DNA from: Polyangium sp. 15x6
GTDB taxonomy: Bacteria; Myxococcota_A; Polyangia; Polyangiales; Polyangiaceae
Assembly: GCF_029960785.1 (NCBI RefSeq)
Contig: NZ_JASBQE010000018.1
Coordinates: forward strand, 62,001-126,000
Length of the DNA stretch: 64,000 nucleotides
Direction of reading: 5' to 3'
The translations under genes and the position numbers were made by a program. The notes beneath the pieces were generated by a model that ran no database searches, was not told the origin of the DNA, and saw nothing but the letters and a program-made list of their open reading frames with translations. Shown piece after piece: positions 1-64,000 of the stretch; the stretch's first letter is position 1; each line of letters opens with the position of its first letter.

Positions 1-48
1 CACGTCGCGCGCCTCCTTCGGCGCCAAGCGTTGACCATCAGACGGCAT
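1..48 (-). CDS. 5' end of an unidentified gene downstream of purL (partial)
   Basis: Reading leftwards, an ATG at 48 opens a frame that runs off the window, giving MPSDGQRLAPKEARDV. It is preceded by a strong ribosome-binding site (AGGAGGAATCCC, directly before the ATG) lying inside the last codons of purL, so the two genes overlap by 11 bases and are probably translationally coupled. Sixteen residues are too few to name the product. A purine-pathway partner such as purQ or purF would fit the position, but the residues do not resemble the usual PurQ start, so no function is assigned. An alternative ATG at 38 reads as an Arg-run and is unlikely. Confidence 0.55.
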   Translation of the reverse strand, partial: MPSDGQRLAPKEARDV

Positions 49-3019
49 GGGATTCCTCCTGGAAAGCGCGGCGGAGCGCGTCCGAGCCGAGCTCGGCGAG
101 CGTTTGTCCTCCCTGACGAATACGAAGAAATCCCCGTCCCGACGAGCCCGGCTCGACCGTGCCGAGCCGGACGAGCGCGTGCGGCGCGAGGCGCGCTTCG
201 AGCGCGGCCGCGTCCTCGGCGCGGGTGCTGAGCAGGATGCGCCCCGTCGATTCGCTGAAGAGCGCGATCGCCGGGGAAAGCCCGGCGCCCACGCCATCGA
301 GCGAGACCGACAAACCGAGCTCGCTCGCCATCACCATGTGCGAGAGCGCGACCGCGAGCCCGCCGCGCGAGAGCACGTGCGCGGAGCGGACGAGGCCCGC
401 CTCGTGCGCCGCGGCGAACGCCTGATATCGTGCCGCGAAGCGCTCAGGGGCCGTGCGCGGGACGCCGTCGAGGGCGAGCCCGAGGAGCCGCGAGAGCTCG
501 CTCTCGCCGCACGCGTCCTCGGTCTCGCCGAGCAGATACACGACGTCGCCCGGCGTCCGCGGCGAAAGCGTGAGAGCGCATCGCACGTCCTTCATTTGCC
601 CGATGACGCTGACGAGCAGGGTCGGCGGCACGGAGATCTTCACGCCGCCCAGGGTGGCGTCGTTCTTCATCGAGTCCTTGCCCGAGATGAGCGGCAGCCC
701 GTACGCGACGCACGCCTCGTACAGGCCCTCGCACGCGCGCACGAGCTGCGCGAGCTTGTGCTCGCCGTCGGGCGTGGTCGCGCTCTTGATCGGGTCGGGC
801 CAGCAGAAATTGTCGAGCGCGGCCATTCGATCGATTCGCGCGCCGGCGCAGAGGACGCGCCGCACGCCCTCGTCCGCGCAGGCGAGGGCCATCGCGTGCG
901 TGTCGAGGTCGCTGTAATGCGGGTGGAGCCCCTCGCCGAGCACGACGCCCTCGTCGCGCCCGTGCCGCACGCGCATGACCGTGGCCGTGGATGGTACGTC
1001 CCGAAAAACGCCCACGAAGGGTTTTACCACCGCGAGCCCCTTCACCTCGTGATCGTAATGCCGAGCGTACCGCTCGCCGCTGCGGATGTTCGGCTGCGCG
1101 AGCATCGAGACCACGAGGTCGCCGATCGGCCGCGCGGCGAGCGCCCCGTCCCGGTCCGCCGTGCTCGCGAACGCCCGCGCGGGCGGGCTCCACCGCGCCG
1201 TCCGCACGACCTTCGGCAGCCCGCCGTGCAGGAACGCGAGCGCGAGATCACAGACCTTCTCCTCGCCGTACCGCACGACGAGCCTGCCCGAGCTCGTGAA
1301 GGTGCCGATCTCGGTGGCCTCCACCTCGCGCCGCGCGGCAAGCGCGAGGAACGCTTCGAGTTTGTCCGGAGGCACGGCCACCGTCATGCGCTCCTGCGCC
1401 TCGCTGACGAGGATCTCCCACGGAGCGAGGCCCGGGTATTTGAGCGGCACGCGGGCGAGGTCGATCTCCGCGCCGCCCGAGGCCTCGGCCATCTCGCCGA
1501 CGCTGCTCGAGAGCCCGCCCGCGCCGTTGTCGGTGATGCCGCTGTAGAGGCCCCGATCCCGCGCCTCGGCGAGCATGTCGAACATCATCTTCTGCGTGAT
1601 CGGGTCGCCGATCTGCACCGCCTGGACGGGCGAGCTCTCATTGAGCTCGACGCTGGAGAACGTGGCGCCGTGAATGCCGTCCTTGCCCACGCGCCCGCCG
1701 ATCATGACGATCCGGTCCCCGGGCGCCGTGAACTTTTCATGCGTGGGCCGGCCCGCCGTCTCGACGGGCATCGCCGCGACGGTCCCGCAATACACGAGCG
1801 GTTTGCCCGTGAACCGGTCGTCGAAGAGCTCGAAGCCGCGCATGTACGGGATGCCGGACTGATTGCCGCCGTCGATGACGCCGTGGTGCACGCCGTCGCG
1901 AATGCGCCGCGGGGGCATGAGGCCCTTCGGCAGCGCGCCGGTATGGTTTGGCTTGCCCAGACAATACCCCCACACGTTCGCGAGCAGGTCCGCCCCGAGC
2001 CCGCAGCCGAAGCTGTCGCGGTTGACGCCGACGATGCCGGTCATCGCGCCGCCGTACGGATCGAGCGCCGAGGGCGAGTTGTGCGTCTCGACCTTGTAGA
2101 CGAGGTGGCATTCGTCCGTGAATCGCACGACGCCCGCATTGTCGCTGAAGACCGAGACCAGGAAATCGCCACCGTCCCCGTCGATCCCGGACGCCGCCCG
2201 CGCCTTGCGTACGTCCTCGGTCGCGGCGACGACGTACGTCTTGAAGACGCCCCGCTCGATGCGCCGCGTGCTTCCCGCGGGGTCCGTGTACTCGATCGGC
2301 GCGTTGAAGATCTTGTGCTTGCAGTGCTCGCTCCACGTCTGCGCGATGCACTCGAGCTCGGCGTCGGTGGGCTCGCGGCCTTCCTTCTCGAAATGGTCGC
2401 GCGTCGCGTGCATCTCGGGCACCGAGAGCGCGAGGAGCCGCTCGCGCGAGAGCCGTTCGAGCGCCTCGTCGGAGAGGCCGCGCAGCGCGACGATCTCGGT
2501 CCGCGGCGCCCCGGTCGCGCCGGCGCGGGGAACGCCGAGGTCGGGCTTGCGCGGCGGCTCGTCGATGCGGATGCGCTGGATGAGCGGATTGTGCAGGACC
2601 TCGGCCGCCGCGCGCTCGACGTCGGCCCGCGGAAGGCCCCAGACGAGGTACATCGTGCCCGTGTACACCTGGCCCGTGAGCGTGCGCCCGAGCGCGTCTT
2701 CACACGCGGTCTTGACGCTCTTGCCGACCGCGTCCGTCACGCCGGGCAGAAAGGAGACGGTGAGGATCACGGGCGGATCGCCGGGCTCGCCGTCGGGCAG
2801 CGCGCCGAGGGCCGCGACCTCGATCACGGGATCGGCGATGGCGGCGAGGACCTTTTTGGCCTCGGCCTCGGACATGTCGAGATCACAGAGGTATACCTTG
2901 CGCGTACGAATGCGCGCCGGGGAGAGGCCGAGCCAGGCCGAGAGCGTCTGCGCGGTTTTCGTGGCGAGCGCGTCCGGAACGGCCGGCCGGTTCTCGATCT
3001 CGAGCCGGTAGATGGGCAT
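38..3019 (-). CDS. purL: Phosphoribosylformylglycinamidine synthase, PurL with fused PurS-like N-terminus
   Basis: Catalyses the ATP-dependent conversion of FGAR to FGAM in purine synthesis, in the cytoplasm, using ammonia delivered by a glutaminase. The 993-residue protein carries the PurL hallmark TWSEHCKHK at about 228-236, the VETHNSPSALDPYGGA substrate/nucleotide region near 310-325, and ISGKDSMKNDA in the second AIRS-like half. Residues 1-155 look like PurS-type material ahead of the usual roughly 740-residue small PurL. The C-terminus lacks a glutaminase domain, so a separate PurQ must exist outside the window. The ATG at 3019 has GAGGAG upstream. It is probably first in a leftward operon, since the next gene overlaps its 3' end. 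Confidence 0.95.
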   Translation of the reverse strand: MPIYRLEIENRPAVPDALATKTAQTLSAWLGLSPARIRTRKVYLCDLDMSEAEAKKVLAAIADPVIEVAALGALPDGEPGDPPVILTVSFLPGVTDAVGKSVKTACEDALGRTLTGQVYTGTMYLVWGLPRADVERAAAEVLHNPLIQRIRIDEPPRKPDLGVPRAGATGAPRTEIVALRGLSDEALERLSRERLLALSVPEMHATRDHFEKEGREPTDAELECIAQTWSEHCKHKIFNAPIEYTDPAGSTRRIERGVFKTYVVAATEDVRKARAASGIDGDGGDFLVSVFSDNAGVVRFTDECHLVYKVETHNSPSALDPYGGAMTGIVGVNRDSFGCGLGADLLANVWGYCLGKPNHTGALPKGLMPPRRIRDGVHHGVIDGGNQSGIPYMRGFELFDDRFTGKPLVYCGTVAAMPVETAGRPTHEKFTAPGDRIVMIGGRVGKDGIHGATFSSVELNESSPVQAVQIGDPITQKMMFDMLAEARDRGLYSGITDNGAGGLSSSVGEMAEASGGAEIDLARVPLKYPGLAPWEILVSEAQERMTVAVPPDKLEAFLALAARREVEATEIGTFTSSGRLVVRYGEEKVCDLALAFLHGGLPKVVRTARWSPPARAFASTADRDGALAARPIGDLVVSMLAQPNIRSGERYARHYDHEVKGLAVVKPFVGVFRDVPSTATVMRVRHGRDEGVVLGEGLHPHYSDLDTHAMALACADEGVRRVLCAGARIDRMAALDNFCWPDPIKSATTPDGEHKLAQLVRACEGLYEACVAYGLPLISGKDSMKNDATLGGVKISVPPTLLVSVIGQMKDVRCALTLSPRTPGDVVYLLGETEDACGESELSRLLGLALDGVPRTAPERFAARYQAFAAAHEAGLVRSAHVLSRGGLAVALSHMVMASELGLSVSLDGVGAGLSPAIALFSESTGRILLSTRAEDAAALEARLAPHALVRLGTVEPGSSGRGFLRIRQGGQTLAELGSDALRRAFQEESHAV

Positions 3020-3178
3020 GGTGGGTGGGCTCCTCGTCCGCGCAGCCGTCTAGCACAACCTGGGGGATGTGGAAGGTTTGCGGGCGTGGCTTCGTTCGCT
3101 TCGCAAGACGCGCGCGAGGCCCGAAGCGCTTGGAAGGTCCTACGCAAAAGGATAATCTGCGGCGAAGGAGCGCGCCTC

Positions 3179-3589
3179 GTGCCTCGAACGATCCGGTGGG
3201 CCGCGTGTTTGCCCGTGATCGTCGTCCCGCGTGTGGCGCGGGCGGAGGTGCTCGACAAGGTCGCGCCGCCGTGGGAGCCGTTCGTCCTCGGCTGCACGCT
3301 CGTCGCGCTCGCCGTCACGGTCGCGCTCGCCCTCTCCGGCAAGAAGACCCTGCGCGCGGTCGGCTTCGTGATCGCGTGCTTGTGGGCCGTTTATCGGATC
3401 GGCGGGGATGAATGGTTCTCGGACGACGTGGGGCCGCACATCCGCGTGGAGCTCTCCGCGGGAGAGGCGCGGGTTTGGCTGGGCACGATCGTTTTGGAGG
3501 GGCTCACGCCGCTCGTGGCCGTGCTCGTGATCGCCGCCGTCACCACCAGCCGATATCGGCGACCAGATCGCCCACGCTCCCGTGCTTGA
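3179..3589 (+). CDS. Small membrane or exported protein, unknown
   Basis: A 136-residue frame starting at GTG 3179, preceded by GAAGGA. The N-terminus reads as a signal peptide with a plausible cleavage after VARA, followed by a hydrophobic segment (LGCTLVALAVTVALAL), a second one (VGFVIACLWAVYRI), a short soluble loop and a third hydrophobic stretch near the end, then a basic tail. No family is recognised. It is transcribed away from purL; the 159 bases between them should hold both promoters. Its last 50 bases overlap the 3' end of the convergent gene at 3540-3905, which is unusual but both frames look real. Confidence 0.6.
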   Translation: MPRTIRWAACLPVIVVPRVARAEVLDKVAPPWEPFVLGCTLVALAVTVALALSGKKTLRAVGFVIACLWAVYRIGGDEWFSDDVGPHIRVELSAGEARVWLGTIVLEGLTPLVAVLVIAAVTTSRYRRPDRPRSRA

Positions 3590-3905
3590 CGATGGCGCGG
3601 TTCTTCTTGATCTCGTAGGCCTTCGGCGACGCGTCCACGATGTCCTGCTCGAAGTGGTGCGCTTCGAGCTTGTACTTGCCCTCGCCGTGCATCAGGCCGC
3701 CCTTGAGCTTGACGTACGTGGAGTGGAACCGCGATTCGAGGTCGACGATCTGCGTCGCCGAGATCTGCATGCCGAGTTCGAGATGGACGGTCTTCACCGC
3801 GTGCGGATGGGACGCATCGAATGCGAGTGCGAGATGGGCACCGACCGTGAGCAGCGCGTCGATGTCGGCCTTCGTGAACGTCTCGTAGATCGTGATTTTA
3901 GCCAC
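3540..3905 (-). CDS. Conserved-looking 121-residue protein, unknown
   Basis: Starts at GTG 3905 behind an excellent site (AGGGAGGAG, 7 bases upstream). The protein is soluble, mixed alpha/beta, with balanced charge (MAKITIYETFTKAD at the start, DIGWW at the end), no signal peptide and no cysteines. I recognise no family or catalytic motif. It lies just upstream, in transcriptional terms, of nothing obvious: the VWA gene at 3990 ends 84 bases before this start, so it could be the last gene of the long minus-strand cassette or an independent gene. Its 3' end overlaps the convergent small membrane-protein gene. Confidence 0.7.
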   Translation of the reverse strand: MAKITIYETFTKADIDALLTVGAHLALAFDASHPHAVKTVHLELGMQISATQIVDLESRFHSTYVKLKGGLMHGEGKYKLEAHHFEQDIVDASPKAYEIKKNRAIVKHGSVGDLVADIGWW

Positions 3906-3989
3906 CGGATCTCCTCCCTAAGTTCGTTTGGAACCCAAGCATCATGACACGAGGAGACCCGCGATGGCAACCCGTTGCGCCCGCCCAGG

Positions 3990-5300
3990 CTAGACCTCGC
4001 GCCCCTCCGCCTTCCGCGCGTCGAACCGGCGCGCGATCATCTCGAGATCTTGCCCCTTGAGCGCCGCCTCCAGCATCGGGGGGAGCGCATTCGGCGTGCA
4101 CGCGAAACAGGGCACGCCGAGCTTCGCGAGCTTCTTCGCGAGCTCCGCGTCGTACATGGGCGTCCCCGAATCGTCGAGCGCGAGCAGGCACATCGCGCGC
4201 ACGCCGCTCTGGACCATCTCCTCCATGCGCTTGACCATCTGCTCCTGATTGCCGCCCTCGTAAAGATCCGTGAGCAAAATGAAGAGCGTGCGGCGCGGGT
4301 TCGAGACGAGGCCCTGGCAATACCCGACCGCTCGATTGATGTCCGTCCCGCCGCCGAGCTGGATTCCGAAGATGAGGTCCACCGGATCCACGAGCCGCGG
4401 CGTCAGATCCACGACCTCCGTGTCGAAGGCCACGACGTGCGTCTCGAGCGCCGGCAGGCTCGCCAGGATCGAGCCCATCACGCCGCCATAAACGACGCTG
4501 CTCGCCATCGAGCCGGACTGGTCCATCGCCACGATCACGTTCCACTCGCGCCGCCGGTGCTGCCGGGCGAAAAAGAAGAAGCGGTCGGGGACGATCGTGC
4601 GCCGGTCCTTTTGATAATTCTTGAGGTTTTTTCCGATCGTACGCCGCCAGTCGAGGTTCGGCAGGCTCGGAATGGGCTGATGCCGCGAGCGATCGAGCGC
4701 GCCGCGCACCGCGCGTTCGAGCTCGCCTTGCATTCGCTTCTTGATCTCCTCCACGACGGACCGGACGATCTCGCGCGCGGCGTCCTTGGCCCGGTCCGGG
4801 ATCATGTCCTTCATCGTGAGCAGCGTGCCCACGAGCTCGACGCTCGGCGTGATCTGCGCGAGCGATTCAGGCTCGAAGAGCAGCTCTTTCCAGCCCTTCT
4901 TCTCGATCGCGTCCTGCTGGATGACGGCGACCACGTCCTGCTCGAAATACTTGCGCACGTCGCCGAGCCACGCGGCGAGCTTCGGGCGGCTCGCGCCGAG
5001 CCCGGCGCTGCGCTTGCTGCTGCTGCCGCTGCCATTGCCGGGCTCGGTCTCCTCGATGTCGTAAAGGGCGCCGAGCGCGGCGTCCATTTCCGACATCTCG
5101 CGCGTGAGCAGCCCTCCGCCGCCGCCGGCGCCCATTCCAGCGCCTCCGCCGCCGCAGATTTGATCCTCCACGCGCTTGCCGAGGATGAGCCGCCAGCGCT
5201 GGTGTCTATCGAATGTCATCGGCCCGGCGGGCGCGGGCGGCGCCGCGGGCGGATTCGGTGCAGCAGGGGTGGGGGCGGGAGGCGCCTTCTTTTTGGCCAT
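3990..5300 (-). CDS. VWA-domain protein (CoxE/YehP type)
   Basis: A 436-residue protein with a Pro/Ala-rich N-terminal tail (about 1-28), a Gly-rich stretch around 49-63, a helical middle, and a von Willebrand factor A domain from about 253. The metal-ion-dependent adhesion site is intact: DQSGS at 260-264, the Thr of GGGTD near 318, and the Asp of LLTD near 344. Such domains bind protein partners through Mg2+ and commonly pair with MoxR AAA+ ATPases, as here. It is the last gene of the five-gene cassette, 5 bases after the DUF5682 gene. By analogy with E. coli YehP its role is unknown; a metal-dependent adaptor for the ATPase is the likely job. Confidence 0.85.
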   Translation of the reverse strand: MAKKKAPPAPTPAAPNPPAAPPAPAGPMTFDRHQRWRLILGKRVEDQICGGGGAGMGAGGGGGLLTREMSEMDAALGALYDIEETEPGNGSGSSSKRSAGLGASRPKLAAWLGDVRKYFEQDVVAVIQQDAIEKKGWKELLFEPESLAQITPSVELVGTLLTMKDMIPDRAKDAAREIVRSVVEEIKKRMQGELERAVRGALDRSRHQPIPSLPNLDWRRTIGKNLKNYQKDRRTIVPDRFFFFARQHRRREWNVIVAMDQSGSMASSVVYGGVMGSILASLPALETHVVAFDTEVVDLTPRLVDPVDLIFGIQLGGGTDINRAVGYCQGLVSNPRRTLFILLTDLYEGGNQEQMVKRMEEMVQSGVRAMCLLALDDSGTPMYDAELAKKLAKLGVPCFACTPNALPPMLEAALKGQDLEMIARRFDARKAEGREV

Positions 5301-5305
5301 GGCTT

Positions 5306-7708
5306 TTACAGATCCAGATCCAGATCGCCGAGGTCGTCCTGGAGGGCCGCGAGCTCGGCGTCGTCCACCTTGGTCTCGATCGCCCGGAGGATTTCTTTTT
5401 CGCTGCCGCCCCAGAGCTCCGCGAGCAGGGCCGCGATCTTTCGCGCCTCGCTCGTCTCGAACGAGCCGAACGCGCGGCGGAGCGCGACGACGGCGCGCCG
5501 GAAATCGTCGTGGTCCATCGCCTCGACGAACGCGCTCATGGCAGCCCAGAGCGAGCGGCGGGAGAGCAATGCATACCGGTTGCGCGTCGCGAGCCCCTCG
5601 AAGAAGCCCGCGCCTTCGCTCGGCGAGACGCCGGGGCAGATGCGGCGCGAGATGCGGCGGTCGAGAACGTCATCCTGCAGGATCCCGCGTTCGAGGAGGA
5701 GCGCGCTCGCGACGCCCGCGACGTGGGCCGAGGCGACGTCGTCGTCGGCGATCGCGTCGAGCACGCTCGCGAAGCGGTCGCCATCGAGTTTGTCGGGGAA
5801 CATGAGCCCCACGCGGTGCAGGTGCCCGAGCGCGGTGCCGACGTTCCGCGAGGCCTCCTCGTTGCAGCGCGAGGCCTCGGGCGCGAGGAGCGCGCCCCGC
5901 AAGAAGAGCTGGGCGACGAGCGGTTCGAGCGGCGCGACGTCGATCTTGCGCACGTCCTTGTACGCGACGAGGTGGCTCAATTCGAGGGCGGCGCCCGCGA
6001 CGGCCACGAAATCCCCATCGTCGACGGCGAGCGTCGAGACGCGGGCGAGCGCGGCCGCCGTCGCGTCCGGGAGGTCGCATTCGACGCTCCTTCGCGCGAG
6101 GTTCGCCGCGGCGTGCACGTTCTCGGCCGCCTCGAGCGCCTCGCCGATGGACCGCGCCGCGGCGATCTCGATCGTGTCGCCGCGGAGCGCGTTCTCGACG
6201 AGCTGGATCTCGCAATCGGGCGTCCAGCGGGCGGCCCAGATTTCCTTGTACGTGCTCTGCGCCCGGTCCTCCGCGCTCGTCCTGTTCGCCGCGAATCCGA
6301 TGCCGAGCACGGTGAGCCGGTGCAGGAAGATGGATCGATTGCGATCCCGGTACGCCGCGTCCTCCGATTTCGCGAATCGATCCTGCCGGAGGTCGAGCCA
6401 ATCCTTGCTCGTCGACCCCTTGATGATCTGTTCCTTGTCCTTGAGGTATTCCTCCAGGCGCAGATCCTTCACCCAGCGATAAAAATCGTCCTGGATCGAG
6501 GTGCGCAGGACGCCCGGAGGCACCTTGCCGAGCGCGTCGCCCACCGCGACGTCGTGGATGAAACGCGCGACATTGTGGGGTTCGCCCTGACCGAGGCACG
6601 TCGCGGCCGCGTCTTCGAGGTCGCGCAGCGTCGGCGCGTGCGCGTCGCGCAGGGAGGCCATACCCTCGGCGAGGCGAACGGCCTCGATGACCTCCGCGCT
6701 CGATCGCACCATGCCCGCCTTGCGCAGCCGCCCCGCGACCTCCGCGAGGAAGCGCGTCCCGAGCCTTGCCGTCGAGCCTTCCCGGGCCTCTTCGTAGAGC
6801 GCCTGGAAATACCCAGGGGCCTTGTTGCCCGCGCCGTATCCCGATTGCGAGCTCAATCGGAAGAAGCTGTACGGCATCAGCGTGCGCGTGACCGGTACAG
6901 TTGGGAGCTTTGCGATTTCCTCGTCGGTCATGGCTGGCTCTTCGGCGACGAGCACCGGCGCGTGATAGGCGCCGCAGATGACGACGATCCGGTCGGGGTC
7001 GTGCCCTTCCGCGATCGTGTCGCGGATTCGGCGGCGCATGAACGCCTCGCGTAGCAGCGTCTCTTCGCGCCGCCGCGGCGACTCGTATTCGAGCGCGCGG
7101 AGCTCGCGGCCGAGCTCGAAGATGCTCAGGCGATAGGAGTCGGGCGTCATCGAGTGCTCGAAATGGCGCTCCCACCAGGTGTCGTGGTCCGGATCGCCCG
7201 AGAGCTTTGCGATCGCCTCGTAGGGATCGCCGAGATAGCGCTGCGTATCCGTCTTTTGTTTCTCGTCCGCCTCGTCGGATTCGTCCTCGTCCTCGTGCGC
7301 GTGTTCCGGCGCAGGCTCGCTGCGGGCGAGGTAGACCGAGGCGGCGAGGTCGATGAAGCGGGCCACCCGCTTTTTCTGGAGCGCCCAGCGCAGCGCGACC
7401 CACTCGGGCGAATAGGCGGCGAGGGGGAAAAGAACGGAGCGGACGGGCCGCTCTTGCGTGAACGCGAGCAGCGCGACCGGGGGTTTCGTGCGCTTGTCGA
7501 GGAGGTGCGCGATTTCGTCGGTCGCGTCGCTCGGGCCCTCGACGAGAACGGCCGTGGGATCGACCTCGTCGAGGAATCGCTCGACATGCCAGGCGCCCAT
7601 CGGCGAGAGGTGGCGCACGCCGAAGATACGCGCGAGCGGCCCCGTGGTGGGCGGGGTTTTTCCCGGCACAACGGTAGCCGCCCCGAGGTTTGCCTTCCTC
7701 GCCGCCAT
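5306..7708 (-). CDS. DUF5682-family protein (YehM-like)
   Basis: An 800-residue soluble protein. The N-terminal part contains FGVRHLSPMGAWHVERFLDE, ...AVLVEGPSDA... and later VVICGAYHAPVLV, the layout of DUF5682 proteins, whose N-terminal fold resembles the ChaN/TraB/EreA group (conserved GxRH, EGP and GxxH motifs). The rest is helical and looks repeat-like. An acidic low-complexity patch (HEDEDESDEADEK) lies near residues 140-152. It sits 6 bases downstream of the MoxR gene and 5 bases upstream of the VWA gene, so all three are one transcript. No enzymatic activity is established for the family as far as I know; hydrolase activity is only inferred from the conserved His and Glu. Confidence 0.8.
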   Translation of the reverse strand: MAARKANLGAATVVPGKTPPTTGPLARIFGVRHLSPMGAWHVERFLDEVDPTAVLVEGPSDATDEIAHLLDKRTKPPVALLAFTQERPVRSVLFPLAAYSPEWVALRWALQKKRVARFIDLAASVYLARSEPAPEHAHEDEDESDEADEKQKTDTQRYLGDPYEAIAKLSGDPDHDTWWERHFEHSMTPDSYRLSIFELGRELRALEYESPRRREETLLREAFMRRRIRDTIAEGHDPDRIVVICGAYHAPVLVAEEPAMTDEEIAKLPTVPVTRTLMPYSFFRLSSQSGYGAGNKAPGYFQALYEEAREGSTARLGTRFLAEVAGRLRKAGMVRSSAEVIEAVRLAEGMASLRDAHAPTLRDLEDAAATCLGQGEPHNVARFIHDVAVGDALGKVPPGVLRTSIQDDFYRWVKDLRLEEYLKDKEQIIKGSTSKDWLDLRQDRFAKSEDAAYRDRNRSIFLHRLTVLGIGFAANRTSAEDRAQSTYKEIWAARWTPDCEIQLVENALRGDTIEIAAARSIGEALEAAENVHAAANLARRSVECDLPDATAAALARVSTLAVDDGDFVAVAGAALELSHLVAYKDVRKIDVAPLEPLVAQLFLRGALLAPEASRCNEEASRNVGTALGHLHRVGLMFPDKLDGDRFASVLDAIADDDVASAHVAGVASALLLERGILQDDVLDRRISRRICPGVSPSEGAGFFEGLATRNRYALLSRRSLWAAMSAFVEAMDHDDFRRAVVALRRAFGSFETSEARKIAALLAELWGGSEKEILRAIETKVDDAELAALQDDLGDLDLDL

Positions 7709-7714
7709 GGCCGC

Positions 7715-8845
7715 CTACACGAGCTCCTTGCAGGCCGTATAAAGCGACTCCCAGGCGCCGCCGCGCTTCTTCATGACGTTCTCGAGGTACTCGACGAACA
7801 CTGCTTCGTCCTTCGAATCCTCCTTGACGACCGCGCCGAGCAGGCCCGCGGCGAGGTCGCGGTCGCTCACGCGGCCGGTGCCGAAATGGCCCGCGAGGGC
7901 CATTCCATTGCCGAGCACCGAGATGGCCTCGGCCGTGGAGAGGACGCCCGACGGGCTCTTGAGCTTTTGCTTGCCGTCGATCGTCTGTCCGCGCCGGAGC
8001 TCCTGGAAGACCTGCACCACGCGGCGCACGGCCTCCTCGGCCGGGGGGGCCGCGGGCAATTGGAGGCTCGATCCGATCTCGCGCACGCGGCGCGCCACGA
8101 TCGCGACCTCGGTGTCGATGTCGCTCGGCACGGGGAGCACGACGATGTTGAAGCGGCGCTTCAAGGCGGCGCTCATGTCGTTGACGCCGCGGTCGCGCGT
8201 GTTCGCCGTGGCGATGACGTTGAAGCCGCGCTTGGCCTGCACGTGCAAGCCGAGCTCGGGCACGGCGAGGACCTTCTCGCTGAGGAGCGTGATCAGCGCG
8301 TCCTGCACCTCCGAGGGGCAACGCGTGATTTCCTCGAATCGGACGAGCTTGCCCGCTTCGAGCGCGCGGTGAATGGGCGAGGGCACGAGCGCCTTCGGGC
8401 TCGGCCCCTCCGCGAGGAGGAGCGCGTAATTCCACGTGTAACGAATTTGCTCCTCGGTGGTGCCCGCCGTGCCCTGGACGAGGAGCTGCGAATCATTGCA
8501 GATGGCCGCGGCGAGGTGCTCCGAGAGCCAGCTCTTCGCCGTGCCCGGCTCGCCGATGAGCAGGAGCGCGCGGTCGGTGGCGAGCGTGGCGATCGCGATC
8601 TCCACGATGCGCGGCGCGCCCACGTATTTCGGCGTGATGTTCAGGTCGCCGACCTTGCCGCCCATGATGTAGAGGAGCACGGCCTTCGGCGAGAGCCGCC
8701 AGCCCGCGGGTTTGTCGAACTTGTCGGCCGCCGCGATGGCTTCGAGCTCGCTCGTATACAGCCGCTCCGCCGGCTCGCGGAGGACGTCCGATTTCACAGA
8801 GCCCTCGCCGCCGTCCGCCTTCTGGGTGTCCTTCTTCGTCGCCAT
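7715..8845 (-). CDS. MoxR-type AAA+ ATPase (YehL-like)
   Basis: A 376-residue AAA+ ATPase. Walker A is GEPGTAKS at about 98-105, Walker B is LVRFEEI near 168-174, and sensor 1 is IATANTRD near 211-218. These are typical of the MoxR branch, whose members act as chaperone-like remodelers together with VWA proteins. The N-terminal 60 residues precede the ATPase core, and the tail is helical. The ATG at 8845 follows GGGGACGAG. It sits in the middle of the cassette, 47 bases after the HEAT gene and 6 bases before the DUF5682 gene. The substrate is unknown. Confidence 0.9.
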   Translation of the reverse strand: MATKKDTQKADGGEGSVKSDVLREPAERLYTSELEAIAAADKFDKPAGWRLSPKAVLLYIMGGKVGDLNITPKYVGAPRIVEIAIATLATDRALLLIGEPGTAKSWLSEHLAAAICNDSQLLVQGTAGTTEEQIRYTWNYALLLAEGPSPKALVPSPIHRALEAGKLVRFEEITRCPSEVQDALITLLSEKVLAVPELGLHVQAKRGFNVIATANTRDRGVNDMSAALKRRFNIVVLPVPSDIDTEVAIVARRVREIGSSLQLPAAPPAEEAVRRVVQVFQELRRGQTIDGKQKLKSPSGVLSTAEAISVLGNGMALAGHFGTGRVSDRDLAAGLLGAVVKEDSKDEAVFVEYLENVMKKRGGAWESLYTACKELV

Positions 8846-8892
8846 GTCTCGTCCCCGACCGTGCGTTCGATGGAATTACGTGGTTTGTCGTG

Positions 8893-10773
8893 TCAATCGT
8901 CCGTGGACGCCGCCGTCCGAGCTCGTTCGAGGAAGCGCAGGCATTCCTCGAACGGCGCCGCTTCGGCGCGCGAGAGGCGCTTCCTCTTTTGCTTCGCGTC
9001 GAGCCAGCTCCGGAGCATCGGGGCCAGGGCCGGATCGTCGTACGCGGTCATGATGTTGCAAGCGCGGCCATACTCGTAGCCGCCGCGCAGAGGTTCGAGC
9101 AGGCGCAAGAACGCGTGCAAGATGCGCGGATCCCGCTGCTTGCCGAGGTAGACGAAGACGAGCAGGGCGTCCTCGCTCGACAAACCCTCCTGGCGCGAGA
9201 CCGAGAGCGCATCGCCGAGCGTCTTCGGCGCGTTCGCGTTCGCGAGGACCATGAGCGCGGGCGTGCGCAGGTTCGTGTTGCCGAGCATGGCGACCGCGAG
9301 ATCCACCCAGCGCTCGTCATTTCGGATCGCCCGGATGGCCTCGGGCGATTCTCCGTTGCCTGGCGTGCCGTCCTCGTTCTCTTCGTATTCCACGAAGTGG
9401 TTCCCGATCCGCGCGAGGATACGCGTGGCGAGGTCCGTGCCATTCTTCTGCGCGAGCGCCCCGGGCTCGAAGAAACGCGCGAGGCGCTCGTGGGCCTTCG
9501 CCGGATCGAGCGCGATGACGCCGCGGACGAAATCCTCTTTCGTGGCGTCGGGCGCGTCGTAGAGCGACGGCATGAGCTCCTCCCACGCGCCGGGAAAACC
9601 GATCCGCAAGAGCGCGCGCGCCGCGGCGTCGCGCACATCCTTCACCTTGTGGCGGCGGAACGCTTCGAGCACGAGGTTCGCGCCCTCGTCCGTGCCCCGG
9701 GCCGTGAGGAGGTCGACCAGATCGACGAGGTATTCGATCTGGTTCGTGTGGGCCTTCTGCTCCTTCGCGGCCGCGTCCTTTTCCTCTTTGGTCGTGGCCT
9801 TCTTGATCCGGAAATGGCCGAGGTCGCGGAGCTCGGGCGAAAAGAGCGCGACGATCCGCTCGTCCGCGCGCGGGTGCTTGCTCGCGGCGAGCGAGCTCTC
9901 GGCCGCCGAGCGCAATTCGGCCGTGCCTCCGAAGGCGCGGAGGAGCACGTCGAGCGCCTCGTCGCTCGGAGCCCCGGCGAGCGCATGCACGGCCGCGACG
10001 CGCACGTCCTTCGAGCGATCCTTTTCCGCCAGCACGATCGCGATGGGCTCGGCGGCGAGGGGGTCGATCCGGCCGAGCTCGGCGATCGCGGCGGCGCGAA
10101 TGTCGGGCACGCCCTTTTCGACGGCCTCGCGGAGCAGGTCCGTGGCCTTCGCCCCCTCGATGCGCGCAATGGCGCGGAGCACCCGCACGTCGAGCGCGCG
10201 GCCCTTCTCGAGGTCGAGGTGTCTTTGCAGGCTGGGCACGATCGCCTCGCCGAGCGCCGGCACGAGGTATTGCACGACCACCTCGGCGATGGCGCCGTCC
10301 GCGAGCGCCGGAATGACGAGCGGCAGGAGGCGCAGGTCCCGCGCCGCGCCGCGGTCCGACATCGCGTAATCACGAATGACGCGGGAGCGCTGCCGCGCGT
10401 CCGGGGCGTTCGTCAGAGCGCCGACGAGCGTATTGAGCTCCGTGGGCGTGAGCGGCGTGCCGATTTTTCGTGTCGGCGGGAGCGGCGTGAGCTCGCCGTT
10501 CGACTCGGGCAGGGCCGGCGTCGCCTGCGCCCCGCGCACCTGCGCCATGAGCGAGGCGAGCGCGAGGAGCTCGGAGGCCGCGGCCTTGCCCGTGGCTGTC
10601 TGGAGTTTGTCGATCTGCTCCACAACCTTGCCGAGCGCAGGCGCGCGCGCGGCGAGCGGGGCGAGCGTGTCCCGCGCGCCGGCGAGGTTCGGGTCTGTCC
10701 GGGCAATCTGCGCGCCGGCGAAGAGCCAGCGGTCGACGTCGCGGTCGAGCTGCTTCAGGGTATCCTTGGCCAT
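8893..10773 (-). CDS. HEAT-repeat protein of the MoxR-VWA cassette (DUF5691 position)
   Basis: A 626-residue, entirely helical protein. Repeated units such as DVRVLRAIARIEGAKATDLL, DIRAAAIAELGRIDPLAAEP and DVRVAAVHALAGAPSDEALD show HEAT-like repeats from about 160 to 300 and again near 370-460, so it is probably a scaffold. A charged insert (ATTKEEKDAAAKEQKAH) separates the two blocks. In related cassettes this position is filled by DUF5691 proteins; whether this one belongs to that family cannot be decided by eye. The start at 10773 has AAGAGGAG upstream. The gene lies 18 bases after the SWIM gene and 47 before the MoxR gene. Confidence 0.8.
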   Translation of the reverse strand: MAKDTLKQLDRDVDRWLFAGAQIARTDPNLAGARDTLAPLAARAPALGKVVEQIDKLQTATGKAAASELLALASLMAQVRGAQATPALPESNGELTPLPPTRKIGTPLTPTELNTLVGALTNAPDARQRSRVIRDYAMSDRGAARDLRLLPLVIPALADGAIAEVVVQYLVPALGEAIVPSLQRHLDLEKGRALDVRVLRAIARIEGAKATDLLREAVEKGVPDIRAAAIAELGRIDPLAAEPIAIVLAEKDRSKDVRVAAVHALAGAPSDEALDVLLRAFGGTAELRSAAESSLAASKHPRADERIVALFSPELRDLGHFRIKKATTKEEKDAAAKEQKAHTNQIEYLVDLVDLLTARGTDEGANLVLEAFRRHKVKDVRDAAARALLRIGFPGAWEELMPSLYDAPDATKEDFVRGVIALDPAKAHERLARFFEPGALAQKNGTDLATRILARIGNHFVEYEENEDGTPGNGESPEAIRAIRNDERWVDLAVAMLGNTNLRTPALMVLANANAPKTLGDALSVSRQEGLSSEDALLVFVYLGKQRDPRILHAFLRLLEPLRGGYEYGRACNIMTAYDDPALAPMLRSWLDAKQKRKRLSRAEAAPFEECLRFLERARTAASTDD

Positions 10774-10791
10774 CGTCGTGCTCCTCTTCGA

Positions 10792-12297
10792 TCAAGCGCG
10801 GAGGCGCAGGTGTTCGTCGCCCACGAAGAGCGCGAGCGGATCGCCGTAAATGGCGCGTTTCAAGAGGTCGTAATAGAGGCGGACCGCGAGCGTGCCCGGA
10901 CCGAACGCCGCCGCCGCGTGGCGGAGCGCGTCCGTGCTCGGGAGCCTGCCGTCGTTCATGTTGCGGAGGACGAGCCGCATGCCCGCCTCGTCCTCGACCA
11001 CGAGCTCGCCGCCCACGTCGCCGAATTTCTTCGCCGCGACCAGGAACACCGCGTCGAGCGGGTGGAGCGGGTTCTTGAGCTGATTGCGCATCGCTCGCAG
11101 CACCGGGTCGAGGGGTTTTCCGTGACGGTGCACGGCCTCGTAATCGGCCGCCTCGCGCGGCCGCTCGCGGATCACGCCTTCGGTCTTTTCGTCCCAGCGG
11201 ACGCGACGATTGACGAGGTCGCCCGGATAGAGCGCAGCGTCCGCGATTTCGAGCGTGCCGAGGCGCGAGGACCGGAGCTTCGTGAAGGGCAGGGTGTGGA
11301 ACGGGAGCGAGGTCACCTCGCAGACGACCGAGCCGTCGTCGAGGTCGACCAGAAAGCCGATCGCCGTGGCGAACTCGTTGATCTCGTCGTCGGAGCGCTC
11401 GTGCGCGAGCTCCAAAAACCTTCGATTCTTGACCCAGTAGCCGGCCTCCCGGAGCTCGGGCAATCGCCAGGCCTTGCCGAGGATCGATTCGAGCTGCGCG
11501 TCGGCCTCGCTCTGCGTCGTGCCCTCCTCGACGAACTTCCCTTCGAGCGCTTTTTTCCCGCGGCGAACCGTGGTGTAAAGTTGCGTGAGCGTGAAAGCGA
11601 TGCGCGCCTCCTGCGCCTCGCCGAGGCCCCGCGCCACGTCCCGCACGCCGGGCGCGTCGTCGTCGTCTTCATCGCCGAGCCATTCGCCGGACACGTACGA
11701 CGCGAGGCGCGTGAGCACGCCGGCCGTGCGCTTCATGTCCGCGTCGGCCATGCGCTTCGCCTGGTGCTCGATCGCCTCGATGCTCTTTCCGGAGAGGCCG
11801 CCGAGGCCGCCCGAGACGAGGTCGACGAGGAACGTCTCCAGGGTATCGAGGGCGTCGCTTTGCTCCTTGGCCTTCTTGGCGAGCGCGGTCTTGTTGACGC
11901 GCGGGGCCGCGGCTGCCGCAGCCGGCTTCTTTTCGGCGGCGGCCTTCTGGGCCTGCTTTTCGCGTTTCTGGACGAGGTCCTTCGGCGGCTCCTCGACGGG
12001 GAAGAGCGCGCCTTTTTGCGCGTATGCGAGCAGGAGCGCGACGCCGTGCTTGCAAGGGAAGAGGCGCGAAGGGCAGGAGCAGCGGACGGTGGGTTTGTCC
12101 GCCCCGGTCGCGAGGTCCATGGAGACCGCATAAGGCGAGCTGCCAGAGCCGTCGCAGTGGCCGAAGGCGAGGGTCCCATCGTCGTTCTTGGCGAGCTTCT
12201 TCAGCGCGCCTTTCCGCAAGAGCGACTTCGCGTCGAGGAGCACCTTCTCGTTCGGCGCCCACTCGGCGATCGATTGCTCGGTGACGACCACAGCCAT
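10792..12297 (-). CDS. SWIM zinc-finger protein (YehQ-like)
   Basis: A 501-residue protein with a SWIM zinc site: C73-x-C75-x6-C82-x-H84 within VRCSCPSRLFPCKHG. SWIM domains bind zinc and often mediate DNA or protein contacts. An Ala/Lys-rich charged linker (about 115-150) follows, then a helical region and a C-terminal domain with NQLKNPLHPLDAVFLVAAKKFGDVGG. It is the first gene of the minus-strand cassette; the 88 bases upstream (12298-12385), up to the end of the WD40 gene, are the most likely place for the operon promoter, although I see no clear -35/-10 pair. The order SWIM, HEAT, MoxR, DUF5682, VWA matches cassettes known from actinobacteria and proteobacteria. Confidence 0.85.
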   Translation of the reverse strand: MAVVVTEQSIAEWAPNEKVLLDAKSLLRKGALKKLAKNDDGTLAFGHCDGSGSSPYAVSMDLATGADKPTVRCSCPSRLFPCKHGVALLLAYAQKGALFPVEEPPKDLVQKREKQAQKAAAEKKPAAAAAAPRVNKTALAKKAKEQSDALDTLETFLVDLVSGGLGGLSGKSIEAIEHQAKRMADADMKRTAGVLTRLASYVSGEWLGDEDDDDAPGVRDVARGLGEAQEARIAFTLTQLYTTVRRGKKALEGKFVEEGTTQSEADAQLESILGKAWRLPELREAGYWVKNRRFLELAHERSDDEINEFATAIGFLVDLDDGSVVCEVTSLPFHTLPFTKLRSSRLGTLEIADAALYPGDLVNRRVRWDEKTEGVIRERPREAADYEAVHRHGKPLDPVLRAMRNQLKNPLHPLDAVFLVAAKKFGDVGGELVVEDEAGMRLVLRNMNDGRLPSTDALRHAAAAFGPGTLAVRLYYDLLKRAIYGDPLALFVGDEHLRLRA

Positions 12298-12385
12298 GCA
12301 TCGGACCGTACCAGAAGGACGCCGACGTGGGGAGGGGGAGTTTGGAGAGGTGTGACAGGAAAAGTCCGGGCCAGGACGAACCGGT

Positions 12386-15130
12386 TCAGGGGGCGCAACG
12401 CGGGGGATCGTCCTCGTGCGCGGGGTCGTCTCCGGCGGGCTTTCCGGCGAGGATCGTGGCGAGCAGGCCGCTCGTGAAGGCGCGCTCCTCGCAGAGGTCG
12501 AACGGCATTCCGAAGCGGCCGGCGCGGCAGAGGAGGCGGGCGCGGGCGGCGCAGGGGTTTTTGCCGAGCAGATCGACGTGGCCCGCGCCGTCGAGGACCT
12601 GGGCGGCGTCCTCTTTGTCGAGGAAATGAATCGAGGCGGTCGGTCCCTTGCCCGTGGGGCTCTGGAAGTGCAGCGTGCCGTCGCTCCAGCCCGTGACGAG
12701 CCATTGGCCGTCGGGCGTGAAGGCCAGCGAAAAGGGGATCGACGTCAGGTTTTGCATGAAGTGCGCCTCGCCGGTCGCGAGGTCCCAGAGCCGGAGGGGG
12801 CTGTCGATCCCGCCCACGGCGAGGAGCTTTCCGTCGGGGGAAAACGCGAGGTCCTCGATGGACCTCGTGGTGCCGGGCTTCGTGTCGGCGAACGTTTGGC
12901 GAGACGCACCCGTCGCCGTGTCCCATACCCGCGCGGTCTTGTCTCCTGAGCCCGAGGCGAGGAGTTTTCCATCGGGGGAGAACACGACCGCGGTCACGGC
13001 GTCGGTGTGCCCCGGCAAGCGGAGCTTTTCGGCGCCCGCGGCGACGTCCCAGAGTCGCACGGTTTTGTCGCTCGATCCGGAGGCGAGGTATTTTCCATCG
13101 GGCGAAAACGCGAGGTCCCGGATCGAGCCCGTATGCCCGAGGAGAGGGCGCGCCGGCGCGTTCGTCGTCGTGAGCGAGAAGAGGAGGATCGCGTCGCCCA
13201 TGTCGACGGCGGCCCACGAGCCATCGGGCGAAAGGGCGAAGGCCTGGGCGGGGTCTTTGAGTTTTTCCGCGCGGACCGTGGCACCCGTCTGCGCGTTCCA
13301 GACGCGCATTCCATGGCCAGCCGAGCCGAGGAGCTTGCCGTCCCCCGAAAACGCGATGTTGCCTTGGTCGTCGGAGAGCGACGAGGTGCGGTAGAGCGTT
13401 CCCTTTTCGAGGTCGATCATTCGCAGCGTGCCGTCCCACGGCTGCGCGGCGAGGGTTTTTCCGTCGGGGGAGATCGCAAAAGTGCTGATGCCCGGGTCCT
13501 CCAGGCCGATCCGCTTCACGAGGGCGCCGCTCGTCGCGTCGACCACGCAGACCGGGCCGGGACTGCAGTTGACCGCGAGGCGGCGGCCGTCCGGCGAGAA
13601 GGCGACATCGCCGAAATAGACGATCTCTTCGAGCTTCGTCCGGACAGACCCGGTTTTTGCATCCCACACGGAGATGCCGGCGAGGTTGACCGCGGCGAGG
13701 AGGGAGCCATCCGACGAGAGGGCGATCCTATGGGCGGGGTCGTCCGCGTCGACCGGGATCGTCTTTTTCAGGGCCCCGCTACGCGGGTCCCAGATCTGCA
13801 CGCCGCCCTTGTCGGTGGCGACGGCGAAGGTCTTCCCATCACGCGAGAAGGCCGTCTGCCAGATCGACCCACCTTTTCCCCCGAGGGTCGCGGTCACGCG
13901 GCGTTTTTCGATTTCCCAGAGGCGGACCTTGTCGTCGGTGAAGGGAATAGCGAGCGTCTTGCCGTCCGGCGAGAACGTCGCGCTGACGGGAAAGACCGGC
14001 TCGTCCTCCTCGTCAGGCAAAGCGTCCTTGATCGGGATTGGCGAGGAATACGGCGCGGTGACGTCATGCACGAAGGACTCGTCGAACCGGATCGCGACGA
14101 GGCGCATGAGGTCGGGAGAAAAGGCGGTGCCGTCGGTGGTGGGGAGGTTGTGCAACTCGCGCACGAGGAGCCGCGACGAGAGGTCCAGGAAAAAACCATT
14201 CGAAGAGGTCTTCACGCCGAGGAGCTTGGCGTCGCTCGACAGAGCGATCGGATCGTTCCCCGAGATCCAGGGCACGTAGAGGTGAACGTATTCGCGACCC
14301 GTCTCCGCCTCGAAGAGGGAGACCTCGATGTCGCCGCCGGCCGGCCCTTGCGAGAGAGCGAGGAACCGGCCGTCTCTCGACCAGTCGAGCGAGCTCGCAG
14401 TGAGGTCGCGGTTTGGCAGGACGACCAAGGGCAATCGTCGTTCGGTCTTGTCGAGCAGCCCGAAGGCGCGATCGAAGAGCCTCTGGGCCTCGGCCGCGTC
14501 GCCGAGCCTGCGCGTCACGAGGGCCGCGCCGAGCATGGCCTGGCCATTCGGGTGCGCCGCGAAGGCGCCGAGGTACGCCTCGCGGGCGGCGCGGAGGGAG
14601 GCTTCGTCGCCTTTGGCCGCGAGCGCGTCGGCCTGCTCGACGAGCGGAAGCGCCACCTTCGTGATGTTGTGCGCGAGCAGGTTCTCGAGCTTCTTGTCGC
14701 CCTTCTCGGCCGCCGCGCGGGCCGCCTCCGCGCGTTTTTTCATGGCGTCGCTCGCGCCGGGCATGCGGAGCAGCTCGTGCGCGAGGTCGTACGTATACGA
14801 ATAATCGTAGAGCTCGACGGTGAGCTCGGCGCTCGTCGCCAGATCCTCGGCCAGCACCTCCGGGGCCGCGCTTGGGCAGAGCTCCCGCGCGCGCGTCATC
14901 ACGCGCACGGCGCGGTCGAGCTTTCCTTTGCTCCGGAGCGCGGGGACCTTCTTTCGCAGCGCGTCCGCGACCTCGCAAGGGCTCGCCGGAGGCGGCGGGC
15001 TCGGGGCGGGCTTGGCGACGGACCATTGCGGCGACGGCGGGGCCTGTGGCGGCGCGCCTCCGCAGCCGAGGAGCCCGAGGAGGGGTGCGGCAGGAAGAAC
15101 CCCAAGGAAACGGAGCGAGCGGGCAAACAT
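12386..15130 (-). CDS. WD40 beta-propeller lipoprotein with helical N-terminal region
   Basis: 914 residues. A lipoprotein signal (hydrophobic run ending LLGLLGCGG, lipobox LLGC at about 19-22) and a Pro-rich linker lead into a helical, TPR-like region (about 50-230) and then at least a dozen WD40 units, recognisable by FSPDGKxLAS...VRLWD (best copies near residues 640-760). Two seven-bladed propellers would fit. The last 80 residues are Cys-containing and non-repetitive. Likely an envelope-anchored scaffold or sensor. It is transcribed toward the SWIM/MoxR cassette, but 88 bases separate them, so membership of that cassette is uncertain. The App1-type gene ends 41 bases upstream. Confidence 0.9.
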   Translation of the reverse strand: MFARSLRFLGVLPAAPLLGLLGCGGAPPQAPPSPQWSVAKPAPSPPPPASPCEVADALRKKVPALRSKGKLDRAVRVMTRARELCPSAAPEVLAEDLATSAELTVELYDYSYTYDLAHELLRMPGASDAMKKRAEAARAAAEKGDKKLENLLAHNITKVALPLVEQADALAAKGDEASLRAAREAYLGAFAAHPNGQAMLGAALVTRRLGDAAEAQRLFDRAFGLLDKTERRLPLVVLPNRDLTASSLDWSRDGRFLALSQGPAGGDIEVSLFEAETGREYVHLYVPWISGNDPIALSSDAKLLGVKTSSNGFFLDLSSRLLVRELHNLPTTDGTAFSPDLMRLVAIRFDESFVHDVTAPYSSPIPIKDALPDEEDEPVFPVSATFSPDGKTLAIPFTDDKVRLWEIEKRRVTATLGGKGGSIWQTAFSRDGKTFAVATDKGGVQIWDPRSGALKKTIPVDADDPAHRIALSSDGSLLAAVNLAGISVWDAKTGSVRTKLEEIVYFGDVAFSPDGRRLAVNCSPGPVCVVDATSGALVKRIGLEDPGISTFAISPDGKTLAAQPWDGTLRMIDLEKGTLYRTSSLSDDQGNIAFSGDGKLLGSAGHGMRVWNAQTGATVRAEKLKDPAQAFALSPDGSWAAVDMGDAILLFSLTTTNAPARPLLGHTGSIRDLAFSPDGKYLASGSSDKTVRLWDVAAGAEKLRLPGHTDAVTAVVFSPDGKLLASGSGDKTARVWDTATGASRQTFADTKPGTTRSIEDLAFSPDGKLLAVGGIDSPLRLWDLATGEAHFMQNLTSIPFSLAFTPDGQWLVTGWSDGTLHFQSPTGKGPTASIHFLDKEDAAQVLDGAGHVDLLGKNPCAARARLLCRAGRFGMPFDLCEERAFTSGLLATILAGKPAGDDPAHEDDPPRCAP

Positions 15131-15171
15131 GCGCGGACGGTATCACGCCGGATCCGCGGCCCGCAATGCGG

Positions 15172-16401
15172 CTAAAGGGCGAGGCGCTCGCCTTCCGACA
15201 AGAGTACGTTCACGCGCTCGAGGTCGCGGCGAAATTCAGTCCACCGGGCCTCGCGCTGGGCGGGGTCGGCGAAGGGGACGTCGCGCAGATCGCGGAGCGC
15301 GGCGTCGGCGACGCGGCGGAGCGCGGCGAGGCTGAGGAGGCCGGCGAGGTGCGCGTCGAGCGCGTGGCCGATGTAGGTGTCATTGAAGGCGACGCCTTTC
15401 GCGCGCCAGGCCGCGCGGCCCTCCGCATTCGTGTTCACGACGTCGTGAATGAACACGGCGCGCATGCCACCGCCGGGGTGCTCCATCATGCGGGCGCCGG
15501 CGATGGCGTCCCCCTGGCCGCTGTCGCCGCAGAAGACGAACGTGTATTCGGGGAAGAGCTTGCGGTATTCGATGAAGCTCCCGTATTTCTTGTCGGCCAT
15601 GAGGTCGTGCGTGGCGATGTGGCCGAAATCGCCGGTGAGGACCTTGGCATAAGGGAGGCCGAGCGCGGTGAGGTGCTTGCGCGTGATCCCTTCGCCGAGG
15701 CCTACGCGGTCGCCGGGGCGGGCTGTCAAAAAGGTGAGGTCGCCGAGACCGTCCTCGGGGGAGAAGGCGAGGTCGAGCTCGCGATAGAAGGCGCGCACGC
15801 CGGGGTAGGGGCGGGGCTCTTTCGTGCGGGGATACCGGGTGTCCTTCCAGTTCGGATAAAGCGTGTCGTCGATGTCCGAGAGGACCTTCAAATCAGCGCG
15901 CGCAGCGGCGGCGACGCGGAAATGCTCGAGGAGGCGCTCGCGGAGGAGGTCGTCGTCGAGATCGCGGTAAAGGAGCTGCTGGAGGTCGCGATGATCGCCG
16001 CCGTCGTCGATGGCGTTTTTCAGCGCGGTGAGCTCCGCGCCGCGCGTGCCGAGGAGGATGTTTCCGATGGCCGCTTCGTCGGTGCTGCCCGTGCGGCCCC
16101 GCTGGAGCGCGAAGACGAGCGCGCCGCGCGTGGGAATGGAGAGATCGGAGAGTCGCTCTTCGAAGAGAAGGCGGAAGAGGGCGGTGCGATTGTCCGGACC
16201 AACGACGCGATCGTCGATGCTGGAGAAGAGCCGTCCGAGGGGCAGGCGGCCGAGGAGATGGTCGAGCTCGCGGGGGTGGGCGTCGCGGAGGAGGTCGAGG
16301 ATCCGGGCCTCTTCGGTCCGATCGGTGTGGCCCGCGAGCAGGCGCTCGATCGTCGCGATCTTGGCGTCGGCGTCGGCCTTGTCGAAATCGTCCGGGACCA
16401 T
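15172..16401 (-). CDS. App1-like phosphatidate phosphatase (DUF2183, HAD-type)
   Basis: 409 residues. The C-terminal half has the four HAD-type motifs expected of App1/DUF2183 phosphatases: LSDIDDTLY (DxDDT nucleophile and acid), LTARP, the Lys of MADKKYGSF, and CGDSGQGD. Yeast App1 dephosphorylates phosphatidate; bacterial members are presumed lipid phosphatases but substrates are rarely shown. The N-terminal roughly 170 residues are helical and have no obvious motif. No signal peptide or membrane segment is seen, so it is probably cytoplasmic. It lies 44 bases downstream of the deaminase gene and 41 bases upstream of the WD40 lipoprotein gene, all on the same strand. Confidence 0.85.
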   Translation of the reverse strand: MVPDDFDKADADAKIATIERLLAGHTDRTEEARILDLLRDAHPRELDHLLGRLPLGRLFSSIDDRVVGPDNRTALFRLLFEERLSDLSIPTRGALVFALQRGRTGSTDEAAIGNILLGTRGAELTALKNAIDDGGDHRDLQQLLYRDLDDDLLRERLLEHFRVAAAARADLKVLSDIDDTLYPNWKDTRYPRTKEPRPYPGVRAFYRELDLAFSPEDGLGDLTFLTARPGDRVGLGEGITRKHLTALGLPYAKVLTGDFGHIATHDLMADKKYGSFIEYRKLFPEYTFVFCGDSGQGDAIAGARMMEHPGGGMRAVFIHDVVNTNAEGRAAWRAKGVAFNDTYIGHALDAHLAGLLSLAALRRVADAALRDLRDVPFADPAQREARWTEFRRDLERVNVLLSEGERLAL

Positions 16402-16445
16402 CGAGGAAACGATAGAGCCCGGGCCGTACGGCCGTCAACGGCCCG

Positions 16446-16949
16446 TCAAGCGGGGCCGCCCCCGCTCCCGGCCACGCCCGAGAGGCGAGGATCTTTCGGG
16501 CCCTCCGTCGTTTCTACGACGATGCCGTGCCGGGTCAAATACTCCACGCCGTTCTCGCCCGCATACCCCTCGGCCACCACGATGACCTTCGTGATGCCCG
16601 CGTGGTGGATGAGCTTGGCGCACAGGATGCACGGCTCGCCCGTGACGATGATCCAGGCGCCCCGCGTGGCCACGCCGCTCGCGGCCGCGTTGCACACGAC
16701 GTTCATCTCGGCGTGGTGACAGCCGATCTCCATGCGCGTGCCGCTCGGGATTTGCATGGTGTCCCGCAGGCAGACGTCGCCCCCGCAGAGGTCGCCGCCG
16801 CCGCGGGGGCCGCCGTTGTAGCCGTCCATGAGGATGACGTTGCGGTCAGGGTCGAGCAGGAGGGCGCCGAACTTGCGGCGGGGGCAGTTCGACGCGTTGG
16901 CGAGGGCCAGGCATTGCTCGATCCGGATGCGCAGGTGTTTCGCCTTCAT
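16446..16949 (-). CDS. dCMP deaminase-like zinc deaminase (ComEB type)
   Basis: About 167 residues from the ATG at 16949 (MKAKHLRIRI); a TTG at 16991 would add 14 residues, and neither start has a convincing ribosome-binding site. The deaminase zinc motifs are present: HAE in GCHHAEMNVV and PCxxC in GEPCILCAKLI, together with the Cys-containing GGDVCLRD segment and the NGGPRG loop typical of deoxycytidylate deaminases. The expected reaction is dCMP to dUMP plus ammonia, feeding thymidylate synthesis. A Gly-rich C-terminal tail (GVAGSGGGPA) is not part of the fold. Confidence 0.85.
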   Translation of the reverse strand: MKAKHLRIRIEQCLALANASNCPRRKFGALLLDPDRNVILMDGYNGGPRGGGDLCGGDVCLRDTMQIPSGTRMEIGCHHAEMNVVCNAAASGVATRGAWIIVTGEPCILCAKLIHHAGITKVIVVAEGYAGENGVEYLTRHGIVVETTEGPKDPRLSGVAGSGGGPA

Positions 16950-17060
16950 GACGGAGGCGAGGGTTTTACCCGGCCCGCTCGATCGGCGCAAGGACGATCC
17001 CGCCGAGAGCGATCCAGCGAGCCGGGCCCGGCAAGGGCGTCGAAATGGGCGGGGCGCGCC

Positions 17061-18200
17061 TCAATTCGTGCATTCGACGTTCGAGAGCATGCCCGTGCCG
17101 GTGACCTTGTTGTCGCATTTCACGATCGTGCCCGTCGTACCGGGGCCGACGTTGATGCCGAGGTTCGGGTTGTTGATGCCGTTGGCCGTGTTCTTCTCGA
17201 AGATGTTGTCGTTGCCCCAGCCCATGGTCGCCTGGCGCACGACGAAGCCGTCCTTCGGGGTCTTGTCGCCGGTGTTCTCCGCGAAGAGGTACTTGTTGCC
17301 CGTGACGGCCACCCACGCGTCCTCCGAGCCGTCGGGCGTGAGGCCCTCGCCATTGAAGGTATTTCCACGGACCTCGCCGCCCTGCGTGCCCTCCTTCAGG
17401 TCGACGTGCTCGGTCTGGATGCCGGGGCCGAACTTGTTATAGAGGATCTTCGTGCCGTCGCAGGCGTCCGGCATGTCCGGAGAAGGCCAGGCGCTGTCGT
17501 CGCTGCCCACGTAGACGCCCTCGGCCGAATCCGGCATGGCGAGGCCCGTGTTCGTGACCTCGCAATACTCGATCGTGTTGCGGCTGGCCCCATTGCGGAG
17601 CTGAATGGCCATTTCGCCGACGTCGTGCACGAAGAGGTTCGAGAGGATGTTGTCGCTCGATCCGTCGACGTAAATGCCCTTGCGGCCGCCCGTGATCGTG
17701 ATGCCCGAGACGACCCAGTAATTCACCTGGAGCAGGCGCAGGCCGGTGTTCGAGGACATGGCGCTCGTGTCGAGGATCGCGTCGCGCGGGCCGCATACGA
17801 TGATGGGTTTGTCCGCGGTGCCGCTGACCATCTCCAGGTCGAACGTATCGGCATAGGTGCCCGGCGCGAGGCGGATGAGCTGGCCGGGCGCGGCCTTGGA
17901 AAGCGCGTCCGTCAAAGCCGCCGCGTCGGCGACGTCGACCTCGGTGTCATGCGGCCAGTCACAAGGATCGGCCGGCGGGCCGCCGCCCGCGCCGCCCGCG
18001 CCGCCCATGCCGCCGGTGCCGCCCGTGCCGCCCGCGCCGCCCGAAGCCCCGGCGGCGCCCGATCCGCCCGCTCCACTCGAGCCGTCTCCACACGCGGAAA
18101 CGACGGGGAGCGCGAGCAAGACGGCCGACAAGGAAAGGACACCCGAGCCCGAAAGGAACGAACGAAGCGGCGAGGAAGTGCGGAAGTTTCTAGCGATCAT
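17061..18200 (-). CDS. Right-handed beta-helix lipoprotein (pectate-lyase-like fold)
   Basis: 379 residues from ATG 18200, which has GGAG 6 bases upstream. The signal peptide ends in VVSACG (lipobox), followed by a 35-residue Gly-rich linker common in Polyangiales surface lipoproteins. From about residue 95 the sequence shows the pattern of right-handed parallel beta-helix proteins: APGTYADTFDLEM, GLRLLQVNYWVVSGITITGG, SDNILSNLFVHD, SRNTIEYCEVTNTG and NDNIFEKNTANGINN. These resemble pectate lyases and carbohydrate-binding PbH1 repeats. Catalytic residues for lyase activity cannot be confirmed by eye, so a polysaccharide-binding or -cleaving surface protein is the safest call. The gene is divergent from the kinase pair at 18462. 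Confidence 0.8.
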   Translation of the reverse strand: MIARNFRTSSPLRSFLSGSGVLSLSAVLLALPVVSACGDGSSGAGGSGAAGASGGAGGTGGTGGMGGAGGAGGGPPADPCDWPHDTEVDVADAAALTDALSKAAPGQLIRLAPGTYADTFDLEMVSGTADKPIIVCGPRDAILDTSAMSSNTGLRLLQVNYWVVSGITITGGRKGIYVDGSSDNILSNLFVHDVGEMAIQLRNGASRNTIEYCEVTNTGLAMPDSAEGVYVGSDDSAWPSPDMPDACDGTKILYNKFGPGIQTEHVDLKEGTQGGEVRGNTFNGEGLTPDGSEDAWVAVTGNKYLFAENTGDKTPKDGFVVRQATMGWGNDNIFEKNTANGINNPNLGINVGPGTTGTIVKCDNKVTGTGMLSNVECTN

Positions 18201-18461
18201 GAAGTTCTCCAGCGAAGAGCTTACCTGGAGGCGCGGCAGGCGGGAACCACTTTGCATCGAGCAGAAGCGTGCTCGTGCAGGCCGCGCGACGATTGTCGGC
18301 CGTGAAGCATTGGATGGTTTGCCGTTCGGCAAGCGCGCCGGTCGAGGACGCGCATTCGGAGACGCGGGACACAAGGCCAATCCTGGCAGATTCCTGCACC
18401 ATGGACGGATGCTTCGTGTGCAGGCTCCAATGAATGCTCGCTTGACCCGGACCCCGGAGCC

Positions 18462-19605
18462 GTGCGTATTTTTCGATACATGCATGCGCCGCCGCCCCCG
18501 AAAGTGCTCGTCGTGGACGACAACGAGCCGAACCGCGTCCTGGCCGAGGAGACCTTGCGCCTCGAGGGCTACGACGTCGTGATCGCGACGACGGGGGAGC
18601 AGGCGCTCGAGGTGTTCGTCCGCGAAGCGCCCGATCTCGTGCTGCTCGACATACGTATGCCCGGGCTCGACGGGTTCGCGACGTGCGCGCGGCTGCGCGC
18701 CCTGCCGCGCGGGACCGAGACGCCCGTCGTGTTTTTGACGGCCCTCCGAGACCTCGAGACGTTCGACCGCGCGAGCCGTGTCGGCGCCGACGATTTCCTC
18801 ACGAAGCCGGTGCGCCCCGCAGAGCTCGTGACGCGCGTGCACACGCTCCTGCGCATCCGGCGGCTCAGCGTGGAGCTGCACGATCACTTCCGGGTGATCC
18901 GAAAGCAACGCGACGATCTCGTGCGGCTACAGCTCCAGAAGGAGCAGCTCGTGTCGTTCGTCGTGCACGACCTCAAGAACCCCGTGAGCTCGATCGAGCT
19001 GCACGCGCAGCTTCTCGCGCGCGATGCGTCGCTGTCCGAGGAGGCGAAGGAGAGCGCGGTGTGGATCGTGCACGAGGTGCAGATGATGAAGCGGCTCGTG
19101 CTCAACCTGCTCGATATCGGCAAGGCCGACGACGGCAAGCTCGATCCGCGCCGGAGCTCCATCGACGTCGGCGCCATGGCGGTCGCGGTGGCGAACGCGG
19201 CCGGCGTGCGCGCCGCAGAGCGCGACCAGAGCATCCTCGTGCAGGTGGCGAGCGGGTTGCCCGAGATCGAGGCCGACGCCGATCTCGTGCGCCGCGTCTT
19301 CGAAAACCTGGTCGACAACGCGCTCCGCTACGCGCCGCGCGGCGCGCCGATCTCGATCGGCGTGTCGGCCGGCGAGGGGCCGTCCGTGGTCGTGCGCGTG
19401 GCCGATACTGGGCCAGGGATCCCGGAGTCGATGCGCGAGCGGATCTTCGATCGGTACGTGCAGCTCGACGCGCACACGGCAAACGATGCGCGCCTGGGTC
19501 GAGGGCTCGGGCTCGCGTTCTGTCGGCTCGCGGTGGAGGCGCACGGCGGGTCGATCTGGATCGAGCCTTCCGCGCAAGGCACGGTGTTCTGCTTCAAGTT
19601 GCCTC

Positions 19606-19616
<11 letters not shown>
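18462..19616 (+). CDS. Response regulator-histidine kinase fusion
   Basis: 384 residues. An N-terminal receiver domain (VLVVDDNEPN, phospho-acceptor D63 in LLDIRMP, Lys in FLTKPVRP) is followed by a coiled linker and a histidine kinase core: phospho-acceptor H169 in VVHDLKNP, the N box NLVDNALRYAP, and the G boxes DTGPGIP and GRGLGLAF. There is no transmembrane segment. Receiver-first kinases act as intermediates in phosphorelays. Two starts are possible, GTG 18462 and ATG 18480; neither has ideal spacing. The gene overlaps the next kinase gene by 11 bases, so the two are co-translated and likely work in one pathway. Confidence 0.9.
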
Positions 19617-21504
<1,888 letters not shown>

Positions 21505-21575
21505 TCGGGGAGATCCACGGCAAAAGGAGGGGATGGCCCGAGGATGGTCCCGGCTGGTAGGCTGCGGACGCACGC

Positions 21576-22160
21576 ATGAACATTCGTACCAACGGGATCG
21601 TTTTGGTCGTCGCCGCCAGTCTGCTCCCCGCCTGCGGCGGCGAGAGCGCGTCGTCCCCGCCGCCGGAGCTGCCGCCGTCGAGCAGCGCCGCGGAGCGCGA
21701 GGAAGCGCCGCCTCCGCCGCCCGAGGCCGATCACGGGCCGGAGCCCGGGGAGGGCCCCGCGGCGAGCGAGGACGCGCCGAGCCCGAAGCCGTCCGCGACG
21801 ACCGAGGACAAACCCGCGGCGGCGGCGTCGGACGTGCCGGGCGCGAATCTGTCGATCGGGCAACTCGAGGCGGACGGGCTCGTTGCGAAGGACATCCAGT
21901 GCAAGACCGAGGGCGGTGGAATGGCGCTGCTCGGGGCGGTGCTGGTGACGGCGTGGATGTCGCCGCAAAAGAAGGCACTCGACGCCTGCGCGCCGGCCGG
22001 GACGGAGACGCGCGTGGTATGGAAGGCGCGCGGCGGGAAGGTGACCGAGGTGCAGGCGGCAGGCAGCCCGAAGGTGAAGGCGTGCGTCGAGCGAGCGCTC
22101 TCCGGGGGAAAACCCGTGCTCGAAGGGCATTGCGCCGCGACGGTCGTGCACGGAAAGTGA
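21576..22160 (+). CDS. Lipoprotein with acidic Pro-rich linker, unknown
   Basis: 194 residues. The signal peptide ends in LLPACGG, a clear lipobox, so the product should be lipid-anchored in the envelope. Residues about 25-85 are a Pro/Glu/Ala-rich linker of low complexity. The C-terminal 105 residues are a small globular domain beginning [12 protein letters not shown], with two cysteines (in DIQCKTEGG and DACAPAG) and two more further on (VKACVERAL and GHCAATVV). It resembles, only in style, the C-terminal domains of other myxobacterial lipoproteins. No family is recognised. The Nudix gene starts 13 bases downstream, so the two are probably cotranscribed. Confidence 0.75.
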
Positions 22161-22173
22161 AGGGGACGAAAAG

Positions 22174-22593
22174 ATGACCCGCCGCGCATTTTCCGTTGCC
22201 GTGTATCCGCGATATGAAGGGCGCATTCTCTTGATTCGTCATCGGCGGCTCGGTATCTGGCTGCCGCCGGGCGGGGAGATGCTGCCGGACGAGACGCCAC
22301 TCGAAGCGGCCGCGCGCGAGCTGCGGGAAGAGACGGGGCTCGTCGGTCGGTTCCCCGTGGTGAGCGATGTCGACGGGACGCCGCCCGGGTTCATCGGGTA
22401 CGAGGAGCATCCGGCCGGGAGCAAGGGGATCCACCTCAATTTCGTGTTCGTCGCCGACGTGGACACCGACGTCGTGCAGCCGAACGACGAATTCGAGGAG
22501 TGGCGCTGGGTGACGCATTTCGACGATGTCGGCGGGCCGCCGAACGTGGCCCAGCTCGGGCGGATCGCGCTCGCGGCGCGGGCGCGCGGGTGA
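22174..22593 (+). CDS. Nudix hydrolase
   Basis: 139 residues. A complete Nudix box is seen at about 32-54: GGEM...[17 protein letters not shown], matching Gx5Ex7REUxEExGU. Nudix enzymes hydrolyse nucleoside diphosphates linked to another moiety, with Mg2+ bound by the box glutamates. The preceding WLPPGGEM and the later EEWRWV are typical. The substrate cannot be told from sequence. The ATG at 22174 has AAGGGGAC upstream. A hairpin terminator follows the stop codon. Confidence 0.9.
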
Positions 22594-22598
22594 AAGGC

Positions 22599-22627
22599 GC
22601 GCGGGGCGGCGATTGCGCGCCCCGCGC
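22599..22627. terminator. Bidirectional hairpin between convergent genes
   Basis: A perfect 10-bp inverted repeat (GCGCGGGGCG, 22599-22608, and CGCCCCGCGC, 22618-22627) with a 9-base loop lies 5 bases after the Nudix stop and 26 bases before the stop of the convergent lipoprotein gene. There is no long T-run on either side, which is usual for hairpins in such GC-rich genomes. Confidence 0.6.
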
Positions 22628-22653
22628 GTCGGTTCGGCGGGAAGGGGGGAGCG

Positions 22654-23808
22654 TCAGTACACGGACTGGATCCAGTCCTGCATGGCGCTCGGACTGCAGC
22701 CGTGCTTCTCGTGGCCCGCGCCGAGGTTGAGCTCGTCGATGATCTGCGCGCAGGAGCAGCCCGCGGTGTCCTTCATGGTGAAGTAGAAGTTCGGGCCATT
22801 CGGCGCACCGGTCGTGAACGCCTTGCCGCCTTTCCAGATGGAGTGGTTCGGGTTCAGGCCCTCGGTGGCCGTGTCGTACGTCGAGTACGGGCACTCGTCG
22901 ACGTTGTTGCAGACGCCGTCGTAATCGGTGTCGCCCGTGCAATCGTACTCGCAGGCGTTCCCCGTGCCGTCGTAATCCGCGTCCTTCTGGGCGGGGTTCG
23001 CCACGTAGACGCAGTTGTCGCAGACGTCGCCGACCTTGTCGTAATCGGCGTCCTCCTGGTAGGGGTTCGGCTTGTCCTTGCAGTTGTCGCAGGCGTCGCC
23101 GACATAGTCGCCGTCGATGTCGTACTGGTCGGCGTTCTTGGCGCCTGGGCAGTTGTCGCAGAGGTCGCCGACGCCGTCGTAATCGGCGTCCTCCTGGTAA
23201 GGATTCGGCTTGGACTTGCAGTTATCGCAGGCATCGCCGACGCCGTCGTAATCGGCGTCCTCTTGGTAGGGGTTGGCCGTGCCTGGGCAGTTGTCGCAGG
23301 CGTCGCCGACGTAGTCGCCGTCGACGTCCGCCTGGTCGGGGTTCGCCACGGTCTTGCAGTTATCGCAGGCGTCGCCTCTGCCGTCGCCGTCGCTGTCCTT
23401 CTGGTCGGGGTTCGCGGTGGCCGGGCAGTTGTCACACGCGTCGCCGACACCGTCGCCATCGGCGTCGTACTGGTCCGGGTTTTTCGTGTACTTGCAGTTG
23501 TCGCAAGCGTCGCCGACGCCGTCGTAATCGGCGTCTTCTTGGTAGGGGTTTTTCGCGTACTTGCAATTGTCGCAGACGTCGCCGACCTTGTCGTAGTCAG
23601 CGTCTTCCTGGTACTTGTTCGCCAGGTAAGGACAGTTGTCGTAGGTATCGCAGACGTAATCGTAATCGGTATCCTTGCAGTCCAGACGACCTTCGGCCGT
23701 TCCGAGCTCCTGGTCCTCGTCCTCGGGGGTCACGGATTCCATGCAGCCCACTGCGATGAGCGTCGTCAAGACGGCGGTCAAGGAGTAGAAGGCATTCTTT
23801 CGTTTCAT
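22654..23808 (-). CDS. Thrombospondin type-3 repeat lipoprotein, copy 1
   Basis: 384 residues, first of three tandem paralogues. A lipoprotein signal (LIAVGCMES, lipobox AVGC near 19-22) is followed by an acidic segment and about ten thrombospondin type-3 repeats, DxDxDxVGDxCDNC with [10 protein letters not shown] spacers, which chelate Ca2+ in known proteins. The repeats are near-identical in places at the DNA level (22970-23660). The last 75 residues form a non-repeat module containing [11 protein letters not shown] and [13 protein letters not shown], shared with the other two copies. It is expected to be anchored on the outer membrane or cell surface. Function is unknown; Ca-dependent adhesion or matrix binding is a reasonable guess. 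Confidence 0.9.
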
Positions 23809-24192
23809 GCGAAATGCACCCCTCTTGTCGTACGAAGTCGAAACGCAAGTGCGCTATTTGTCCCGACGCACGGGGCAAACGCGCGACGCAGGTCCGGTGA
23901 CGGCAGAACCCCTCCGCGGACGGCATGCGCACGCCCCGCGAGGGCCGGGCATCGTGAAGGACCCCGACCCGCGTCGAATTCGTGCGGGCACTATTCACCA
24001 CGATGGGGTGACCATCAAGGTGATTTCGGGAGGTGAAAGCGAGGAAGGGAGAGCCCGCTCGATGGAGGGATTTCCCGGAGGGGGGCGCTGGACGATTCCC
24101 ATCGCTCCATCGAATCGCGTGACGATGGGGGCGACCGCTCGCCGGGGAGGCAGCGGTTCGTCGGCGGAGGCTGCGATTGCGTTATCGGCGAA
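23809..24192. other. Intergenic region upstream of TSP3 copy 1
   Basis: 384 bases with no convincing gene. It is the 5' region of the lipoprotein gene that starts at 23808. About 160-200 bases upstream of that start it contains a block also found upstream of the two paralogues, and further stretches around 23875-23935 are recognisably similar to 25265-25320 upstream of copy 2. No hairpin terminator is obvious after the stop of copy 2 at 24193. Confidence 0.6.
23968..24002 (-). promoter_or_regulatory. Conserved upstream block of TSP3 copy 1
   Basis: On the plus strand this block begins CCCGCGTCGAATTCGTGCGG and ends CACTATTCACCACG. It is nearly identical to 25356-25389 and clearly related to 26961-26995. 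It lies about 160 bases before the start codon. It could be a promoter, an operator or part of a long leader; I cannot place -35 and -10 boxes with confidence. Confidence 0.45.
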
Positions 24193-25134
24193 TCACGGGC
24201 CCTTGTTGATCCATTGCTGCATGATGCCGGGCGGGCAGCCGTGTTTGTCGATGCCCTTGCTGTTGATGGCAACGCCGAGCGCAATGCGGATCTGCTTGCA
24301 GGAGCAGCCTCTGGTCTCCTCGATGGTGTAGGAGAAGTTGGACGGGTTGCCGTTCCCCAGCGGACCGACGTCGAATTCGTCACCGTGCGTCCAGATCGCG
24401 TGGTTCGGTTTGAGGCCGCCAGGCGCTGTGTCCGGTACCGTTCCCGGGCAGTCGTCGTCGTCGTCGCAGACGCCATCTTCATCCGCGTCCGTCGTGCAGC
24501 CGATGACGACGACAGGGTCGCACGCGTCCCCCTTGCCGTCACCGTCCGAGTCCGTTTGGCCGGGGTTCGGGTCGTAGGGACAGTTGTCGACGTCATTGCA
24601 TACGCCGTCTTTATCCGAGTCGGCGCAGAGGACGATTTCACACGCGTCCCCGGTGCCGTCCTTGTCCTTGTCCGCCTGGCCGGAGTTCGGGTCGTTGGGA
24701 CAGTTGTCGCAGGCGTCGCCGACGCCGTCCTCGTCGGCGTCCAGCTGGCCGGGGTTCGGCGTGTTGGGACAGTTGTCGGCGCTATTGCACACGCCGTCTT
24801 TATCCGAGTCGGCGCAGGCAACGATTTCACACGCGTCCCCGGTGCCGTCACCGTCGGTGTCCGTCTGGCCGGGGTTCGACGTGTTGGAACAGTTGTCGCA
24901 GGCGTCGCCGACGCCGTCGCCGTCGCTGTCTTCCTGATCGTAATTGTCAACGTTCCGGCAGTTGTCGTCGGCGTTGCAGATGCCGTCGCCGTCGCTGTCC
25001 GCGCAAGCCGCGATGAGCTGTCCCTCCGCGTTCCCGACGACCTCGTCCTCGCGGCGCGAAGACTCCATGCAGCCCACGGCGACGAGCGTGGCGAAGAAAG
25101 CAGTCACGTAGTGGAAGCCATTGGTTCGTTTCAT
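24193..25134 (-). CDS. Thrombospondin type-3 repeat lipoprotein, copy 2
   Basis: 313 residues from ATG 25134 ([14 protein letters not shown]), aligned with the starts of the other two copies and preceded by AGAGGGGTGGG. The lipobox is VAVGCMES. Seven or so type-3 repeats follow ([14 protein letters not shown], with [11 protein letters not shown] spacers); three of them carry a longer [16 protein letters not shown] insert. The C-terminal module ([25 protein letters not shown]) matches the paralogues. It is likely surface-anchored and Ca-binding. Each copy has its own conserved upstream block, so they are probably separate transcription units rather than an operon. Confidence 0.9.
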
Positions 25135-25645
25135 GTCGAGACCCACCCCTCTTGTTCGTACGGGAACGCTCATGGCCGAGCCCGGCACCCCGCTTCGGAG
25201 GAAGGCGCTCGCTCGACCCACGAAATCACCATTGCGCTGTTCTCCCCCGATGTTCGTGGGCGGAACGCGCGACGCGTGGGGACGGTGGTGGCAGAGTCCC
25301 CTCCATGCGCGGTTTTCCCACCCGCACGGAGGCCGGAACAATCAGGAGCACCGTTCCCGCGTCGAATTCGTGCCGCACTATTCACCACGGAGCGGCGGTC
25401 ATCAAGGAGAAATCGGGAGGTCGAGGCGAGGAGGGAACACGCCGCTGGATTGACGGATCACCCGAAGCAGAGCGCAAAGTCGCGACGAACCCGCTCCGTC
25501 GGCGAAAAGCCGCGGTCGTCGGGAACGCCGGGGTTTTTCCCGTCGCTTTGGTGATTGTCTGGAGGATCGGGAAGGGGGCCCGCGATATGGAGCGGGAGGT
25601 GGTCATCGGACTGACCAGGCGGGCGCGCGCTGCATTGCGCGATCA
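25135..25645. other. Intergenic region upstream of TSP3 copy 2
   Basis: 511 bases without a supported gene. Short frames here have poor third-position GC bias and no ribosome-binding sites. The half nearest 25134 is the leader of copy 2 and holds similarity to the copy 1 leader (around 25265-25440). The part nearest 25645 lies downstream of copy 3, and I see nothing specific in it. Confidence 0.55.
25356..25389 (-). promoter_or_regulatory. Conserved upstream block of TSP3 copy 2
   Basis: On the plus strand it begins CCCGCGTCGAATTCGTGCCG and ends CACTATTCACCACG, differing from the copy 1 block by a single missing base in the middle. It lies about 220 bases before the start codon of copy 2. 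Similarity continues downstream on the plus strand (GTCATCAAGGAGAAATCGGG here, GACCATCAAGGTGATTTCGG in copy 1). Confidence 0.45.
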
Positions 25646-26764
25646 CTAGTGCATTTGGGAAATCCAGAATTCCATGGTGGTGATGCTGCAGCCGTGGTTG
25701 ATCATCCCCTGGCCGAGGCCGAGCGCTTGAATGATCTGCTCGCAGGAGCAGCCGCGCGTGTCCTCGAGCGTGTAAATGCGCGGCGCCGGCTGGCCCTTCA
25801 TGCCGCCCGTGTCGAAGATGGGGTCGCCGTCGACGAGAGCATAGCGGTTGTACCAGAGCGAGATGGCCGGCACGGACACCTCCGGGATGACCGTGAACTT
25901 GCAGAAGTCGTCCTGGTCGCAGATGTAGTCCCGGTCCTTGTCGACGCATTCGCATGTCGGGCTCGGGTTCTCCGGGCAAGCGTCCTCGAGGTCGCAGATG
26001 CCGTCGTCGTCGATGTCCGAGCAAGGAGGCGGGGGCGGAGGCGGAGGCGGGGGCGGGGGCGGAGGCGCGTCGCAGGCGTCGCCGAGGCCGTCAGCGTCGC
26101 TGTCGACTTGATCGGGGTTGAAGACGCCCGGGCAGTTGTCCTGGTAGTCGCAAAGGGAGTCGCCGTCCGCGTCGGCGCAGGCGTCACAGGCGTCGCCGAG
26201 GCCGTCGATGTCCACGTCTTCCTGGCCCGGATTCGCGTGATGGGGGCAGTTGTCGTCCGGGTCGCAGATCTTATCCTTGTCGGCGTCCGCGCATTCGCAG
26301 ACGTCGCCGACGCCGTCGCCGTCGCTGTCCTTCTGATCGGGATTGCCCCACGCCGGGCAGTTGTCGTCCTCGTTGCAGATTTTATCGCCGTCGATGTCGG
26401 GACAGGCCGCGTCGCAGACGTCGCCGATGCCGTCTCCGTCGCTGTCCTTCTGGTCGGGGTTTTTCCAGGCGGGGCAGTTGTCCACGGCGTTGCAGATGAA
26501 ATCACCGTCGATGTCCGGACAATCGCAGACGTCGCCGACGCCGTTGCCGTCGCTGTCCTTCTGGTCTGGATTCTCGTGGTCGGGACAGTTGTCGAGGCTG
26601 TCGCAGATTCCATCGAAATCGCGATCGGGGCAGGTCACGGGCGGCGCGATCAGGTTGTACCGGGAGGTCTCCACGTCCTCGCCGTGGCCGAAATCCATGC
26701 AGCCAGCGAGGATCATCACCGAGACGAGGCCCGTCGCATAATTGAAGCCATTCCTTCGATTCAT
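25646..26764 (-). CDS. Thrombospondin type-3 repeat lipoprotein, copy 3
   Basis: 372 residues from ATG 26764 (MNRRNGFNYATGLV). The lipobox is ILAGCMDF. About seven type-3 repeats are followed by a run of 13-14 prolines (encoded near 26027-26068) and a segment with CSDIDDDGICDLEDACPENPSPTCEC... repeats. The C-terminal module is EDTRGCSCEQII...HGCSITTMEFWI. Compared with the other copies this one has the poly-Pro insertion and an extra domain of about 60 residues (DFCKFTVIPEVSVPAISLWY) before the module. It is probably the ancestral or most diverged member. Ca binding is inferred from the DxDxDG repeats. Confidence 0.9.
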   Translation of the reverse strand: MNRRNGFNYATGLVSVMILAGCMDFGHGEDVETSRYNLIAPPVTCPDRDFDGICDSLDNCPDHENPDQKDSDGNGVGDVCDCPDIDGDFICNAVDNCPAWKNPDQKDSDGDGIGDVCDAACPDIDGDKICNEDDNCPAWGNPDQKDSDGDGVGDVCECADADKDKICDPDDNCPHHANPGQEDVDIDGLGDACDACADADGDSLCDYQDNCPGVFNPDQVDSDADGLGDACDAPPPPPPPPPPPPPPCSDIDDDGICDLEDACPENPSPTCECVDKDRDYICDQDDFCKFTVIPEVSVPAISLWYNRYALVDGDPIFDTGGMKGQPAPRIYTLEDTRGCSCEQIIQALGLGQGMINHGCSITTMEFWISQMH

Positions 26765-27131
26765 GGAAAGTATACCTCGCTTCCGTGGGACGATTGCCAT
26801 GGGCGGGACGGAGTCGCGCCGTGCGCGACGGCGCGCTCCGATGCACGAGCGGTAAGCGACGCGGAAGCTCGCGCGGCCCTTCGCGATCGATGGAAAGGCT
26901 CGGCCACGCGCGCGCATATGCGCGGCGCACGCGTGTCCGCGACGCACCGGGCCACCTGCCCCCGCGTCAATTCATACCGATACTATTTAGCCGGGGAAGT
27001 TCGGCTTTCAACCCGATTCCGCGGTGAGCAAGGCTGCGTCATTGCGGCGAATATCCAGGCGACGAGGAGACCTGGAGACCTGGCGGCGGCGCGAAAGGAG
27101 GGGAGCGCCATTCTCCGCCCAGGACGTGCCG
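26765..27131. other. Intergenic region upstream of TSP3 copy 3
   Basis: 367 bases between the start of copy 3 and the stop of the ndh gene, both on the minus strand. I find no gene in it. It contains the third, diverged copy of the upstream block at 26961-26995, so it should carry the promoter of copy 3. No clear hairpin terminator for ndh is visible. Confidence 0.55.
26961..26995 (-). promoter_or_regulatory. Diverged upstream block of TSP3 copy 3
   Basis: The plus strand begins CCCGCGTCAATTCATACCGA and continues TACTATTTAGCCGGG. It aligns with the copy 1 and copy 2 blocks over CCCGCGTC(G)AATTC and ACTATT(C/T)A, with changes between. It lies about 200 bases before the start codon. Confidence 0.35.
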
Positions 27132-28481
27132 TCAGGACCTCGAAGGGGAGGTGGCGGAGTCGGCCGTGCGCAAGGAGGGCACGGGGCCGTCGGGCGCGGC
27201 GGCGAGCAGGAGCTTCGGCTCGACGCCGGTATGGGTGGTGATGAGCCGCGCGCCCCGCTTCCACGTGAAATATTGCCAGATCCAGTTGAACATGACGAGG
27301 AAGCGGTTCTTGAAGCCAATCAGGAAGAAGACGTGGACGGCCATCCACGCGAGCCAGGCGAGGAAACCCGCGAGCTCGAGTTTTCCCATCATGGCAATGG
27401 CGCGCTTGCGGCCGACCGTGGCCATCGTGCCCTTGTCGAGGTAAGCAAAAGGCTCGCGCGGTTTTCCCCGGACCTCGGCGCGAATCGTGCGCGCGACGTA
27501 TTTGCCCTGCTGAATGGCCGCAGGGCAGAGGCCGGGGACGTCGACGCCGTTCTTGTCGCGACAAGCGGCCATGTCGCCGATCGCGAAGACCTCGGGGTGG
27601 CCGGGGATGGAGCAATCCGCGTCGACCTTGACCCGGCCGCCACGATCGAGCTCGGCGCCGAGGGCGCGCGAGAGCTTGGTGCCGCGGACGCCCGCCGCCC
27701 AGACGACGGTGGCCGCGTCGATGCGCGTGCCGTCCCCGAACGCAATGCCATCATCGTCGATGCGCGCGACGGGCCTCCCTTTTTCGACGGTGACGCCGAG
27801 CGAGGCGAGCTGGGCCTCGGCGCGTTTTCCGAGGTCCTCGGGGAACGCCGCGAGAATGCGCGGGCCGGCCTCGACGAGGACGACGCGTGTCGACGAAGGG
27901 TCGATGGCGCGGAAATCCTTGGAGAGGACGTGCGTCGCGAGCTCGGAGAAGGCGCCGGCCATTTCGACGCCGGTGGGGCCGCCGCCAATGACGACGAAGG
28001 TGAGGAGACGCCTGCGCGCTTCGGGGTCGGTCGTGCGCTCGGCGCCCTCGAAGGCGAGGAGCATGCGCTCGCGAATGCGCAGCGCTTCGTCGAGGGTTTT
28101 CAGGCCGAGCGCGTGCGTGGCCCACTCGTCGTGGCCAAAGAAGTTGTGCGTCGCGCCGACGGCGAGGACGAGGTAATCGTAGCGGAGCTCGCCCTTGTCG
28201 AGCAAAAGCCGCTTGCCCGGGAGGTCGACGCCGGTCGCCTCGGCGAGCAGGACGCGCACGTTCCGCTGGCGAGAGAAGACCGAGCGGATGGGGACGGCGA
28301 TGTCAGCCGGCGAGAGGCCCGCGGTCGCGACCTGATAGAGCAAGGGCTGGAAGAGGTGGTGGTTCGTGCGGTCGACGAGCGTGACGCGGACGGGCGCGCC
28401 CGCGAGCGACATGGCGGCGTTGAGCCCGCCGAATCCTCCCCCGACGATCACCACATGAGGCATGTCCTTGCGATCGGCCAT
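27132..28481 (-). CDS. ndh: Type II NADH:quinone oxidoreductase
   Basis: 449 residues from ATG 28481, which has GGGAGGTG upstream. Two dinucleotide-binding motifs are seen: VIVGGGFGGL at about 11-20 (FAD) and FVVIGGGPTGVEMAG near 160-175 (NADH), plus the late FAD motif VFAIGDMA and the AAIQQGKYVA segment typical of NDH-2. A C-terminal hydrophobic region (FLAWLAWMAVHVFFLIGF, then WIWQYFTW) provides membrane attachment. The enzyme passes electrons from NADH to quinone without pumping protons. A regulator gene is divergently placed 204 bases away and may control it. The family also contains NADPH-linked and other pyridine nucleotide-disulfide oxidoreductases, but the C-terminus favours NDH-2. 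Confidence 0.92.
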   Translation of the reverse strand: MADRKDMPHVVIVGGGFGGLNAAMSLAGAPVRVTLVDRTNHHLFQPLLYQVATAGLSPADIAVPIRSVFSRQRNVRVLLAEATGVDLPGKRLLLDKGELRYDYLVLAVGATHNFFGHDEWATHALGLKTLDEALRIRERMLLAFEGAERTTDPEARRRLLTFVVIGGGPTGVEMAGAFSELATHVLSKDFRAIDPSSTRVVLVEAGPRILAAFPEDLGKRAEAQLASLGVTVEKGRPVARIDDDGIAFGDGTRIDAATVVWAAGVRGTKLSRALGAELDRGGRVKVDADCSIPGHPEVFAIGDMAACRDKNGVDVPGLCPAAIQQGKYVARTIRAEVRGKPREPFAYLDKGTMATVGRKRAIAMMGKLELAGFLAWLAWMAVHVFFLIGFKNRFLVMFNWIWQYFTWKRGARLITTHTGVEPKLLLAAAPDGPVPSLRTADSATSPSRS

Positions 28482-28685
28482 GCGGCACCTCCCAGGCGGC
28501 CCGGGTTCGAGTAGACCCCGGGCGCGCCGCAGAACGGAAGTCTTTTCGACGGTTCCGTAGGGAAGGGGACACGCCAAGGCGAGAGGGGACGTGCAGCGCG
28601 CGGAGGTGATGGGCGTCGTCCCGATTCATGACCTACCATTTCGGTTCCGGGGGACGGCGCGCCCGAGGGCGAGCGCCGGTCGTGC

Positions 28686-29069
28686 ATGATCAAGAAAACA
28701 CGAAAGGTACGTCGCGTGTCGGGGAGCGCGGCCAGGGCGCGGCGTTCGCGTCGCGCGGCGTCGCCCGAAGAGCGTTCGGGGTGGACGTTCCTGACGAACC
28801 ACGCGCACGTGCTGTTCTGTCTGGCCGAGGATCCCGAGGTGCGGCTACGCGACGTGGCCGAGCGGGTGGGGATCACGGAGCGCGCGGTGCAGCGGATCGT
28901 GACGGACCTGGAAGGAGAGGGGTTCGTGTCGCGATCGCGGGTGGGGCGGCGGAACCTGTACGAGGTGCACGCCGACAAGCCGCTGCGGCATCCGATCGAG
29001 GCGCACCGCGACGTCAAGTCGCTCCTCACGTTGATCCTCCGCGGCCGGGCGCCGAGGGCCGCACGCTGA
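28686..29069 (+). CDS. Winged-helix transcriptional regulator (MarR/ArsR-like)
   Basis: 127 residues. A basic N-terminal tail (about 1-27, rich in Arg/Lys/Ser) precedes a winged helix-turn-helix: [36 protein letters not shown], then the wing [17 protein letters not shown]. The helices of the turn are near residues 53-78. It is divergent from ndh, so autoregulation and control of ndh are plausible but unproven. The ATG at 28686 has only a weak GAGGGCGAG site upstream. No ligand-binding domain is seen beyond the short C-terminal helix. Confidence 0.8.
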
Positions 29070-29231
29070 CCAGGAGCCCCATCCGAAACAAAAAGCACCG
29101 GAAACGCAGAGCCCTTCCCGTTTGGGGTTGGCTCGGGAGGAGGAGCCGTGCTACCTCGGTGGCGCTTTGGGCGCGCGTCCAGGGCCGTCCGACCAAGCGG
29201 TCGCGGCCCATGGGCACGTCGTCTGGAGGCT

Positions 29232-29321
29232 GGAGAGATGGCCGAGTGGCTTAAGGCACACGCTTGCTAAGCGTGCGATCGGGAAACTGATCCGAGGGTT
29301 CGAATCCCTCTCTCTCCGCCA
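29232..29321 (+). tRNA. tRNA-Ser (anticodon GCU)
   Basis: A 90-base class II tRNA. The acceptor stem is GGAGAGA (29232-29238) with TCTCTCC (29311-29317), the discriminator is G318 and CCA is encoded (29319-29321). The anticodon stem is CACGC/GCGTG (29259-29263, 29271-29275) with loop TTGCTAA, giving anticodon GCU at 29266-29268, which reads AGC/AGU. A long variable arm (29276-29293) and the T arm GAGGG-TTCGAAT-CCCTC are present. Confidence 0.97.
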
Positions 29322-29350
29322 GCCACGAACGAACAGGAACGAAGAGCGCG

Positions 29351-31402
29351 TCAGGGCGCGCGCCGTCCCTGGATGAGGTACACGAGCTCCGCCAGCGCGT
29401 GGACGTCGAGGCACAAGCGCACGGCGTCGCCGCGCACGATCGCGCCGTTGTACGGGCCCGCGAGCGCGACGAGCGGCGGCGCGGGATGCAGCGAGGCGTC
29501 CTCGATCTCGCCGACGGACGTGACCGAGATGAAGAAGGAAGGTTCGTCCTCGCGGCCCGGATCGAGCTCGAGGAGATACGAAGGGCCATCGTCGGGGCCG
29601 AGGGCCTCGCCGGTCTCGAGCGCGCCGAGGCCACGGACGCACGCCGCGAGGGGAAAGGCGAGCGTGTTCGGGAGGTCGACGCCGAAGGAGACGCGGCGGA
29701 CGAGGCGCGCAGGGATCGCATAGACGGCCTCGCCCGCGCGGACCCAGAGGACACGCACGAGGCCCCGTTCGAGCGGGACGTCGAGGGTGGCCGTGAGGCC
29801 CTCGGAAGGGCGGCTCGCGAGGCGCACGGTGCCGCCGAGGCGCCGCACGGACTCACGCACGAGGCCAAGGCCGAGGCCACGGCCCGCGAGGAGGTCGACG
29901 TTCTCGCGCAAGGTGAAGCCCGGGACGAAGAGGAGGCCGAGGAGCGCTTTGTGATCGGCCGAGACGGCACGCGCGGGAGCGATGGCGCCACGCGAAGCCG
30001 CGCGCGAGCGGACGCGCTCGATGTCGACGCCGGAGCCGTCGTCGCGCACGACGATGCGGAGCGAGGCGCCGCGTTGCTCGGCGGAGAGCTCGACGCGGCC
30101 AGCGAGGGGTTTGCCGAGGTGCGCGCGCGTGGTCTCGGGCTCGATGCCGTGGACGATGGAGTTCTGGACGAGCTGGAGGAGCGGGTCGAAGAGGCCCTCG
30201 GCGACGCGGCGATCGACGAGGGTCTCGCCGCCACGCGCGAGGACGCGGACGTCACGACCGAGCCTGCGCGCCTGCGCGATCGCCGCAGAGACGACACGAT
30301 CGAAGAGGGTCGCGACGGGCGTGGTGCGCATGAGCGCGATGTCGGCATGCGCGGAGGCCGCCTCGAAGCGTGAGCGTTCGGCGATGCCGAGGAGGGTGGC
30401 GGCCTCGGCGTCGAGGGCGTCGGAGAGGGCGGCGACGGCGGCGGTGGCCTTGCGGAGGCGCTTTTCGCGGCGAGGGAGGGCATCGTGCAGGCCGCGGGTC
30501 TCCGCGAGCGAGCTGCGGACACGACGGGCGCGGGTGGCGAGGACGCCGAGCTCGCGGCCCGCCGCGGCGATGGCGGATTCGGCGTGCTCGAGGGAGCGGA
30601 CACGATCGAGGAGGCGATCGAGAGCCGCGGTGGAGACGCGGAGGGTTTCGCCGGAGAGGCGCGCGGCGTGAGGATCGAGCGAGGGCTCGGGAGCGCTGTG
30701 CGGGGCCGTCTCCGGGGAGCTGTAGGAGGGCGGAGGTTGCGTGCTCGAACGAGCGCCGTACGCGAGGCGGCGGAGGACCTCGACGGCACGATCGGGCGCG
30801 GCGACGAGCTCGCCGAGGAGGCCTCGCCAGCGCGCGATCTCGGCGATGGCCCGGCGCGCCTCGACGTCGCTGCGGTTCGCGTCGCGCGCGCGGTCTTCGA
30901 GGCCGTGGCAGAACCACGCGGTGGCGTCGTCGCCGGCCGCGAGCGCGGCCGCCTTCATGGCGTGCACCTCGCGGAAGATGCCGGCGATGATGTGCGGCTC
31001 GGGGAGTTCGCCCGCGAGGAGCTCGTCGACGCGCGCGAGGCGATCGGTCATCTCCGCGGCGTAGCGCGCGCGTTTCTCGGGCGGCGCGGGGCGGCCGCGG
31101 AGGTCCCACGGCGGCTCGGGCCAGGCGGGCGCGGGGATGGGCCTTCCCGCGGCGAGGGCTTCCCCCGCGATGGAGAGGACGGCGCGCGCATCGACGAGGG
31201 CCGTCGCGTCGCCGTCGACGAGGCGCCGCTCGATCCGCGCGAGCGATTCGAAGAGCGCGCGCTCGCCGGCGACGCCGGCCGAACCTTTCAGCGCGTGGAT
31301 CGCGCGGCGCGGGGCGTCGTCGAGCCCGTCGCCTTCGAGCAGAGGGGCGTGGCGCTGGATCTCTTCGAAGAGGAGGCGGGTGAGCTCGCGATCCGCCGTC
31401 AC
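29351..31402 (-). CDS. cheA: CheA-type histidine kinase
   Basis: 683 residues from GTG 31402, overlapping the previous stop as GTGA. Domains in order: HPt with H36 in AIHALKGSAG; a second HPt-like segment near 165-200 (IFREVHAMKAAA) that keeps the His-x-x-Lys core; a Pro/Ser linker; a helical dimerisation part; a HATPase region (LLQLVQNSIVHGIE, VRDDGSGVD, GRGLGLGLVRE); and a CheW-like regulatory domain at the C-terminus (LVRVLWVRAGEAVYAIPARLV). There is no receiver domain; the partner regulator is at 32682. CheA phosphorylates response regulators under control of receptor arrays. The gene ends convergently, 29 bases from the tRNA. Confidence 0.92.
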   Translation of the reverse strand: MTADRELTRLLFEEIQRHAPLLEGDGLDDAPRRAIHALKGSAGVAGERALFESLARIERRLVDGDATALVDARAVLSIAGEALAAGRPIPAPAWPEPPWDLRGRPAPPEKRARYAAEMTDRLARVDELLAGELPEPHIIAGIFREVHAMKAAALAAGDDATAWFCHGLEDRARDANRSDVEARRAIAEIARWRGLLGELVAAPDRAVEVLRRLAYGARSSTQPPPSYSSPETAPHSAPEPSLDPHAARLSGETLRVSTAALDRLLDRVRSLEHAESAIAAAGRELGVLATRARRVRSSLAETRGLHDALPRREKRLRKATAAVAALSDALDAEAATLLGIAERSRFEAASAHADIALMRTTPVATLFDRVVSAAIAQARRLGRDVRVLARGGETLVDRRVAEGLFDPLLQLVQNSIVHGIEPETTRAHLGKPLAGRVELSAEQRGASLRIVVRDDGSGVDIERVRSRAASRGAIAPARAVSADHKALLGLLFVPGFTLRENVDLLAGRGLGLGLVRESVRRLGGTVRLASRPSEGLTATLDVPLERGLVRVLWVRAGEAVYAIPARLVRRVSFGVDLPNTLAFPLAACVRGLGALETGEALGPDDGPSYLLELDPGREDEPSFFISVTSVGEIEDASLHPAPPLVALAGPYNGAIVRGDAVRLCLDVHALAELVYLIQGRRAP

Positions 31403-32223
31403 GGCGAGGCCCCACCGTCGTCGCCCTGCGGCGATCCGGGCGAGGCTTCCCCTGTGCGACCTTCGTCCCCGAGCTCGCCGAGCAGGCGCGAGAGAGGCGC
31501 GAGCACGGGACGAAGCGCGCCGAGCAGGAGCGGGCGCGCAGGGGTCGTGGCGCGGAGCGTGGAGAGGGCGGAGAGCAGGCCGCGCGCATGTTCGGCCGCG
31601 AGCGCGACAGCCCGCGCGACCTCGGGATCGATGCCGGTGGCGCGGCGCAGGTGACGCTCGACGTCGGCGAGCGCGAGGCCCGCGCGTCCGGCCGCGTCGC
31701 CGAGCGCGCGCGCGGATCCGCCGGTCTCGTCGGCGGCCACGAGGACGTTCGCGAGCTCGCCGCGGATGAGGCTCGTCTCGGCGGCCATCTCCTCGACGAC
31801 CGTGACGAGGTCGCGCGTGGCGTCGGCGCCGCGCGCGGCGTGCGTGCGGATCTCCTCGGAGAGCAGGAGCAGCGCCTTGCCTTGCGGCTCGGGGGTGCGC
31901 GCGCCTTCGAGGCCCGCGTTGAGCGCGACCACGCTGAGGCGCTCGAAGAGATCCGCGACGCGCGTGGCCGCGAGCGTGAGGCCCTCGGCGTGCGCGGCCA
32001 TCGCGCCGGCGCGCTCGGAGACGCCCTCGATCGAGGCGCGTTGCCGCGTGACGGCTTCCATCAAGCGCGGCGCGCCCTCGGCCGCCTCGGTCACGGCGCG
32101 TTGCGCCTCGCCGTGCGCCGACCAGAGCGCGGTGTCGATGTCCGCCGATGCCTCGGGCGCGCTCGCGGGCTCGGCCGCGCGCCGGAGCACGTCGATCCAC
32201 CTGCGCCTGCGCGGCGCGCTCAC
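31399..32223 (-). CDS. Soluble MCP-like signalling protein
   Basis: 274 residues from GTG 32223, overlapping the CheW stop as GTGA and overlapping the CheA start the same way. It has no membrane segment. Most of it is a long helical hairpin, and the turn region ALNAGLEGARTPEPQGKALLLLSEEIR (about residues 95-121) corresponds to the receptor tip that contacts CheA and CheW, normally ALNAAIEAARAGEQGRGF. The tip is diverged (GL, TPEP). It resembles cytoplasmic receptors such as FrzCD in style, but is much shorter. There is no sensory domain, so the input must come from another protein or from the N-terminal 40 residues. Confidence 0.75.
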   Translation of the reverse strand: MSAPRRRRWIDVLRRAAEPASAPEASADIDTALWSAHGEAQRAVTEAAEGAPRLMEAVTRQRASIEGVSERAGAMAAHAEGLTLAATRVADLFERLSVVALNAGLEGARTPEPQGKALLLLSEEIRTHAARGADATRDLVTVVEEMAAETSLIRGELANVLVAADETGGSARALGDAAGRAGLALADVERHLRRATGIDPEVARAVALAAEHARGLLSALSTLRATTPARPLLLGALRPVLAPLSRLLGELGDEGRTGEASPGSPQGDDGGASP

Positions 32224-32660
32224 GACGCGGCCTCCGGCGAGCGGAGCACCGCGGTGCGCGCCGTCCAGATCGCCTCCTCGGCCTCGCGACGGAGGGCCGT
32301 GACGTCGAGGATCGCGGCGTCCGTCTCGCCTGCACGAACGAACCCGGCGCGTGCTTCTTCGTAGAGCCCCGACGAAACGATTGCACGTCCAACGATCGCG
32401 ACAGGCTCGCCGCCGAGGTCGCAGAGGACGGCCGTGGTGCGTTCGTTCTGCGCCGACGGCGAGAGCCCTTCTTCGTCGATGCAGAGGACCGTGACGACCT
32501 CGCCGTTCGCGAGCGCGATCCCCGCGGCGGGCTTGCGCAGGCCCTCGACGGGCGTGATCGAGTGGAGCACGAAGACGCCGCGCACGACCTCCGCCGGCAC
32601 GAGCACGAAGCGCCCATCCTTCGCGACCGAGACCCTCACGAGCACGCCCCCGCGTCGCAC
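32220..32660 (-). CDS. CheW-like adaptor
   Basis: 146 residues from GTG 32660, with GGGAGAGG upstream. The fold features of CheW are visible: FVLVPAEVVRGVFVLHSITPVEGLRKPAAGIALANGEVVTVL at about 18-60, where CheW proteins have the P-x-x-hydrophobic-x-G-x-x-x-x-x-G-x-hydrophobic pattern. CheW couples receptors to CheA. The C-terminal 40 residues are helical (REAEEAIWTARTAVL) and not standard. It lies 21 bases downstream of the response-regulator gene and overlaps the MCP-like gene, so all four genes form one operon. It is diverged enough that some annotators would call it only CheW-domain protein. Confidence 0.75.
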   Translation of the reverse strand: MRRGGVLVRVSVAKDGRFVLVPAEVVRGVFVLHSITPVEGLRKPAAGIALANGEVVTVLCIDEEGLSPSAQNERTTAVLCDLGGEPVAIVGRAIVSSGLYEEARAGFVRAGETDAAILDVTALRREAEEAIWTARTAVLRSPEAAS

Positions 32661-32681
32661 ACGCCTCTCCCCCTGCCGCGC

Positions 32682-34067
32682 CTACCTCGTGCGAAGGACG
32701 CGCGACTGCAAGAACTGGTAGATGATCTTCACCGCGTCGAACGAGCCGACGGTGCTCTCTTTGACGACCTCGCTCACGGTGCGCTGCCCGTTCACCGCGT
32801 CGAGCACGAGCCGCTCGGGCCGCGCGAGCTGGCCGGGCGAGAGTCCTTCGAGCGCGAACTGATCGATCACGAGCACCTGATCGAAGTGGATCGTGCCCTC
32901 CATGAGCCGCCACTCGTCGACGCGGCGGAAGCCTTCGAGCACGAGCGCGCTCACGCCGAGGGTGAGCTTCGCCATGTCGGCCTCGGGGCGGAACGGCTCC
33001 TTCGTGAAGGAGAAGCGCCCGTACGGCCAGCGGAGCATGTCGTAGATGAGCTCGCTCGATTGCTTCGTCAGGATGTCGACGAGCTCCTCGCGCGTGACGA
33101 TGCCGCGGGCCACGACCTCCTCGCCGAGCAGCTTTTTCGAGCCGCGGAGATCGGCGAGGAGCGCCTCGAGATCGTCACGCGTGAGCGCGCCTTTCTCGAG
33201 GAAGTACCGGCCGAGGCGGTACTCCTCGGTCGCGCCGCGCGACTGCACGAAGTCGATCTGCCCTTGCCGCATGGAGATCGTGATCGAGGTGCGGTTGTTC
33301 GTGACGTGCAGGACGCCCGTCTGGCGCTGCATGCCGAGCACCTGGAGGATCTCGGCGAGCGCCACGACCGAGAGGTCGCCGCTCATCGCTTCGCGGACGC
33401 CGTCGCCCGGGTCGAGGTCCTTCACCGTGAGCGAGAGCGAGGCGAGGATGTCGGGCGTCATCGCGCGAGCGACGGCGGCCATGACCGCGGCCTCGCTCGC
33501 GCGGTCCTGCGGCGAGATGGCGAGGATCGCGGGCACGACGGCGTTCGCGACCTGCTGGGCGAACTCGACGCTGGCGCGCTGCCGCGCGTGCCGGATGTGC
33601 ATGCTCGGGCGCATGCTCTCGGCCGGCAGCAACTCCTCCTCGGGCATCTTCTGGCCCTCGGGGACGGGGCGCGGCGAGCGGCCCTCGGCGGTCTTGGCGA
33701 GCGCGCCTTCGACCACGGTGACGAGCGCGCGCGCGTCGAAGGGTTTTGTAATCGCGTCGACCGCGCCCGTTTGCTGGACGAAGGTGCCACGGATCTTGTC
33801 GCCCTTCGCGCTCATCAGCACGACGGGCAACGTGCGGTGCGTCGCGTCCGAGCGAAGCTCGCGGCAGAACTGGTAGCCGTTCATCCGGGGCATCACGAAG
33901 TCGAGCAGGACGAGGTCGAACTTCGGGCCTTTGCGGATGAGCTCGAGCCCCGCCGCGCCGTCGCGGGCGGTGGTGGGCTCGTAGCCGTTGCGGGCCAGGA
34001 TGGCGCTGACGACCTTCAGGATGGTCGGGCTGTCGTCGATGACCAGGACACGCGCCGCGCTTGCCAT
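32682..34067 (-). CDS. Response regulator with DUF4388/PATAN-type output
   Basis: 461 residues. Receiver domain at about 1-120 (VLVIDDSPT, phospho-acceptor Asp in VLLDFVMP near 54, Lys in AITKPFDA). A Glu/Pro linker and a helical stretch containing the segment VVPAILAI follow, then a DUF4388/PATAN-type domain (about 225-330: GDLSVVALAEILQVLGMQRQTGVLHV, ITISMRQGQIDFVQS, LGRYFLEKGALT) and a further winged-type domain toward the end. PATAN proteins are thought to mediate protein-protein control of motility or kinase systems, not DNA binding. First gene of the chemotaxis-like operon; it probably receives phosphate from the CheA encoded three genes downstream. Confidence 0.88.
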   Translation of the reverse strand: MASAARVLVIDDSPTILKVVSAILARNGYEPTTARDGAAGLELIRKGPKFDLVLLDFVMPRMNGYQFCRELRSDATHRTLPVVLMSAKGDKIRGTFVQQTGAVDAITKPFDARALVTVVEGALAKTAEGRSPRPVPEGQKMPEEELLPAESMRPSMHIRHARQRASVEFAQQVANAVVPAILAISPQDRASEAAVMAAVARAMTPDILASLSLTVKDLDPGDGVREAMSGDLSVVALAEILQVLGMQRQTGVLHVTNNRTSITISMRQGQIDFVQSRGATEEYRLGRYFLEKGALTRDDLEALLADLRGSKKLLGEEVVARGIVTREELVDILTKQSSELIYDMLRWPYGRFSFTKEPFRPEADMAKLTLGVSALVLEGFRRVDEWRLMEGTIHFDQVLVIDQFALEGLSPGQLARPERLVLDAVNGQRTVSEVVKESTVGSFDAVKIIYQFLQSRVLRTR

Positions 34068-34216
34068 GTGGGCGGCGCAAGCCTAACTCGGGCTGCCGGA
34101 GATTCGCGCAGCGAAAAACCGTAAATCGTACCGCTCCGACCAGCGGTCGGGCGAGGGCGGGGCGCGTCGGCCCGAAAGTTGGCCGTCTCCGGTGGTCCCT
34201 GGCACGAGAGACGGCC

Positions 34217-36127
34217 GTGCCGAAGCCTCGTTCGTTCCCCGCGCCCGCCGAGACCCGCCTCGCATGGCACGAGCGTGCCCTGCGCTTCGTGGCCGTGGCG
34301 CTGCCGTTCGGTCTCGCGCTCACGCGAGCCACGGGCAGCGGTCAGTGGAGAGACGATCTACCAGCGCTGCGTGATCTCGGCCTGCTCGCGGTGGGTGTCG
34401 GAGGCGGCGCGTCGACGCCGCTGACGCAGGCCCTCGGCCTCTTGCCGCTCGGGCCACGGACGTTTCGGGCCGCGCTCGGAGGGGCGATCGCGCTCGGAGT
34501 CGCGTCGATCTTGCTCTTTGGTCTCGCGCGGCGGCTCTTGCGAGCGCTCGGCGCCGGGCCGACGCTCGCCTCGGGGCTCGCGGCGCTCGGGACGCTGACG
34601 GCCGCGCTCTCGCCGGTGTGGCAACGCGAAGCGACGGTGGGCGGCGGCGCGATGATCGCCGTCGCGCTCGCGCTGGGGACGCTGCTCGCGGGGACCTCGG
34701 CGCTCCGGTCGGAAGGCACGGACGCGGTGCGCGGCGCCGCGCTTTTTGGCGCGCTCGCGGGGGCGACGCTCGCGGAGAGCCCGCCGTCTGCGTTCGCGGC
34801 GGTCTTCGCGGTGCTCGCGACGCCGATCGTCGAGCGGCTGCCGTTCGGCAAGTCAGCGGGGATCACGCCGTCGCCGATCCCGTCGCGCAAGCTCGTGGCC
34901 ATCTCGTTCGCGTCGATGGCGGCCGTCGCGCTGCTCTTGCTCGTGCCGCTCGCCGTCCGGCCGCTCGCGCCGCGGGCGTTCGCGGACGTGGGCCGTGCGC
35001 TGTCGGCCGCGGATCTCACGGGCTTCGACGTGGCCGGGCCGCGGCTCTCGAGCCTCGCCGCGTGGGCGCGCGAGGTCGGCGTGGCGTCGTTGCTCATCGC
35101 GCTCGGCGGCGCGGTCGTCTCGCTGCTCGCGCCCGGCGCGCGTGGGCTCGTCGCGCCGCTCGTCGCGTTCGTCGCGTTCGACACCTTGATCCCCGCGCGC
35201 GCGTTCGCCGCGCTCTATGCGGATCCGATGACGCCGGTCCGCGCGCTCGCCGTGGCCGCGCTCGCCGTGTGCTCGGCGCTCGGCGTCTGCTGGGTGACGC
35301 GCAAGCTGCTCGATCTGCGCCTGCCGATGGCGAAGAGCGGCGCGGTGCTCGTCGTGGTCTTTCACGTGACGCTCGTCGCGCTCTCGTCGGAGGAGGCGGG
35401 ATACGTCGCGGATCGTGGCAAGCAGCTCGCGGCCGAGGAGTGGACGGACGGCGCGCTCGGCAGGCTCGAGCCGAGCTCGGCGATCCTCGTGCGCTCGCCG
35501 GCGCTCGCGTTCCGGCTCTGGGCGGCGCGGCTGCTCCGCGGCGAGCGCCCCGATGTGCTGATCGTGCCCGAGCGGCTTTTGCATCGCGGGCGCGTGGCGC
35601 TCAGCCTGCTCGCGGTGGAGCCGGAGATCGAGCCGCTCCTCCGGGATTACGCGATCTCGGGGCAGCCGAGCGAGTACGCGCTGTCGAAGCTCGCCGACGT
35701 GCGGCCGCTGCACGCGGAGATCGAGCGGACCTGGCCACGGCGGCTCGTCTCGCACCTGACGGTCGACGGATGCTGGCTGGAGTATGCGCCGCAGCCGCTC
35801 GGGCCTTCGGATCGCAAGCTCTCGACGGCCGCCTCGCTTCAGCCGATCCAGCGCGTGGTGGCGGCGATCGCCGCGCCGATCGTGCCGGACACGGCGACGT
35901 CGACCGTGGTGGCGGGGACGCTCCGGGATCAGAGCGCGGTGCTCTCGATGCTCGGTGAGCACGACGCGGCGCAGGCGTTCCTCGACGAGGTCGGTCGTCT
36001 TGCGCCGGGCGAGGTGGGCCTCACGGGCGCCTCGGTCAAGCACGTCATCCTGGCGAAGGCGATGATGGTCGCCGCGAACGCGCGCGCCCCGCGCCGCCCG
36101 GGTCCTTCGGCGTCACGCGCGCCCTGA
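34217..36127 (+). CDS. Polytopic membrane protein (possibly DUF2723-like)
   Basis: 636 residues from GTG 34217. The N-terminal half has about 9-10 hydrophobic segments (e.g. FRAALGGAIALGVASILLFG, LVAISFASMAAVALLLLVPL, VASLLIALGGAVVSLLA), and the C-terminal 270 residues are soluble and helical, with LRDYAISGQPSEY and HLTVDGCWLEY. This arrangement resembles glycosyltransferase-like DUF2723/TMEM260 proteins, which transfer sugars from lipid carriers, but the usual conserved Asp-Gly-Glu motif at the first loop is not obvious, so the family call is tentative. Divergent from the response-regulator gene at 34067 and convergent with the transglutaminase gene, whose stop is 12 bases away. Confidence 0.65.
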   Translation: MPKPRSFPAPAETRLAWHERALRFVAVALPFGLALTRATGSGQWRDDLPALRDLGLLAVGVGGGASTPLTQALGLLPLGPRTFRAALGGAIALGVASILLFGLARRLLRALGAGPTLASGLAALGTLTAALSPVWQREATVGGGAMIAVALALGTLLAGTSALRSEGTDAVRGAALFGALAGATLAESPPSAFAAVFAVLATPIVERLPFGKSAGITPSPIPSRKLVAISFASMAAVALLLLVPLAVRPLAPRAFADVGRALSAADLTGFDVAGPRLSSLAAWAREVGVASLLIALGGAVVSLLAPGARGLVAPLVAFVAFDTLIPARAFAALYADPMTPVRALAVAALAVCSALGVCWVTRKLLDLRLPMAKSGAVLVVVFHVTLVALSSEEAGYVADRGKQLAAEEWTDGALGRLEPSSAILVRSPALAFRLWAARLLRGERPDVLIVPERLLHRGRVALSLLAVEPEIEPLLRDYAISGQPSEYALSKLADVRPLHAEIERTWPRRLVSHLTVDGCWLEYAPQPLGPSDRKLSTAASLQPIQRVVAAIAAPIVPDTATSTVVAGTLRDQSAVLSMLGEHDAAQAFLDEVGRLAPGEVGLTGASVKHVILAKAMMVAANARAPRRPGPSASRAP

Positions 36128-36139
36128 CGAAAGATCCGC

Positions 36140-38311
36140 TCAAGACGCAGGCAACGTCATCGCCTGCTGGCTCGGTCGTTCCGGCTGACGGATCGCCTTC
36201 ACGCGCCGCTCGAAGCTCCGCCGGTCCTCGTCGGAGATCGTCACGCCGCCGAACCGCGCCGCGAGGTAGATCTCGGTGAGCTCCAGGACCTCCTCCGCGA
36301 GCGGATGCGACATCGACACGAGCGCCTGCGCGTGCCGGAGCGGCGGCACGCTCGGAGAACGGCCCACGCCGCGCGCGCCCATCGCAGCGTCGAGCAGCTC
36401 GTAGAGCGACGTCGCGAGCACCGCGCTCGCCGAGCGAGGATCCGCCGCGCGCGAGGCCGCGGCCGCGCGTTGCTTCTTCCGCCGCAGCCACAGCGCCGCG
36501 CCGCCGGCCGTCGCGACGACCGCCGCCACGACGAGCAGCCCCGCGCGACCCCGCGGTCCGCCCGTGCTCTTCGATCCGCCGCGCCGATACCGCGACGTGA
36601 GGCTGTTCAAGAGCCCCACCTGCTGGCTCAGGTCGTAGCTCACCACGTGCCGATCCCAGCGCTGGCTCGTGGCCTCGATGAGGTCGCGCAGGTAGGCCCA
36701 CACGCCCACGATCTCGCTCTTCGGCGCGGCGTCGGCGGGCGGGGTCGGATCGAAGGTGAGCCAGCCGTACTCGTCGATCCACGCCTCGACCCACGAGTGC
36801 GCGTCGCCCTGGCGCACGGCGTAGAACCGGCCGAAGCGGTTGTAGCTGCCGCCGACGAAGCCCGTCACGTTGCGCGTCGGTACGTCGAGCGTGCGCAGCA
36901 TGATGGCCATCGCGGTCGAGTAGAACTCGCAGTGCCCGCGCTTCGACTCGAACAGGAAGTGATCGAGCGGCTGCGGATCCTTGCCGGACGGCGAGGCGAG
37001 ATCGTACCGATACTCGGTCCTCAAATGATTTTCGATCGAGCGAGCCCGGTCGAGCGGCGTCTTCGCGTCCTTCGTCCAGTCCGCGGCGAGATTGCGGATC
37101 CGGTCCGACATGTTCCGCGGCAGCGTGAGGTACTTCCAGCGCTCGCCGCTCGGGAGCTTGCGGAACGAGGGCGTCTTCTTGCGCGAGAGGAAGATGTCGT
37201 ACTTGACGCCGCGGTCGTCGATGGGCTGGTAGCGAAGCTCGCCCTCGGGGCCCTTGAAGGCCAGTGCCTGCGGCTCGGGCGCCACCGTCGCGCGCGTCCG
37301 CAGCCGGAGGCCCGAGGCGTACGGCGGCAGGAACATCACGGGCGGATCGATCGGCTCGAGGTCGACCCGCATCACCGGATCGAGCGCCGAGTCGGGCCAG
37401 TGATCATCGATCGGAATGATCCCTGCCTCGGTCTCCGTCGCGCGCTTCCACGTCTCGCTTTGCGTCCACGTGCGGCCGTCGTACGCGTCGAGCGCCGCGC
37501 CGCGCAGGTGCAGCGGGATCCGCGCGGGCGGCGGGTCGGGCAGGTTCGGCATCTCGATGCGCATCACGAGCGTCGGATCGCTGCGCAGGACGCCCACCTC
37601 GCCGAGGTCGACGCGGCCCGAGAACCCGATCACGCGGCCCGAGTGCCCGCGGTTCAGGAGCAGGAGCGAGAGCCCGACGCGCGGGAAGAGCACGAAGAGC
37701 ATCGCCGTGAAGACGAAGATCGGCACCGAGAGCAGGCACGTCACGCCGAGGAACGTGCGACCCACGACGCGGCGCGAGCGCAGGATGCGCGGCACGTCGA
37801 CGGGCAGGCCCGTGCGGTCACGCGCGCCTTGCCGGTAGTTGCCCTCGACCTCGCGCCGGAGGTGGCTCAGCACGAGCGCGCCCGGCGCCACGATGATCAC
37901 GCCGAGGAAGCAGAGCCCGTAGCCGAGGCCTCCGCCGAGCACCGTGCCCGAGATCAGGTGCAGCAGCGCGAGGACGATCACCTGCTGGTCGTGCGCCGCG
38001 CCCTTGCGCGTCGCGAGCCGGATGATCTGCAGCGCCGCGGCGAACTCGATCACCACGTCGAGCACGTTCGCGTTCGCGTCGAAGAGCAGCCGCCCGATCT
38101 GCAGCGCGAGCACGCCGATCAGCGTGATCGCGTCGAAGTGCTTGAGCGCCGGGTACTTCTCCCAGACGTCGCGGATCAGGAGCGCGATGACGAGCCCGCC
38201 GATGAGCGAGCCGCTCACCCAGGGCCCGAACTGCCCGCTCGCGAGGAGCGCGAGGATGCCGAGCACCGCGAGCGCGTCGGTCATCACCCGGTGAACGAGC
38301 CCGAACCTCAT
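36140..38311 (-). CDS. TgpA-type membrane transglutaminase (DUF3488)
   Basis: 723 residues. About six transmembrane segments in the first 210 residues (DUF3488 region), a periplasmic beta-rich part, then a transglutaminase-like core with a Cys/His/Asp triad: GHCEFYSTAMA (Cys near 445), DAHSWVEAWI (His near 486), and LTFDPTPP (Asp). A further membrane helix (AGLLVVAAVVATAGGAALW near 580-600) is followed by a cytoplasmic tail ending in a DUF4129-like helical segment (EVLELTEIYLAARFGG). Its start overlaps the DUF58 stop as ATGA. The MoxR, DUF58, TgpA trio is a conserved bacterial unit, essential in Pseudomonas, of unclear substrate. Confidence 0.92.
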   Translation of the reverse strand: MRFGLVHRVMTDALAVLGILALLASGQFGPWVSGSLIGGLVIALLIRDVWEKYPALKHFDAITLIGVLALQIGRLLFDANANVLDVVIEFAAALQIIRLATRKGAAHDQQVIVLALLHLISGTVLGGGLGYGLCFLGVIIVAPGALVLSHLRREVEGNYRQGARDRTGLPVDVPRILRSRRVVGRTFLGVTCLLSVPIFVFTAMLFVLFPRVGLSLLLLNRGHSGRVIGFSGRVDLGEVGVLRSDPTLVMRIEMPNLPDPPPARIPLHLRGAALDAYDGRTWTQSETWKRATETEAGIIPIDDHWPDSALDPVMRVDLEPIDPPVMFLPPYASGLRLRTRATVAPEPQALAFKGPEGELRYQPIDDRGVKYDIFLSRKKTPSFRKLPSGERWKYLTLPRNMSDRIRNLAADWTKDAKTPLDRARSIENHLRTEYRYDLASPSGKDPQPLDHFLFESKRGHCEFYSTAMAIMLRTLDVPTRNVTGFVGGSYNRFGRFYAVRQGDAHSWVEAWIDEYGWLTFDPTPPADAAPKSEIVGVWAYLRDLIEATSQRWDRHVVSYDLSQQVGLLNSLTSRYRRGGSKSTGGPRGRAGLLVVAAVVATAGGAALWLRRKKQRAAAASRAADPRSASAVLATSLYELLDAAMGARGVGRSPSVPPLRHAQALVSMSHPLAEEVLELTEIYLAARFGGVTISDEDRRSFERRVKAIRQPERPSQQAMTLPAS

Positions 38312-39501
38312 GCGTGCCCTCCGCTCGTCCGCGCGGGACCGCCCCGCGAAAGCCCGCGGCGCTCCTGGATCTCCTGCACCCGATCCTCGTCGACGGCGTC
38401 GAGCAGCGCGAGGAACCGGAGGATCCGGTCGGATCCGATGTTCCTGTCGCCGCGCGCCTCCTCGCCGAGGTTCGTCGCGACGACCACGCCGTCGCCGCGC
38501 TTGATGTGGGCCACGGCGCGCGAGGCCACCTCGCGGATGCGCTTCTCGAACTGCTGTGAGAACGCGTCACCCGAGCCTTTCGGCCGCACCACGTCGATCA
38601 CGAGCCGCACGTCGGGCCGCGTCTCGCGCGCCCGCTCGCGCAAGACCATCTGGCTCGTGATCGCGCTCTTCCGCCAGTAGATGTCGCGCGGATCGTCGCC
38701 CTCGCGCATCGGCCGGAGCGCGTACGTCTCGTCGCTCGTGCCACGCCCCGCGGTGCCCACGCCGCCGAGCGCGCGGCCCCGATCCTCGGGCGGCAAACGC
38801 ACCGGATCGACGGCCGGATAGATCACGAGCTCGCCGTCCGCCATGACCTCGCGCGATTTCTCGAACAGCCCGAAGGGGAAACGCGTCGCGATGCGGAAGC
38901 CCGTGTGCCGGTCGCGGCCTCGGCGCGCGGGCGTGCGCCGGTAGGCGGCCACCTGCGCGCTCGACGGGCTGATCTTCAGGAAGAAGCAGCGTTTGTCCGC
39001 GGGCTGCCCGGCGCGCAGATCCTCGACCTCGATCGCGTACGAGGGGATGCGCTTCTTGTGGTTGTAGACCTCGATCTCCACGAGGTGCGCACGACCCACC
39101 TGCGCCCGCGTCGGCAGCCTCCGCGTCACCGTCAGCGTCCGCAGCGACAGCTCGCTCATCACGCTCGACACGACCATCAGCGACAGGAGCATGCCGAGCA
39201 GCAGGTAGAGCAGATTGTTGCCCGTGTTGATCGCCGCGAAGCCCACGCCGAGCGTGATGCCCACGAAGTATTTTCCTTCGCGGGTGAACTTCAGCCGCCG
39301 CGGCATCTTGAAGCTGAAAAACGAGCGCCAGAGTCGCGTGAGCGCGTTCTCCGGGCGCGGCGCCGCCGGGGCGCCGGGCAGAGGCGCGAGCGGGTGCGGC
39401 ACGGGCAGCGGCGTCGCCTCCGGCCGCGTGACGCGGCTGTCCCGGGGCGGTTTGTCGCCTCGAACGGCGAGCGACTCGGCCTGCCTCCGGTCCGCCACCA
39501 T
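38308..39501 (-). CDS. DUF58 protein (MoxR partner)
   Basis: 397 residues from ATG 39501. After a Pro-rich N-terminal region, two adjacent hydrophobic segments (YFVGITLGVGFAAINTG and LLYLLLGMLLSLMVVSSVM, about 65-105) anchor it in the membrane. The DUF58 core follows, with the hallmark LRPMREGDDPRDIYWRKSA near 265-284 and a VWA-like tail (VRLVIDVVRP). DUF58 proteins work with MoxR ATPases. It lies 11 bases after the MoxR stop and overlaps the transglutaminase gene by 4 bases. Confidence 0.92.
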   Translation of the reverse strand: MVADRRQAESLAVRGDKPPRDSRVTRPEATPLPVPHPLAPLPGAPAAPRPENALTRLWRSFFSFKMPRRLKFTREGKYFVGITLGVGFAAINTGNNLLYLLLGMLLSLMVVSSVMSELSLRTLTVTRRLPTRAQVGRAHLVEIEVYNHKKRIPSYAIEVEDLRAGQPADKRCFFLKISPSSAQVAAYRRTPARRGRDRHTGFRIATRFPFGLFEKSREVMADGELVIYPAVDPVRLPPEDRGRALGGVGTAGRGTSDETYALRPMREGDDPRDIYWRKSAITSQMVLRERARETRPDVRLVIDVVRPKGSGDAFSQQFEKRIREVASRAVAHIKRGDGVVVATNLGEEARGDRNIGSDRILRFLALLDAVDEDRVQEIQERRGLSRGGPARTSGGHA

Positions 39502-39512
39502 GCGCGCCTCGC

Positions 39513-40502
39513 TCAGAGCGGGACCGGCACCCGCGCGACGATGTCCCGCACCGCGTTCTCGCACTCGTCGCGGCTCGGCATGTAGCCCTCGGCGTGCGCG
39601 GCGAGGCGGATCCGGTGCGCGAGCACGGGCACCGCGAGGTCGTGGACGTCGTCGGCGATGCAGTAGGTTCGCCCGTGCAGGACGGCGCGGCTGCGCGCGG
39701 CGCGGGCGAGGTTCATTCCGGCGCGGGGCGAGGCGCCGAGCGAGAGCGTCGGGCTCGCGCGCGTCGCCGACAGCACGGCTTGCAGGTACGTCGCGAGCGA
39801 AGCGTCGAGCTCCACCCGATCGACCTCGCGCTGCAGCGCGACGAGCGCCGACGGCTCGAGCACCTGCGGCACGGCCTTGATCCGGTCGCCGTCGCCGCCC
39901 TGGAGCAGGAGCCGCATCTCCACGTGCGGCGGCGGATAACCGAGCCGGATGCGCACCATGAACCGGTCGAGCTGCGACTCCGGCAGCGGGAACGTCCCTG
40001 CGAAGTCCTGCGGGTTTTGCGTGGCGAGCACGAAGAACGGGTCGGGCAGCGGCGTCGTCACGCCGTCGACCGACACCTGCCCTTCGTTCATCGCTTCGAG
40101 CATCGCCGACTGCGTCCGCGGGCTCGCGCGGTTGATCTCGTCGGCGAGCAGGATGTTCGCGAAGATCGGCCCTTGCCGGAACACGAACTGCCCCGTGCGT
40201 TGATCGAAGACGCTCACACCGAGCACGTCGCTCGGCAGGAGGTCGCTCGTGAACTGCACGCGCCGCAGCTCGCCGCCCACGGCCTTCGCGAGGGCGCGCG
40301 CCAGCGTCGTCTTGCCGACGCCGGGCACGTCCTCGATCAGCACATGGCCGCGCCCGAGCAGCGCGATGAGCGCGAGCTCCACGGCTTCGGGCTTTCCTTC
40401 GAGGGCCTGCTCCACCGCGGAGCGGAGCTCCTGGAGCACGGGCGTCGTTTCCCGCGCGATCGAGAGCGCCGACGTCATTGGGGCTGATGCTAGCACGATC
40501 AT
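39513..40502 (-). CDS. MoxR AAA+ ATPase
   Basis: 329 residues if started at ATG 40502, which has GAGG 8 bases upstream; ATG 40478 would give 321 residues but has no such site. AAA_3-type ATPase: Walker A DVPGVGKTT near 60-68, Walker B ILLADEINRASPRTQSAMLEAM near 118-139, sensor 1 VLATQNP near 160. MoxR members act as chaperones for membrane or secreted complexes. It is the first gene of the MoxR-DUF58-transglutaminase operon. It is distinct from the MoxR-type ATPase at 7715, which belongs to the SWIM/VWA cassette. Confidence 0.93.
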   Translation of the reverse strand: MIVLASAPMTSALSIARETTPVLQELRSAVEQALEGKPEAVELALIALLGRGHVLIEDVPGVGKTTLARALAKAVGGELRRVQFTSDLLPSDVLGVSVFDQRTGQFVFRQGPIFANILLADEINRASPRTQSAMLEAMNEGQVSVDGVTTPLPDPFFVLATQNPQDFAGTFPLPESQLDRFMVRIRLGYPPPHVEMRLLLQGGDGDRIKAVPQVLEPSALVALQREVDRVELDASLATYLQAVLSATRASPTLSLGASPRAGMNLARAARSRAVLHGRTYCIADDVHDLAVPVLAHRIRLAAHAEGYMPSRDECENAVRDIVARVPVPL

Positions 40503-40643
40503 CGGAGGCGCCTCGGGTAACCTCCTGATTTCTGGAGCGTGGGGTACCGGGGCGCCGATCCTTCCCGGCTCTCGGCCCCTGCCGCCCTTCCTTTCGGCGA
40601 GGCGTGTGGCCCGACCCCCGGGCCGCATGTATGCTCCGCCGTC

Positions 40644-41717
40644 GTGGCCGTCCCCGGTCCTTCTCGGGCCCCTTCGAACGATGACGACGAGCGTCGGAAC
40701 GCCTCCTCTGGAGAGCCTGACGCGCTCGCCTTGACCCCGTCTCCGGGCGGCGCTGCCCTGGAGTTACCCGGGGCGAGCGCGCCGCTCTCGGAGCCGACAC
40801 CGCTCATCCCGCCCTCCAAACAGGGCAGCGTCTTCTGGCGGATCCGCGGGATGATCCGCACGGTTCGGCCGAGCCAGTGGGTGAAGAACCTCTTCGTCCT
40901 GGCGCCGGTCGTCTTTGCCAAGCACCTCACGCACCCGTCGATCATCAAGAGCGCGATCGGCGCGTTCGGCGTGTTTTGCCTCCTCGCCGGCGCGGTCTAC
41001 ACGATGAACGACATCGTGGACGCGAAGGCCGACCGGGTGCATCCCGTGAAGCGCTTCCGGCCGATCGCGAGCGGCCAGGTCCCGGTCTCGCTCGCCAAGA
41101 CGATGGCGGTCGCGCTCGTCCTCACCGCGCTCGGCGGCGCGCTGCTCGGGCCGATCAAGTTCTTCATCGTCGCGGTCGCGTACTTCGCGCAGAACGTCGC
41201 TTACTCCTTCGGCCTGAAGAAGATCGCGTATGTCGACGTCGGCCTCATCGCCCTCGGCTTCGTGCTGCGCGTCCTCGCCGGCGGCTTCGCGACGAACACG
41301 CCGATCTCGGGCTTCATGGTCGGGTGCACCGCGCTCCTCGCGCTTTTCCTCGGCTTCGGCAAGCGCCGCCACGAGCTCGCCTCGGCGGCGAACGCCGGCA
41401 AGCAGCGCGCTGCGCTCGAGGCGTACTCGCCCCGCGCGCTCACCTTCGCGCTCGCGGCCACGGGCATCGCCACGATCGCGACTTACCTCGCGTACACGCT
41501 CGACCACGACACCCAGCGCTTCTTCCAGAACCCCTGGCTCTGGGCGACCACGATTCACCCGCTCTTCGGCGTCATCCGGTTCCTCCAGCTCGTCGTGAGC
41601 CGCCCCAAGGCCGAGAGCCCCACGCAGGAGATCCTGCGTGACGTCCCCTTCATGATGAACATCATGATCTGGGTCGCCGAGGTCGTGTTCATCGTCTACC
41701 GGCTGAGGCCCTCCTGA
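40644..41717 (+). CDS. UbiA-family prenyltransferase (decaprenyl-phosphate phosphoribosyltransferase-like)
   Basis: About 357 residues from GTG 40644 (weak start, no clear ribosome site). A 60-residue Pro/Ser-rich tail precedes the polytopic core. The UbiA Asp-rich motif is clear: MNDIVDAKADRVHPVKRFRPIASG near 127-150, in the form seen in the polyprenyl-phosphate phosphoribosyltransferases that make DPPR for arabinan synthesis. The second Asp-rich site reads DVG rather than the classic motif. About eight to nine membrane segments follow. It probably attaches a phosphoribosyl group to a polyprenyl phosphate, but other isoprenoid acceptors cannot be excluded. The neighbours are an overlapping CPBP protease gene and a divergent MoxR gene. 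Confidence 0.8.
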   Translation: MAVPGPSRAPSNDDDERRNASSGEPDALALTPSPGGAALELPGASAPLSEPTPLIPPSKQGSVFWRIRGMIRTVRPSQWVKNLFVLAPVVFAKHLTHPSIIKSAIGAFGVFCLLAGAVYTMNDIVDAKADRVHPVKRFRPIASGQVPVSLAKTMAVALVLTALGGALLGPIKFFIVAVAYFAQNVAYSFGLKKIAYVDVGLIALGFVLRVLAGGFATNTPISGFMVGCTALLALFLGFGKRRHELASAANAGKQRAALEAYSPRALTFALAATGIATIATYLAYTLDHDTQRFFQNPWLWATTIHPLFGVIRFLQLVVSRPKAESPTQEILRDVPFMMNIMIWVAEVVFIVYRLRPS

Positions 41718-42442
41718 TGGCGGACGAGGCGAAGGCGAAGGAAGAACCGGGGAAAGTCCCGGAGAAAAGCGACGCCTGGACCGACCTCGGCCTGACGCTC
41801 CCCATCTTTCTCCTCTACCACCTCGGCGTCGTCTTCCTCCCCGTTCGGAACGCCGCCGATCCCGTCACGGCCGAGCTCTCGGCCCTCGCGAAGAACAGCC
41901 TGCCCACGTACGCGGGGCTCACGGTCGCGATCGGCATCGCGTTCGTCGTGGTCCTCGCCGCCACGGGGCAGAAGCGCGCGCTCGAAGGGAAACGCTTCGC
42001 GCTCATCGCCCTCGAAGGCACGCTCTACGCGATCCTCATGCGGTTTGCCGCCTCGTACGTCGTCGGATCGCTCACGCTCGGCCCGAGCGTCGAGACGCGC
42101 GGCGTCTTCTCGGGCGTGGTCATGTCGATGGGCGCCGGCTTCTACGAGGAGATCGCCTTCCGCGCTGGGATCTTCGGCCTCGGCGCGCTCGTCGTGAAGG
42201 CGATCTTCGGCCCTGGGGTCCGGCGCCTCGTGTTCACGCTCCTCTGGGCCGGCGTCGCGGCGGTCGCGTTCTCGGCCTGGCATTACGTGGGTGCGCTCGG
42301 CGACTCCTTTGACGTCCAATCGTTCGTCTTCCGCGCCGTCTGCGGCTTGGTACTCACGGCGATCTACGTGTTCCGCGGCTTCGCGCCTGCGGTCTGGACG
42401 CACGCCCTCTACGACGTCTGGGCGATGGTGCTTCACGGATGA
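41717..42442 (+). CDS. CPBP-family intramembrane metalloprotease
   Basis: 241 residues. Six or so membrane segments with the CPBP/Abi motifs: EEIAFR (Glu144-Glu145), FSAWHYVG near 187-194, and HALYDVW near 229-235, which together form the metal site of Rce1-like proteases. In bacteria such proteins process peptides or prenylated substrates, often linked to bacteriocin immunity, but the substrate here is unknown. Its ATG overlaps the UbiA stop (TGATG) and its stop overlaps the next start (ATGA), so it is in a tight operon. Confidence 0.9.
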   Translation: MADEAKAKEEPGKVPEKSDAWTDLGLTLPIFLLYHLGVVFLPVRNAADPVTAELSALAKNSLPTYAGLTVAIGIAFVVVLAATGQKRALEGKRFALIALEGTLYAILMRFAASYVVGSLTLGPSVETRGVFSGVVMSMGAGFYEEIAFRAGIFGLGALVVKAIFGPGVRRLVFTLLWAGVAAVAFSAWHYVGALGDSFDVQSFVFRAVCGLVLTAIYVFRGFAPAVWTHALYDVWAMVLHG

Positions 42443-42687
42443 ATCGAACAGCCCGCTCGCTCGCCCTCTTTTCGAGCTTCCTCCTCGCGGCGTGTGTCGC
42501 CGGCACACCGGAGACCCCGGCGCGGGGTCAGGGCGCGCCTCCGCCCCTGCCGGAGATCAAGACGGCGCCGCCTGCGCCGGGCATGCTCTGGATCCCGGGC
42601 GCCTGGCACGACGACGGCGTCCAATACGTATGGATTCCAGGTCGGTGGGAGTCTCCGCGGCGCTCCACGCAAAACCCTGACGGGTAA
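42439..42687 (+). CDS. Small lipoprotein with WxPGxW repeats
   Basis: 82 residues. The signal ends in FLLAACVAG (lipobox LAAC). After a Pro-rich spacer come two copies of a W-x-P-G-x-W motif: WIPGAWHDDG and YVWIPGRW, a signature of the YXWGQH/BcpO-like lipoproteins where the motif often repeats. The start overlaps the CPBP gene stop as ATGA. Function is unknown; cell-wall or outer-membrane surface binding is a guess. The next gene begins 52 bases after the stop. Confidence 0.8.
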   Translation: MNRTARSLALFSSFLLAACVAGTPETPARGQGAPPPLPEIKTAPPAPGMLWIPGAWHDDGVQYVWIPGRWESPRRSTQNPDG

Positions 42688-42739
42688 CAGCGGTCACGAC
42701 GGGTTGCTTCACCACCGGCGCCGTGCTTTCTCCGCTCAT

Positions 42740-43867
42740 GTGACGCTCGCCGACGAGATCGCCGCCCTGCCGCAGGCCCTGCTCGCTCGCCTTCGGGCGC
42801 GGGGCTTCGATCCCGACCGTCTCACCGCCTGGGCCGCCATGATCGGCCAGGATCGCGACAAGCGAAATCGCCTCGCGGGCGAAGTTCTCCCGCCCGCCGA
42901 AGGGGACGTCGTCGACGCACCCGCGCCGGGCAGCCCCGACCATGCGCGCTTCGAGGCTCTCGGCCGCGAGGCGCTCGCGCGGGGCGAGGTCGCGCTTTGT
43001 GTGCTCGCGGGCGGCATGGCGACGCGCATGGGCGGCGTCGTCAAGGCGCTCGTCGAGGCTCTGCCTGGAAAGACATTCCTCGATCTCCGCCTCGCCGAGA
43101 TGGACGCCCTCGCGCGCGAGACGGGCGCGACCTGTCCGCTCTGGCTCATGACGAGCGAGGCCACCGAGGGCCCGATCCGCGCCGCGCTCGGCGCTCGCCT
43201 CGACAAGGGCGACGTCGCCACGTTCGAGCAGTTCGTCTCGCTCCGCCTCACGCACGACGGCAAGATCTTCCGGGACGAACATGGCGAGCCGAGCGTCTAC
43301 GCCACGGGCCACGGCGACCTGCCCGATGCGCTCCGCGCGAGCGGACTTCTCGATCGGTTCATCCAACGAGGCGGCAAGATCGTGTGGATCGCGAACCTCG
43401 ACAACCTCGGCGCCACCGTCGATCCGGCGATCCTCGGCTTGCACCTCGCGCACGGCGGCCCGCTGACCGTCGAGGTCGTGAACAAGGTCGGCAGCGACAA
43501 GGGCGGCGGCCCGATCCGCTGGAACGGAAAGAAGATCATCGCCGAGGAGATGCGCCTGCCGATCGGCTTCGATCCGGCGCAGATGCCCGTCTTCAGCACG
43601 AACACGTTCCTCGTATCGGCCGAGGCGCTCGCCTCGCTCGACCTCGCGTGGACGTACGTCGAGGTCGACAAGACGGTCGGCGAGGCGAAGGCGGTCCAGT
43701 TCGAGCGTATCGTCAACGAGATCACGACCGCGCTCGACCCGCAGTTCCTCCGCGTCCCGCGCGACGGGGCCGCGTCGCGCTTCTTGCCCGTGAAGGACGT
43801 ACCCGAGCTCGAGCGCCGCAGGCCCGAGATCGAGCAAGCGCTCCGGGCCCGAGGGATTCTTGCGTAG
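42740..43867 (+). CDS. UDP-sugar pyrophosphorylase (UDPGP family)
   Basis: 375 residues from GTG 42740. The nucleotide-binding loop LAGGMATRMGG near 89-99 matches the LAGGxGTRxG motif of UTP-hexose-1-phosphate uridylyltransferases. Further family segments are WLMTSEAT, VYATGHGDLPDAL, KIVWIANLDNLGATVDP and NTFLVSAEAL. The enzyme would form UDP-glucose or UDP-N-acetylglucosamine from UTP and a sugar phosphate, in the cytoplasm. Eukaryotic-style UGP/UAP proteins are longer; this one is the compact form. No good ribosome site precedes the GTG, so the start may be wrong by a few codons. Confidence 0.85.
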   Translation: MTLADEIAALPQALLARLRARGFDPDRLTAWAAMIGQDRDKRNRLAGEVLPPAEGDVVDAPAPGSPDHARFEALGREALARGEVALCVLAGGMATRMGGVVKALVEALPGKTFLDLRLAEMDALARETGATCPLWLMTSEATEGPIRAALGARLDKGDVATFEQFVSLRLTHDGKIFRDEHGEPSVYATGHGDLPDALRASGLLDRFIQRGGKIVWIANLDNLGATVDPAILGLHLAHGGPLTVEVVNKVGSDKGGGPIRWNGKKIIAEEMRLPIGFDPAQMPVFSTNTFLVSAEALASLDLAWTYVEVDKTVGEAKAVQFERIVNEITTALDPQFLRVPRDGAASRFLPVKDVPELERRRPEIEQALRARGILA

Positions 43868-43914
43868 GTAGAATTCGTTCAGACCCGTACGAACCGCGCA
43901 AGGGAGCCACGGAT

Positions 43915-44418
43915 TTGCACTTCGAGATCACGCACGAGTTCGACGTCCCCCTCGATGCCCTGGAGCTCGCCGTCCTCTCGCCTGACATCGGCTTGATGAT
44001 GGCCCCCTTCCTCGCCACCACGAGCGTCGCTTCGGTCGAGACGATCGAGCACGTGATCGCGAACGGCGAATTGCGACGCGTCCTTCGCTACCAGGCGAAC
44101 GCGCCGCTCGCGATGTTCCGCGGCTACGACGTCGCCCGCGAGGCGCTCTCCTGGGAAGAGCGCAGCGTCTATCGCCTCTCGGACCACGCGGCCTCTTGGT
44201 CCGTCTCCCCGCGCGAGCAATTCCGCAAGTATTTCAGCGCTTCCGGCACCTGCCGCCTCGAAGCGGCGCCCGAGGGACGCGCGCGAAGAACCGTCGAGGG
44301 CGACATCGAGATCAAGGCTGGCGTACTCTCCTCGCTCGCCGGCCGCATGGCCTTGGTCGAGATCCGCAAGATCTACGACGCCGAGGCCGAGACGTTGCGC
44401 CGCCTCTCGACCTTATGA
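43915..44418 (+). CDS. DUF2505-like START-domain protein
   Basis: 167 residues from TTG 43915, preceded by AAGGGAG at 9 bases. It begins LHFEITHEFDVPLDALELAVL, characteristic of DUF2505 proteins, which have a START/Bet v1-like fold for hydrophobic ligands. No signal peptide or membrane segment. It overlaps the start of the SppA-like gene (ATGA) and lies in the long plus-strand train. The role is unknown. Confidence 0.75.
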   Translation: MHFEITHEFDVPLDALELAVLSPDIGLMMAPFLATTSVASVETIEHVIANGELRRVLRYQANAPLAMFRGYDVAREALSWEERSVYRLSDHAASWSVSPREQFRKYFSASGTCRLEAAPEGRARRTVEGDIEIKAGVLSSLAGRMALVEIRKIYDAEAETLRRLSTL

Positions 44419-46892
44419 AGAAGCTCTCCGCCCTGGCCCTCGGGGGCCTCGCCCTCGCCGCGCTCACCACGTCCAGTGCTCCTCTCCACGCGCAGAGCGC
44501 GTACGTCCCCGCGCCGGGTCGCCCCGTCGCGGCCGGCGACGATGCGTCGAGCATTGCGGTAAACCCGGCGAACCTCGGGTTTTTGCCCGGCGCGGAGCTG
44601 CGCTGGACCATGGCGCAGGCCGGCGCGGGCGCGGGCACGACGAACGGGCATGCCTTCGATCTCGGCCTGCCGCTCCTCGGTTTGTCCACGGGCCTGCGCG
44701 TCGACTTGCTCGACGTCGGCACGACCGCCGGCGCATCGGCCTCGCAACGGTGGCTGCGCTGGGCGCTCGCGACGAACCTCAGCGACACGTTCTCGATCGG
44801 CACCACGTTCGGCTGGTCCTACGCCGAGCGGCGCGACCTCGACGAGCAGTTCGGCGTGACGACGGGCCTCACGATCCGCCCGTTCACCTGGCTCTCGGCC
44901 GCCGCCGTCGCGCGCGACTGGACCACGAACGCCGATCGCCGGTACGACGTGGGCCTCGCGCTTCGACCCTTCTGGGGCCGCCGTTATGCCGAGCTCGGCC
45001 TCGAAGCCTCGATCCATGAGCGCACCGGCGACGTCACGCCGCGCGCCACGCTCGGCCTCGACGTCCCGCGCGTCGGTCGCCTGCGCGGCGAAGTCTCCGT
45101 GCGTGACCTCGCCGCGAGCCCCGACGTCATGGCGATGGTCGGCCTCGACGTGAACCTCGCGATGCTCCAGGCCGGCGGCGGCGCGATCTTCGGCGGCGGC
45201 GACGTCGGCTACTACGCGACCGCCGCGGTGCGCAGCTACCGCGAGCCGGGTTTGCCCTCTCTCAGGCGCGTCGCGCGCATCCGCATCGACGCCACGCCCG
45301 GCGTCCGCAAGCACGTCCAGCTCCTCCGACGCCTCTGGCGGCTCGCCGAGGATCGCCACGTCGACGGCGTCGTCCTCCAGATCCGCGCCGAGCCCGCGAG
45401 CTCGCTCGCGCACGCCGAGGAGGTCGGCGACGCGATTCGCCTGCTCCGCGCGAGCGGCAAGAAGGTCCTTTGCCACCTCGAAGACGCGGGCGGCCGTTCG
45501 CTCCACGTCTGCTCGCAGGCCGATCGCATCGCCATGAATCCGGCCGGCGGCCTTCGCTTCGCGGGCCTCTCCTCGCAGTACATGTATTACGGCGGTGTCC
45601 TCGACAAACTCGGCGTCCGCGCCGACTTCGTCCGCGTCGCCGAGCACAAGCTCGCGGCCGAGCAGTTCACGCGCAAGGATTCCACCGAGATCGGGCGCCA
45701 GGACCACAAGGACCTCCTGATGCAGCTCGAAGGCATCTACATGCACGACGTCGGCGGCGGCCGGCGGATGCCGCTCTCCACGCTGCGCAAGACCATCGCG
45801 AAGGGACCTTTCATCGCGACCGAGGCGCGTAGTGGCGGCCTCGTCGACGTCCTCGCGTACGACGACGAGATCGACGAGGCCGTCGAGGAAATGATGGGCG
45901 GCCGCGCGCGCATCGTCGACGACGCCACGCCCTCGAATGCGCCCACCTGGTGGGGCACGCCTTCGAAGATCGCGGTCGTCTACCTCTCGGGCGACATGGT
46001 CGACGGCGAGAGCCAGACGATCCCGCTCGTCGGCATTCGCCTCGCCGGCTCGTACACCATCGCGAAGGCCCTCAAGCGCGCGCGCGAGGACGCGAGCGTC
46101 AAGGCCGTCGTCTTCCGCATCGAGACCGGCGGCGGCTCCTCCCTCGCGGCCGACGTCATCCTTCGCGAGGCGATCCTCACCGCGAAGGCCAAACCCTTCG
46201 TCGTCTCCATGGGCACGGCCGCGGCGAGCGGCGGCTACTACGCCTCCGTCGCGGGTGGCCCCATCTACGCGAACCGCGCCACGATCACCGGCTCGATCGG
46301 CATCTTCTACGGCAAGGTCGACCTCGTCGGCCTCCTCGGCAAGCTCGGCGTCGGCCTCGAACAGTTCCGCACGGCTCCCCGCGCCGACGCCGAGAGCCTC
46401 TATCGACCCTTCACCGAGGAAGAGCGTGCCGAGCTCGGCGTGAAGGTCAAACAGTTCTACGACCTCTTCATCGCGCGCGTCGCCGAGGGCCGCAAAATGA
46501 AGCCCGAGGACGTCGACGCCGTCGCGCGTGGCCGCGTCTGGACCGGCCAGCAGGCGCTCGAACGCAAGCTCGTCGATCACATCGGCGGCCTCCGCGAGGC
46601 GCTCGACGACGTCCGTGAACGCGCCGATCTCCCGCACGATGCGCCGCTCGTCGAGTTCCCCGAGGACGACGACAACCTCCTCATCGCGCTCGCCAAGCTC
46701 GCGGGCATCGCCTCGGTTTTCCCGCAAGCGGGCGCCGTGCCGATCGTCATTCCTCCGGCATTGCTCGACCTCGCGCGAGGCCTCGCGCCCTTCATGGTCT
46801 ACGACGGGACGAAGCCGCTCGCGCGCCTCGACCTCGTCGGCGACGTCTCCTTCGGCGGCGCTCCGGCGACCGTGGACGACGAGCTGCCGTGA
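44415..46892 (+). CDS. sppA: SppA-type signal peptide peptidase with beta-barrel-like N-terminus
   Basis: 825 residues. A Sec signal peptide (cleavage near PLHAQ) is followed by about 250 residues of alternating beta pattern with Gly/aromatic girdles (LRWTMAQAGAGAG, TTFGWSYAERR, GDVGYYATAAVRSYRE), like an outer-membrane barrel. A double protease-IV/SppA module follows. The serine nucleophile is S605 in MGTAAASGGYY and the general base is K412 in AEHKLAAEQF; the spacing of 193 residues is close to that in E. coli SppA (200). SppA degrades membrane-inserted peptides. A barrel fused to it would place the protease in the outer membrane or periplasm rather than the inner membrane. Confidence 0.85.
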   Translation: MKKLSALALGGLALAALTTSSAPLHAQSAYVPAPGRPVAAGDDASSIAVNPANLGFLPGAELRWTMAQAGAGAGTTNGHAFDLGLPLLGLSTGLRVDLLDVGTTAGASASQRWLRWALATNLSDTFSIGTTFGWSYAERRDLDEQFGVTTGLTIRPFTWLSAAAVARDWTTNADRRYDVGLALRPFWGRRYAELGLEASIHERTGDVTPRATLGLDVPRVGRLRGEVSVRDLAASPDVMAMVGLDVNLAMLQAGGGAIFGGGDVGYYATAAVRSYREPGLPSLRRVARIRIDATPGVRKHVQLLRRLWRLAEDRHVDGVVLQIRAEPASSLAHAEEVGDAIRLLRASGKKVLCHLEDAGGRSLHVCSQADRIAMNPAGGLRFAGLSSQYMYYGGVLDKLGVRADFVRVAEHKLAAEQFTRKDSTEIGRQDHKDLLMQLEGIYMHDVGGGRRMPLSTLRKTIAKGPFIATEARSGGLVDVLAYDDEIDEAVEEMMGGRARIVDDATPSNAPTWWGTPSKIAVVYLSGDMVDGESQTIPLVGIRLAGSYTIAKALKRAREDASVKAVVFRIETGGGSSLAADVILREAILTAKAKPFVVSMGTAAASGGYYASVAGGPIYANRATITGSIGIFYGKVDLVGLLGKLGVGLEQFRTAPRADAESLYRPFTEEERAELGVKVKQFYDLFIARVAEGRKMKPEDVDAVARGRVWTGQQALERKLVDHIGGLREALDDVRERADLPHDAPLVEFPEDDDNLLIALAKLAGIASVFPQAGAVPIVIPPALLDLARGLAPFMVYDGTKPLARLDLVGDVSFGGAPATVDDELP

Positions 46893-47821
46893 CCGACGCC
46901 GCGCCTCCGCCCGTCCTCCACGCCGAGGACGCTCGCATCACGATCGACGACGTCGTCGCGATCGACCGCCTCACGGTCCGCGCGCGCGGCGAGCGCATCC
47001 TCTGCACCGGCGAGGCCGAGGCGCTCTTCGCCGCGCTCACGACCGTCCCGCTCCGCTCGCGCGCGCCCTCGCACGACGACGCGGCCATGCCGGGCGAAGC
47101 TTCGATCACCGCGGGCACCTTGCACGTCGCCGGCCTCGACGTCGCCACGCGCGCGCACCTCGACGTCGCGGGCATCGCCCCGCTCGACCCGCCTTTGCCC
47201 AAGGGCATGACCGCGCACGACTACGTCACCTGGAGCGCGCGCCTCGCCGGTTTCTCTCCCCGCGCGGCGCGTGACCTCGCCGCCTCCGCACTCGAGCGCG
47301 TCGGCCTCTCGTCTTTCCTGCGCCGCCCGATCGACGCCTTCGAGCGCCCGCCGCGCCGCGCGCTCGTCCTCGCGCACGCGCTCGTCGCCGATCCTGCGAT
47401 TCTCATCCTCGAAGCGCCGCTCGCCGGCCTCGACGGCCCGGCGGCGGGGTTCGTCATGAACGCCCTCGCGCGCGCGACCGACGGCCGCGGCGCCATTCTC
47501 TCGGCCGAGCGCCTCGATCCGGGCACGCCGGAGGGCGACCTTGCGCGCGGGGCGACCGACGTCCTCGTCTTCGCGGGCGGCGCGCTCGTGCTCGAAGGCG
47601 CGCCCGAGGCTCTTTTTGCGGGCGTCCGCGTCTATGGCGTCACGATCCGCGGGAACCCGGGGCCCTTCCGCGAAGAATTGCTGGCGCGCGGAATCGAGGT
47701 CACCGGGGGGCCATTACGGATGAGCGTACGGCTTTCCCCGGATGCCTCGACGAAAGACATCGTCGCGGCGGCGAGCAAGGCGCGGGCGCCGCTCGTGGAG
47801 ATGTTCCCGATCGTGGGCTAA
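46889..47821 (+). CDS. Degenerate ABC-transporter ATPase-like protein
   Basis: 310 residues from GTG 46889, overlapping the SppA stop as GTGA. Overall order follows an ABC ATPase: an ARITIDDVVAIDRLTVRARGE start, a region MTAHDYVTWSARLAGF and a Walker-B-like ILILEAPLAGLDGPA near 172-186 followed by a D-loop. However the Walker A site, normally GxxGxGKST, reads CTGEAEALF, and the LSGGQ signature is replaced by FERPPRRA; the Walker B catalytic Glu is replaced by Ala, although an Asp/Glu remains nearby. It is therefore unlikely to hydrolyse ATP. It may be a regulatory subunit or a decaying paralogue. A 27-base gap separates it from the NACHT gene. Confidence 0.7.
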   Translation: MTDAAPPPVLHAEDARITIDDVVAIDRLTVRARGERILCTGEAEALFAALTTVPLRSRAPSHDDAAMPGEASITAGTLHVAGLDVATRAHLDVAGIAPLDPPLPKGMTAHDYVTWSARLAGFSPRAARDLAASALERVGLSSFLRRPIDAFERPPRRALVLAHALVADPAILILEAPLAGLDGPAAGFVMNALARATDGRGAILSAERLDPGTPEGDLARGATDVLVFAGGALVLEGAPEALFAGVRVYGVTIRGNPGPFREELLARGIEVTGGPLRMSVRLSPDASTKDIVAAASKARAPLVEMFPIVG

Positions 47822-47848
47822 GATCTGCCCTCGGGGGAGGGTGGATCC

Positions 47849-50800
47849 ATGGATCGGGACGATGTAGCGCTTTTTGCGGGCACGCTGCCGGGGGCATCGG
47901 CGTCCGAGGAGCTTTCGCCGCTCGTGGAGCGGCTCTTGCCTGGGAACGAGGGCGCGCGGGAGCTCGAGGTCCTCTCCGACGAGCTCGTCCAGGCCTGGGC
48001 GCAGCGGGAGGGGTTCGACCCCCAGGCCCATTACATCGTCAAGGCGCACCCCACCCATTCCGACGTTTATTCCGTGTCGCTCTACGAGGTCGAGGCCATT
48101 CGCCACTGGTCGACGCCCGAGCTCGTCAAGCTCCTCCGCCTCGTCCCCGCCCTCTTCGCCCGGTATTACCCCGAATCTCCCGAGGCCCGCGCCCTCCTCC
48201 CTGGCTACGATGGATTCGACTTCCACGCCTTCGCGCGCCTTTATCGCGACAAAGTCGCCCGCGACTTCGAGCACGTCAGCCTGCTCGGTTTTCCCCCGGA
48301 CGCGCTCCGGCAAAAAGACGCCCGCGGCGACATTCGCCTCGCCGATCTCTTCGTGCCCACGCGGTTCATCACCGACGATCGCGACCAGAAAAAGCCCACG
48401 CTCGCGCAGCTCCTCGATCGTGGCCGTTCGGCCCTCATCCTCGGCGATCCGGGCATGGGCAAGACCACGCTCCTCGCGTTCCTCTCGCTTTTGCATTCGG
48501 ATCCCAGTGTCACCCTCGAAGGTCACCGCGCCTCGCCCCGGCGTGTTCCTTTTTTCGTTTCCTTGCGCGAATATGCCGCCGAATCGCACAAAACCGAGCT
48601 TTCCCTGGTCGACTTCCTGACTGCGCGTGCCCGCTCGGACCATTCCCTCCCGAATGCCCACGCCGCGTTTTTCGATGCCACCTTGCGCATGGGCGAGGCC
48701 ATCGTCCTGCTCGACGGCCTCGACGAAGTCGGCTCTTCCACCACCCGGAGTCGCGTCGCCAAGGCCGTCCGCGAATTCCGCGCCGCCTACCCCCGTTGCC
48801 CCGTCTGGGTCACCTCCCGCATTCACGGCTACACCGCCGACATCGCGCTCCCTCGCAACGAATTCGAGCACCTCCGGATCGGACCGCTCGCCGACGAGGA
48901 CATCGACCATTTCATCAAGCGCTGGTACCGCGTCCAGATCCCGGACAACGATCGCCGTCGCGAAGAACAACAAAACTCCCTCCGCCGCGCCGTCTTCCGC
49001 ACCTCGCAGGTCCGCGCCCTCGCCACGAACCCGCTCCTCCTCACGCTGATGGCCTTCGTCCACCGCTTCCTCGGCCATTTGCCCCAGGAGCGCGGCGAGC
49101 TCTACGAAAAATGCGTCGACATGCTCCTCCGCACCTGGCTCGATGCCAAGGAGCGCCCGGAAAAACACGCCTTCGAGCGCCGCGCCCTCCCCACGGAGCT
49201 GCCGCGCGCGTACCTGGAAAAACTCGCCCTCCACGTCCAATCCCGTGCGCTCAGCGACCCCTACGGCGTCCGCGGCCTCTTCTCCCGCGACGACGCCCTC
49301 GATTTCCTCACCCAGCTCCACCGCGAGCGCGCCGAGGACGAGGAGCGCGACCTCTCCCACGAGATCGCCCACGCCGAAATGCGCGATTTCATCGATTTCG
49401 CTTGCGACCGCGTCGGCCTGCTCGTCGACCGCGGCGGCGGCAAGCTCTCCTTTTTGCACCTCACGCTCCAGGAATACCTCGCCGCGTATGCCGGCAGCTT
49501 CGACGTCGACCACGAGGACGAGGGCCGGTTCGTCCGGGAACACCTCGGCGACGGCGCCTGGGAAGAGGTGCTCCTCCTCCGGTGGTACGTCCTCGCGAGG
49601 AAACGCGGCGAACGCCGCCGCAAGCTCGTCCGCGACCTCCTCGGCGAAATCGTCGACGAGCTGACCAAGACGCCCGAGCATCCGGGCTGGCTCACCCTCG
49701 GCCGCGCCATTCGTGACGGCCTCGTCTCCCGCGAGCGCGACCGGCGCGTCATTCTCTCCGTCATCCTCTCCCGCTGGGCCCAAAAGCCCGCCTTCTCGGG
49801 CGACATCTTCCTCGTCCTCGACGACATCTGCGAGTTCGGCGATTCCGATCTCCGGAGCGAGCTCCGCGCCGCCTGCGCCGACCTCCAGGAAAAAGGGTCC
49901 GCCGCGGAAGCCCTCGCCGCCCTCCACCTCGAAGGCAAGCTCCTCGGCGACCTCCCCGGCGCGGCCGATCGCATTCGCGCCCGCCTCGACCTCGCCGAGC
50001 TCTTGCCCGACCTCGTGGTGTTCCGCGACGAACCCGCGCTCGGCACCATCCTCGACGAACGTTCCACCGTGGACCATTGGGCCACGGCGCTCACCGCGCT
50101 CGGCGGCACGGCCGTTTATCGCACCACGCTCGGCTGGCTCACCGGCCTCTCCGAGGCCCCCGTCCCCTCCGAGGCCCCGTTCCTCGGCGCCGCGCGCTGG
50201 CTCCGCGACCGCATTCGCTCCGAGATCGGCTCCCGCCTCGCCTACACCGAGCATTACCCCGAGCGCGTCCATTTCCTCCTGCAATCGCCCTACGGCTGGC
50301 GTCTCTCCGACTGGACCCATACCCTCACGTCGCCGCTCGCCTTCCGCAAGATCCCGCAGCCCCTCTCGGCGCTCCCGCAGCCCGCGCCGATCACCACGAC
50401 CCTCCGCCACCCGAAGCTCGCCCGCGACCGCATGGGCGACGCCGACCTCGTCGAGGTCCCCATCATCGAGCGAATGGTCCGATTCAACCAGGACGCGCTC
50501 GCCGCCTTCCCCCAGGGCGAGCCCATTCCCGAGGACGCCGTCCACCGCATCGCCACGGCGTTCGTCCGGAGCGTCGTTCGCACGTTCGCCTGGAGTTTTC
50601 CGCGCTCCTTCACCGGCAACCCGAAACCCACGTTCGTCCGCGAATTCGTCCAGTCCCTCGGCCGCGACCTCCGCAGCGACATTCTCCGCTCCTTCGGCCG
50701 CGCGTTCGCGCAGAACTTCGTGCGTGATTTCTTCCGCACGCTCGGCCGCGCCTTCCTGCGCTCCTTCGGCCCGACCCTCGGCCGCGACTTCGTGCGCGAC

Positions 50801-52519
50801 CTCGTCCCCGCGCCCGAGCGCCGCCGTTATGCCTCGCTCCTCGGAGACGCGGACGCATCGGCCGACGCGCTCGACTGGGAAGCCCGCTGGGATCAAGCCC
50901 TCGGCGAGGAGGCGCACGTCGCCCGCGTGATCGAGCAGGACGATTTCTGGTGGCTCATCTACATCCACCGCCCGAGGCTCGGCATTCACGCCGAGGCCCG
51001 CCCGCCGAATTTGACGTTCGACCTGAAAAACCCGCTCGCCCTGCCCGTGCTCCTCGCCGACGTGGGCACCCTCGCGGCGAACGAGTGGCTCTTTGCCTTG
51101 AGCCGGCACCTCCACGTCCACCCGTCCGATGAAAAATCCTCGGACGAGGCCTGGGAGACGTGGCTCGATCAGAACCCCGTCGATGCTTTCTGGGTCGCAT
51201 TCGCCTGGGACGAGCACGCCAAGCTCATTCGCCGGCACCACGGCCGCCTCGACGGCCCGCTCGGCGCGCTCGCCCTCGCTCACGCCGATTACGCGTCCCT
51301 CATGACGGGCTTCGACCTCGTGGCCACCTGTCCCACGTGGAAATCGTTGCTCGACGAAGCCGGCCCCGAAAAGGTCGCCGCCCTCCGCGTCCTCGGAGCC
51401 ACGCCCGCGCCTGCCGCCGCGTCCGCGCCTGCGCCCGCTGCCGCTTCCGCTCCCGCAACCGCCTCCGTCTCCGCCTCCGCTCCCGCGCCCGAAGCCGCGC
51501 CGCTCTTCACGTGGCTCCACCTCTCCGACCTGCATTTTGGCCTCCCGGGCGCCGGCGACCGCCACAACCAATCGCAGATCCTCTCGATCCTCCGCGACGA
51601 TCTCGCAGACCTCACCGGGAAAAACCTCCCGCGCCCCGACGCCATCCTCGTCACCGGCGACATCGCCTGGAGCGGCAAGCCCGATCAATACGCCGAAGCC
51701 TCGAAATGGCTGCTCGACGTCGCCCAGCGCCTCGGCCTCGCCAAGGACCGCATCTTCGTCGTCCCCGGCAACCACGACGTCGACCGCGGCATCGACGCCG
51801 ATCGCAATGTAAAGCGCCTCCTCCGCGGACTCCGCGGCGGCGACGACGACCTCGACGACGCCCTCGAAAACCCCGACGACCTCGACCTCCTCCGCCGCCG
51901 CCAGGCCGCCTACCTCGATTTCGCCGCCGCCTTCGCCCCCGCCTGCCGTGACCTTTTCTGGTCGAGCACCGAGACCACCCGCGAAGGTTTGTCCCTACGA
52001 CTCATTGGCGCCAACACCTCGCTCCTCGCCGCCGGCGACGACGACGCCCGCAAGTTACGCCTCGGCCAGCGCCAGCGCGCGCTCCTCAATGACGCCGCCC
52101 GCGAGCGCGAACTCGTCCTCGTCCTCGGCCATCACCCGCTCGAAGACGATTGGCTCGCCGAGCAGCGCGACCTCGCTCGATTCCTCGGCAGCCGCGCCCA
52201 CGCCTATCTCGCCGGCCACGTCCACGACGCCAAGAGCGAGCGCATCGTCACGGGCGGCGGCGCCGACGCGCTCCGCATCATCGCGGGCGCGGTTTATGGC
52301 GGACGCGAGCGCGACATCCCCCACGGCCACGCTTACAGCGTCACGTCCATCCACCGCGCCCCGAGCGGCGCCGTCCTCCGCGTCCACCCGCGCCGTTTTT
52401 CCTTCAAGAACTACGACTTCCGGCAGGACATCGACAGCACGGACGAGGGCCGCTCCTATGCCGAGCACCCGCTCGCCCGATTGTCGCTCCCCCCCGCGGG
52501 CGGGCGCTTCGTCCGTTGA
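47849..52519 (+). CDS. NACHT (STAND) NTPase fused to C-terminal metallophosphoesterase
   Basis: 1556 residues, ATG 47849 behind GGGGGAGGGTGG. An N-terminal region of about 190 residues has no recognised fold. The NACHT NTPase follows: Walker A GDPGMGKT at 199-206, Walker B VLLDGLDE at 286-293, sensor-like WVTSRIHGY near 328, and the winged/helical part with LSFLHLTLQEYLAAY near 530-546, typical of NACHT. A long helical region (about 560-1180), with an Arg/Phe repeat at 904-988, probably senses the ligand. An Ala/Pro/Ser linker (about 1190-1217) leads to a calcineurin-like phosphoesterase with all five metal motifs: SDLHF near 1226, GDIAW, PGNHDVD, GHHPL and AGHVHD. Likely a STAND immune protein with a nuclease or phosphatase effector. 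Confidence 0.9.
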   Translation: MDRDDVALFAGTLPGASASEELSPLVERLLPGNEGARELEVLSDELVQAWAQREGFDPQAHYIVKAHPTHSDVYSVSLYEVEAIRHWSTPELVKLLRLVPALFARYYPESPEARALLPGYDGFDFHAFARLYRDKVARDFEHVSLLGFPPDALRQKDARGDIRLADLFVPTRFITDDRDQKKPTLAQLLDRGRSALILGDPGMGKTTLLAFLSLLHSDPSVTLEGHRASPRRVPFFVSLREYAAESHKTELSLVDFLTARARSDHSLPNAHAAFFDATLRMGEAIVLLDGLDEVGSSTTRSRVAKAVREFRAAYPRCPVWVTSRIHGYTADIALPRNEFEHLRIGPLADEDIDHFIKRWYRVQIPDNDRRREEQQNSLRRAVFRTSQVRALATNPLLLTLMAFVHRFLGHLPQERGELYEKCVDMLLRTWLDAKERPEKHAFERRALPTELPRAYLEKLALHVQSRALSDPYGVRGLFSRDDALDFLTQLHRERAEDEERDLSHEIAHAEMRDFIDFACDRVGLLVDRGGGKLSFLHLTLQEYLAAYAGSFDVDHEDEGRFVREHLGDGAWEEVLLLRWYVLARKRGERRRKLVRDLLGEIVDELTKTPEHPGWLTLGRAIRDGLVSRERDRRVILSVILSRWAQKPAFSGDIFLVLDDICEFGDSDLRSELRAACADLQEKGSAAEALAALHLEGKLLGDLPGAADRIRARLDLAELLPDLVVFRDEPALGTILDERSTVDHWATALTALGGTAVYRTTLGWLTGLSEAPVPSEAPFLGAARWLRDRIRSEIGSRLAYTEHYPERVHFLLQSPYGWRLSDWTHTLTSPLAFRKIPQPLSALPQPAPITTTLRHPKLARDRMGDADLVEVPIIERMVRFNQDALAAFPQGEPIPEDAVHRIATAFVRSVVRTFAWSFPRSFTGNPKPTFVREFVQSLGRDLRSDILRSFGRAFAQNFVRDFFRTLGRAFLRSFGPTLGRDFVRDLVPAPERRRYASLLGDADASADALDWEARWDQALGEEAHVARVIEQDDFWWLIYIHRPRLGIHAEARPPNLTFDLKNPLALPVLLADVGTLAANEWLFALSRHLHVHPSDEKSSDEAWETWLDQNPVDAFWVAFAWDEHAKLIRRHHGRLDGPLGALALAHADYASLMTGFDLVATCPTWKSLLDEAGPEKVAALRVLGATPAPAAASAPAPAAASAPATASVSASAPAPEAAPLFTWLHLSDLHFGLPGAGDRHNQSQILSILRDDLADLTGKNLPRPDAILVTGDIAWSGKPDQYAEASKWLLDVAQRLGLAKDRIFVVPGNHDVDRGIDADRNVKRLLRGLRGGDDDLDDALENPDDLDLLRRRQAAYLDFAAAFAPACRDLFWSSTETTREGLSLRLIGANTSLLAAGDDDARKLRLGQRQRALLNDAARERELVLVLGHHPLEDDWLAEQRDLARFLGSRAHAYLAGHVHDAKSERIVTGGGADALRIIAGAVYGGRERDIPHGHAYSVTSIHRAPSGAVLRVHPRRFSFKNYDFRQDIDSTDEGRSYAEHPLARLSLPPAGGRFVR
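50560..50812 (+). repeat. Arg/Phe-rich repeats inside the NACHT protein
   Basis: Encodes residues about 904-988 of the NACHT protein. Short amphipathic units recur every 7-11 residues: FVREFVQSLGRDL, ILRSFGRAFAQNF, VRDFFRTLGRAFL, RSFGPTLGRDFV. They share the pattern (F/L)-R-x-(F/L)-x-G-R-x-(F/L). Reading frame and composition differ from the flanking helical region, so this looks like a repeat expansion producing a basic, amphipathic surface. Confidence 0.6.
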
Positions 52520-52631
52520 GCCCCTTGATCCGGAGGAGCAGCCCCAGGCTCTTGCCCTTGCCCGTGAGCGTCAGCTTCTCCTTGTCCTCCCTGGTCGCGA
52601 TCTCCACGTTTGGCAGCGTGAAAGCCGGCAC
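52519..52631 (-). pseudogene. Possible gene remnant opposite the NACHT stop
   Basis: On the minus strand, GTG 52631 opens a frame reading [20 protein letters not shown], then TLTGKGKSLGLLLRIKGLNG, with nearly all third codon positions G or C, as in genuine genes here. It has no stop where the homology-like part ends and continues antisense into the NACHT gene, so a C-terminus is probably missing. No ribosome site is seen. It may be the relic of a gene cut off when the NACHT gene was placed here, or chance. Confidence 0.2.
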
Positions 52632-52742
52632 AGGAGGCCGAGGAGGTTCACAACGCACTGGTGTCCGGGACGCGGACGCTTTACACACAAAGCGAATCTT
52701 CTCCTGGCTTGCCGAGGCCAACGATCGTAAGCGACGGTCCGG

Positions 52743-54320
52743 ATGACGCTCAAGGAGAACATCGGGAAGGACCACCTGCGCTACGACGCGGCCGCCGGGC
52801 TGGTCGTCTTTCTGGTCGCGCTTCCGCTCTGCCTCGGCATCGCGCTCGCGTCCGGCGCGCCGCTGCTCGCCGGCCTCGTCGCGGGCGTCGTCGGCGGCAT
52901 CGTCGTCGGCTTCCTCTCGGGCTCGGACGTCAGCGTGAGCGGCCCGGCCGCGGGCCTCACGGTCATCGTCGCGACCGCGATTCACTCGCTCGGCTATCAG
53001 GCCTTCCTCGCCGCCGTCATCGTCGGCGGCGTCCTGCAGATCGCCTTCGGCTCCCTCCGCCTCGGCGCGATCGCCGACTACGTCCCGACGGCCGTCATCA
53101 AAGGCATGCTCGCGGCGATCGGCATCGTCATCGTCCTGAAGCAGATCCCGCACGCCCTCGGCCGGGACCTCGACTTCGAGCTGGACATGAGCTTCATCGA
53201 GCCCGACGGCAAGGAGAACACCCTCTCCGCCATCGTGAGGTCGCTGCTCAGCGCGAGCGGCGGCGCCGTGGTCATCTCGCTCGTCTCGCTCTTCATCCTG
53301 CTCACCTGGGACAAACTCGTCGTCCCGCGCGCAAAAATCTTCAAGCTCATTCCCGCGCCGCTCGTCGTCGTCGTCGTGGGCACCCTGATCAACGAGGCGT
53401 TTCGCCTCGGCACGAACGGGTATCACCTGAAGGGCGAGGACGGGCACCTGGTCTCGCTCCCGATCCTCCGCTCGCCCACGGACATCGTCGGCGAGCTGCC
53501 GCGCCCGCTCTGGGCCGCCTTCAAGGATCAACGCGTCTACATCACGGGCGTGACCCTCGCCGCGGTCGCGAGCCTCGAATCGCTCCTCGCCCTCGAAGCC
53601 GGGCAAAGGCTCGACCCGTTCAAGCGGATCGCCCTGCCGAACCGCGAGCTCATCGCGCAGGGCCTCGGCAACATCACCTCGGGCCTGCTCGGCGGCTTGC
53701 CCGTCACGTCCGTCGTCGTCCGCACGAGCGCGAACGTCTATGCCGGAGGCCGCACGCGCTGGTCGACGATCTTCCACGCCTTCCTCTTGCTCGCGGCGGT
53801 CCTCTTCCTCGGCCGCGTGCTCAATCACGTCCCGCTCGCCGCGCTCGCCGCGATCCTCATCGTCATCGGCTCGAAGCTCGCGCCGCGGTCGCTCTTCCAG
53901 CAGATGTGGCGCGAGGGCCTCGGCGCGTTCGTGCCGTTCACCGTGACGATCCTGGCGATCGTCTTCACGGATCTGCTGAAGGGCGTCCTCATCGGCCTCG
54001 CGATCGGCGTCTTCTTCGTCATCCGCACGAACTCGCACGCGGCGATGATCGTGGTCTCGCAGGACAACTACGCGCTGCTCCGCTTCAACAAGGACATCAG
54101 CTTCGTGCACAAGGCCGAGCTCAAGGAGAAGCTCGCGGCGATCCCCGAGGGCACGACGCTCATCGTCGACGGCACGCGCGCCCTGCACATCGATCGCGAC
54201 GCGTTCGAGGTGCTCGACGATTTCGTCGAAAACGCGAAGTTCAAGGACATCAAGGTCGAATTCAAGAACCTGCGTGGAAAGCGCCCCGACGGGGAGCTCG
54301 TGGCGGAGAGGGAATCCTGA
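52743..54320 (+). CDS. SulP-family anion transporter (probably bicarbonate)
   Basis: 525 residues with about 11 transmembrane segments in the first 430 ([52 protein letters not shown] and others) and a C-terminal STAS-type domain from about 440 ([25 protein letters not shown]). The N-terminal [11 protein letters not shown] and [13 protein letters not shown] segments are SulP signatures. The gene runs directly into a carbonic anhydrase gene (TGATG overlap), which strongly favours bicarbonate as the substrate, as in the BicA-type SulP transporters. The upstream 223 bases (52520-52742) should hold the promoter, but no clear boxes are visible. Confidence 0.92.
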
Positions 54321-54970
54321 TGGACGCGTACAAGAAGCTCCTGCTCAGCAACAAGGCCTGGGTCGCCGAGAAGCTCGCCATTCGCGCCGATTACTTCGAG
54401 CGCACGGCGACGACCCAGACGCCCGCCTACCTGTGGATCGGCTGCTCCGACAGCCGCGTCCCCGCCGAGTCCGTCACCAGCACCGAGCCGGGCGAGCTCT
54501 TCGTGCACAGGAACATCGCGAACCTCGTCGTCCACACCGACCTCAACATGCTCTCGGTGCTCCAGTACGCGGTCGAGGTGCTCGAGGTGAAGCACATCAT
54601 CGTCTGCGGCCATTATGGTTGCGGCGGCGTCCGCAACGCGATGACGAACCGCTCCTTCGGCCTCATCGACAAGTGGCTGCGCCACATCAAGGACGTCTAT
54701 CGCGCGCATCGCCGCGACCTCGAGACCCTCGCCGACAACGACAAGCGCCTCGACCGCCTGGTCGAGTTCAACGTCGCCGAGCAGGTGCAGAACCTCGCCG
54801 AGACGAGCATCGTCCAGCATGCCTGGGCGCTCCACAACCGCCCCACGCTGCACGGCTGGGTCTACGATCTCCGCACCGGCTTCCTCAAAGAGCACGCGCT
54901 CATGAAGCCCGGCACCCCGCTCGAAGACATTTACCGCTTCGATTTCGACGACGTGCCCTCGAAGCATTGA
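54320..54970 (+). CDS. can: Beta-carbonic anhydrase
   Basis: 216 residues. Zinc ligands and active-site residues are those of beta-class enzymes: C42, D44 and R46 in GCSDSRVP, then H98 and C101 in CGHYGCGG. The enzyme interconverts CO2 and bicarbonate in the cytoplasm. Its ATG overlaps the SulP stop by one base, so production of transporter and enzyme is coupled. This pairing suggests bicarbonate supply for carboxylation reactions or pH control. A hairpin follows the stop codon. Confidence 0.96.
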
Positions 54971-55010
54971 CGTCGTCCCCCGAGGGGCGGGGCATGGCCA
55001 TTTCCAGCCA

Positions 55011-55036
55011 CCCGATGGCCGCCTGCGGCCATCGGG
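55011..55036 (+). terminator. Hairpin after the SulP-carbonic anhydrase operon
   Basis: A perfect 11-bp stem, CCCGATGGCCG (55011-55021) and CGGCCATCGGG (55026-55036), with a CCTG loop, 40 bases after the carbonic anhydrase stop. Flanking sequences CGAGGGGCGGGGC (54981-54993) and GCCCCGCCTCG (55036-55046) could extend it imperfectly. There is no T-tract, so intrinsic termination is likely but not certain. Confidence 0.6.
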
Positions 55037-55066
55037 CCCCGCCTCGCGCGTGCTCTACTCGCTCGC

Positions 55067-55519
55067 ATGAGCTCCGAGCACCCGCCTTCGTCCACGACCT
55101 GGGTCGCGGGCAAGGCGCTTTGTATCTTCTCGGCCTTCACGTACGGCCTCCTCACGGCGTTGATCGACGTCCTCGATCCGCACCACCTCCGCAATCCCGG
55201 TTGGCCGGGGCATGCGCGGTTTCACCTGTTATGGCTCATCAGCGGCGGAGCCCTGGGCGCGCTCGTCTCCGTGTACCTCTTCTGGACCGCCACCCCGCGT
55301 TCCCTCTCGCGCATCCGGACGGGCGCCCTCCTCGGGTCCCTCCACATCGGTGGATTCTTCCTGGCCGCCCTCTTCAAGAACGCGGCGGGCGCTGAATTCG
55401 ACGCCGATGGCCGGGTCCTCTTCGGCTTCCTCCCGCCGGCCATGCTGCACCTGATGATCTCCGCGGCGCTGCTCTTCGTCGGCGTCTCGCTTTGCCACAA
55501 GAAAGGGGCTGCGACATGA
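55067..55519 (+). CDS. Small four-helix membrane protein, unknown
   Basis: 150 residues with four predicted membrane segments: WVAGKALCIFSAFTYGLLTALI, FHLLWLISGGALGALVSVYLF, GALLGSLHIGGFFLAALF, and LHLMISAALLFVGVSLC. A polar loop (FKNAAGAEFDADGRVLFG) and histidines (HHLRN, HARFH) are visible. Some DUF6640-type proteins have this look, but I cannot be sure. The stop overlaps the monooxygenase start (ATGA), so the pair is translationally coupled and may function together, for instance in quinone or aromatic metabolism. Confidence 0.8.
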   Translation: MSSEHPPSSTTWVAGKALCIFSAFTYGLLTALIDVLDPHHLRNPGWPGHARFHLLWLISGGALGALVSVYLFWTATPRSLSRIRTGALLGSLHIGGFFLAALFKNAAGAEFDADGRVLFGFLPPAMLHLMISAALLFVGVSLCHKKGAAT

Positions 55520-57324
55520 GCGATCGGACCGTCAATACACCCGTCCTCGTCATCGGCGGCGGACCTTCGGGCATGGTGAGCGCCTTGTGCCTGGCGAAGC
55601 GCGGCGTCGATTGCATCCTCGTCGAGCGCCGGCCGGGGCTCGACACGCATCCCAAGGCCCACGAGCTCTCCGCGCGCTCGATCGAGATCCTCCACGAGCT
55701 CGGGCTCGGATACGACGAGCTCTCCGCGGAGGCGTCGCCGGCGGAGGACGCGGCCAAGGTCCTCTTCTGCGACACGATCGGCGAGGAGTTCGGCTGCATC
55801 GATCTGCGAGCCGGCAGCATCGGGCGCAAATACCGCGAGCACCTCGAAGCGCCCATGCCCTACCTCAATCTCTCCCAGGTCGAGCTGGAGAAGACCCTGC
55901 AAAAGCACGTCGCGGCCTCGCCGCGCATCCAGTCGTTCTACAACCACCAGTGGAATGCCTTCGAACAGGACGAGGACGGCGTCGCGAGCCGGATCGAGGA
56001 CCGGGCGACCGGCGAGACGTTCACGATTCGGAGCCAGTACGTCCTCTGCGCCGACGGCGCGGGGAGCCGGGGTCGCAAGGCCCTCGGCATCGAAATGAGA
56101 GGCCCGGACAAGCTGCTCGACGTCGTCAATGCCTACTTCCAGGCCGATCTGCGCCACGTCGTCCGCACCCGCGGCAAGCTCTACTTCATCTTCTCGCCCA
56201 AGGCGCCGGGCAGCGTGTTCATCGCCCACCACGTCGAGAAGCGATGGGTCTTTCATCACCCCGTGGCGACGCCCAACGAGAAAATCGAGGAGTACACGCC
56301 CGAGGTGATGCAGAAAAAGATCAAGGCGGCGCTCGGGCGCGACGACGTCGACATCCAGATCACCTCGATGAGCCACTGGCGCATGACGGCGCAGGTGGCG
56401 GATCGCTTCCGGAGCGGGCGTGTCTTTCTGGTCGGCGACGCGGCCCATCGATTCCCGCCCACGGGCGGGCTCGGTATGAACTCCGGGATCGGCGACGCGC
56501 ACAACCTCGCCTGGAAGCTCGCCATGGTGCTCGATCGGCGCGCCCCGCCGGAGCTCCTCGACAGCTACGAAGCCGAGCGCCGCCCGGTGAGCCAGACGAA
56601 CTGCGACGAGAGCCGCCTCAATTACGAGAGAATGGGCGAGGTCGCGGAGGCCTTCGGCATCGACGTGAAGGACGCTCGATGGGTGACGGAGACGCTCTCG
56701 AGCTCCACGATGCGCGCCTTGCCCGAAAAACTCCGCGCCTTCGCCGGACGACAGGCGCAGCGCTACGCCGAGAGCGTCCTCGCGCGGTACCACCGAGATC
56801 CTTCGGTGCGCGAGCGCGTCCTCTCCGCCATCGCGCACCAAAAATCCCATTTCGATCGGATCGGTCTCGACCTCGGCTACACCTACGAAGAGGGCGCGAT
56901 CCTGCGCGACGGCACGCCGCCGGCCGCGTCCGACGACCGCGTGTCCTCCTACGTCCCCTCGACGCGGCCGGGCGCCCGATTCCCTCATTTCTGGCTCGAT
57001 GGCAACGAGCGGCGCCGGAGCAGCCGCTCCATCCTCGATTACCGCGCTTCCATTCTGCTCGTCGGCGCGGCGGTCGAGACGCGGCCTTCGGACGTCGAGG
57101 CGCTCGACCAGGTCGAATCACTGCACGGCGTCCGCCTCTTCAAGCTCGGCGCGGCGGAGATCCCTGCTTGTCACGTCGCCGCGGTGCACACGGCCTCGCA
57201 GATCGAGCCCGACGGCGCGCTCTTGATCCGGCCGGACGGACACGTCGCGTGGAGACAGCCGCGCGGCGTCACGCTGTCCGTCGCGCTGATCGCCTCGATC
57301 GTGCGGCAGGTGTACGGAGCCTAG
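55516..57324 (+). CDS. FAD-dependent monooxygenase (PheA/TfdB type)
   Basis: 602 residues from ATG 55516 (AAAGGGG upstream). FAD-binding motif VLVIGGGPSGM near 11-20, the DG motif LCADGAGSRGRKALG near 175-190, and the GD motif VFLVGDAAHRFPPTGGLGMNSG near 303-324 place it among flavoprotein aromatic hydroxylases. C-terminal residues from about 480 form a thioredoxin-like lobe typical of the phenol hydroxylase subgroup. These enzymes hydroxylate aromatic rings with NAD(P)H and O2, often in catabolism or polyketide tailoring. The substrate is unknown; the only adjacent partner is the small membrane protein. Confidence 0.9.
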   Translation: MSDRTVNTPVLVIGGGPSGMVSALCLAKRGVDCILVERRPGLDTHPKAHELSARSIEILHELGLGYDELSAEASPAEDAAKVLFCDTIGEEFGCIDLRAGSIGRKYREHLEAPMPYLNLSQVELEKTLQKHVAASPRIQSFYNHQWNAFEQDEDGVASRIEDRATGETFTIRSQYVLCADGAGSRGRKALGIEMRGPDKLLDVVNAYFQADLRHVVRTRGKLYFIFSPKAPGSVFIAHHVEKRWVFHHPVATPNEKIEEYTPEVMQKKIKAALGRDDVDIQITSMSHWRMTAQVADRFRSGRVFLVGDAAHRFPPTGGLGMNSGIGDAHNLAWKLAMVLDRRAPPELLDSYEAERRPVSQTNCDESRLNYERMGEVAEAFGIDVKDARWVTETLSSSTMRALPEKLRAFAGRQAQRYAESVLARYHRDPSVRERVLSAIAHQKSHFDRIGLDLGYTYEEGAILRDGTPPAASDDRVSSYVPSTRPGARFPHFWLDGNERRRSSRSILDYRASILLVGAAVETRPSDVEALDQVESLHGVRLFKLGAAEIPACHVAAVHTASQIEPDGALLIRPDGHVAWRQPRGVTLSVALIASIVRQVYGA

Positions 57325-57390
57325 CTGCGGCGAGGCGGTCGGGGGGTGAGGGCTTGCCCCGTTGCCGGCCGCTCGGGTACGGTCGGCTCC

Positions 57391-58059
57391 ATGACGACCC
57401 CCGCCCCTGCCGTGCGCCCCCAGAGCCAGAGCACCGTCGCGGTTCCCACGGCGGCGCCCGTGCCCTCCGGCCGCCTCGCCGTGCTCTCCGCGGCGGCCAT
57501 GGGCGCGCTCGCCATCCCGCTGCCGATCCTGCCGGACCGCATCGTCACGCGCCTGCGCGGCGCCCTCGCCCACGACACGGCGACGCGCCACGGCATCAGC
57601 ATCACCACGGATGCCCGCCAGATCCTCGCCAACGTCGACAGCGAGCAGAATGCCGCCCGCGCCCTCGGCCGCAAGGCCGCCGAGGCCATCGGCCTCGCCA
57701 TCTTGAAGCGCGGCCTCGGCCCCCTCGGCGCCCTCACGAACCTCGCCCGCGCCCTCGAGGTCTTTGCGTTCGGCCACCTCTTCGACCGCTACGTCGCGCA
57801 GGTTCGTCGCTCCGGCGCCGTCCGCATCCACGCCGAGGAGGCCCGCAAGATCCGCGAGACCATCGACCGCGCCTTCCTGCACGCCTTCTCCCCGATGCTC
57901 CGCCCGACGCCGATCACCTTGCCGGACTCCGTCGAGGATCTCCGCGACGAGTTCACCCGCTGGATCGACACGGCCATCCTCACGGGCGCCTCGCTGCCGA
58001 GTTACATCGAGCGCCGCCTCGAAGCCGCCTTCGACGAGGTCGTGAGCCACGATGGTTGA
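57391..58059 (+). CDS. 222-residue helical protein upstream of proB, unknown
   Basis: From ATG 57391; a GTG at 57346 would extend it by 15 residues. A low-complexity N-terminal segment (APAVRPQSQSTVAVPTAAP) is followed by an amphipathic, mainly helical region (LAVLSAAAMGALAIPLPILPDRIV, ALGRKAAEAIGLAILKRG) with a hydrophobic middle that could interact with membranes, and a C-terminal helical stretch ending EAAFDEVVSHDG. No family recognised. It overlaps the start of the glutamate 5-kinase gene by 8 bases, suggesting coupling, but there is no obvious link to proline synthesis. Confidence 0.75.
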   Translation: MTTPAPAVRPQSQSTVAVPTAAPVPSGRLAVLSAAAMGALAIPLPILPDRIVTRLRGALAHDTATRHGISITTDARQILANVDSEQNAARALGRKAAEAIGLAILKRGLGPLGALTNLARALEVFAFGHLFDRYVAQVRRSGAVRIHAEEARKIRETIDRAFLHAFSPMLRPTPITLPDSVEDLRDEFTRWIDTAILTGASLPSYIERRLEAAFDEVVSHDG

Positions 58060-59173
58060 GCGAGACGCGGTCGATCTTTCCCACCCTCGCGCCGTCCTCG
58101 GAAAAACACGGCGCGCCATCCTCAAGATCGGCTCGAAGAGCCTCACCGGCGACGCCTGGGACCGCCTCGCCCAGGACGTCGCCGCCTACCGCGGTCACCG
58201 CGCCGGCCGTGGCGGCGGGCGCAGCGTCGTCATCGTGTCGAGCGGCGCGATCGCCCACGGCATCCAGAAGCTCGGCTTGAAGAGCCGACCCAAGGACATC
58301 GCCTGGCTACAAGCCGCGGCCGCCGCCGGCCAGAGCATCCTCATGCAGCGTTACGAGGAGGCCTTCGACAAGGTCGGCATCCCGGTCGCCCAGGTTCTGC
58401 TCACCCACGCCGACCTCGCCGACCGCGCCCGGACGAACAACGCCCGCGGCGCCCTCGGCGCCCTGCTCGAAGCCGGGTGCGTCCCGATCATCAACGAGAA
58501 CGACGCCGTCGCGGTCGAGGAGATCAAGTTCGGCGACAACGACCAGCTCGCCAGCATGGTCGCGCCCCTCGTCGACGCCGACCTCTTGCTCCTCCTCTCC
58601 GACGTCGAGGGCCTGCTCGACGCCGAGGGCCGCCGCGTCCCGCTCGTCCGCAGCATCGCCGCCGAGGCGCGCCCGCTCGCGGGCGGCTCGACCTCGGGCG
58701 TCGGCACGGGCGGCATGACGAGCAAGGTCGAGGCGGCACGCCGGGCGACGCTCGCCGGGGCGCACGTCGTCATCGCGCACGCCCGCGAGCCTGGGATCCT
58801 CGGCCGCGTCGTCTCCGGCGAGGACGTCGGCACCTTCTTCCCGGCCGTCCCCCAGCGCCTCAGCGCCCGCAAGCACTGGATCGCCTACACCCTCCGCCCT
58901 CGCGGCGTCATCCTCGTCGACCGTGGCGCGGCCGAGGCCATCTGCGCCAAGAACCGCAGCATCCTCGCGGTCGGCGTGCTCGGCGTCCGCGGCGTGTTCC
59001 AGCCGGGGGACGCCGTCTCCGTCGTCGACCCCGACGGCCGGGAGATCGCGCGTGGCCTCTGCCGCCTCTCGCCGTCCGACGCGGCGCGCGTGGCCGGGCA
59101 GAAGCGCGAGGAGGAAGGGGAGGAGATCGTGGTCATCCATCGGGACGACCTCGTCGTGCTTCCGTCCGAATAG
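58052..59173 (+). CDS. proB: Glutamate 5-kinase
   Basis: 373 residues, first step of proline synthesis: ATP plus glutamate gives glutamyl 5-phosphate. The amino-acid kinase core shows ILKIGSKSLTG near 23-33, VIVSSGAIAHG near 60-70, FNENDAV-type INENDAVAVEEIKFGDNDQLAS, and LLLLSDVEGLL. The GTGGMTSKVEAA segment (near 223-234) is typical of ProB. A C-terminal PUA domain follows from about 280. The usual K of VVKIGS is retained as LKIGS. The partner proA is not in the window. Confidence 0.95.
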   Translation: MVERDAVDLSHPRAVLGKTRRAILKIGSKSLTGDAWDRLAQDVAAYRGHRAGRGGGRSVVIVSSGAIAHGIQKLGLKSRPKDIAWLQAAAAAGQSILMQRYEEAFDKVGIPVAQVLLTHADLADRARTNNARGALGALLEAGCVPIINENDAVAVEEIKFGDNDQLASMVAPLVDADLLLLLSDVEGLLDAEGRRVPLVRSIAAEARPLAGGSTSGVGTGGMTSKVEAARRATLAGAHVVIAHAREPGILGRVVSGEDVGTFFPAVPQRLSARKHWIAYTLRPRGVILVDRGAAEAICAKNRSILAVGVLGVRGVFQPGDAVSVVDPDGREIARGLCRLSPSDAARVAGQKREEEGEEIVVIHRDDLVVLPSE

Positions 59174-59217
59174 CTACTTGCGTTACAGTGCTGGGACTTT
59201 TTTCGAAGTCCTGGCCG

Positions 59218-60504
59218 ATGTCCTTCCTTCGTCAACATCCCACGTGGCTCCCGGCGGTTTGGCTGGTCGCGCTGGCGGCGCCGGCGGCTGCGCAGGCGCC
59301 ATCCGCGTCTTCGCCAGCGTCGTCCGCGTCTTCGCCAACGCCTCCCGCGTCTTCGCCAGCGTCGTCCGCGCCTTCGCCAACGGCGCCCGCGTCTTCGCCG
59401 ACGCCGTCCGCGCCTTCGCCAGCGTCGTCCACGTCTTCGCCAACGCCTCCCGCGTCTTCGCCAACGCCTCTCGCGTCTTCGCCAACGGCGCCCGCGTCTT
59501 CGCCAACGTCGTCCACGTCTTCGCCAACGCCTCCCGCGTCTTCGCCACCGTCTTCCGCGCCTGCGCCAACGTCTCCCGCGCCTGCGCCACCGTCTCCCGC
59601 GCCCATCGCACCCACACCCACGCCGGCCCCGGGGCTGACGAAATTCCAGGTACAATCGCACGCTTACAGCGGCCTGCGCTGGCAGGGGTACACCGTGGGC
59701 GCCAGCATCCGCGGCGGCGGCGGCATGTACGGCTCCTCGCTCGGCCAGGGCAACCCGCTCGTCACCGGCTACCGATTCGTCGAGCGTGGCGGCTTCATCT
59801 CTGGCCTCGTGATCGGCGGCATCTTCTACCTGCTCGGCGCCACCGCGGCGAGCATGCCGGACGCGACCAACGTCTCGAGCTCGTCCTATTTGCGCACGAA
59901 CAACCGCGGTGAAACCGAGCGCGTCACCACCACCACGTACACCGCCAGGTACGACCGGAGCCCCGAGGCACGCGAGGCCGCCCTGCAGGCGGCGGAAGAG
60001 GGCGCCAAGGACCTCGTCGCCTACCGCCAGCAGTCCTTCGAGCTCGACGTCTTCACCCGCGACTGGTTCGGCTCGACCCTCGGCGACGCGCGCGGCTACC
60101 GCATGAACTTCCTCCTCACCGCGTACGCGGGCAAGTGGTTCATCATCGAGACGGGCTTCGGCTTCGGCGACGTGAGCGCGATCGTCCCGGGCAAGGACAT
60201 CCTCGTCGAGGAGAAATACGTCGGCATTCCGATCCGGTTCATCGTCCCCTGGGGCCCGTTTTACGCGCAGGCCGCGCTCGATTTGAACTTCCGCGGCCTC
60301 GATTTCGGCCTGCTCGCCGACGACGAGATCGAGACGCGCAACGTGGACGGGCGGAGCATGCGTGTGGACCCCGTGCGGCCGATCCCGTTCACCTTGTCGG
60401 TCCATGCGATGCTCTGGCGGCTCAATCTCTCGGTCGGCGTCGAGACGGCGCGGCCGTGGACGGGCCAGTTCGGGTATGTCGCGACGGCGGGGGCGAGGTT
60501 TTAG
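59218..60504 (+). CDS. Exported protein with minisatellite-encoded linker, outer-membrane-like C-terminus
   Basis: 428 residues. A signal peptide (cleavage near AAAQA at about 26) leads into a 110-residue Pro/Ser/Ala linker encoded by an 18-base tandem repeat, then a 290-residue domain with Gly/aromatic beta segments (YTVGASIRGGGGMYGSSLGQG, FLLTAYAGKWFIIETGFGFG, FIVPWGPFYAQAALDLNF) ending in ARF, as outer-membrane proteins do. A hydrophobic stretch GLVIGGIFYLLGATAASM lies near 190. Function is unknown. It is followed 2 bases later by another outer-membrane-type gene, so the two are likely one operon. Confidence 0.8.
   Translation: MSFLRQHPTWLPAVWLVALAAPAAAQAPSASSPASSASSPTPPASSPASSAPSPTAPASSPTPSAPSPASSTSSPTPPASSPTPLASSPTAPASSPTSSTSSPTPPASSPPSSAPAPTSPAPAPPSPAPIAPTPTPAPGLTKFQVQSHAYSGLRWQGYTVGASIRGGGGMYGSSLGQGNPLVTGYRFVERGGFISGLVIGGIFYLLGATAASMPDATNVSSSSYLRTNNRGETERVTTTTYTARYDRSPEAREAALQAAEEGAKDLVAYRQQSFELDVFTRDWFGSTLGDARGYRMNFLLTAYAGKWFIIETGFGFGDVSAIVPGKDILVEEKYVGIPIRFIVPWGPFYAQAALDLNFRGLDFGLLADDEIETRNVDGRSMRVDPVRPIPFTLSVHAMLWRLNLSVGVETARPWTGQFGYVATAGARF
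59300..59610 (+). repeat. 18-bp minisatellite in the exported-protein gene
   Basis: About 17 imperfect copies of an 18-base unit of the form GCGTCTTCGCCAACGCCT, each encoding six residues (ASSPTP, ASSPAS, APSPTA). Copies differ at a few positions, often synonymous. All six frames stay open across it, and copy number probably varies between strains, changing linker length. Confidence 0.85.
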
Positions 60505-60506
60505 CC

Positions 60507-61289
60507 ATGAGACTTCGCACGCGACCGCTCGCCGCCGCCTCGATTCTGTTTGCCGCGCTCGCCCTCGCGCCCGAGGCGGCGCGCGCCGACGACTGGAGCC
60601 CGAGGGACGAGTATTCGAGCGACGACCTCGCCGCGCAGCGCTACGGCCTCGGCACGACCCATTTCGCGAGCGTGGGCATCGTCTACATGCCCGGCTCGAT
60701 CGTCGATTTCGAGGAAGACGAGCAGAACCCGCCGATCTCGGGCACCGGGTATTTCACGGTGGCGGCGGCCGTCCTCCCGCTCCCCACGCTCTTCGGGGGC
60801 ATGGGGGGCATGGAGGCGGATTTTTCCATTGGCTTTCCGGCCTTCAAGTCGTACTTCGGCGGCTTCGGCGCGAACCTCGGGCTCGTCGTGCAGCCGATCT
60901 CGTTCCAGCACCTGCGCGCGAGCCTCGCCGTGGGCGGCGGCTTCAATGCCCACGGCTATGGCTACGTGAAGCCGCGCGTCGCTTTCACCATCGTACCGGG
61001 CTACATCGACGCCGAAGCCACGTACCGCTGGATCCCCGCGACCGCGAGCAACATCTTCGGCGGCAAGTCGGACGGGCTCGAGGACGAGGGCTTCGGCGAG
61101 CACAAGCTGCGCGCGTCCTTGTTCGTCTCATTTCGACCGAAGACGGGCGACCTCGAAGAAGATTTCGGCAAGGTGGGCGTGCACCTCTTCTACGAATACA
61201 CCCGCGTCAGCGGCGATGAAGAGGAGCTCGCCCGCGTCCGCATCCGCCCCGGCGACTACATGAGCTTCGGCCTCGCCGCTGCCCTCTAG
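60507..61289 (+). CDS. Outer-membrane-type exported protein, unknown
   Basis: 260 residues with a signal peptide (cleavage after AARA, before DDW). The rest alternates hydrophobic/polar residues in beta fashion (HFASVGIVYMPGSIVDF, GTGYFTVAAAVLPLPTLFGG, FHLRASLAVGGGF, FGLAAAL at the end). The protein is acidic near its ends. It begins 2 bases after the stop of the previous exported protein, so they are probably co-expressed outer-membrane components. No specific family recognised. Hairpins follow its stop. Confidence 0.8.
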   Translation: MRLRTRPLAAASILFAALALAPEAARADDWSPRDEYSSDDLAAQRYGLGTTHFASVGIVYMPGSIVDFEEDEQNPPISGTGYFTVAAAVLPLPTLFGGMGGMEADFSIGFPAFKSYFGGFGANLGLVVQPISFQHLRASLAVGGGFNAHGYGYVKPRVAFTIVPGYIDAEATYRWIPATASNIFGGKSDGLEDEGFGEHKLRASLFVSFRPKTGDLEEDFGKVGVHLFYEYTRVSGDEEELARVRIRPGDYMSFGLAAAL

Positions 61290-61293
61290 TCCC

Positions 61294-61339
61294 GAGGGGG
61301 ACGCCTCGCGTCCCCCTCTCGTCCGGGCAAAGCCCGGAC
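61294..61339 (+). terminator. Two tandem hairpins after the outer-membrane operon
   Basis: Hairpin 1: GAGGGGGACG (61294-61303), loop CCTCG, CGTCCCCCTC (61309-61318). Hairpin 2: GTCCGGGC (61321-61328), AAA, GCCCGGAC (61332-61339). Both perfect, 5-35 bases after the stop codon. Together they should stop transcription of the 59218-61289 operon. Confidence 0.75.
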
Positions 61340-61424
61340 GATTCACCCCCCGAGAACGGTTCTAGCACCCCTGACCCGGCGTAACCCGCAGGATCCGCGT
61401 CCTGCTGACGACGGATCGGCCCCG

Positions 61425-61688
61425 TTGGCGCGCGTTGGTGCCACTTCGGACCCCGTGGCCGCCCTTTGGGGCATCCCCAGAGCCGACCCACGGATGGCAC
61501 TGCTGGCGGTGCTCATCCAGGGTGAGGTCACGGCAGCAGCGGCAGGCGACGCGGAGGCTGCGACGGTCGCCCACGATGCGGCGGCAAGGCTCTTCGGGAT
61601 GATCCCAGGAAACGATGCCACGGCTGCGGCGCGGGCAGCCCACCACGCCGTCGGCAAGCTACTTCGCGCCACCAGGCAGGGGAGATAG
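61425..61688 (+). CDS. Small helical protein, paralogue A, unknown
   Basis: 87 residues from TTG 61425; the frame is open back to the stop at 61289 without ATG or GTG, so the start is uncertain (a CTG at 61371 would match the extended homology). Recognisable segments are VAALWGIPRADPRMALL, IQGEVTAAAAGDAEAATVAHDAAARLFGMI and AAHHAVGKLLR. It is predicted to be mostly helical. Codons differ from paralogue B mainly at third positions, which supports real translation. No known family. Confidence 0.5.
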   Translation: MARVGATSDPVAALWGIPRADPRMALLAVLIQGEVTAAAAGDAEAATVAHDAAARLFGMIPGNDATAAARAAHHAVGKLLRATRQGR

Positions 61689-61700
61689 CCTTCGAAAAGA

Positions 61701-62105
61701 ATGTGGAAGCCGGCCCCCCCTCACCCGAAAGGGGGGACCCCGGGTCAGAGTGACCGGAACCCTATCCCGCTACGGGTTCCGTCACCCCTGACCCGGCGCA
61801 ACCCGCTGGATCCGCGTCCCGCTGACGACGGATCGGCCCCGTTGGCGTGCGTTGGTGCCACTTTGGACCCCGCGGCCGCCCTTTGGGGCATCCCCGGCGC
61901 CAACCTACGCAGGACCCTTCTGGCCGCGCTTGTGCAAGGGGAGGTCACCGCGGCAGCGGCAGGCGACATCGACGCCGCGGTGGTCGCGCACGATGCCGCT
62001 GGCCGACTCCTCGCGATGATCGCAGACTCCGATGACAGCACAGCCGCCGTGCAGGCGGCGCACGCGGCCGTCGGCAAGCTTCTTCGGGCCATGAAACGAC
62101 GGTGA
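61701..62105 (+). CDS. Small helical protein, paralogue B, unknown
   Basis: 134 residues from ATG 61701, which has no strong ribosome site. The C-terminal 105 residues repeat paralogue A: LTRRNPLDPRPADDG, AAALWGIPGAN, LVQGEVTAAAAGDIDAAVVAHDAAGRLLAMI, AVGKLLRAMKRR. The N-terminal 28 residues have no counterpart and may not be translated. Ends 16 bases before a perfect hairpin. It might belong to a selfish or toxin-antitoxin-like unit, but that is speculation. Confidence 0.5.
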   Translation: MWKPAPPHPKGGTPGQSDRNPIPLRVPSPLTRRNPLDPRPADDGSAPLACVGATLDPAAALWGIPGANLRRTLLAALVQGEVTAAAAGDIDAAVVAHDAAGRLLAMIADSDDSTAAVQAAHAAVGKLLRAMKRR

Positions 62106-62121
62106 TCCCCCCGATTGCAGC

Positions 62122-62141
62122 CCCCCTCGGATCCGAGGGGG
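62122..62141. terminator. Perfect palindrome, terminator-like
   Basis: CCCCCTCGGATCCGAGGGGG is a perfect 20-base palindrome 16 bases after the paralogue B stop and 67 bases before the stop of the convergent small protein. It can fold into a stem with almost no loop on either strand, so it may stop transcription from both sides. Confidence 0.55.
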
Positions 62142-62208
62142 CACCACGGCGACGCGCGGCGCGGCCCGAGCGCCGATTCGGCCACGGCGCCCGACGGCGC
62201 CGCTTGTC

Positions 62209-62643
62209 TTACAACGGCTGCTTCACCATCAAGAACGACGCGACATAGCCGGCTTGCCCGCTGCCATGGCGCACCGTGCGCGTGACGCTGCCGACGAGCG
62301 CCGGGACCTGGTCGACGCCGCCCGGCCAGCTCGGCACCACGTAGCCATGATATTGATAAACCCAACCTTGGGTAGGACTGTTGTCGATCCCGATCCCCGT
62401 CATCACCAGCGTCGTCGGCGCGAGCCCCTGCCCCGCGTAGAGGCGGCCCGAAAGATACATCTGCACCTGACCGCCCCAGCTCAACGTCGCTTTCACCACC
62501 TCGTGATCGACGCGCTCGATGGTGATCGTCCCCTCCGCGAAGAACAGAGCCAGAGCCTTCTGCCCGTCGTCTCCGACCGGGCTCGGGTCATTCTTGAAGC
62601 TGCGATAGGTCCACTTCCCGAGCAAACCGTTGTTCTGGTCCAT
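62209..62643 (-). CDS. Small beta-rich protein next to tyrosinase, unknown
   Basis: 144 residues from ATG 62643 with AAAGGTGAGGA upstream. No signal peptide. The sequence looks like a small beta barrel or sandwich (LLGKWTYRSFKND, EGTITIERVDH, VQMYLSGRLYAG, TTLVMTGIGID, GYVASFLMV), reminiscent of lipocalin/avidin-like proteins only in pattern. It lies 129 bases downstream of the tyrosinase gene on the same strand, so it might be a helper or accessory. There is no copper-binding motif that I can see. Function unknown. Confidence 0.7.
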   Translation of the reverse strand: MDQNNGLLGKWTYRSFKNDPSPVGDDGQKALALFFAEGTITIERVDHEVVKATLSWGGQVQMYLSGRLYAGQGLAPTTLVMTGIGIDNSPTQGWVYQYHGYVVPSWPGGVDQVPALVGSVTRTVRHGSGQAGYVASFLMVKQPL

Positions 62644-62772
62644 CGTCCTCACCTTTCGACAAAAGGGTTCCGAAATGCCCCGCCCGCACCTCCGTGGAAA
62701 GGGACGGCGCGTCGTGATCACCTCGGCACACGTCGCGTGGGGGCGGCGCTCGCGCCCGGCCCCCGCGCGGCG

Positions 62773-64000
62773 CTACCGCACCGCCATCCGGGCCTTAATC
62801 CGGTTCACCGGCGCGCTCGCGGACACGCTCGCCGCCGCGAGCTTCCCGGTGCTGCTCACGGCGGGCACGCTGCTCGGCAGGTTGCTGAAGAGCACGCCGT
62901 CACGACCGTGAACCATCACGCCGAGATAGACCTCGCCGGCCGACGTAGCCAGCGTGAGCTCGCTGATGCCGGTCGCGGTCGGGGTCACTGCCGCGAGGCT
63001 CTCCGGCAGCGGGAAAGTCGCGCTCGCCTCCAGGTGCGTCTGGCAATTGGCGCACCCCTGCACGTTCCAGCGGCTCAACACCGCCTCGCTGCCCAGGTGT
63101 TGCGGCTTGCCGTCGATGACGGCGAATGCCGAGATCAAGAAGGATCCGCGGATCCGCGCGCGGTTGACTCCGGAGACGTGGAGCACCCGCGTACCCCGGC
63201 TCTTCTCCTTCGTCGCTGCGACCGCGCGCGGGCCTTCGACCAGATCTTCGAGCGACCCGTGGCTGTAGGTGAAGCCGAGCTGTCGCTCGATGTCGATGCA
63301 GTCTTTGGAGGTGTAGGCCCGCCCGTTCGCGTGCTTAAACGGATCGAGCGGCGTGTCGAGCGTGAGCCACGTGTTCGGCGCCACGCCGGGGGTGGGGCCC
63401 TGGTTGTCGGCCGAGTTTGTCCCGGGGTACTGGTCGATCACCTCCAGGTGATCGGTGCACCGGTGCTTCTTCTGCCACAGCCAGAACACGCGGTCGACGT
63501 TGCAGTGATGGAAGAAGAAGATCGGGTCGAGACCGGCGGTGTCGTTCTCGCCCATGTCGCCGTTGGCGCCATCGATCGGAGAGCGATCGAACGACGGGAT
63601 CTCGAAGCCACCCACCGCGAGGTGAACGCTGTTGTGCGGAGATTCCAGCGAGACGACCCTGCCTGGACCCGACGTCCCGTCGGGGTTCAGCCGGTCATCG
63701 TTCCACTGCTTGGCGGACGTCGTGTTGGAGAACACTGTGTAATTGGGCGCGTCCAGGCAATCCTCGTACCTCTGCGCCACGTTGGTGTTGATGCGATTTC
63801 CATTGATGACGATGTGCGAGGTCAACCAGTCGACGACGTTCTGATTGAGGATCTCGACGTTCTTTTGGTAGTCCTTGAACTGCGCGTTGTGCTCCTCGGT
63901 CGCCTTTCGGTCCTTGTCGGTGCCGACGAGGCCCGAGAGCGGGTAGCGCACGGTCTCGTAGCCGCGGAGCTTCGTGTAGTTTGGGCTGTTAGGATCGCCG
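62773..64000 (-). CDS. Tyrosinase-family copper oxidase (5' end beyond the window)
   Basis: At least 408 residues of a copper monooxygenase; the N-terminus and the CuA site are outside. The CuB site is visible: HNSVHLAVGG (two His) and DPIFFFHHCNVDRVFWLWQ (HH pair and Asp), as in tyrosinases and polyphenol oxidases, followed by a C-terminal beta domain ending KARMAVR. The frame continues upstream past the GTG at 63951 (NSPNYTKLRGYETVRYPLSG), so that is not the start. The enzyme would oxidise phenols to quinones, giving melanin-like pigments. The C-terminal domain contains CANCQTH, possibly a disulfide or copper-delivery site. Confidence 0.9.
   Translation of the reverse strand, partial: GDPNSPNYTKLRGYETVRYPLSGLVGTDKDRKATEEHNAQFKDYQKNVEILNQNVVDWLTSHIVINGNRINTNVAQRYEDCLDAPNYTVFSNTTSAKQWNDDRLNPDGTSGPGRVVSLESPHNSVHLAVGGFEIPSFDRSPIDGANGDMGENDTAGLDPIFFFHHCNVDRVFWLWQKKHRCTDHLEVIDQYPGTNSADNQGPTPGVAPNTWLTLDTPLDPFKHANGRAYTSKDCIDIERQLGFTYSHGSLEDLVEGPRAVAATKEKSRGTRVLHVSGVNRARIRGSFLISAFAVIDGKPQHLGSEAVLSRWNVQGCANCQTHLEASATFPLPESLAAVTPTATGISELTLATSAGEVYLGVMVHGRDGVLFSNLPSSVPAVSSTGKLAAASVSASAPVNRIKARMAVR

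Follow-up and report, generated by a model that had tools for sequence, protein, structure and literature searches.

A C-terminal cysteine-containing module shared by three neighbouring TSP3-repeat lipoprotein-type genes of Polyangium

Three neighbouring genes on the minus strand occupy positions 22654-26764 of the window (the whole 64,000-nucleotide stretch of DNA from the soil myxobacterium Polyangium sp. 15x6 that was analysed), and each encodes a lipoprotein-type protein with calcium repeats and a common C-terminal module, as an earlier note on this DNA had observed. Gene 1 (22654..23808) encodes 384 amino acids. Gene 2 (24193..25134) encodes 313 amino acids from the ATG at 25134, and gene 3 (25646..26764) encodes 372 from the ATG at 26764; the frames listed for these two genes begin at an upstream TTG (382 amino acids) and an upstream GTG (433 amino acids), respectively. 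In all three proteins, the order from the N to the C terminus is lipoprotein-type N terminus, TSP3 calcium repeats and shared module. By reading, the N termini begin with a segment containing Lys/Arg, followed by a hydrophobic stretch and then a cysteine (..IAVGC, ..VAVGC and ..ILAGC), a pattern also matched by a crude regular expression, and genes 1 and 2 have Ala at position -3. These features are suggestive of lipidation.

The TSP3 arrays, whose limits are approximate and set by eye, lie on the minus strand at 22939..23679 (gene 1, seven PF02412 stretches), 24496..25008 (gene 2, five stretches) and 25949..26635 (gene 3, seven stretches, with a poly-proline break read by eye). The Pfam matches to PF02412 have E-values of 2.9e-39, 9.3e-29 and 4.9e-31 for genes 1, 2 and 3, and the whole-protein scores (132.9, 99.3 and 106.6 bits) exceed the gathering cut-off of 25 bits; they concern the stalk, not the module. 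The repeats probably bind calcium. A shared promoter-like element is located upstream of each gene, also on the minus strand. For genes 1 (23972..24018) and 2 (25360..25405), it reads TTGATG-17-AATAGT, with -35 and -10 boxes assigned by eye and not called by the scanner, and for gene 3 (26965..27011), it reads TTGAAA-18-AATAGT.

The module copies are found on the minus strand at 22657..22938 (94 amino acids, the last calcium loop included), 24196..24495 (100 amino acids) and 25649..25948 (100 amino acids), and the proteins end in WIQSVY, WINKGP and WISQMH. Even without the TSP3 part, the copies align with Smith-Waterman scores of 155, 132 and 121; the highest scores among 2000 shuffles for each comparison are 48, 43 and 46. 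The module had been estimated at 50-60 residues, but the alignment gives a conserved unit of about 95, which starts with the last calcium loop, D.D.DGV.D..D.C..T, and its cysteine. The first 20 or so residues read as a TSP3-like calcium loop, and 15 of 32 module segments give a weak PF02412 match (best E 0.00015; residues 2-19 in the one match listed), whereas the rest, GCSC.QI...GC...M..W included, has no TSP3 model among the matches listed. Invariant or near-invariant columns in 32 sequences are D, C, T, G, C.C, Q, G, C, M and W. All 15 ortholog pairs compared have a module dN/dS lower than 1 (0.20-0.84).

Two conserved cysteine pairs had been proposed from a motif that holds only three cysteines; the fourth lies upstream, within the calcium loop. 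The pairing itself is supported, because Cys3 and Cys4 disappear only jointly: both are absent in 3 of 75 non-redundant rows, representing three lineages, and neither is ever absent singly (Fisher 1.5e-5, kinship ignored). L040 has a natural variant that lacks both. Similarly, an extra cysteine in helix 1 occurs in 7 of the 75 rows, and all 7 have a tail cysteine, versus 6 of the 68 other rows (8.6e-7, kinship ignored). These patterns argue for a Cys3-Cys4 disulfide and, by elimination, for a putative Cys1-Cys2 disulfide; the locus L016, in which Cys1 is gone and Cys2 is kept, is of no help to the latter. The coupled losses provide a concrete, testable disulfide map.

A profile of the three copies, the check proposed in the earlier note, detected a fourth copy in the same genome (L004, E 2.2e-23). 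Relatives are present in six of six genomes of the genus and in 21 of 329 sampled genomes of the phylum. Outside the phylum, copies are sparse, and occur in other bacterial phyla and in Nanoarchaeota-titled records (archaea by label). A pattern-plus-tblastn scan with the three-copy alignment picked up 29 loci across the genome collection, of which the last four are weak, and positive genomes carry one to five module matches each. Spread by mobile elements was also considered. For plasmids and phages it is unsupported, because the module of L013 had no match in plasmid and phage collections and none of 10 pattern matches in viral contigs was confirmed.

As the earlier note had surmised, no named family was recognised: beyond TSP3-type models, there is no significant Pfam or NCBIfam match to the module, and the three window segments have no match to the core in either library. 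Pfam rows for the 32 module segments comprise TSP_3 in 15, DUF6802 in two (best 0.029) and GEVED in one (0.079), and other libraries contribute MtsC in three (0.0017), GTPase_EngA in two (0.0098), PRK12935 in one (0.012) and MSCRAMM families in one each (0.028-0.049). A further family-library search gave single rows only, at 0.031 or worse, and a PDB sequence match, 5wtl, spans only profile positions 3-23. Thus, the core has no significant match to a named family in Pfam, NCBIfam, PHROGs or PDB sequences. Two confident AlphaFold2 models of the module (pLDDT 92.7 and pTM 0.84; pLDDT 89.2 and pTM 0.81) predict a three-helix fold with no match among the folds searched. A helix-turn-helix likeness of the second model was rejected, as the Foldseek rows are weak (E 4 or more) and not significant. 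No such domain is named in the titles and abstract openings searched, and literature searches on GCSCEQI-type strings, on TSP3 with Polyangium and on MtsC found nothing. Together with the copies in other phyla and the coupled loss of Cys3 and Cys4, the library results support the suggestion of a defined domain, which is new to the libraries checked and to which a function can be assigned only provisionally.

The window proteins resemble the MtsC cell-cell cohesion protein (NCBIfam NF047638), which by its model name is a TSP3-rich myxobacterial surface protein. They score 213.5, 146.3 and 170 bits against this model, all below its curated cut-off of 350 bits, and the best stretches lie in the repeats. 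In contrast to MtsC, which carries MYXO-CTERM by model name, the window proteins have the present module and an N-terminal lipoprotein-type signal.

Elsewhere, the module is joined to other parts of extracellular kinds, including TSP3, LTD plus endonuclease, choice-of-anchor L, DUF11/DUF7933, Laminin_G_3, a pilin-like N terminus beside a T2SSF gene, and a T9SS tail. The fourth copy of this genome (L004) is fused to choice-of-anchor L (NF038133), but that domain forms the N-terminal part of the protein, and the module is a separate unit. The module was flagged in 5 of 30 choice-of-anchor L loci examined, a survey in which several other frames were wrongly picked. The domain is outside all family libraries checked, and its carriers include extracellular nucleases, pilin-like proteins, stalked lipoproteins and a protein of the Laminin-G type. 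A domain model would annotate part of the proteins now known only by their TSP3 repeats.

The shared sequence, the C-terminal position in the window, the cysteine co-variation, the predicted fold, the sparse but wide distribution and the unrelated partner domains form the basis for a proposal about function. We put at about even the chances that the module is a self-standing, uncatalogued extracellular domain of about 95 residues that caps calcium-stiffened stalks, most likely for binding. Its parts would be a terminal calcium loop of the TSP3 type, another loop that is rich in D and has a small beta element, and three short helices packed into a compact core, which the Cys1-Cys2 and Cys3-Cys4 disulfides would pin. 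The window proteins look lipid-anchored at the N terminus and would end in the module atop calcium-stiffened TSP3 stalks; therefore, the module would be displayed at a distance from the membrane, probably at the cell surface. There, it would most likely serve as a binding head and not as a sorting signal, letting the protein adhere to a surface, a polysaccharide or a partner, or stay attached to one. The module may bind a ligand, one of the two roles suggested earlier.

Alternatively, the module might only close calcium-repeat arrays at their C-terminal end, guarding them against unfolding or proteolysis, and have no ligand of its own. Such a structural cap fits nearly as well as a binding head, since the module opens with a TSP3-like calcium loop in the alignment, follows TSP3 arrays in the window, and is compact and disulfide-rich by prediction. 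However, among 10 carriers from one scan, Pfam detects no TSP3 array in eight (L009, L010, L011, L017, L022, L027, L028 and L030), a soft count in that L010 has TSP3-like repeats by eye, and nuclease and DUF11-type carriers seem to offer little to cap. We consider a purely structural role somewhat unlikely.

A broader reading is rather unlikely. The module might be an unnamed, folded and non-cleaved retention domain that occurs in unrelated secreted proteins of distant bacteria and archaea and fastens them to one shared kind of extracellular material, such as DNA or the polysaccharide of a matrix, with no need for a sorting enzyme. The Polyangium trio would then be a co-regulated, calcium-dependent cohesion set, and it is a gene set with which to test such cohesion outside Myxococcus.

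Surface sorting, the other role suggested earlier, is disfavoured. The module might be a C-terminal signal that dedicated machinery at the surface recognises, or it might fold into an anchor that is not cleaved off and keeps secreted proteins attached to the cell, and its position agrees with this: 53 of 92 instances lie at most 4 residues from the frame end, and 68 at most 19. Like MYXO-CTERM, described in PMC11980579 as a motif, a transmembrane helix and an Arg-rich tail, the module is C-terminal and has a Gly-Cys-x-Cys motif (GCSC, recalling the GCGC in that source). Also, choice-of-anchor L proteins have the module where L133 has a hydrophobic-plus-Arg tail, as judged by eye. However, unlike MYXO-CTERM, none of 88 closed-end frames has a membrane-like stretch in its last 40 residues (hydropathy maximum, 1.83 over 12 residues and 1.18 over 19), and none of the three window proteins ends in an Arg-rich segment. 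The T9SS type A domain (TIGR04183/PF18962) is likewise a C-terminal region of secreted proteins, but its sequence is distinct, and neither model matches inside the 32 module segments. The two occur in series, with the module before the sorting domain, in three of three such proteins tested (L028 and, from a single second genome, L109 and L112). In these proteins, the module adjoins the sorting tail and does not stand at a free distal end, which counts against the proposal of a distal binding head. N-terminal lipoprotein-type signals would also make a module signal redundant in the window proteins. The one to five matches per positive genome likewise count against sorting, yet copy number alone cannot exclude it, because PMC11980579 also describes a sorting enzyme that acts on one target only. 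Overall, a sorting or anchoring signal appears improbable.

A metal or redox site, in which the C.C and H.C residues would hold copper or zinc and form no disulfides, is highly improbable: Cys-Ser-Cys plus Gly-Cys would suit it, and some copies, the three window copies among them, have His before Gly-Cys, but this residue is His in just 19 of the 75 non-redundant rows (33 have Phe and 12 have Tyr), and Cys3 and Cys4 vanish jointly while Cys2 stays, as a disulfide would predict.

A conserved partner gene was also sought, by comparing all frames of at least 100 amino acids from loci L005-L033 and window positions 17001-32000 against each other, and none is common to all of these loci. Outside the Polyangium set, there were 134 between-locus matches. 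Those with both frames mostly outside the module gene connect L030-L033 mutually and L025 with L026 only, plus two single matches, L028-L029 (33%) and L017-L021 (34%). The remaining cross-locus matches overlap the module gene, and those inspected by coordinates are antisense frames. Relatives of the nuclease body of L025, sought to learn what takes the place of the module, are found in 3 of 203 genomes, one of which is the source genome; two have the module, and the third is L132.

The module is found at the C termini of the products of three tandem minus-strand genes, gene 1 (22654-23808, 384 residues), gene 2 (24193-25134, 313 residues) and gene 3 (25646-26764, 372 residues). Each protein comprises a lipoprotein-type signal, recognized in all three by reading, then TSP3 repeats (PF02412 scores of 132.9, 99.3 and 106.6 bits for genes 1, 2 and 3) and a single module at the end. 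Compared without the repeats, the modules score 22 to 27 standard deviations over shuffles, and the observation in the earlier note of three tandem lipoproteins with a common C-terminal module stands. A neighboring minus-strand frame (27132-28577) resembles, by eye, an NDH-2 type NADH dehydrogenase.

An alignment of 32 module sequences from relatives and its profile (A3) place the start of the conserved unit approximately 45 to 50 residues upstream of the Cys-rich motif in the earlier note, at D.D.DGV.D..D.C..T. A second loop, ..ALxDGDxxFDT, lies inside the module in many copies, and the end is TIEDTxGCSCEQII..LGLGxGHxKxGCSxxxMxxWI. The proposed domain is upheld, with corrections. It is new to the libraries searched and adds to the familiar class of accessory extracellular domains; a binding role is plausible, if unproven. 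AlphaFold2 with A3 predicts helices at 63-70, 74-79 and 83-93 of the window copy (pLDDT 92.7, pTM 0.84). With a Sorangium copy first (pLDDT 89.2, pTM 0.81), the model has a small beta pair and three helices at the same positions as in the window-copy model. Foldseek returned no match at E 0.001 or better in the PDB for either model or in BFVD for the first, and VIA-align gave no Z ≥2 among 18 and 83 chains; given how small the domain is, these negatives carry little weight. The only PDB sequence match of the profile is the Ca loop of OmpA 5wtl (E 3.7e-8, profile positions 3-23).

The four module cysteines (Cys1 to Cys4, from the N terminus) are conserved in most of the matching loci (L numbers). 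Among 76 rows at <80% identity, Cys2 is present in 76/76, Cys1 in 72/75, Cys3 in 72/76 and Cys4 in 72/75, where 75 counts rows with a letter at the column and the set still holds a spurious partial hit, L111 (without it, 91 of 92 rows are kept, 75 at <80% identity). Cys3 and Cys4 are jointly absent from L040, which belongs to the order of the window, from both tandem copies of L104, a member of the L008 phylum, and from L118, a member of the L030 phylum. A single loss is never seen where both columns carry a letter (72/0/0/3 in 75 rows; Fisher 1.5e-5, kinship ignored). This rule excludes one of 91 rows, L001 2065-3219, a locus-cut duplicate of gene 1. Cys1 is absent from four nonredundant rows, of which only L016, where Cys2 is retained, is a clear loss. 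In L017, Cys1 sits ahead of a long DSDSDS insert, in L094 the first part of the profile is matched separately, and the L045 row is a short frame, so these losses are not clear. A Cys1-Cys2 pair is proposed solely by elimination, and coupled loss of these two was not seen. Seven rows (L021, L053, L058 and L060-L063) have an extra helix-1 Cys; a Cys within 25 residues past the Trp is found in 7/7 of these versus 6/68 others (8.6e-7, kinship ignored).

Within the module of L017, the DSDSDS stretch falls after the second loop and before the CSC core. A split match is also seen in the L094 protein of that genome, with Asp/Ser residues ahead of the core. In L045, from one genome of the genus, the module of the second trio copy is confined to a 75-residue open frame (690-914), and this gene may be broken. 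An insert of approximately 20 to 25 residues separates the CSC helix from the GC motif in L030-L033, L114-L116 and L119 (phylum of L030).

Promoter-like elements are found upstream of gene 1 (23972-24018), gene 2 (25360-25405) and gene 3 (26965-27011). The pattern AATAGT-N7-10-GAATT-N0-1-GACG, built from the trio, has four sites in 13.4 Mb, three of them those of the trio; the fourth appears inside a 685-residue coding frame, and a reversed control pattern has 0 sites in 13.4 Mb. TTGATG or TTGAAA lies 17 to 18 bases upstream of AATAGT, and together they look like a sigma-70 promoter. A promoter scanner called the third element only (1 found, 0.5 expected); the other two were read by eye. Because a similar element precedes each gene, transcription of the tandem genes seems to be separate but similar. 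Alternatively, the common element could be a relic of duplication. A slightly looser pattern is found ahead of gene 1 or 2 orthologs in L005 (two sites, one repeated as L035), L006 (where the script-picked start differs from the lipoprotein start), L007 and L045, and is not found ahead of gene 3 orthologs in L007, L038, L039 and L044. Module genes are also in tandem in L005 (3), L006 (3) and L007 (2). Selection on the module is purifying, not extreme (NG86 dN/dS of 0.20-0.84 in 15/15 ortholog pairs).

Surface sorting, one role suggested for the module in the earlier note, is unlikely. Most copies do lie at or near the C terminus: no more than 4 residues follow the module in 53/92 instances and no more than 19 in 68/92. 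Longer tails occur in 24/92, eight of which (41-48 residues) are insert copies whose profile match is cut short. Counted among the 92 are the gene 1 duplicate in L001, the spurious L111 and also L054, whose frame departs within the module. Also, among the seven strongest choice-of-anchor L matches, five carry the module (degenerate in L139), L137 a DNRLRE domain, and L133 a tail that is hydrophobic-plus-Arg by eye, without an NCBIfam call. However, a membrane-like stretch is absent from the last 40 residues of 88 distinct frames with closed C-terminal ends, L111 dropped (hydropathy maximum 1.83 over 12 residues and 1.18 over 19; a 62-frame count gave 1.73), whereas MYXO-CTERM, according to PMC11980579, needs both a transmembrane helix and an end rich in Arg. 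Moreover, a T9SS sorting domain above its cut-offs follows the module in L028, L109 and L112 (the last two from one genome), and the window proteins already have an N-terminal lipoprotein-type signal. Low copy number is not decisive against sorting, because a sorting enzyme with one target protein is described in PMC11980579.

The module accompanies LTD and endonuclease domains (L008, L011), DUF7933/DUF11 (L017), DUF4114 (L010), Laminin_G_3 (L125), a DUF1559-type match with a T9SS tail (L028), TSP3_bac with a T9SS tail (L112), a T9SS tail (L109) and choice-of-anchor L (L004, L013). By eye, N termini are pilin-like in L030, L032 and L033; that of L030, which adjoins a T2SSF gene, scores 18.7 bits against NCBIfam, far under the cut-off of 138. 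A Pfam scan of L009, L022, L027 and L030 gave no match.

At E 0.001 or better, the genome of the window has four copies, the fourth (L004, 13-1701, on contig C202 rather than that of the trio) in a protein that combines choice-of-anchor L with TSP3-like repeats. Each sample includes its center genome, already known to be positive, so the counts are not unbiased. The module is present in 6/6 genomes of the genus (taken as Polyangium), 0/31 of other genera of the family and 1/22 of the remainder of the order. With at most 15-20 candidates per genome scored, positives number at least 21/329 in the Myxococcota sample, at least 4/247 in the phylum of L008 (Acidobacteria by title), at least 4/321 in the class of L012 (three weak and partial, one firm), at least 4/247 in the phylum of L028 (Neolewinella; one weak) and at least 8/239 in the phylum of L030 (Peribacterales-titled). 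The titles of records are fallible: that of L010 says Pseudomonadota, yet a genome with same-place matches is listed under the phylum of the window. The phylum of L027 (Nanoarchaeota by title) has 6/148 positive genomes, one weak, and positive genomes carry one to five matches each.
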